Shown: piece by piece, positions 1-64,000 of the stretch
Layout of the letters: every line of letters starts with the position of its first letter
How positions within the stretch are numbered: the stretch's first letter is position 1
Origin: Mesostigma viride
Taxonomy: Eukaryota; Streptophyta; Mesostigmatophyceae; Mesostigmatales; Mesostigmataceae
Length of the DNA stretch: 64,000 nt
NCBI GenBank assembly: GCA_009746045.1
Contig: RPFO01000027.1
Span: 2,268,202-2,332,201, forward strand
Direction of reading: 5' to 3'
Notes under the pieces: model-generated
Databases searched by the model: none
What the model was told of the DNA's origin: nothing
Seen by the model: the letters and a program-made list of their open reading frames with translations, nothing else
Made by a program: the position numbers and the translations under genes

Positions 1-346
1 ACAGTCGTTCTGCATGAATGATCTCACTCACCAGCGCGTACGGCACCCATTTATTTAGCACACAGTCGTTCTGCATGAGTGATCTCACTCACCAGCGCGT
101 GCGGCACCCATTTATTTAGCACACAGTCGTTTTGCATGAGTGATCTCACTCACCAGCGCGTGCGGCACCCATTTATTTAGCACACAGTCGTTCTGCATGA
201 GTGATCTCACTCACCAGCGCATACGGCACCCATTTATTCAACACACAGTCGTTCTGCATGAGTGATCTCACTCACCAGCGCGTACGGCACCCATTTATTT
301 AGCACACAGTCGTTCTGCATGAGTGATCTCACTCACCAGCGCGTAC
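1..346. repeat. 61-bp tandem repeat, about 5.7 copies
   Basis: Units start at 1, 62, 123, 184, 245 and 306 (period 61) and differ at only a few positions. Each unit contains TGAGTGA-tc-TCACTCA, a 7-bp inverted repeat, so every copy can form a small stem. The array runs off the left edge and stops abruptly near 346, where GC-rich sequence begins. No coding sense is seen. Confidence 0.95.
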
Positions 347-1061
347 CGCGGGCGTTGAAGGTGGCGATGACCAAGGGCGCGCGTTGACCGAAAAGGGGGG
401 CCCAGGCGGGGGTGGGGGCGGAGATGGAGCAGGGTGGTGATCGGGGGGTGGGGGTGGAAGTGGTGGGGTAGGGGGGGCGGGTTGGGGACTTATGCTTTCA
501 ATCACCGTTTCGATTCTTCCTGCCAACGCGTCGAGGTGACACCGACGGTTGGCTCGGGTGGCCAGGTAGAATGAGTCTGCGTCTGCACGCATAAGAAATG
601 CGTGCAGTCTGAGGAGGTTTCGGAGGCGGCCGCGCGAGGCGGGGCGAACCTGGCTCACTGCCGACCCGTAATTGCTCTCTCTCCGACAGCCCGAGGGCTG
701 CGAAGGCAAAGGGCCGGCGGGAAGGGGAGTTAGGCAGATCCCACTGCTAGAGCCGCGGAGCCGCGGGGCCGCGAGCGTCGTCATTGATAGGAGAGAAGGG
801 TTCGCAGCGCGGGCTCCGGCTCAGGTGCAAAGCGAACGAATTTATTAGGGGGACGGCCAAGCCTGGCAGCCATACCTGAGCTGAAGTTGCCCCGGCGGAT
901 CCCCACACGTGCTGGGGAGCAGGTGACCGTCGATGCCGGTGGCGATGGCGGTGACGGCGGGGGCCGAGCAGGGGGCTGGGGCGCTGGCACGGCGGTATCC
1001 ATGGGGGTCGCCGTCATTGGAGGAAGGTCCTGGCCGTTAATGCAGACGATGAAGACGCCAT
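347..1061. other. GC-rich stretch without a convincing gene
   Basis: This lies downstream of the decayed LINE ORF1 on the - strand. It has proline-rich open frames on - and G-rich runs on +, with no recognisable domain. It may be the region after ORF1 of the same LINE, but no endonuclease or RT motif is visible before the 61-bp array begins. Confidence 0.4.
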
Positions 1062-2265
1062 TAATTAAAGAGGCGGGCATAGATGCTGCACCGTAGTTGC
1101 GGGTTGGCCTGCTTGGCTGCCCGAGCCTCGTGGACCTCCGGCCGGTTCAGGGCGGCAGCCCGGGCCTCAAGCTGCTCCGGGGTACTGTATAGTCATCGTC
1201 GATGCTCAGTTGGGTATCGTGGAGGTTCCGGCGGGCCTTCTGCACCTGCAGTTTGTCCTCCTTGCGGTGGAATTCCACCAAGACAGGGGCGGTGGGGCCG
1301 CCGAGCCGTCGTGCCGTTTTGATGACGACACTTTGGGCCACGCCGAGCTTCCCCAGGAAGGGGTCGCCCCGGAGGTGCCCAGGCGTGCATCGTTGACGTT
1401 CAAGGGGACGCCACGTACCACAATACTGCATGAGCGAATGGGTTCGTGCATAGCATCCTGTGTGCTGGCCTTGACCGGGCTGTTTTGATTTCGTTGATGA
1501 GCTCCGTAGGGTTCTGAAGTGTGGCGGCATAGGTGGTCTTGGCAGGTCGAGTTATGGAGGCGGCAAGTTGTTGCTGGAGATGGTGGAGGAGCTGCTGCTG
1601 CTGCTGCTGCAGTCCTGCTGCAATGTGGTTGATGGCGGAGTGGATGGAGGTGTCGGCGTGTGAGGAATGGGCGTGGTGGGTGGCGAGGTGGTTGTGGACA
1701 GGGTTGAGGGCAGCGTTGAGGAGGGAGGGGAGGTGATCGAAGCAGGTATTGACGACTTGCTTGGCGGTGATGCCGATGGCGGCAGCAACAGTGGGGTCGG
1801 CTCCCAGGTCCAGAGAGGCCATGACAAAGCGCTCAAGGGCGCTGTCGGAAAGACGGGAGCACGTCCACCAGACTGCGAGGCAGAGGTCGGTGTCGTCGGT
1901 GTTGTCGTGGAGAAAGTCCGACAGGTGGGTAACCTGTTGGTTGCAGTCCCGGATCTCGCACTTTTTCTCGGCATGCAGCCAGGTGCAGGATGGTGAGGGC
2001 GGCAGCTCGGGACAGGCGCATGATGGCGTTAAGGCCTGGCCATTTGCCAGGTAAAAATGCGGCAGCTTCCTCGGCAGAAAAGGCCTCCTCGCGGGTATCC
2101 ATGGCAGGGTCGCTGTTCGGCAGAGCGGTGGAGTGGAGCGGCTGGATGCTGACAGTGGCGTCCGGCATAGCGTGCGAGGGTGTTTCCAATGACGCCATGG
2201 CTTCATCAGCGAGTTGGTGCAGGGCCGCGGACGCTTGTGATTGCTGGGATGAGTCGTATTCCGCC
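1062..2265 (-). pseudogene. LINE ORF1-like (gag-like) remnant
   Basis: Read on the - strand from an ATG near 2265 (MAEYDSSQQSQ...) to a TAA near 1062. The order is an S/T/P-rich start, a helical middle (ALERFVMASLDLGAD..., then a glutamine tract coded by CAG near 1590-1610), an RRM-like block (VVRGVPLNVNDARL...FLGKLGVAQSVVIKT...APVLVEFHRKEDK) and an arginine/alanine-rich tail. This resembles ORF1 proteins of plant and algal LINEs. Frames change near 1985, near 1450 and near 1180, so the copy is broken. ORF2 would lie to the left and is not present before the 61-bp array. The assignment rests on overall pattern, not on a signature residue. Confidence 0.6.
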
Positions 2266-2429
2266 ATATCGAGCTGAATAACAGCGATATTTGCTGGGCA
2301 GGGCGGTGCCGGTATCTTCGGAAATATTGAGCGATAGCTGTAGAAAATTATACCAGCGTGTTTGTCTTCAAAAGACGAGTCTAATGCAACCAACGTGATG
2401 AAATTTCATGGCCGGAGTCAAAAGTTATG

Positions 2430-2952
2430 AGCATTCTCGTATATTCGCTGATTTGCCCTATGTTTCCCACATTATTAGGCACAGGCGCCTGGGCCTAGCC
2501 GGGCACCTGGCCCGCACAAATCAGGTAGATACATCAGATAGACTAGCTGGCACCAAGCCCGCCCAGCCTGGGCGATATGTCCTCACCTGGCGTGCCCCCG
2601 GCCGCGCGCGGCAGGGCCGCCACCCGTGGACTTTTCGTGATAGACTCGGCATGGACATGTGCTACACTAGACCTGACGGGCTCACCCCCGGGCAGCCTCC
2701 TGGTTTGTCTGTAATATGGAGGCAGATGGTGCGCAAGGATAGATGGCAAGTAGTGATGAAGGAGACCACCCCCAAGTCTGTGGGGGCTCCGCGTGTGACC
2801 AAGTATGGCATTCATAGCGATTCGGGCCGCGGTGCCCACACCCCTGTAACTAGGACCTAGATAGCTTATACCATCCATTCCATCCCATGTTCCGCTCCCA
2901 CTGAGGGCTTATGCTCACGTGACGCAGTCACGTGTCTATTAATTAATTAATT
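2430..2952 (+). mobile_element. LINE family A, 5'-truncated copy 1
   Basis: This is only the 3' end of a LINE. It encodes the C-terminal part of ORF2 (DLPYVSHIIRHRRLGLAGHLA..., then a W-rich tail), followed by a 3' UTR ending in cacgtgacgcagtcacgtg and a (TTAA)n tail. It is nearly identical to the same region of the copy at 3592-4632 (about 2447 matches about 4123 onward), so the insertion is recent. Confidence 0.88.
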
Positions 2953-3440
2953 AGGCACAGGCGCCTGGGCCTAGCCGGGCACCTGGCCCGCACAGATCAG
3001 GTTTGTAGTAGACACATCAGATAGACTAGCTGGCACCAAGCCCGCCCAGCCTGGGCGTGATGTCCTCACCTGGCGTGCCCCAGGCCGCGCGCGGCAGGGC
3101 CGCCATCCGTGGACTTTTGGTGATAGACTCGGCATGGACATGTGCTACCCTAGACGTGACGGGCTCACACCCGCGCAGCCTCCTGGTTTGTCTGTAATAT
3201 GGAGGCAGATGGTACGCAAGGATAGATCATTGGCAAGTAGTGATGAAGGAGACCACCCCCAAGTCTGTGGGGGCTCCGCGTGTGACCGCGTATGGCATTC
3301 ATAGCAATTCGAGCCGTGGTGCCCACACCCCTGTAACTAGGACCTAGATAGCTTACACCACCCATTCCATCCCATGTTCCCCTCCCACTGAGGACTTATG
3401 CTCACGTGACGCAGTCACGTGTCTATTAATGAATAAATCC
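2953..3440 (+). mobile_element. LINE family A, 5'-truncated copy 2
   Basis: The copy starts at ttaggcacaggcgcctgggc directly after the (TTAA)n tail of copy 1. It has small insertions relative to the other copies (about 10 bp near 3002, 3 bp near 3229) that break the reading frame. It ends with the same cacgtgacgcagtcacgtg 3' terminus. A further scrap of the 3' UTR follows at about 3440-3515. Confidence 0.85.
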
Positions 3441-3591
3441 ATTCCATCCCATGTTCCCCTCCCACTGAGGACTTATGCCCACGTTACGATGTCATGTGTC
3501 GGCTATTAATTAATTAATGAGCACATGCACTGGCTACTACCGGGTTAGTTATTACCATTTACCAATCACATTAATTAATTAATAATATAGT

Positions 3592-4632
3592 AGTACGTAT
3601 CTGTTGCTAGCTAATTTACTAGCTGACCTCATTTATGCCGACGACATCACGCTCATCGAGAAGCCGGAGTCTGCCCAACTTTGGCTGGACTGCCTGGCGC
3701 TCGAGGCTCGGGCGGTTGGTCTAGAAATCAGCCCCAAAACGGAGGCCCTGGCCCTCGGCATGGCAGGGCCCCCACCCACACTCCGCCTCTTAGACGATGC
3801 CGAGGTCAACTACCCTCCTTCAGGCCGCTTCAAGCTGCTCGGCAGTTGGCTTCCCGACTGCGAGGACGACATGACGACACGGATCGGCATGGCGTGGGCG
3901 CACCTCCATGACCACCGCCGCTGGTGGAGCAACCCCCCCCTACCCCGGATCGTCAAGCGTGACCTCTTCAAGGTCGTCATTCTGACGATCCTGACCTACG
4001 GCGCCGAGACGTGGACACTGACGCAGGAGCTGGAGCAACGACTCGACGGCGCCGTCACCAAGATGCTGCGCAAGGCCCTTAACATCCCCTTTGGTTTGCA
4101 CATTAGTAATGAGGATTTGTACGCTGATTTGCCCTATGTTTCCCACATTATTAGGCACAGGCGCCTGGGCCTAGCCGGGCACCTGGCCCGCACAGATCAG
4201 GTAGATACCTCAGATAGACTAGCTGGCACCAAGCCCGCCCAGCCTGGGCGATATGTCCTCACCTGGCGTGCCCCCGGCCGAGCGCGGCAGGGCCGCCACC
4301 CGTGGACTTTTGGTGATAGACTCGGCATGGACATGTGCTACAGTAGACCTGACGGGCTCACCCCCGGGCAGCCTCCTGGTTTGTCTGTAATATGGAGGCA
4401 GATGGTGCGTAAGGATAGATGGCAAGTAGTGATGAAGGAGACCACCCCCAAGCCTGTGGGGGCTCCGCGTGTGACCAAGTATGGCATTCATAGCGATTCG
4501 GGCCGCGGTGCCCACACCCCTGTAACTAGGACCTGGATAGCTTATACCATCCATTCCATCCCATGTTCCCCTCCCACTGAGGACTCATGCTCACGTGACG
4601 CAGTCACGTGTCTATTAATTAATTAATTAATC
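3592..4632 (+). mobile_element. LINE family A copy 3 with intact ORF2 3' part
   Basis: One open frame from 3604 to a stop at 4626 (about 340 residues) encodes the catalytic core onward of a non-LTR reverse transcriptase. LIYADDITLIEKPE contains the YADD active-site motif. It is followed by the thumb-like block (LLGSWLPDCEDDMTTRIGMAW), the YGAETWTL motif typical of these elements, and the C-terminal RRLGLAGHLART region. The 5' part of ORF2 (endonuclease, fingers) is missing. The copy ends in cacgtgacgcagtcacgtg plus (TTAA)n at about 4611-4632. It is probably a dead 5'-truncated insertion whose frame has not yet decayed. Confidence 0.92.
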
Positions 4633-4639
4633 TGTTGCT

Positions 4640-6295
4640 AGTAGATACATGTGGCGATTAGTTGAAGTGCTACAAAGTACGTACGGCTACTACGGTGCAA
4701 AGTACCCGATACCGGTATACCCGATGGTACCCGGTACCGATACCGAGAAGCGTTGGCCAACACCCGGCCGGTACCGGTACCGATACCCGAGGTCAGTACC
4801 GATACTGATACAGGTAGGGCTTGACCTGGTACCCGACCCAACCCTACCAGCAACTGTATCCTGTTGTTTCATCAGGTCATCCAAGCTCAGCACCTGACCT
4901 TGCGAACTCTGTTCGGCACCTTAATTTATTTTCCAAACCAAGTGCTACCAACACACTTGTAAATGCTATAAAATCCAGATAGAACATCCCGACCCCCACC
5001 TTGTGGCGCGTGAGGATTATGTCCGTTCACGATTGCCCGCATCACTTCAAGACTCATAGAGTCGTAATTAACTAGGATGACTACCTCCAGCCCCTCTGGT
5101 AGCAAATGGGAGCAAGAAATTCCTTTCACTTTCATTTCTCCTGGAATGGGGCAGTTTTAGCCCATCAGTCCCTGAACATGTAGGAGGTTTGAGGTGCAAG
5201 GAAGATGATGGGGTCCAAGCACAGGCTTGTTTGGCCGGTTTACAATAGCTCACTTGCATGCCAAGCTAGAGTCCCGTCGACAAAAAGCTGATGAAATATA
5301 TATATCAAGGAGACAACCAGCGCAATATATATTAACATGCCGTTCGGCGTTAGAGATAAGGGAGTTCACACATGCACACGTTGAGTTATGAAGGCCACTT
5401 CTCCCATGTCAACAATGTTTTCATCAGCCGAACAAAAAGATCCCAGCATATCAAGAAGACATATATCTTTCTCACCTTGTCAAATCTAGAATCCAACCAT
5501 CTCAACCCAGCTCGCCCATTTTAGTATCCGGAAACTGGTTTTGCTCTGGAGTTGACGAGCTTGTCATGAATTAGCCCCTAATAATTACCCTAGATCATTG
5601 TATTGATATCATGTGACTCTATGCACAGAAATTCTATGAAAAGCACAGTGCTTATTTGTCATGTGCAACTGGCATGTTGGCTCGTTTGTAAGCTTACACA
5701 CACACACACACACTCTAAAATTCCGCATCAAGCAGGCACGAGAGTGGCTTGGGATTAGCTTTCGGCACGACGATATGTAGAATGCCACCAAATGTGACCT
5801 GCGCTGTTGCATGCTTGGCCATGACGCGGCCGGGAAGCCGCAGCTCCTGCACGATGCAGCCGTGGCAGAGAACTAGTGAGATAGTCAGGATGAAAGCACA
5901 GTTGTGTGTGATTTTCACAGACGTGTGTGTGATGTGTGCCCATAACGTGACCACCACCATTGTGCTTTGCTGTGCACACATAACCAATGGGATTAGTATG
6001 ATAAGTGAGCCAACTATTCCTGGATGGGAGAGATGCATGTAAGCGTAGTGTTAGTCTTACGAATTACGACAAAAGCCACCAGTTCAAGTGAGATCCACAA
6101 AACAGCACGCCCGCATGCCCTGAGACATGGTATTAGGATAACGTCAGTTGACGCTGCGTCTGCGTAAGGCAGAAATCTGTGCAAAATTATTCAAAAAATG
6201 GTTTTAAAAATTCCTTCAAACGACAACAACAAGACTAAGAAGGTATACAGCCACATGGGCCAGCATCCAATACTCAGCATCCACAACAAATTAAT
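4640..6295. other. Intergenic region, no gene recognised
   Basis: 4690-4850 is dense in ggtaccggtaccgatacc-type words, a set of overlapping GGTACC palindromes on both strands. A copy of a dispersed motif (tatcaaggagacaaccagcg) sits at about 5304. A short (AC)n lies at 5697-5712. Open frames on both strands are short and lack domain-like sequence. Confidence 0.6.
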
Positions 6296-6523
6296 TAATG
6301 ACTCAATTAATGTAACTCGTGCTCCCAATGGGGAGTCACGGGGCATTAACCCCGATGGATGGATGGATGGATGGATGGATGGATGGATGGATGGATGGAT
6401 GGATGGATGGATGGATGGATGGATGGATGGATGGATGGATGGATGGATGGATGGATGGATGGATGGATGGATGGATGGATGGATGGATGGATGGATGGAT
6501 GGATGGATGGATGGATGGATGGA

Positions 6524-6598
<75 letters not shown>

Positions 6599-6700
6599 AT
6601 GGATGGATGGATGGATGGATGGATGGATGGATGGATGGATGGATGGATGGATGGATGGATGGGTACTCGCAATCCTACCGGTCTAAGCTATCCACAACAA
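6296..6700 (-). repeat. Compound (GGAT)n(GGCT)n(GGAT)n array inside a LINE 3' end
   Basis: About 42 GGAT units (6355-6524), about 18 GGCT units (6525-6596) and about 16 GGAT units (6597-6662). The left flank (actcgtgctcc...ggggagtcac...cattaaccccgatgg) and right flank (cctaccggtctaa) match the two sides of the short GGAT run in the LINE 3' end at 43,230-43,325. The array is therefore an expansion inside a LINE family C 3' UTR lying on the - strand. Tetranucleotide arrays of this kind give open frames (WMDG repeats) that are not genes. Confidence 0.9.
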
Positions 6701-6770
6701 AACACATAGTTACAGCTTGGTGAGTAAGTACTTGCGTGCCATGCACAGAGGCACGCCCTGGAGTACTACG

Positions 6771-9700
6771 CTATCTCATCATAATATAATTACACACAAG
6801 AGTTCCAGCTTCGTGAGCTACGCTGACCTTGAGGAAGGAGGACTTGAGCCCAAAGGGGTCCGGTGTCTCGGGCGCGCCATGCACCAGCAGCTGCCCGGCA
6901 TCACTCGACTGGATGAACACCTGAGGCAGGGTCGGCACATTATTGCAGCCGCGCAATGCACGTAGCACACAAGTAAGGGAAAGAAAAAGAAATGCCTGGG
7001 TATGGGCGAGAAGGGAGCCAACGCGATGGCTACTGAAGCACGCGGTAGAAAACCAAGAAGAGAAATATGTTCACTATACCTAGTTACGTAGTGCTGCACA
7101 TGGCAGCAGCAGTTTCTTTACGCTCAAAACTATGAGGAAAACGCCGCCTCCCTAAAAGTTCATATTCCATACGTCTAGTACCCAGCATACCCACCTCCGA
7201 GGGCTGGTAGCCAGGGACCGCCATCGAGATCTCGTACGCGCCCCCCCGGTCCATGACCGCGCACTTGGCCCACTTGGGCCGCTGGCCCAGCTCCGTGGCA
7301 TCCACCAGGGTGACGCAGGGACCGCCTGCACTGCCGCCGCAACCGCCGCCCATGAGGCACACGGTCTTGCTGCCCGCCTCGCGCACCGTGGGCATCATCA
7401 TGAGCGGGCTGGTGCTCGCGGGCGGGTCGCAGCTGGACCGCAGCTCGTCCACGACCATGAGGCTGGAGCTGCCCTCCATGATCGCGCCACCGACGCCGCC
7501 AATGTGACCCGCGTCGCCAGGGGCGGACGCGCCGAAGCTGCCCTCAGCGAAGCTGTCCGTGTTGCCGCCCATCCACGACTGGTTGGGCTTGGCCTCCTTG
7601 CCACCCCTTCCAGTGCGCGCGTGGCCCTTCCAGGCCATCGTGCGCAGGTCACTTTGGCCCTTGCCGCACCGCTCCATCTTGGCCCCGCCTTTCTTACCCT
7701 CGCCAGGAGCCTTGTGCCATACCGCCGTGTGATGCGGTCGGCGCAGCCCTTCTTCCTCCTCGTAATCCTGGTCGTCGTCACTGCTGTCATTGTCTTCTTC
7801 TTCCTCCTCCTCCTCCTCCTCCTCCTCCTCCTCCTCCTCCTCCTCCTCCTCCTCCTCCTCCTCCCCATCCTCCTCGTCATCAGCCTCCGGATCCTCCGGC
7901 TTCCCCAGCGCCACCTCGTCTTCAGAAAAGATGCCGTCCATGGGGTAGCCCTCGCTGAAGAAGTCCTCATCCGCCAGGTTGTCCAGGAGGTGGTGCGTGG
8001 CACCCTCCGTCGGCACTGCGTCGCTACCCTGCAAGGGGAAGAGGTCATGGGATGGTGGGATCGTAATGGACACATGGACACAGGCGCCATGGCATTAATG
8101 GCATGAGACTTGAGAGGTACTAGCTCAGAAAGTACGGGCGAAGGTGGCCAGTTCCCCTAAAAGCTATGCCCAGCCTGCCATAATCCATGCAGCCTGAATG
8201 GAACACCTGTGACAGTATGCCAAACCACGTTCAGATGATATGTGAAACTGTGACAAGCGAACCGACATGCACTGTTCCTTGGTTTGCGTGACGTTAAAGG
8301 AAAAAATCCATAGAAAAGTAACTCATTCGGGCTTCTCAGGAATTCAATATGGCATGTTGCTGGGTTGGTCAACTGTCTAACCCTGCAAACATGAAAGACA
8401 TTCATGAAATGCATGGAGATACTGGCGCTAGTGACGATGTGCGCATGCCACCGTACCTGTGCCTGCCCACACGACTGCGAGGCGGTCGGCCCCCCCTTGC
8501 ACCCGCTCCGTCGCGCGTGTTCGAACAGCCACTTAACCTCGCGAAGGTTCACCACCTCACGCCCGCCTCCGTCGTACTCCACCTGGCCAAAGATGCAGTA
8601 CAAAACAGGGGACAGATTGGTATGTTGCCATCAAGAATGCGTTGGCACACTTGCCAAATAGAAGGTGACAATGTGGCGTTGCATTGGGAAGCCGTAGGGT
8701 GCTGAGGAAAAATACATGAATATAATTGAAGACTAGCTGAGTTGTCTGCTGCTGAGCAAAACAGTAGCGCTGCTAAGTACCCGGCCAGTTACTGCGCGAA
8801 ATGTAACACGGCAGAGATTACGGCATCCAATAATAACATATTTAGCGCTCTCTCCCCGTTTGCCATATGCATACCTGTATGAAAACTGGCATAACAAGCA
8901 CATGTGAGTTTCCGCTATGGTGAAGCAAGGTGCTTGGCCTGGCTGTGCCGACCCTCGTTCTTATTCAGCACATTTTCTCCACAAGTTCACCCACCTCGTG
9001 CAGCAGAGTCTTCTCGTCGAAGCTGACGATAGTGCATGGGTAGTAGGTGCGGTCGGCCACCCACATGACCAACAGACGCTTGCCAGGTGTCAGCGTGCGG
9101 AAGCGCGGCCCAGTTCCGGGTGGACGTCCCTTCTTGGTCGACTGCTTGGGTGCGTTAGGGCCGCTGGAGGCCGCGAAGCACGGCGGACTGTTGACAGCGG
9201 TCTTCTGCTTCTTCACCGGCACAAAGGGCTTCTTCTTCAGGGACTTGCCAGGTGGCGGCATGGGCCTCTTGTTGCCAGTCAAGCTGCCAGCGACCCACAC
9301 ATGCGCCTCGGGCTGCAAGGTGGAGCGCGGGGGAATAGCCACAGCATGCAAACGCTGTCATTGCCTAGACAACTGGTGTTTGTTTGGGCGATCATAGCAC
9401 AATGGCAGGATCAGGAAGGCGTCCGGTGTAGTCATAGTGCGTCATGAAGTTAAGACGAAATAATAAAATGCATGACTGCATTACTTGATGCAAAGAGCTT
9501 TTGAGAAACTTGCATACCATCAGAGCTCCCATGGTGTAGATCCCTGTGGTGCCCGTGGCTGGCTCCTTCAGCACGCAGGATGACAGGCAGGGCGACACAT
9601 TCTGGGACTGCAGAACCAGCGCGGCATCTGACGCTGCATGTTTGGATAAGGACAGCAGGCTTTCCCAACGCAGCAGGTACTGCCCAAGGGGTGAGACAAG

Positions 9701-10528
9701 AAGACAGGACAAGCATGTGATCGGTTATGGCCAGATTATGAGTTGCCGCAACGAAGCAAGCAGGCAGTGCCAGGACCATAACTAGCAACTTACTAGGGTA
9801 GCACCAAATTTGGCTACATGGACCTGTCTATGCCGAGAAACTGTTCATACGTGAGCATGACTAGCATATGAGAACGACAATCGCACCATTGCAAGAGATC
9901 TGGCTTACAGCAGAAACACGGCATAAAACGGGATCGGCCTTTGTGCAAGTCACAGTAACTTAAGTCCAACTAAAGAAGTTCCAAGGGCCAACAGAGGCGT
10001 AAATAGCAAGCATTATAATTGCATCTAGGAACAAAGCTTACGATTAATTGAAAGCAAATGCCTCAAGTAGAGCACTGTTAGCATACCTTTTCGTACTTCT
10101 TCCGAAAAATAAAAGAGGCATTATTGATAGGCGGCTTAGCGTTGGGAAGAAAATAATCTGATACTATCGTGTTCCAATCGTTTACTTCCGACACACGCTG
10201 GAAACCTCCTCGCCGCTGAACCACCGTCAATGCCCTGCAAGGCAGAAGATCGGTCGAGAACGAAGAACGAGGTCTAGGGGATTGGCAAATTGCAAAAGAA
10301 AAGCCTGCATTCATCGCAATGCGTGCAATCGATTAAAATTTAGGAGAACGGAAGCAGATGAGCCAATTGCGCTTACTTTGCACAGTCGAGAGGTGCACCA
10401 AGGAAGTAAGGAGGCTCCAATCCGGCGTTGAGCCGCCTGATGGTCGTATTAACATCCTCAAGTGTCCGTTCGGAGTCCTGGGAAGCGTTCGCCAGGCGTT
10501 GGATCTCCCGATCAGGTTCGGCAGACAT
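6771..10528 (-). CDS. ARID / Tudor-like / HSP20-like chromatin protein, 7 exons
   Basis: Exons on the - strand: 10528-10377, 10234-10087, 9679-9518, 9354-8995, 8582-8457, 8028-7195 and 6920-6771. All junctions are GT-AG with matching phase, giving 643 residues. The ARID DNA-binding domain spans about residues 34-107 (VVQRRGGFQRVSEVNDW..., FRKKYEKYLLRWE). A K/P-rich linker follows, then a Tudor-like fold at about 250-290 (GKRLLVMWVADRTYYPC..., VEYDGGGREVVNLREVKW) split by an intron. A glutamate run lies at about 370-394, and a C-terminal HSP20/alpha-crystallin-like segment starts at about 565 (YEISMAVPGYQPSEV|FIQSSDAGQLLVHG). Plant ARID proteins with an HSP20-like C-terminus are known. The Tudor-like block between them is less usual. 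The likely role is AT-rich DNA binding and histone-mark reading in a nuclear chromatin complex. The start ATG at 10528 is the first in frame. The gene is head-to-head with the OCRL-like gene. Confidence 0.87.
7795..7866. repeat. (TCC)n trinucleotide run coding poly-glutamate
   Basis: About 24 near-perfect TCC units on + (GGA/GAG on -), inside exon 6 of the ARID-type gene. They are read as an uninterrupted Glu tract in an acidic region that also holds DDEEDGEE and DNDSSDDDQD. The run is length-variable by nature. Confidence 0.95.
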
Positions 10529-11597
10529 GTTCTAGCTGTGACGTATCCTCAGAAAACGGTGGCGACAACCAAAAGCAGGAAGGCCCAAATAATTCACGAG
10601 TCCGGGAACGGCACAGCCGACGGGAAGGGCAACGCTCGGGGCAGCTTGGATAACTAAGCTTGCTTTTGCTGCTCGCGCGGCCTTGCCCTCCGTCAGCACC
10701 GTGTCCCGGCTCGCTTGGTCAGGATGCTCTGGCTAGCTCGCAATTGCATCACAAAAGCGTTCGCAAAATAGGTCGCAAGAGTCGGCAGTTGGTCCTGCGT
10801 GAATCGTCGCTCCCCGATTTGCTTGAGCCGAACCTTATCATCAAGTCGGCTGACCTGGACTGCCGACACGGGAGCAGCAGGAGCAGCAACGTCAACCTCT
10901 GAATTGCCCGGGCTTTTCAAGAATCGGTCGCTCATCAACAGACCACTTCGCTACTGTCAAAAATGACCATGGTAGACTCGGTTCAGCCTTTGGATGCCTC
11001 CATGGCGGAAAATATCTGACGGCTGATATACTACTCTACGATCCCATGTTCCTTAGCTTCCGTGCGAGCCGACCGTACCGCGCCTACTTGGATCGCACTG
11101 GCGCGCTAGAGAATCTTCCCTCGTTAGCAGTGCGATGGTGGACATCAGTCATCAATTTGGCTTCAGGCTTGGGAAGTAAAATAACGGGGCGTGCCTCGTC
11201 ACTCGTGCACGTTTTTGCCATCGTCATCCAGAGTTTTCGCGACAGACATTACCTGGATAACCGATAACCACGGCTTATTACCGTCGTTATGTCATAAGGC
11301 AATACAAGCAATTCTCATATTCGCAATTTTTCGGTTAGCCAGCTGTGTAGGGACTTGATTAAACACGCCAGACTTCGAGTCTTCAGATATTTGCACCTGG
11401 TGCCTGATCCAAGGCTTGTCCTCAAACCCCCTCACCCCTATCTGCTAAACACAGTGTGCCAGGACGCCGGGAGAATTCGCTTTCCCTGGCTTTGAGATCA
11501 GACGAAATTGCTTCGTTGGCAAGCTTAGGCTGCTTGCTCGCAATGATTTTTTGTGTAAGTTAGAGGAAATAGAGAATCTCGGGCGTGCTCACCAGCG
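10529..11597. promoter_or_regulatory. Divergent intergenic region between ARID and OCRL-like genes
   Basis: 1069 bp separates the two start codons, transcribed outward in both directions, so both promoters and 5' UTRs should lie here. I see no strong TATA box or repeated operator-like motif. Short open frames on both strands are not domain-like. An upstream non-coding exon for either gene cannot be excluded. Confidence 0.55.
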
Positions 11598-26596
<14,999 letters not shown>

Positions 26597-28235
26597 AAGG
26601 CGTTGAATGCATTGAAGGCCTATAGGGAATTATGGAGAGGATGTATGGGAGGTAGCCAGTCCCCTGCTTGTGTGATAGATAGGCCTGCGCTTGTTGTCTC
26701 CAACATCTATGTTCACGCCTTTCCTCTCGTACAACTATTCTAGTCCTTATACGAAGGTTGGCGCGTCACGTGTCCAGGAATATTTGTCTCCGTAACTGCA
26801 TTTCTTAGCGGCAAACTTCACGCTTTATTGGTCGGTTTTCATCGTGTAGGCAGATGCTTGTTGGACGTGAAATGTACAGTAACCTTCTTGGTTCATTCAG
26901 TAATCTTTTGAGGCAAGTTGTTATTTTTTTCGTCATTAATGGCATGGCCCTGATTAGGGCCCCATGGATTGTACAAGAACCACCTCGCTTGTAAAACAGC
27001 ATAGTCTTAACTTGGTTGGCTTGAACTCTGTATAGTCATTCTGATAAATGCATAGTTGGCTCATGGATGGTACGTTTTCTCATTGCCAGTTCTGCAAATG
27101 TTGTTTCCATTGCAAGCTTGGGTGCCTTATGAAGTGCCTTATTGGGTGCCTTCTTAACTTCAGAGCTGGTGGTAGCAAAACTTTAGGGTGCAGAAAGTCC
27201 CTCCATGCAATCCCTGCACTTTCCACCAGCCACAATGATATTGTCAAGGCAAGCAACAAAATTATAGTAGTATTAAATTATAACATGACTCCGTGGGGAG
27301 ATCATTTTGCACGTATTCCCTTGCTGATGGATGGGGGTGGGCGAAGCCGCGAAAGCTAACTAAGCTAGCTCTAAAGCATTCTACAAAAATCCTAGCTACT
27401 CTACTCAGCAAAGCGTCCCTTCCTCCTGGGGGGGGGGGGCTTGCCCACAGGGGCTGGCGTGTGGGCCTAGCTGGACAATGGCCTGCTACCTAGAGCTTCT
27501 TGTCCTGCATGGCAGTCCAAGCAAGAGAGAGGGAGGAAATGCGGTGTGCAAACTGGGCTGGGACCACTAGGTCGGCCAGCAACTGATCTGTATAGTTCAT
27601 GGCAGGTCTACCAACATGTCTGGGTTTGTCCTTGGGGCAGGTTAGGTCAGGATATGCCGCCCTGGCTGGCCAAGCTGCTGTGGGGCTGCCAGACCAAGGG
27701 CGGTGTCTACCTGACTGGTTCGAGCAAGATGTCCTACAAATATCAAGGAGACAACCAGCGCAGGCCAGAAATCGGGAGAATCCGGTCCATGGTAGCTCCA
27801 GCCTGCCGTTATCTTGTCCGCGTTTTTGAGTCGTTCAGGATGATGAATATGAATGGAGATGGAAATGTGTAGCCTTGTGCATTGAAATTATGGCTGGCTT
27901 ACGTGTAGAGCGACTAGATGACCTAGACGGTGGGGCCGGAAACAGCTTGCTTGCATGATCAGGGCGTGTCATGTTTCGAGCCTAACTGACCGGGAGTGTC
28001 TAGTGCTGAGCACCATTGCTGCGATCGCTCTCTCACCATTTACGAGGAAATACCCGCAAATGGAAAACCACTGAAAAGGTCTAGCTAGTCAGTCATTACG
28101 TTAGCCATGCCATGTTTCCAAACCTACAAATATGGTTAATATGTACAAATACCATGGTATGCTATGGTTACTATGTTCATTGAGAATGATAAATTACGGA
28201 GGTGAGATACATGGTTAATATGTACAAATGCTATC
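26597..28235. other. Intergenic region, 3' of the OCRL-like gene
   Basis: The 3' UTR of the OCRL-like gene should lie at the left end. A G10 run is at 27,430. A copy of a dispersed motif (tatcaaggagacaaccagcg then caggccagaaatcgggagaa) lies at about 27,741-27,790. No domain-like open frame is seen on either strand. Confidence 0.6.
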
Positions 28236-28239
28236 CTAC

Positions 28240-29594
28240 GCTGCCTTAATAGTCGTCCGGAATACGGGGTATACCCTTGTACTGACAAAGACTCTATGCG
28301 TGGAAAACTCTACATTCAGGACCTGTCGGAGCATCCTATAAACCGTGCCATTCAGCCGGATGACCAGCTTGCATGCATGTCCGTGAGCGTCCATGCCTTG
28401 GCGCCTTACGTGAGCACCGTGAGGACCAGGACCTTGAAGAGCACGCACTTGCGGTCCTCGCCCAGGTCCTTCGAGTTCCAATAGGTATTGAGCGAGTGGA
28501 GCCTGGCCCAGGCCAGGCCGATGCGGGTGTCCACATCGTCGGTGGTGTCGGGGAGCATGCTCCCCAGCAGTTTGAAGCGATCACGGAACGGGACTTCTGT
28601 CCCGTCTAGCAGCCGCGGCAGCGACGGGCATGTACTGGTAGCCCCAATCACCATCGCCTCAGTTTTGACGCTAATCTCCGATTCCCCACCGCCCGCGCCT
28701 CCAAGCCCAGACAGTCCAGCCAGGTCTGAATGTGCTCGGGGCGCTTGATGAGGGTGGTATCATCCGCATGTATAAATCAGGTTGGACAGGCGGTAACCCG
28801 GCAGGGCCCCACCGCCGCGGCGCCGCCCCCTTGGCGCACGTTAAGGATGTCCAAGCCCGGCCGGCTCAAACCCCTAAGAGCAGTAAAGCGCGCACGTGCC
28901 TGGCGCATGACGTGATTCACGACAATAATGAATTTGAGATATGGGGACAGGACACAACCTTGCCACACCCTGTGATGAAGGGGAAATGGTGGGGTGGTGC
29001 CTTCCGCAGTCCGCAATACTGCCTGTGAACCCTCATACAGCCGGCGAATGGCAGCAATAAATGCTGGTGGCAGGTGATCCAGAGCTAGGATGGCCCAAAG
29101 AGCCTCCCAGAGGACCGTGTCAAAAGCCTTGATGTAGTCAACAATGAATGAAGACCAGCGGAAAACCATCAGGGCAAATGCGACGCACCTCCTCCACCAG
29201 CCGGCGCACGACAAACACAGCCATGACAGTGTTACGGCCACGACAGAAACCCATCTGAGACTCACCCGGCCAGGTGTGGGTCCACTGCGCAGCGCGGAGC
29301 CTAGCTGTGCAGCATCATGCGCATGAAGACGTACCTAATTCAGCGCCGCGCTCTGGATCGAGGCAGACACTCCGGATAGTTACGGGGGTCAGCAGCAGAG
29401 CCATTCTTGTACAGCATGACTCGGATAACCGTCTGCCACTCAGCAGGCGGAGGCTCATCAGAGAGCAGAACACGGTTGCAGAGCGCCAGCAGAAGCTTGC
29501 GAACCGCCAGGTCAGGGGTAAATCGAAACAACCCACGAATGCCGTAGATGCAGATACAGCAGTGCAAACAACGTCACGATCGACGCGGCACTAA
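28240..29594 (-). mobile_element. Degenerate LINE reverse transcriptase
   Basis: Read on the - strand. 29567-29340 has the RT N-terminal block (ALCNRVLLSDEPPPAEWQTV, KNGSAADPRNYPECL). 29265-28777 has SSFIVDYIKAFDTVLWEALW and GCVLSPYLKFIIVVNHVM. The YADD region near 28760 is only partly recognisable. 28654-28406 has the thumb-like LLGSMLPDTTDDVDTRIGLAW. Frames change at least three times. The C-terminal tail after VLVLTVLT is lost, so both ends are truncated. Confidence 0.85.
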
Positions 29595-29634
29595 ATCGCC
29601 TCGGTTCCTTATTTAATATGAGCCATTTTACAGC

Positions 29635-29965
29635 GTCGCGCCGTGTCGCGTACCCGAGCCCTTTTCCATGTACATCACATGATATGTAAAATCCACTTCC
29701 CAGACCGGGAATTCCGCCCCATCTTTTACCGTTGTGCAGTACCACCGATACACTACCATTCAAATCACCGATCATTTTGCTGGAGGTATACCTCATATTT
29801 AATTTCGCCGGCATGCCTCTTTCCAACTCCGAAGTCCAACTCTACTGAGCTGCATGGAACTCCGAGCCGGATTTTTTCACCGACCGTGGCGCGTACCCGA
29901 GCCTTTTGCCATGGACATAACGTGAGATTTAAAATCTGCTTCCCAGACCCGGAATTCCGTTTAAT
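29635..29965. repeat. Dispersed repeat module with 70-bp direct repeats
   Basis: Two copies of a 70-bp segment (cgcgtacccgagcc..., ...cttcccagaccgggaattccg) at 29,645-29,715 and 29,888-29,960 flank a module (gtgcagtaccaccgatacac, caaatcaccgat, cctctttccaactccgaa). A second copy of that module lies at 45,450-45,570. No coding sense is seen. It could be a small non-autonomous element. Confidence 0.7.
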
Positions 29966-30073
29966 AAGCAAGCAAGCAATTGCTTGCGTGTCATGCGCAT
30001 GGGCATGCCACGGAGTACTATGCTAATTTAATTAGAAAATAATTACACGAAAGTTACAAATATCGTCTGCATC

Positions 30074-31340
30074 ATGCCCCAACCATTTCGTAACTACGTA
30101 CGAAAATTGCAAATGGCGACAGTACCTAGACTACGTACGCTTTACGGTCAGCGGCTGGGCGCTGCGACTGACCGACGCAGAATGCACCGACATAGTGCAC
30201 TATTACGCAGGGGAACTCAAGCTCCGTGGGCCCGATGGGCCAATCCCCGCCGACAAGGTGGAGGAGTTCCTCGCCCTGCTAGAATTCAACCATCGCCTCG
30301 GCCATCCTCTTCAGCTTCTTCAAGCTCACTGCACGTGACCTCGACGCTCGGCTCCGCAACCCAGCCCGGCCTGCGCAGCGGGCAGCCACACCGGCTGCCT
30401 CCCTCTGCAAGGATGACCTCCCAGCATTGCTGGAGGAGCACGTGACCTGGCCGCTGGCCGAGAAGATGACATTGATGACTACAGCGCTCAACACGGTGGA
30501 GGCCAAGGTCTCCAATACGGAAACCAAGGTCGCACACAAGCTACAACCTCAGCTCACGGCGCTGCAGACCACGGCGCAGGCATCCGAGGCACATGCTGCA
30601 CTCCTCTCCCGCCTCAACCAGGTGGAGGGGAAGTGCGGCGTGCTCGAAGCCATCACCGCCCACACCGAGGCCCTGGCCACACAGGTCCCAACCAACGATA
30701 GCGGAGCAGACGGCCACCATCGCATCCCAGCCACCCCGGCAGGATCATTGCTGGCGACCTCCCGCCGCTCTCCTATGCGGACCTCAGTGCTGCGGTCAGC
30801 GACCGCCTCAACCACTGACGCCATAGCCACGAAGCTCCGGGAGCTGGAGGACCACCGCCATGCAGGCCGAACAACGGGAGGCCACCGACCGCGCTCGCTG
30901 CGAGTGCCGAGTGGTGCTGCGTCGTTTCCCCCAGAAGCCAGGTGAGTCTGACGTCAAGTGACCACCCTTGCCGACGAGCTCAAGGACCAGCTTCTCACCC
31001 TCATGGGCCTGGTACTAGGTGCTCAGGTAGAACTGCGCGGGTGCCACCGCCTTCCCCACTCACGGGACAAGGCGGCTCTCCCACCAGTCCTGCTCACCTC
31101 AGTTCCCCTCCCCTGAGGACAAGCGGCGGTTCCTTTCTCGATCGTCGCAAGACTCAGGTTGCACGACCTCACATGGACGCTGGACGACGACCTGACCCCC
31201 GCTCAGCATGCAGCAGCAGCGACACGACCTGTGGCCGGAATACCTCCGCCACAAGCAGGACCCCCAGAAGCCCAAGGTGTACTGGAGGGGCGGGGACCTG
31301 ATGATTAACCACAAGATGTGGATGCCCCCTGCGGGCTAGA
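30074..31340 (+). pseudogene. LINE ORF1-like remnant with coiled coil
   Basis: On +, pieces of a single protein are visible across frames. A predicted coiled coil (PLAEKMTLMTTALNTVEAKV..., LLSRLNQVEGKCGVLEAITA) lies at about 30,427-30,700. Then come CECRVVLRRFPQKPGESDVK near 30,900, LADELKDQLLTLMGLVLG and, at the end, YLRHKQDPQKPKVYWRGGDL with NHKMWMPPAG near 31,330. Coiled coil followed by an RRM-like block is the layout of LINE ORF1 proteins. Stops and frame changes near 30,960 and 31,110 mark it as dead. It diverges from the RT remnant at 28.2-29.6 kb, so the two are not one element. Confidence 0.65.
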
Positions 31341-32274
31341 ACTATAGCTTGAGCTTGTATAACAGCCCTAGCTTGTATTATCCGTTGGTAGTCACTGCCC
31401 GGCCATGGCAGCCAATGATGCCTAAAATGTTTGCCTAGCTGTGCCACCATACATACCTAGTCACGTGCACCGCTAATGTGCACACGTACGGTACACAACA
31501 ACCAGCCATGGCCTCAGCGTAGCCCCGGGCAAGGCTTGTACAGCTATGCTACGTCCTGGCTATGATCAGATTACTTGCCCACGCTACTTGTTACTGATGA
31601 TATGCTCACATGGGTCTTATTGCACCCACAGAACTTGCCGGATCATCTATGGCGTGTCCGATTGCCGCTGTGGCATGCCTCTGGCATGAAGGAGAAAGGG
31701 GGTCTCTGCCCTTTCTTCCTGTTGTGCACATGCAGGGATTAGAAGCACTTCGGTGCTCCGTGACTTCCCAACGGGAGCACGAGTTTAATTAATTAATTAA
31801 TTAATGAATTAATTAATTCATTAATTAACTAATTTCGTAACTAGAGGGGGATATAATCCTCATCTGAGCTGCCCTCTACTGTAACGGCAGACGCGAGGCG
31901 GTAGTGTAGTGGCTATCCTCAGGGGCAATGACCTCCACCTGTGGACTTCTACCCTGCATTCTAGCAATGGGCCGCGGGGCCCGTGGGGATAAAACAGGAG
32001 CATGCCCCTCACGAAGGTGCTTATCGCAGACGGCAGACGGCCCATTTCTCCAATTGTCTATCATGCAGGCGCGGAGTACAGCTAGTCCGGCCCAGAAGCC
32101 CTTCATCCTCAATCAAGCAATTGTGTCACATAGGTCCAGGTCCCGCCGCGTCGATGTGGGGTGCGCGCAAATTTGCCAGTGGTTTGCTACGGGAAAAGGG
32201 GACCCTGCCATAGGAGAAGGTGTCTACTGACCTGGTTGGCCAGTCCTAAGCCCGCCAGCAGGGCCCACATCGGT
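31341..32274. other. Intergenic region with a LINE 3' terminus
   Basis: At 31,765-31,835, gctccgtgacttcccaacgg-gagcacgagt followed by (TTAA)n is the 3' end and tail of a LINE family C copy on +, matching the reverse complement of 43,230-43,275. The rest shows no gene. 32,160-32,260 has weak similarity to LINE C-terminal sequence. Confidence 0.6.
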
Positions 32275-32308
32275 ATTCCCTAGCCTAATATGGATTTGTA
32301 CTACAGCA
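32275..32308 (+). repeat. Left terminal inverted repeat
   Basis: 34 bp, starting attccctagcctaatatgga. It pairs with 42,020-42,053 with a single C/G difference near the inner end. Similarity weakens but persists for some tens of bases inward. Confidence 0.88.
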
Positions 32309-32389
32309 CTAGTACAAATTGGTTTTTTTTCAACATTGTTATTTAATGCCTCTCATAGGTCCAAAGCATGGAGGTCAGTGTCCCAACAT

Positions 32390-32780
32390 GTGGTGACACC
32401 GTGACACCGTGACACCGTGACACCGTGACACCGTGACATCACAACACTAGCATTTCACAGTTTGTATGATGTCACATGGTAATGTGACGTTCAGCACTGG
32501 TATCATGATGTCCACATGTAAGCTAAAGCGCTGCCCAACATGACGTGACACCGTGACATCATGACACCGTGACATCGTGACACCGTGACACCGTGACATC
32601 ACAACACTAGCTAGCATTTCACAGTTTGTATGATGTCACAAGGTAATGTGATGTACAGCACTGATATCATGATGTCCACATGTAAGCTGAAGCGCTGCCC
32701 AACATGACGTGACACCGCACGACATCATGACACCGTGACATCGTGACACCGTGACATCGTGACACCGTGACATTGAATCT
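32390..32780. repeat. Left subterminal octamer arrays (GTGACACC)
   Basis: Three clusters of gtgacacc/gtgacatc octamers are separated by two copies of a longer spacer (acactagcatttcacagttt...gatgtccacatgtaagct...), giving a composite period of about 190 bp. The spacer copies are about 95% alike. Confidence 0.92.
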
Positions 32781-33191
32781 TGCTATGTATGGAGATATCG
32801 TTTTTCACTTCTCTAACTTGAGTAATGCAAGCACAAGGCAACATAATTAGTTTTGAACCCCTGAAAAGAAAGAACCTTACATGCCCTACGTCTCAGAACA
32901 CTGTTGCATCATGCATGACACCAGGACACGGTGACAAAGTGGCATGGCACAAGATACAACTGCATTTGACACCAAATATTGATAAGGCTAAACAACTAGC
33001 CTTCATTCCTAAATAGCCATGCATGCATCACATTCTTTACTGAAATATGACATGGATCTACTAAGTCAACCATGCAGTCACATGTGAGTCTCAAACCATT
33101 AAAACAGGTATGCGCATATGTGTATTCCATCTGGGTTTGATGCCCAGGCGCATACCATTAATTAGACAACTAGTCCAAAACAATGCATGTC

Positions 33192-33908
33192 TCACTTAAT
33201 AGTCATCATAATACACATCTTGTTCCAGATTGTTATTTGGTATTTCACCAGACGCCTCCGAGGCACTGCGTCCGATGATGCCTGGTGCAAAACAATAGCA
33301 TTTATAGCACGCAAAACAAGAAAGCAAAACAAGAAAGTTACGTATTTTCTCCGACACCAAACGTCATCGTACCCTCCATGCAGCAGCCTCGTGCAAGCTG
33401 AATTGCATAGAAGCTGCAACTACGATTCTATTCATGAAAGCATACAGGCAGGCAGTCGACATCCCAAGCAGGATAACCCCCCTAAACAACAACCCCTCGC
33501 GGGGGGCGCGTGAAAACGGCAAAGGCAAAGCGGAGCCCGCCGCCTTTGGGCGGGCGGAGCGGAGCCTTTGCCGTTTTCACGCGCCCCCCGCGAGGGGAAT
33601 TTTTTTTTGGAAAATGGGGCAAACCATGGGGGTTTTCTTACGGAATTTACCTGCGATCTTCCTTGCGATGCAGTTTTGCCTGGTCGCTCGCGCTCCCCGT
33701 CCGAACCGCCATCAGAGGCTGCATTAATTCTATTAAGCTCATTCAGCGCGCCCCGGACGTACACGGTTGATTTCTTATCTTTTGGTTGTTCATCTGCCTT
33801 CCCGTCTACAGCAGCGCCATCATCGGCTGTCTCGGCATGCTCTGCACGTTCATCCGAGCCATACTGTTCATGGATTTCTGCCGGCGGCTGCTGTTCGCCG
33901 CTAGCCAT
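33192..33908 (-). CDS. Small three-exon gene of unknown function in the TIR element
   Basis: Exons on the - strand: 33908-33651, 33413-33342 and 33281-33192. All junctions are GT-AG in phase 0, and the last exon ends in TGA, giving 139 residues. The N-terminus is acidic and hydrophilic (MASGEQQPPAEIHEQYGSDE...). Exon 2 is cysteine-containing (LLCNSACTRLLHGGYDDVWC). The C-terminus is basic (VPRRRLVKYQITIWNKM). No family is recognised. It diverges from the DUF7869-like gene with 560 bp between starts, as expected of two genes of one element. The model depends on predicted short exons. Exon 1 is the strongest part. Confidence 0.4.
33493..33597. repeat. 105-bp hairpin with 34-bp perfect arms
   Basis: Arms 33,493-33,526 (cccctcgcggggggcgcgtg...) and 33,564-33,597 are exact reverse complements. 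The 37-bp loop contains a further GC-rich inverted repeat (cccgcc...ggcggg). It lies in intron 1 of the small - strand gene, so its transcript would contain a very stable stem. Confidence 0.95.
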
Positions 33909-34468
33909 CGCAGCTATATCCTATCAAACTCCGCTGTCCTAAAAACACGAACAAACACGAGGGCACGCAAATTATCTACGTCGTGCGTCCAGAAGTACTT
34001 GTCGAGCTTAATCTGTATATTATTTTGCGTTCAAGTTCTCCGGACCTCGTGACATCGGGTGCATGCCTTCGTTCCCGAGGTCGATGTCCCGAGGTCCCGA
34101 GAACTTGCGGCCCAAATTTAGGTGGTGTCCCGAGGTCCCGACACCTGATTGGCCCGTTGAGATTCGCTCAGAATCAAGAGCAATCAATGCGGACCACGAG
34201 TAGCTCGGACCTCGTGACACCACCTCGGGCCAGGCGGGTGCACTTGCACGCCGATATGTATATCGACAACGATGGAAGATTGCATCGGTAAAATGTATTA
34301 GCCGGGTAATAACAACTCGGGCAGACCGGGCTGCAGTTGGAGCCCGTTTTGCCATGTTTAGATTCCACCCCACTGGCGTGGGGACCTACGTTTGCCATCT
34401 GCACACGTAGAAAAGGGGGCGGAAGTGTTATTTAATTTGCACGGGTGCCCAGTGGACATCATAGCCAT
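33909..34468. promoter_or_regulatory. Divergent promoter region inside the TIR element
   Basis: 560 bp between the starts of the two element genes. CCGAGGTC or its complement GACCTCG(G) occurs at least six times between 34,040 and 34,230 (for example 34,075, 34,092, 34,130, 34,208). One GTGACACC octamer, the word that makes up the subterminal arrays, lies at 34,214-34,221. This may be a binding region for an element-encoded protein. Nothing proves function. Confidence 0.5.
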
Positions 34469-37400
34469 GGCGAGGTCCACAGTTTTCATGGACCCCGGCC
34501 CAGGGGCGCTGGGTTGGCAGATTTTGGCAGCGTTTGTCTTGCTGCTAATCCTGGGATACGTCGTTTTAACCACCATGGCGAGGCGGGGCGTCCGGTTGTC
34601 TGCTGCTGCCGTGTTAGAGAAATGCACCTCGGATGCGTCCCTGAATGCGGCACTTAGCAGGGACTGGGATTGTGATTGTGGTCGGCATTGTTTGAGAAGC
34701 GTGCATAGGGAGGAAGTACGTGCAATGAGAACTGACTTGTGGAGAAAGACGCAGGCGGATAGGAAAGACTTTATCAGAACCCAACTTAGAATGGGCGGTC
34801 AGAGAGAAGAAGAAATTCCGGGAAGCTTCCGTCACAAACGCAGTCGAGACGAGGATTTTCTTTTCGCAGTGGAGGGCTACGTTGTTTACCCGGCTACCAA
34901 GCATAATCCAGAGTCGACAGCCCCCTTTCGGCATCGCATGTGTGAAGCTGCTTTCCGCCGTGCTTTGTATATCAACCCCAATATTTGGCAGACGGCTGTA
35001 AAGGAGGCAACCCGCCCCGCCCCTTCACCTGGCACTCGTCGGGATGTGGAATCCGGCTTGGGTAGCACTGCTGGACGGCGTGTTCGAGGATCCCGTTCAA
35101 TATCTGCCAGGATTGGGGAGGCCAAAGCGCTTTGTGAGCTATATGGATTCGGCGTTGGTTACGCCCAGCAGTTGAGAAAGATCCTCGAGATGGCCGCAGC
35201 ATTCTTGAGCAACCCTGCAAGAAGACTTTGTACTCGGAGTATGTTAGGGAGAGACAAGATTACAATGCACCTGTGGTTAGTATTTCGCTTTTCAGGACAA
35301 TCTTCAAAGCAGTGGCGACAATCATGGAAGTCCATGTTGAGCGTTTTCGCACAAAGGTTATGGGTGAATGTTCCCGCTGTCGAAAGCTGAAGGATGCCAT
35401 TTTGTTTTACCGGACCACTGACCGGGCCAGGTGGGAGGCCAGTAAGGAGAAGTTAGCTGATCACACTGATTTCTTTAATGGGGAGCGGATGGCTTATCTG
35501 CAGCGAAGGTTCGAAGGCGCCAAGCATTTTTTTGTTTCCATAGTCATGGATGGTTTGGCAAAGATGAAGACAGCGGTTCCAACGAGGGGGAGCGCCTCGA
35601 AAGAGTGGCTTAGCAGCCGCCAGCTTCATATACCGTACCAGTTAGTCTGCTCTATTTTGCACGGGGTGAGGACGTATTTTTGGGTCATCATGCCATGGGT
35701 AGCTAATTCTGAGGTTTCTGGTAATTCAGGGCGCGTCACGGCAACAGTGCTCACGCATCAGTTGTTGGAAGTGGTTGTTGAGCGTCCATGGGAGAAGTCC
35801 ACTGATCCTGAGATTCGTGAGTTTGGCCTTGCCCCTAACCTCGTCCTTCAAGTGGATGGGGGTGGGGACAACATGAACAACGAGTTGTTGGGGTTCCTAG
35901 CTGTTCTCATTGTCCGCCGCCTCTTTGCTCGCATCAGGGTGTGCCGGCTTCCACCGGGACACACACACAATGATGCTGACCAAAGGTTTGGTTGGTTCAT
36001 CCGGTGGTACAACGGCATCAAGAACCGTGTGTCAGATCTTCCACCGGTGCTGATGCTGACGTTTCAAGACGTGCTGCAGGGGCTGAAGCGTGCCTTTGCA
36101 CATTTCTACGACGACGGCCCTTCTGGGAGCACGGCGATCATCAGTCCACTGCCACCATCTTCCAAGGTTCGTTTGTCTTCATAGATTTATGTTGCCATAG
36201 TGGATGAGTGCATTGCCAGTGTGTTGGTAGGCGGGGCATGTAGTCATGGGGATGCGCGCGCGCGGCACGGTGGGGGGAGCGCGTGGCGGCCAGTTTTTTA
36301 TGCTATTCATGGGGATGCGCGCGCGCGGCACGGTGGGGGGAGCGCGTGGCGGCCAGTTTTTTATGCTATTCATGGGGATGCGCGCGCGCGGCACGGTGGG
36401 GGGAGCGCGTGGCGGCCAGTTTTTTATGCTAGTCATGGGGATGCGCGCGCGCGGCACGGTGGGGGGAGCGCGTGGCGGCCAGTTTTTTATGCTATGTAGC
36501 TGCAGAGTTGAATCACAATTTTCTGCTTACTTGTCTTTTACTGCTACCGTATGTGCGTTTCCTTTCGCGGCTACTGTGTCCTTTTGCAGCTGATCAACGC
36601 AGCGCTGGACTTCACCACGTGGCTACGTGGCTGCGTGGACCCAGACCTTGGGCGCTGGGTCAAGTCCGCTGATGTTGTTGTGGACGCGTCAACCAATCAA
36701 CCCGTGATCGAGCGTCATCCGGTCAGCAAGATATTCGATATCGAGTTGTTTGGCCATCGAGCTGCAGACGACGGACCGGATGTTGGTGATGACTGCTATT
36801 TCCGCTACCGCCTTGCCACGGCGGAGGCCTTAACGGATGTGCCCGCCAATTGGTGGAGGCCTCTTGGGCCGAACGGGGAGGCCTGCGACATGGTCAGCGT
36901 CAACTCGAGGCGCGCGAGTGATGGCAAACAGCTTTTTGGCGCGCTGGTCATGGAGGCAGCCAAGGCATGCACCCAAGGGCAGCCCGGGTCTCGCTGCTTT
37001 CGCCGATTGGGATGGCGATCACGCAATCCGCTCTCACTGCTCTAAACTCAGTCGGCAGTTTAATTCCAGACGTCATGACGGAGGAAAAGCAAGCAGAGCT
37101 CAACGACGAGATCCGCGGCTTTCCCACTGACCCAGCGCAAGTAGAAGAGTGCGCGTCGGTGTTTGACGTCATGATCCAGAAGCTGACAGAGTGCAGGGAG
37201 CAGCAAAAGGACAAGCCCCTCCCTTTCCGTCTCCATTCTGCAGGGGATCAGGCGATCATGCGGGCTACCCGTGCCCTGGAAGCGCCGCTGCATCCAATTG
37301 TCACCCACGCTGGCGACCGCCGGCACGAAGTGCATGCTGCCATTCAGCGGGCGCGACGCGCGGCTGAGCAGCTGCCTGCCGCCCCTGCCCACCCTGCCGC

Positions 37401-38283
37401 CCTGGCCGCCCCTGCCGCCTCTACCGCTTCTGCCGCACATGCCACGCCTGTGGTCGCCTCCAATCTGCCTGCAGATGCCAGCGGTGGTGCCCGGACTACT
37501 GCGACCTCGGACCGGATTTTTACGGTAAATCCCGGCATCATCTCCCACGGCGATCTGCTTATCGTCAAGAGGCCTGCAGTAACGTGCGGGGATGGCATGC
37601 CGTGGCCAGAAGAGATTCTGGTAAAAGTCACGGATGCATCTACAGTGCGTGCATGCGGGACTCTGACAGTTTCTGTGTATTATTCACCCTCCTGGGAAGG
37701 GCAGTTTAGCAAGCTCGTACTCGCCGGTGGTGGGCCGGGCCTGGTAGTGCCGGCGTCAGATATCATTGTTCAACACTGGACAGTTGGTGCAACAGGGCAG
37801 GCTGTCCACACTCCCACGCTTACAGCAACACGGAAACTGTCTGGTGCAACCCTCCAGGCTTTGCGAGACCATCCACATGTGCACTTTGCCGGATTTAAAA
37901 CACAGCAAGCTGCCGCCGCGACATCCAAAGCTGCATGTGCGGCATACTTTGCTGAGCACGGTCTGCAGGCGCTAGAAGGGAGGAGGCTTTGTGCGTTGTG
38001 GGGTGCTTCCAAGACCCGTTTTCATGGGTGGGTCGTAGGAGTGGATGAGAGTGATGGGAAGGTGAAGATTGAGACAATGTGGTCTGACGGCAAGGGGGCT
38101 TCATACACCTCCTTGGAGGAAGTATTGAGTTTCATATGCGGGTGCCCGCATGCGGCTCGTGCCTTTGGCCGTGCGAAGTTTTTTCAGGATGACACCGCAG
38201 GCGGTGTCGGGACGGAGCGGGATGTGCCGCCCGATGCTTCTACTAGTGAGAGTAGTGATGATGAAAGTGATGAGGATGAGTGA
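34469..38283 (+). CDS. DUF7869-like (transposase-like) protein, multi-exon
   Basis: Exon 1 runs from ATG 34469 to somewhere between 35,080 and 35,134. The next runs from about 35,169 to 36166, then 36590-36987 and 37059-38283 (TGA). The last two junctions are GT-AG with matching phase (71-bp intron 36,988-37,058). The N-terminus has a hydrophobic helix (WQILAAFVLLLILGYVV), then CDCGRHC and EEVRAMRTDLW typical of the family's zinc-binding start. The core has a CSRCRKLKD zinc motif (35,371), VSIVMDGLAKMKT (about 35,538), NLVLQVDGGGDNMNNELLGF (about 35,840) and RLPPGHTHNDADQRF (about 35,945). The three Asp-containing motifs are the likely RNase H-like active site. The C-terminus is A/P-rich with an acidic end (ESSDDESDEDE). 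An alternative upstream ATG is at 34392. The family name is from memory of its motifs. A transposase role is inferred. Confidence 0.75.
36244..36497. repeat. 63-bp tandem repeat, 4 copies, in an intron of the DUF7869-like gene
   Basis: Units start at 36,244, 36,307, 36,370 and 36,433 and are almost identical. Each has gatgcgcgcgcgcggcacgg, an alternating purine-pyrimidine tract, then ggtggggggagcgcgtggcg and gccagttttttatgct. It lies in the intron 36,167-36,589. Confidence 0.95.
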
Positions 38284-41200
38284 GGGGGCGTGGGACTGAT
38301 ATTAAGGGGAGGTGGCACCCCAAAAACCTTAAAATTTGACCCATGCTAATATCACTTGAAATTCATTTGCACAATGCTGAGTTATGATTGGGGGCACTAA
38401 ATAACATCTCTAGTGAGTTGTCCATGCACTTGTTGGGGGTACTACCCCCATATATACGCCAATAATGCGCTATAAATAGCAAAAGACGCTAATTAGGGCT
38501 GGGTATGCCCCAGCCAATTCACTTATTTGTTGGCTACCAAAAATCAAGGTCATATAGTTCCCTGAGTTTGTAGCTTGCTGAGCTATTTACATCATGGAAA
38601 TGGCAAAACCTTGAACAGTTATTAATTTTCCCGCAAAACAGGTCATTTTTTACCGGACATTGGGAATAAACATGTCATAAACACTTCCGATAAGGCCACA
38701 AAATCAACAAAAATTCCGGCTAACAGGGGGACAGCGGTGTTCCAAGTCCCAGGTCATTCCGACAAGTCTAGCTCAAGTTATTGCGTCAGACGTGTTTTCA
38801 GAAAAATGCCCGCTAAAACAGAAAATGTCACTATATCAGCCCTTGTAAGCATCCTGCACAAGGCAGGCAGGGCAAAACCAATCCCCCTTGGGCTTCTTAG
38901 TCAACGGGGGGTCAGCGCAGCACCCATGCAGTCCTCCCTTGCACCCGAATGTGCTGCACAGCAGGAAAGGACACCGTCAATTTCATCGGGGACGCACATG
39001 CAAGGCAAGGAATATCATCACATCATTCTCATCATCACTACTACCTTCCCCATCGTCCTCCTGCCCCTCCCTTTGCATCACGTCGTGGCAGCCACCCTTA
39101 AAACAGGTCATTCCGACAAGTCTAGCTCAAGTAATAAGGTTATGCGTGCTAAAACCTGAACATAAGCTTAAGGGGGGTTTTCTTTGTATACATGGCCACT
39201 TAGGCATGATGTTTTCCATCCAAAAAGCCAGAAAGCATGCCCCACTCGATCACAAAACATAAGCAAACGGCTAGGCACCACATCTGCCCTCACCTGCCCT
39301 CGGCATGGCCAACCTTGCCAGCGCAAGCATAGCAACACGATCGCTAGGCATACATGCCAAGAGAGCATACACTATACTCTACCCAAGGTTACCTTGTAAA
39401 CATCATGCCAAGAACTCAGCAAATCTATGATCAAAAGCACATATAATTAACTCTAGCACACTGATGACGACACATGCTCAAGGTTGGGGGTCACTGTGGC
39501 ACGCACAGATGGGTTTCCTAGACGACCACTCACCACCTGACAAGGCGCTAAGGACCACTCAGAAAGCAAGTAAACACAATCACACTTTACATGCCATCAA
39601 CATGGATCAAATCCATGCTGAATATGTTATGAAGTACAAAGGGGTGGCCACGCACCTCATACTCCTTCACCGTCCCTCGAGCATGGCCAGCCTTATAAGT
39701 ACGCGAATAGCAATTATGATGATGGCACTAACATGCATTACCAGCATTCTCTATGTTTCTCCCAGGTTAGAGTGTAAGGGTTATGCCAACCAAGCTTACC
39801 AACACAGCAACAACTCCTTAACTGCCCTACCCGACATGGGCAACAAACTGGAACTATGGAGGGCAAGGAACCAAGGAGATCATGGCATACAAAGCTTGCA
39901 TGCAGTCAACCATGTCAACCATGGTTGGCTCAGCACATTGCTGTCTTGTCACATCATCATAACAAGGAAAGCTCAAGTAAACCAATGATGGCAGCTATCT
40001 ACATGCAGTCACACAAATGCAATATCTCCAACATGATCGTCGATAAAAAAACTTCCTTCCCTGCACGATAAAGTGCAAAGAAACCAGTGGCGGCCGTTCA
40101 GCTTCTGACCGCTGTGATGCCGCTGCGAGGAAAGGGTGCGTCACTATCACACAACAAGAAGCGTCCATACGCACAACATCCTTGCCAGAACACGTGCTAT
40201 GAAATCCCTTACGCCTTCCCTAGGATCTATCGGTTGAGACTGAAGCGGATTTGATCAAGACATCAACGAAAAGAAGCTAAAGCTGCCAGGTATTCGTCAA
40301 CACGACGGCGAGCAACGGAGAGTTAACTGGCGGAAACTGACCAAAACGAACGCAAAAAACTTCGAACGATGAGCTCTTCGAAGAAAGAACTGATAGTAGA
40401 TAACAGTCGCCACAAATCTATACCTTGCCCTCGTAGATCCCTCGCCCAGGCGCGCAACAACTGCCGTTCTTCCATGGAAGGTTCCGACATGCACTGCGCA
40501 GGCCTCAAGAAATACTTACCGAGAATGGCCGAAAATGTAGCAAAAAGCACCCGTTCGGTTTAGAATTCGATGCTACCGATATGAATGCATCCTTCACGGT
40601 CAAAAAGACCCCCAAAACAGAGAATTTACTGCCGCAATCACGAATTCTATTTTATTCCGCGCGACCAAAAAATGCAGATTACCCCCCATGCCGACGGCAG
40701 TAAAAGAAAGCAGCGGTATTGTAAACCAGCCACTTGCCGCCGCAACCCAACATCATTAAATCATCGTCTTCAACATCCAAGCATTTTTTTTGCATTTCTC
40801 TAGCCCTACATTGCTAGTTTCGCCTAAACGCAGTCGCCATGGCCACTTCCGCAAGTGGTGCGCGCACGGAGCACCCACTTTTCACGGTACGGCCGGTGCC
40901 GCGAATTTTTTCGCGCGGAAAATATTCGGCGCGCCACGTCCCCTTAAGTTAGACAATTATATCTGTCCATGTGACAGTGTGCAAGGGTGCATAACAATCA
41001 GTGCATGGCTGGTTATCGCGAGGTCATGTTTTGCCTGGCATGGTCCCTCTAATGATGACTCTATGTCATAAATGTCCCTCACTATAACGACTCAATGAGA
41101 ATGTGTTATAATTTTTCATTTTAAGTTAGACATGTATGATGTCAATGAGGCACCCATGAATATACTTAGTTGTCTCTTTTATACAGTCACATGATGTGTT

Positions 41201-41369
41201 CCCACGTACCATGCTGAAATAAATTATGTGCATGCTTAAATATTGTCAAGGCAAGCAGCAATTAATAAACGCTTAGCTGCAATTTGTGAATGCTTACATG
41301 TGTATAGTTAGACAACTACAATGTCAATACAATTCTGCAAAGATGTGTCTTTACATGCAATATGAGGCG
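38284..41369. other. 3-kb right arm of the TIR element, no firm gene
   Basis: catgccgacaag-like words recur: aggtcattccgacaagtcta gctcaagt occurs at 38,751 and 39,107. Open frames on + (38,737-39,159; 39,464-39,988) are low in domain character. On -, 40,563-40,300 could be a spliced small gene (gtaagt donor near 40,520, reading SMEERQLLRAWARDLRGQ), but no start or full phase set can be defended. 40,840-40,960 holds short GC hairpins. Confidence 0.5.
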
Positions 41370-41935
41370 CCATGGTGGTGTCACGGTGTCACGGTGTCAC
41401 GGTGTCACGGTGTCACGGTGTCACGGTGTCACGGAGTCACGGTGTCCAGGTCATCTAGGGCAACCTTGTCATTATCAAATAGACATATAATCCCCATTAC
41501 TTAATCACTAAATGTGCAAAGATGTGTGTTTACATGCAATATGAGGCGCCATGGTGGTGTCACGGTGTCACGGTGTCACGGTGTCACGGTGTCACGGAGT
41601 CACGGTGTCCAGGTCATCTAGGGCAACCTTGTCATTATCAAATAGACATATAATCCCCATTACTTAATCACTAAATGTGCAAAGATGTGTGTTTACATGC
41701 AATATGAGGCGCCATGGTGGTGTCACGGTGTCACGGTGTCACGGTGTCACGGTGTCACGGTGTCACGGTGTCACGTTGTCCAGGTCATCTAGGGCAACCT
41801 TGTCATCATCAAATAGACATATAATCCCCATTACTTAATCACTAAATGTGCAAAGATGTGTGTTTACATGCAATATGAGGCGCCATGGTGGTGTCACGGT
41901 GTCACGGTGTCACGGTGTCACGGTGTCACAGGTCC
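41370..41935. repeat. Right subterminal octamer arrays (GGTGTCAC)
   Basis: Four composite units of about 165-180 bp. Each is a spacer (gtgcaaagatgtgtgtttac atgcaatatgaggcgccatg) followed by 4 to 7 GGTGTCAC octamers and caggtcatctagggcaacct. The octamer is the reverse complement of the one at the left end, but the spacers differ. Confidence 0.92.
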
Positions 41936-42019
41936 TATGAACTTCCCCTTCCTCAAAGACTTTAGTTGAGATGTTAGATGCATAGAAATGCAACTTTGAA
42001 AAATGAAGTACAAATGGCG

Positions 42020-42053
42020 TGCTCTAGTACAAATCCATATTAGGCTAGGGAAT
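42020..42053 (-). repeat. Right terminal inverted repeat
   Basis: The reverse complement of 32,275-32,308 (reads ...tccatattaggctagggaat on +). Outside it, ttcacctgctctcatgacag leads into the CATT array. Confidence 0.88.
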
Positions 42054-42078
42054 TTCACCTGCTCTCATGACAGTGCGG

Positions 42079-42402
42079 GCAATTCATTCATTCATTCATT
42101 CATTCATTCATTCATTCATTCATTCATTCATTCATTCATTCATTCATTCATTCATTCATTCATTCATTCATTCATTCATTCATTCATTCATTCATTCATT
42201 CATTCATTCATTCATTCATTCATTCATTCATTCATTCATTCATTCATTCATTCATTCATTCATTCATTCATTCATTCATTCATTCATTCATTCATTCATT
42301 CATTCATTCATTCATTCATTCATTCATTCATTCATTCATTCATTCATTCATTCATTCATTCATTCATTCATTCATTCATTCATTCATTCATTCATTCATT
42401 AA
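42079..42402. repeat. (ATTC)n array, about 80 copies
   Basis: An uninterrupted pure array. On the - strand it is (GAAT)n and directly follows the 3' end of the LINE B copy at 42,405-42,592, so it is that element's expanded tail. Open frames of repeated SFIH are artefacts of the 4-bp repeat. Confidence 0.97.
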
Positions 42403-42592
42403 TAAGCAGGTGACTGCGTCACGTGGGTGCCAATACAGAGTAAAGGAACCTTCAACCCTATATACACAGCGAGAAGGAGGGAGGGCGCCCTATAGTAGCT
42501 TCTCTCACTGCCGCAAGTGGGCAGGCCACAGAGCGCTCTCTCCACAGCACATTTGGTGCCGGGGCGCAACACTGTTGGTGCAATACAACCAT
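42403..42592 (-). mobile_element. LINE family B 3' end
   Basis: Reverse complement of the fragment at 13,325-13,565. The 3' terminus reads ggcacccacgtgacgcagtc-acctgcttattaatgaatg on -, joining the tetranucleotide array without a break. Non-coding. Confidence 0.8.
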
Positions 42593-42617
42593 TAATTCAT
42601 TAATTAATTCATTAAAC

Positions 42618-43226
42618 TTGTGCTCGGACCCGTTGGGGAGTCACGGAGCATTAACCCCGATGGATGGATGGATGGATGGATGGATGGATGGATGGATGGA
42701 TGGATGGATGGATGGATGGATGGATGGATGGATGGATGGATGGATGGATGGATGGATGGATGGATGGATGGATGGATGGATGTCCAGATGGATGGATGGA
42801 TGGATGGATGGATGGATGGATGGATGGATGGATGGATGGATGGATGGATGGATGGATGGATGGATGGATGGATGGATGGATGGATGGATGGATGGATGGA
42901 TGGATGGATGGATGGATGGATGGATGGATGGATGGATGGATGGATGGATGGATGGATGGATGGATGGATGGATGGATGGATGGATGGATGGATGGATGGA
43001 TGGATGGATGGATGGATGGATGGATGGATGGATGGATGGATGGATGGATGGATGGATGGATGGATGGATGGATGTCCAGATGGATGGATGGATGGATGGA
43101 TGGATGGATGGATGGATGGATGGATGGATGGATGGATGGATGGATGGATGGATGGATGGATGGATGGATGGATGGATGGATGGATGGATGGATGGATGGA
43201 TGGATGGATGGATGGATGGATGGATT
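42618..43226. repeat. (GGAT)n array, about 140 copies, flanked by LINE C 3' sequence
   Basis: The array runs from about 42,658 to 43,225, broken only by two gtccagat variants (42,782 and 43,074). The left flank (tgggga gtcacggagcattaaccccg) is repeated on the right at 43,253-43,280, where only a few GGAT units follow before gggtgcaaacagtcctaccg. The array is thus an expanded copy of a short GGAT run in the LINE 3' UTR. Confidence 0.95.
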
Positions 43227-45180
43227 AATTAATTAATTAGACTCGTGCTCCCGTTGGGGAGTCACGGAGCATTAACCCCGATGGATGGATGGATGGGTGC
43301 AAACAGTCCTACCGGTCTAATCTATCTACATCGGCTACATACTATATCTTTCTAACAGCATTCTAACGACAACATCTATCTAGGCAGCCGCACGCTGCCC
43401 TAGGGGAGCTATCTGGCGTGCCTCCCACGGGATTGCACACGCGGGCGCTTCCCCACTGGGGGGGGCTCGTTGTCCTCTATGACCTGGGCCCACTTGGCCT
43501 TGTCCATCATCTTCTTCCAAATCACAGAGAGGCCTAGGCCCCCCATGTCCTCTACTAGCTGTTCTTTGAAGGTGCGGGCCTTGCGGCGTCTAACATCACT
43601 GGGCCCAGCCCACGTCAGGAGGTGCCGGCCAGGCTGGGCTGGTCGCAGTCCTGCGGGGGGGCCACGTGAGGTGTCTACCTGGTTGGTGCGAGCTAGATGC
43701 CCTACTAGCTGCAGCCTGCAGGCGTCGTTGCTTAATGGTGCTGGTGATATAGGGCATGCCCTGGTACAGGTCCTCATTGCGGACATGAGCAGCATATCCT
43801 ACTCTGAAAATGGAACGCAGCATGCTGGTGACCGCGCCGTCCAGCTTGCGGGCCAGGTCGGCGGTGAGGGTCCACGTCTCGGCCCCATACGTGAGAACAG
43901 GAAGGACGAGGACCTCAAGTGAACAGGTCCTGTTTCTCAATCTTGCCCAGGGGCTTGCGCCACAGGGCCCGGTACTGGCGTAAAGTGTGCCAGGCGAGGG
44001 AGATGCGATGGTCCACATCGACCTCGCAGCTGGGGAGCAGGCTGCCTAGCAGCTTAACGCGGTCCCGATACAGGACTCGAGAGCCGTCTAGGAGATAGAG
44101 GGGCGGCGGTGAGTTGGTGAGCCCAACCGCCAGGGCCTCTGTCTTCTTGCTGACCTCAAGCCCCACTGCACGGGCCTCGAGAGCCAGGCAGTCAAGCCAT
44201 GTCTGCACGTGCTCAGTGTCCTCGAAGAGGGTGGTGTCGTCTGCGTAGATGATGACTGCCAGCCGAATCTCCGTGTCCGCACCGCCATGCCAGAATTTGT
44301 TAGCAACCTGCACTCCTGGTTCCCTGCCCACGATGCGGGCAAATCGCTTGCGCGCCTGAATCATTACGTATTCGACAACAATAATGAACAGGTAGGGCGA
44401 CAGCACGCAGCCCTGCCACACACCCTTCTGTAAAGGGCATGGGGGCGTGGTCCCGTAAGAAGTGCGCACCGAAGTGGTGGACCCTTCATACAGGTTGCGG
44501 ATGACAGCAATCAGGGGGCGGGGGATCCGGAACAACTCGAGGATGTCCCAAAGCGCATGCAGGCCAGAAAACCGAATCGAAGGCTTTGATGAAGTCCACC
44601 AGCACAAGGTGCAAAGGGGACTCACCAGGCTGAAGGCGTTGCAGTTCCTCCACCAGTCGGCGAGTAGCGAAGAGCGCCTGTACTGTGTTGCGACCTGAAC
44701 GGAAGCCGTGCTGAGTCTCGCTGAGGTGACCGTCCAGGGCCGTGCGCGGCCGGTTCAGGATGAGCCGCATAAGAAGCTTGAGGGGGGCACTTTGAATGCA
44801 TACCCCTCTGTAGTTGCCGGGGTCGGCAGGCGACCCCTTGTTCTTGTACAGCATCGTGCGAAAACTGTGTTGCCAGGCCGCAGGAGGTGGTTGCGACGAC
44901 AGCAGAAGGCGGTTGCAGATGTCCCGGAAGAGCAGCATAACACCTGTGTCCTCGAATTCGGCTGCAAGTTTTACAACTGCCGAGTCTATCACGAAAAGTC
45001 CACAGGTGGCGTTGATGAAGTCCATGGACCAGCACAAGGTGCAGAGGGGACTCACCAGGCTGAAGGCGGTGCAGTTCTTCCACAAGGCGGCGAGTAGCGA
45101 AGAGCGCTTGTACTCTGTTGCGGCCTGGACGGATGCCGTGCTGATACAACCATGCAATACCACAGGTAGGCTGACGCATA
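43227..45180 (-). mobile_element. LINE family C copy, degenerate ORF2 with internal duplication
   Basis: On -, from 45,163 down: DTGVMLLFRDICNRLLLSSQ, KNKGSPADPGNYRGVCIQSA, GFRSGRNTVQALFATRRLVE, VLVDFIKAFDSVFW, QKGVWQGCVLSPYLFIIVVE, IIYADDTTLFEDTEHVQTWL (YADD at about 44,245), LLGSLLPSCEVDVDHRISLA, YGAETWTLTADLARKLDGAV, VGHLARTNQVDT, VIWKKMMDKAKWAQVIEDNE. Frames shift near 44,600, 43,920 and 43,790. The RT block at 44,590-44,710 is repeated at 45,005-45,145. The 3' end (gggagcacgagtctaattaa) and (TTAA)n tail lie at 43,225-43,245. Confidence 0.9.
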
Positions 45181-46850
45181 GCTTACCATGTGCGGGCAGC
45201 TAGATGGCTGGCAAAGAGGAGGAGGCGGTGTCGGATGGTACGGGTGACAAGAGGGAGCTCGCAGTAGAGCTCGGCCCGGGTACGGCGCTCTTCGTAGCGG
45301 ACGATGAGGATGTGACGGAGCATTCGAGTGACAGTGCCGTCAAGCTGCTTGCTCAGCGCCTGGTACGTCCAGGGTCAACGCCTTGCAGCCGAATTAAAAG
45401 GAGGATGCTGAGGACAAGGGCCTTGAACAGTCCGTCCAATACCGTCGTGCAGTACCACCAATGCAATACCATTCAAATCACCAATATCGCTGGAGGCATA
45501 CCTCTTATTTAATTTCGCCATGCCTCTTTCCAACTCCGAATCCAACTCCAACTCCGAGTTTTTCACCGACTAGGGCCTCTGGCATGATTCCGCGGCTAAA
45601 TGGGTCTCCTAATCCGAAGGTTCATCCCAAGCTACAGCACGACTGCGAAAAAACTCTTTACTGGAGAGCGGTGCCAGCAATTCAGAAATTGTGCTAGATG
45701 TACTACGTAGTGCGCTCCTGGTGCGTAGGAGTGCTACACACCTGTCCACTCTCGATACCGAAGGTATCGAAACGTGAAATGGGTTGCCCACGGCTGAATC
45801 TGAGCGGCCACAATTATATAGTCACAGCATGCCAGGCTTTAGAACGTCGAGCATGTAAGGCAAGTTGCAGGCCGGCGATGGGATCCAGATTGACCAAATA
45901 ATATAGCACACCCATCCATACAAGGGCATCTGCTTTCAAGTGCCCAATGGGCATAGCATGGCTTGGCTGACGTAATGACTGACATGACAAGTTGATGGTA
46001 GCTCCATTGAGGGTGATGGCTCGAGCTATCAAGGTCCGGATTCTTCCAGCTTTCTGGCCTGCCCTGGGTGTCTCTTTGATAGCATAGTTGCCTCATTGAT
46101 AGCAGACCACTGGCATGTCAGCCATAACATGCCCAAGTACGTATATGTGGCATGACATGCAACAGGCCCCCCTGCATGGATGGCAGCACGCCAAGCCCCA
46201 CCACACACTCGCATCAACAGCCATGCGGCGCATCGTGCTGGCAACGCGTCTCACTGCACGTGATGCTCCGAGCACCACAAGATGCAATCCTTGACAAGTG
46301 CCTTGCATATACAGTCGTGCAGTGCGGCGTTTCTGGCCACCATGGCAAACACCATGCACACATAAAAAAAGCCTCGTCAAACGCCATGGCAAGCACCTTG
46401 TCAAATCACGTCTCAGTTGCCTTATGTGCGCACACACTGGCTCCGACGATCACCTGCAGTGATGGGTGATGCAGCAACAGACCCAGCGCAAGCAGCACAG
46501 GAACACGGGCACAGGGAAATGGGCACAAAGACGTCATCCGATGATCGTGAGGCCACTGCCCCCTATTGTTGTAGATATAAGCCATCATCCTTAATGTCCG
46601 TGGCTACACATATCCACCTCCATGCACTGCCATCATCCTCAACGATTCGACAAACGCGGATAAGATAACAGCAGGCTCGAGCTACCATGGTCCGGATTCT
46701 TCCAGATTTCTGGCCTGCGCTGGTTTTTTCTTTGATATGCTACATAACAAAATGCTCATGTTGTTTGGTTCAACATCATCAAACCATCGTGCTGCCACCC
46801 CTAAACAAGCTACTATCAGACCGTACTATGTGAATACTATACTACTACGA
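45181..46850. other. Intergenic repeat-rich region, no gene
   Basis: 45,450-45,570 is a second copy of the module at 29,725-29,905. At about 46,021-46,088 and 46,676-46,738 are two - strand copies of the dispersed motif seen at 19,523 and 27,741 (tccggattcttccag...tttctggcctgc on +). The open frames are short and not domain-like. Confidence 0.6.
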
Positions 46851-47115
46851 TGCCACAACACCCATTTGCTACTGCCCCACGCCCCACAACACCCATTTGC
46901 TACTGCCCCACGCCCCACAACTCCCATTTGCTTCTGCCACACGCCCCACAACACCCATTTGCTACTGCCCCACGCCCCACAACTCCCATTTGCTACTGCC
47001 ACACGCCCCACAACACCCAGCCTAGTTTGCTACTCCCACACGCCCCACAGCACCCAGCCTAGCTTGCTACTCCCACACGCTCCACAACACCCAGCCTAGC
47101 TTGCTACCCCCACAC
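46850..47115. repeat. About 30-bp tandem repeat, about 8 copies
   Basis: Two related unit types: cccatttgctactgccccac-gccccacaac (first half) and cacgccccacagcacccagc-ctagcttgctactccca (second half). Translated frames are repetitive and not convincing as protein. Confidence 0.9.
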
Positions 47116-48193
47116 GTACCATTCTGTCCAAGGCTCCTATCGCCTGCGCCAGCTCCCTGATGGCAGCGGCTGCCTGGCGATTAAGCAGAAGAACGCGCTT
47201 GCCGGCAGTGGTGAAAAGCATAGGCACGCCGAGGAGCTCGCCACGTGCCGCCACCTGTCCGCTTTACCCCCACAAATGGCCCTTATGCGCATAGGGCACC
47301 CAAGACGTGGGCTATCCCCACGCGTAGGTAGTAGGCCATTCATTACAACGGCCAACCAACCTTCATCGCACCTAGCGCGTAGACCATTTAACAACAATGC
47401 CATCATTTAGCACGCATCATTTGGCGGGCAGGCCATCTGTTTGGGAACACCGAATGTGTTTGGGACGACTCCAGACGGTCGGCCAGAGGCTCCCATAAAG
47501 CAAGAGTGACAATGCCACGCACCAGGGGGCCACCGCGGCATCTGGTTGCTAGCATTTGTCACAGTGAAGCATCCCGCCCCTGACATGCTAGCATCCGCGC
47601 CGCATCCGCTTGTAGCCATCCATGGGATGTCACGCGAGTGGTGACGGACAGCTGGCACACGCACGGCGGCGGGTCAATAAGGGCAATGAGGCATCTCAAC
47701 CGGCAAAGGCTACCACCGTCACAAGATAGGACCACGCCCCCGGCATGCTAGCAGACGCACCGCATCACGCCCCCGGTGAGCTACGATTTCACAGGGCAAC
47801 CACCAAAGGTTCATAGTGACCAGTACAGTGACCAGGGGGTACCCTCCCATGATTTCGCAGGGCGACCGGTCCTCCCCGGATGGCAGTCCGTGCCAGCGCG
47901 ACCGTGCTGGCGCACCTTACTCCTGGAATGATTTGCTTGGGGGGTGCCCCACCTAGTGTGGGGTGCCTCGTGAGACTAGTGGGCCCAGGGTCCCATGGCC
48001 ATGACCCACCCACATTCAGCACTGTCCCCATCGATACAGTGAAGGTGTTGACATGGCAGAGTCTATGGTGGTGAGTGTCCCCCTGATGAAGGGGCGGTCC
48101 GGACTGGACTCCATTTACTGCATGGGGGCAGGGTGGCGAAGAACAACAATAGATATGAATGCTGCCGACGACGCCCACCTCAAAGTAGTGGTT
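47116..48193. other. Region downstream of the prenyltransferase, no gene recognised
   Basis: This should contain the 3' UTR of the - strand gene ending at 48,194. Two blocks resemble each other (agctacgatttcacagggca at 47,780 and catgatttcgcagggcgacc at 47,848). No RNA gene or protein domain is visible. Confidence 0.5.
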
Positions 48194-49381
48194 TCAGAGG
48201 GGTGCGCCCACGCCCCCCTCGCCCTTTCCCAGCACCGCCTGCCCTTGCGCCCCCTCGCTGGCCGCCAACTGGCGCTGCCTGGCCCCCCAGAACTCGCTTC
48301 TTTCCTCCGCCACCCGCCGCACCTCCGCCCCAGTGACGTCTGCCAGGCCGGCGAGGAAAGACGTCACCCGCGCCTCCGGGTTGGCCCCCAGGGATCCTGG
48401 CGATGCGGCGGTCCCCAGGTCCTCCTGCGCTGCGCCGTGCTGGTAGCGGAGCACCGCATAGGCGAGATGGTAGAAGGAGAAGTCGGGCCACATGACGGGG
48501 AGGAAGGCGAGCACGGCACGGGACGACTGCCAGAGCAAGAAATCGCTCAGCCGTGTCTCGCCAGAGGTGCGGACGAGCAGGTCGACGGGGGGACAGCTGT
48601 CAGTGCGGAGGCAGGCGGTGAAGAGGGAAGGGTCGACGTCGGACGTGTCCAGCTGGCGTGACGCCACGCCGGCAACCAGGAGGTTTGCGGCGCGCGCCAT
48701 CTCGTCTCGTGACGTGTACGAGAAGCAGATGTTGACGACGAGCGAGGTGCCGCCGGCGCTGGATTCCATGAGCTGCGCCGCCTTGCGCTGGAGGCCAAGG
48801 GGGGCCAGGGACAGGTCGCCGACCACGCGCACACGGACGCCTTTCTGGGCCAGGCTGGGGGAGCGGAGTAGGTAGTCGAGCTTGTCCTCGGCGAGCCGCA
48901 TGAGGTAGTCGATCTCGTCTTTGGACCGTTTGAAGTTGTCGATGCTGAACGCGTAGACGCTCATGTAGCCGACGCCCAGCGCGAGCAGCCAGTCAATCGT
49001 GCGCTCCATGGAGGCGAACCCGCGGAGGTGACCCTCCAGCCGGCTCATCTTGTGCGCGTCCGCGTAGCGTCGGTTGCCGTCCATGATGATGGCGATGTGC
49101 GACGGGATGCGGCCGGCGCGCAGTACCCACGAGATGGAGGAGATCATGATGGCGTCCAACCCTTTTCCTATCCATTTCAGGGAGAAGGCCATGCTTGTGA
49201 AGTTGATAGCGCGAGCACCGCCTATCAGGGGTTGCTTAAATGCACCACGCGAGGGGTCCGATCTCACGCCGGCCCCTTTGTGCCACCTTCGAATGCAACC
49301 AGAAGAAACCGCCACCCGCCGCCCGTGGACACCACCCGCGGCCCGTGGACACCACCGTGGCACCGCGTGCAGGCTGGCCAC
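48194..49381 (-). CDS. DHDDS: cis-prenyltransferase, dehydrodolichyl diphosphate synthase type
   Basis: A single exon of 395 residues. Conserved regions in order: HIAIIMDGNRRYAD (residues 95-108; Asp101 is the catalytic Mg-binding position), GHLRGFASM, YMSVYAFSIDNFKRSKDEID (139-157), VNICFSYTSRDEMARA (216-231) and DLLVRTSGETRLSDFLLWQS (267-286), then FLPVMWPDFSFYHLAYAVL. The RTSGE-RLSDFLLWQ form is that of eukaryotic DHDDS rather than the bacterial or plastid enzymes. It elongates farnesyl diphosphate with isopentenyl diphosphate at the ER to make the dolichol precursor for glycosylation. Residues 1-63 before MAFSLKWIGKGLD are low in conservation. An internal start there, or an organelle leader, is possible. 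The C-terminal 70 residues are A/G/E-rich. The gene diverges from the giant gene at 50,538. Confidence 0.93.
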   Translation of the reverse strand: MASLHAVPRWCPRAAGGVHGRRVAVSSGCIRRWHKGAGVRSDPSRGAFKQPLIGGARAINFTSMAFSLKWIGKGLDAIMISSISWVLRAGRIPSHIAIIMDGNRRYADAHKMSRLEGHLRGFASMERTIDWLLALGVGYMSVYAFSIDNFKRSKDEIDYLMRLAEDKLDYLLRSPSLAQKGVRVRVVGDLSLAPLGLQRKAAQLMESSAGGTSLVVNICFSYTSRDEMARAANLLVAGVASRQLDTSDVDPSLFTACLRTDSCPPVDLLVRTSGETRLSDFLLWQSSRAVLAFLPVMWPDFSFYHLAYAVLRYQHGAAQEDLGTAASPGSLGANPEARVTSFLAGLADVTGAEVRRVAEERSEFWGARQRQLAASEGAQGQAVLGKGEGGVGAPL

Positions 49382-50537
49382 GAAAAATTACTTCAATAAG
49401 TGACGGCAAAGATCATTTCCCATACAGACTGAAGAACCGTAGAAGAGCCATGAAAACAGAACCCATGTCACCATTTACCTATCAGCCTGGATGGACTACA
49501 GTAGCTGCGATTTTACGACGCAGGTCAGAGCCACCAAGTCATCATGCCGGTGGGCAGCGACTGACAGGCTGCCACGTATGCGTCTCTCAAAGGCCTAGAG
49601 GATACTTCTGGCAGCATTACAGGGCAGAATGATCTCTTTTCCCGCGTCGCCGCGCCGCCCTTTCCGTCGGGCCGACGGGGCGGGCGGGCCCTGGTGGGGT
49701 TGCCGTTGCGACTTGCGACCTGTTGCGAGTGACTTGCGACCATCGCTGACAGCTTGTGGACCGAGCGGCATGCTACTGTACAGTACAGTGTACAGGAGCT
49801 GGCGTGGGCAACAACAGGCTGCAACAACAGGCTGCAACAACAACAACAACAACAACAACAACAGGCCTGGCGTCTTGCGGCCACCCATGGGAGGCATGGC
49901 ATGGCGTGGCGCTTCCGACAGATACAGTCAGATCTTACACATGGCGGGCCACCCGGCAATCTGAACGTGCCCGGGACCTGGGACTGCCGAGTGCCGGCTG
50001 CACCGGTAACGGGGCCAAACCTATCTCAAACGGGGCACAAAGCCACAAACCTATCTACACCAGGTGAACACCTGAAAGTAGTCGTAAGCCGGCCCATCAG
50101 CGGCTTATTAATTCGAACATTGTTTTGCGCAAGAGTCTAGGGAATAGCTGAGGCAGTAGGTTATGTTTTGTCATGGAAATCTTGCCCACTGCCGAACGAG
50201 TTCTTCGTTATAAGGACTGGGCTGCCACCCTACAAGCCGAAGTATAAGCACTGGGGTTTGGTGGGCAAACCTAAAAGAAAAAGCGTCTTCTCGCCTTCTC
50301 GCGGCCCCTCTGCTATAACAATATTTTCTGATCTCAGCACACAGCAGCACTGTGTGCTTAGATCAGAAAGCATTGTCTGCAGCAGCCGCTGTGCTCAAGC
50401 AAGGTGTTCGGCAGGTTAAAGAACCTGGTTGAAGGCGGCAATCGCTGCTCTTTAATAGAGCCGTGCCAGCATATTTTAGTGACATGAAATAAGCGAAGAT
50501 TCCTAACTAGCCTCTTTGCTGCAAAACCCGAAGAGTC
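49382..50537. promoter_or_regulatory. Divergent intergenic region with a 20-bp-arm hairpin
   Basis: 1156 bp between the prenyltransferase and giant-gene starts. It contains an (ACA)n run (49,836-49,863) and, at 50,325-50,369, an inverted repeat with 20-bp arms (tttctgatctcagcacacag) pairing at 19 of 20 positions around a 5-base loop. The hairpin lies 169 bp upstream of ATG 50,538, in the likely promoter or 5' leader. Confidence 0.6.

Positions 50538-64000
<13,463 letters not shown>

Follow-up and report, generated by a model that had tools for sequence, protein, structure and literature searches.

A transposon with terminal inverted repeats built around a DUF7869 gene, a probable DDD transposase, in Mesostigma viride

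The window copy and its genes

The window, a stretch of 64,000 nucleotides from the genome of Mesostigma viride, contains a pair of terminal inverted repeats (TIRs) that bound subterminal octamer arrays, a DUF7869 gene, the remnant of a divergent second gene (gene 2) and a nested repeat (Table 1). An earlier note, made from the sequence alone, described a 9.8-kb unit between 34-bp TIRs with one mismatch. The bounded unit is present but its length is inflated by the nested element, which is unrelated. An inverted repeat is also present, with 34/35 identity between 32275-32309 and 42019-42053, but TIR-bearing ends read in other copies begin CCCTAG. The true TIRs are therefore 32278-32309 and 42019-42050, and the outer ATT/AAT of the repeat pair is flanking sequence. 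The window copy has no 3-bp target-site duplication, ATT preceding and AAT following it; these flanks (32275-32277 and 42051-42053) form an inverted, not a direct, 3-bp repeat. The mirror orientation reported for the octamer arrays was confirmed by counting, GTGACACC occurring 11 times and GGTGTCAC not at all in the left 600 bp, GTGACACC not at all and GGTGTCAC 24 times in the right 800 bp, and the region between these ends containing one and none, respectively. The C1413 copy has 11 octamers within 1.9 kb of its left end, and a type II copy (described below) has 30 within 2.7 kb of its right end.

Table 1. Features of the DUF7869 element in the window
Feature	Position	Strand	Remarks
Whole defective window copy	32278..42050	+	9773 bp; ~7.13 kb excluding the nested element
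Left terminal inverted repeat, CCCTAGCC...	32278..32309	+	31/32 identical to right repeat
Left subterminal octamer arrays (GTGACACC)	32393..32772	+	3 blocks
Remnant of divergent gene 2	33239..33908	-	First ATG at 33908
Giant hairpin inside gene 2 remnant	33493..33597		Presumed intron
DUF7869 gene, exon 1	34467..36166	+	Frame broken once (near 35.14 kb)
Asp 1 of putative triad (MDGLAK)	35549..35551	+	7-row alignment
Asp 2 of putative triad (QVDGGGDN)	35855..35857	+	Invariant in 7/7 rows
Asp 3 candidates (GHTHNDADQ)	35972..35980	+	38 or 40 residues past Asp 2 in 7/7 rows
Intron with 63-bp minisatellite	36167..36589	+	4 units; C1413 has one fewer
DUF7869 gene, exon 2, C-terminal region	36590..38283	+	Frame broken twice (near 36.97 and 37.06 kb)
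Unrelated nested repeat	38302..40947		TTAA, body 38306-40943, TTAA; foreign to the DUF7869 element
Right subterminal octamer arrays (GGTGTCAC)	41377..41929	-	4 blocks
Right terminal inverted repeat	42019..42050	-	31/32 identical to left repeat

The frame of the main gene matches PF25273 (DUF7869) with E 7.5e-12 and 45.7 bits against a cut-off of 26, and the three Asp motifs singled out in the earlier note lie in this frame. The gene was described as spliced, which holds for one intron, but comparison with C1413 shows three breaks in the window frame. In C1413 the spliced frame encodes 1127 amino acids and has a single intron. A three-intron gene model was dropped, as this related copy shows that two of the 'introns' are frame breaks.

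A divergent frame is present, as previously described, but it is not a small gene; comparison with C1413, C777 and C224 identifies it as the remnant of a larger one. The remainder is missing from the window at about 33234-33239, a point at which C1413 and C777 contain ~2.2 kb more and C224 contains 3.9 kb more. In C1413, open frames of 287 and 394 codons lie in the part missing from the window, and gene 2 is related to the divergent frame of FamF, another DUF7869 family of this genome (29% identity, E 6e-20). We regard gene 2 as encoding a putative accessory protein. The giant hairpin was also verified, with a folding energy of -103 kcal/mol for 127 nt at about 33493-33597. The sequence is GC-rich and almost perfectly palindromic. 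A similar sequence appears, in translated form, at the FamD locus L021, and a different form occurs in the C1413 copy, so that the hairpin may be a dispersed repeat.

The nested 2.64-kb repeat is absent from the corresponding copies on C1565 and C1413 and has at least 18 matches at 95–100% identity elsewhere in the genome (39 of 3983 candidates scored). Its ends, GGGG..CCCC, lie between TTAA copies and it is likely a non-autonomous element of the piggyBac type. Thus, the window copy is defective, as its DUF7869 frame is broken three times, most of gene 2 is deleted and a foreign element is nested in it. Elsewhere in the window, reverse-transcriptase-like frames containing the YADD motif of reverse transcriptases are observed at 43915-45163 (-) and 3604-4626 (+), and a frame resembling a cis-prenyltransferase by eye at 48194-49381 (-). 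A relative of the 44.8-kb stretch of the window has another copy of the DUF7869 transposon family inserted in it.

The TIR family in the Mesostigma viride genome

Mesostigma viride is a streptophyte alga whose assembly comprises 440 Mb in 2243 contigs. The whole assembly was scanned with a 26-bp TIR core, allowing up to 3 mismatches, which yielded 77 sites (40 forward, 37 reverse) compared with 0 and 0 for the reversed pattern used as control. Pairing inverted sites less than 15 kb apart gave 34 pairs of 6,814-12,959 bp, with 9 sites unpaired. Flanks were retrieved for 27 of the 34 pairs and in 25 of these the 3 bp preceding CCCTAG recur after CTAGGG, the exceptions being the window copy and C1457. 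Since C737 and C557a represent one insertion on two contigs, this corresponds to 24 of 26 distinct loci. The probability of the observed duplications arising by chance is ~1e-41, assuming one fixed offset and equal base use. The duplicated triplets differ in sequence among copies; at C1413, where the insertion lies within a 6-bp satellite, the match is therefore weak evidence.

Four insertions (C69, C1801b, C1801a and C114) have flanks that match uninterrupted paralogues, empty sites here being related, paralogous loci. The flanks of C69 match 108/110 bases of its paralogue without a gap across the junction. For C1801b and C1801a the matching loci are in the window itself, near 27.5 and 44.8 kb. 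Both alignments have gaps, none closer than 9 bases to the junction, and that of C1801a has one mismatch within the duplicated triplet. C114 was discarded, as its alignment is too gappy. Thus, the search for further copies, target-site duplications and empty sites proposed in the earlier note returned all three. The TIRs form a family, with paired ends at many loci, a duplication of fixed length and related empty sites.

DUF7869 cores at >=98% identity were found 33 times (118 of 567 candidates scored) and 30 of them lie inside a TIR pair, the remaining three being on single-TIR contigs at 1.2, 12.6 and 12.6 kb from the TIR, the latter two farther than in a regular type II copy. Conversely, 30 of the 34 TIR pairs contain such a core. 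The pairs on C1724 and C480 contain diverged core fragments, C777 is a third copy type, an internal deletion of the same element in which most of the DUF7869 gene is gone, and the C680 pair, without a core at this identity, has nearly the same length as C777. TIRs at loci devoid of the gene, which the earlier note named as evidence against the proposal, were thus not seen as such, given 30 of 34 pairs with a core and two with diverged fragments.

The longest regular copy read, in pieces, is that at C1413:2943025-2952075 (9,051 bp), which has two divergent genes. Its left TIR and arrays are followed by gene 2, encoded on the minus strand, and then by the DUF7869 gene, which is interrupted by a single intron. 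Five cores are full length; the first frame is 606 codons in three of them (C1413, C224 and C1579) and only 348 codons in the window and C1565. The other prevalent form, observed in 26 of the 33 near-identical cores, is truncated to a frame of 397-398 codons that retains all three Asp motifs. In C667, the one truncated interior read ('type II'), the core lies between the left 2.0 kb, ~3.3 kb of other DNA and the right end; C737, C557 and C2022 match the first 3 kb of C667 at 99.9-100%. The 2.2-kb part of gene 2 missing from the window is also absent from type II copies. A pN/pS comparison of the cores found only 5 differences among the pairs divergent enough to be listed, too few to inform on selection.

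Window and C1565 are identical at 2201/2201 bases in the stretch compared and, outside the insert, at a rounded 100% (BLAST) in the rest, while their flanks differ. Identity of two broken copies at different flanks suggests that the broken copy moved recently, presumably using the enzyme of an intact copy. Combined, paired TIRs at many copies, 3-bp duplications, related empty sites and shortened derivatives that keep their ends are observed for this element. The view that it is a TIR DNA transposon built around DUF7869 is supported by the TIR copies, the duplications and the empty sites.

DUF7869 families and the putative catalytic core

A Pfam search of the assembly for DUF7869 gave 150 scored matches among 275 candidates, corresponding to several families with many identical scores; open frames in families A-F are 585-1730 codons long. 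Both element ends could be defined for three families, that of the window, FamF and FamE, whereas for families A, B and C the right end alone was seen and for FamD neither end. FamF has a CCCTAC TIR, a length of 8,904 bp and duplications TAT and CTG (2/2 copies), and its protein is 43% and 41% identical to that of the window over exons 1 and 2, respectively, and 53% over the core. FamE has a 30-bp GGGTGG TIR and duplications TTG and TGC (2/2 copies); one-sided hairpin ends were considered for families A, B and E and rejected for FamE, as its left end bears the same 30-bp TIR. Three sets of ends thus go with one kind of gene and one duplication length, 3 bp, which argues that DUF7869 sets the duplication length. 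PF25273 is matched by 7/7 family cores and every other Pfam family by at most one of the seven. The partner genes of families A, C and E (L010:1-1836 (-), L018:695-2077 (-) and L024:1427-2455 (-)) are mutually related; proteins of the gene 2 type from these families have weak PHD-finger-like matches, below cut-off, and that of FamF has none in the same profile search.

Homologue searches with the exon core alone and with the 7-row core alignment found none, and a search with the FamD region returned only EukProt Mesvir1/12432, identical over the 371 residues compared. Among viral contigs, three stretches matched the pattern and none was confirmed by tblastn; a further contig with one motif match showed no DUF7869 frame.

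Asp 1, Asp 2 and the motif GHTHxDxDQxFG (with Q-K/R) are conserved in all rows of the 7-row alignment, at the Asp 2 to Asp 3 spacing given in Table 1. This pattern suggests that DUF7869 is an RNase H-like DDD enzyme with a triad in MDGLAK, DGGGDN and GHTHxDxD. Two AlphaFold models were of low confidence (pLDDT 43.6 and 39.7) and have only a strand-helix-strand arrangement around Asp 2 in common; co-location of the three Asp residues is proposed from sequence only. The PDB, searched by sequence and by profile, gave no match.

Across NCBIfam only two models were matched by the seven rows at E <= 1, an ISAzo13 transposase and an anti-sigma factor. The ISAzo13 model NF033519 is matched by 1/7 rows with E 0.037 and 13.1 bits against a cut-off of 200, the match spanning Asp 2 up to the GHTH motif. 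The anti-sigma factor model scores slightly better (E 0.024, 2/7 rows) and was taken for an unrelated chance match. ISAzo13 was chosen as comparison family because of the NCBIfam match, and was represented by an alignment of nine natural plasmid sequences of ten fetched, L108 being omitted for its disturbed frame. Profile alignment with hhalign of the seven DUF7869 rows against ISAzo13 gave a score of 34.0 (P 6e-4, probability 28%), and 31.2 (probability 16%) in the opposite direction, compared with at most 22.8 for 200 column shuffles and 16.6 and 20.0 for reversed profiles. The similarity is unevenly distributed on both sides. The window and FamF alone score 46.7 (probability 86%), and the alignment without them 27.6; against the four cyanobacterial ISAzo13 rows the score is 19.7, and against the other five 31.1.

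Single-protein controls comprised 50 plasmid proteins, two of them annotated transposases of unstated family. They were drawn from two plasmid stretches, of whose 80 annotated features 51 were used, one of the 51 being ISAzo13. With the window and FamF profile, ISAzo13 entries rank 1-6 (two being the same protein), the control maximum being 21.9, and three cyanobacterial ISAzo13 proteins, at 13.0-21.0, score no higher than controls do. When all seven rows make up the profile, just 2/9 ISAzo13 entries exceed the controls. PF07592 (DDE_Tnp_ISAZ013) had no match in the seven cores at E <= 1 and was matched by 3/3 ISAzo13 proteins at 5e-59 to 2e-147; a search of the genome with PF07592 gave nothing, and control genomes were equally silent. 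Thus, the sequence comparison points, suggestively but unevenly, to a remote similarity between DUF7869 and ISAzo13, mainly from Asp 2 to Asp 3, which is a good lead and not proof.

Comparison with known transposon classes

The interpretation that we consider very probable is that the window contains a defective copy of a TIR transposon and that DUF7869 is its DDD transposase, of a TIR lineage adjacent to Zator. The transposase would recognise the TIRs, and probably the subterminal octamer arrays as well, either alone or with the gene 2 protein, and would cut the element out or copy it out. Joining to the target at sites separated by 3 bp, followed by gap repair, would generate the target-site duplication, and defective copies could be mobilised in trans by the enzyme of intact ones. 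Remote similarity would place the enzyme beside bacterial ISAzo13 and eukaryotic Zator.

It is improbable that DUF7869 is a passenger and that a different protein, such as that of gene 2, mobilises the element. The gene 2 shared by C1413 and, in related form, FamF could provide such a protein, and truncation of most near-identical cores could be read in the same way. However, type II copies are missing the same part of gene 2 (2.2 kb) as the window, and gene 2-type proteins offer only the sub-threshold PHD-finger-like matches of families A, C and E and nothing in FamF, whereas DUF7869 is present throughout three families whose TIRs differ and contains the conserved acidic triad. Assignment to a divergent CACTA/EnSpm (CMC) family is more improbable still. 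CACTA elements have subterminal repeat arrays and more than one gene, features that are found here together with 3-bp duplications. That length falls within the 2 to 5 bp given for the CMCT clade in one study, in which most members have CA..TG termini (PMC12730594), unlike the CCC..GGG of the window family (CCCTAG) and FamF (CCCTAC) or the GGG..CCC of FamE (GGGTGG). In addition, C(2)C, the part of the motif that was scored, is found between Asp 2 and Asp 3 in 0/7 cores, the second Pfam families, each matching at most 1/7 cores, include no transposase, and the CACTA, Harbinger and KDZ Pfam families have no match in the seven cores. PIF/Harbinger elements resemble these in their 3-bp duplication and two genes, but their duplications follow TNA or ANT (PMC12477816), a pattern seen in 1/25 (TNA) and 0/25 (ANT) window-family duplications. 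KDZ elements, described there as large and known from algae and fungi (PMC12477816), are alike in being large elements in algae and differ in duplications of 7 or 8 bp (PMC12730594), compared with 3 bp here.

The DDD transposase reading could also mean, in a version that overlaps it, that these elements are simply Zator, a described superfamily; we consider this unlikely, if less so than the two preceding proposals. Zator is the eukaryotic counterpart of ISAzo13 and both have 3-bp duplications (PMC10045372, PMC5718144), as do the DUF7869 elements, and hhalign aligns the motifs that surround Asp 2 and the third acidic residue with those of ISAzo13. Against this, PF07592 separates the seven cores from all three ISAzo13 proteins, Zator itself being compared by description only; the third acidic residue of DUF7869 is Asp rather than Glu, its frames are as long as given above for families A-F, a divergent second gene is present and the window family has octamer arrays. 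We therefore lean slightly towards DUF7869 being the transposase of a separate eukaryotic DDE/D superfamily, a deep sister of ISAzo13/Zator, whose hallmarks would be CCC/GGG-ended TIRs, 3-bp duplications, D-D(38/40)-D, GHTHxDxDQxFG and a divergent partner gene. No paper of the literature searched, which left Repbase and most subscription papers outside, names DUF7869, nor was a paper on the Mesostigma nuclear genome among the entries listed; the elements may thus already be described under another name or under none.

The DUF7869 family is widespread, and Pfam names it only as a domain of unknown function; the elements described here provide a concrete, putative function for it. Annotations that list DUF7869 genes may count transposon genes as host genes. 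If the separate superfamily is correct, the PF25273 members found in other eukaryotes would be transposases themselves or proteins domesticated from them, and if the link to ISAzo13/Zator holds, DUF7869 would constitute another transposase lineage common to bacteria and eukaryotes. Delimited elements with known ends, target-site length and open-frame copies make the enzymology directly testable.

Two further groups of sequences were noted in the assembly. A sister DUF7869 family, with a core 86-88% identical to that of the window (for example C224:2622804, C446:4900646 and C1912:6240922), has many copies and open frames of ~580-586 codons. A large family has CCCTGCC.. left and CCCTACC..AAG right ends ~8.4 kb apart, as at C1:9638256 with C1:9646625.
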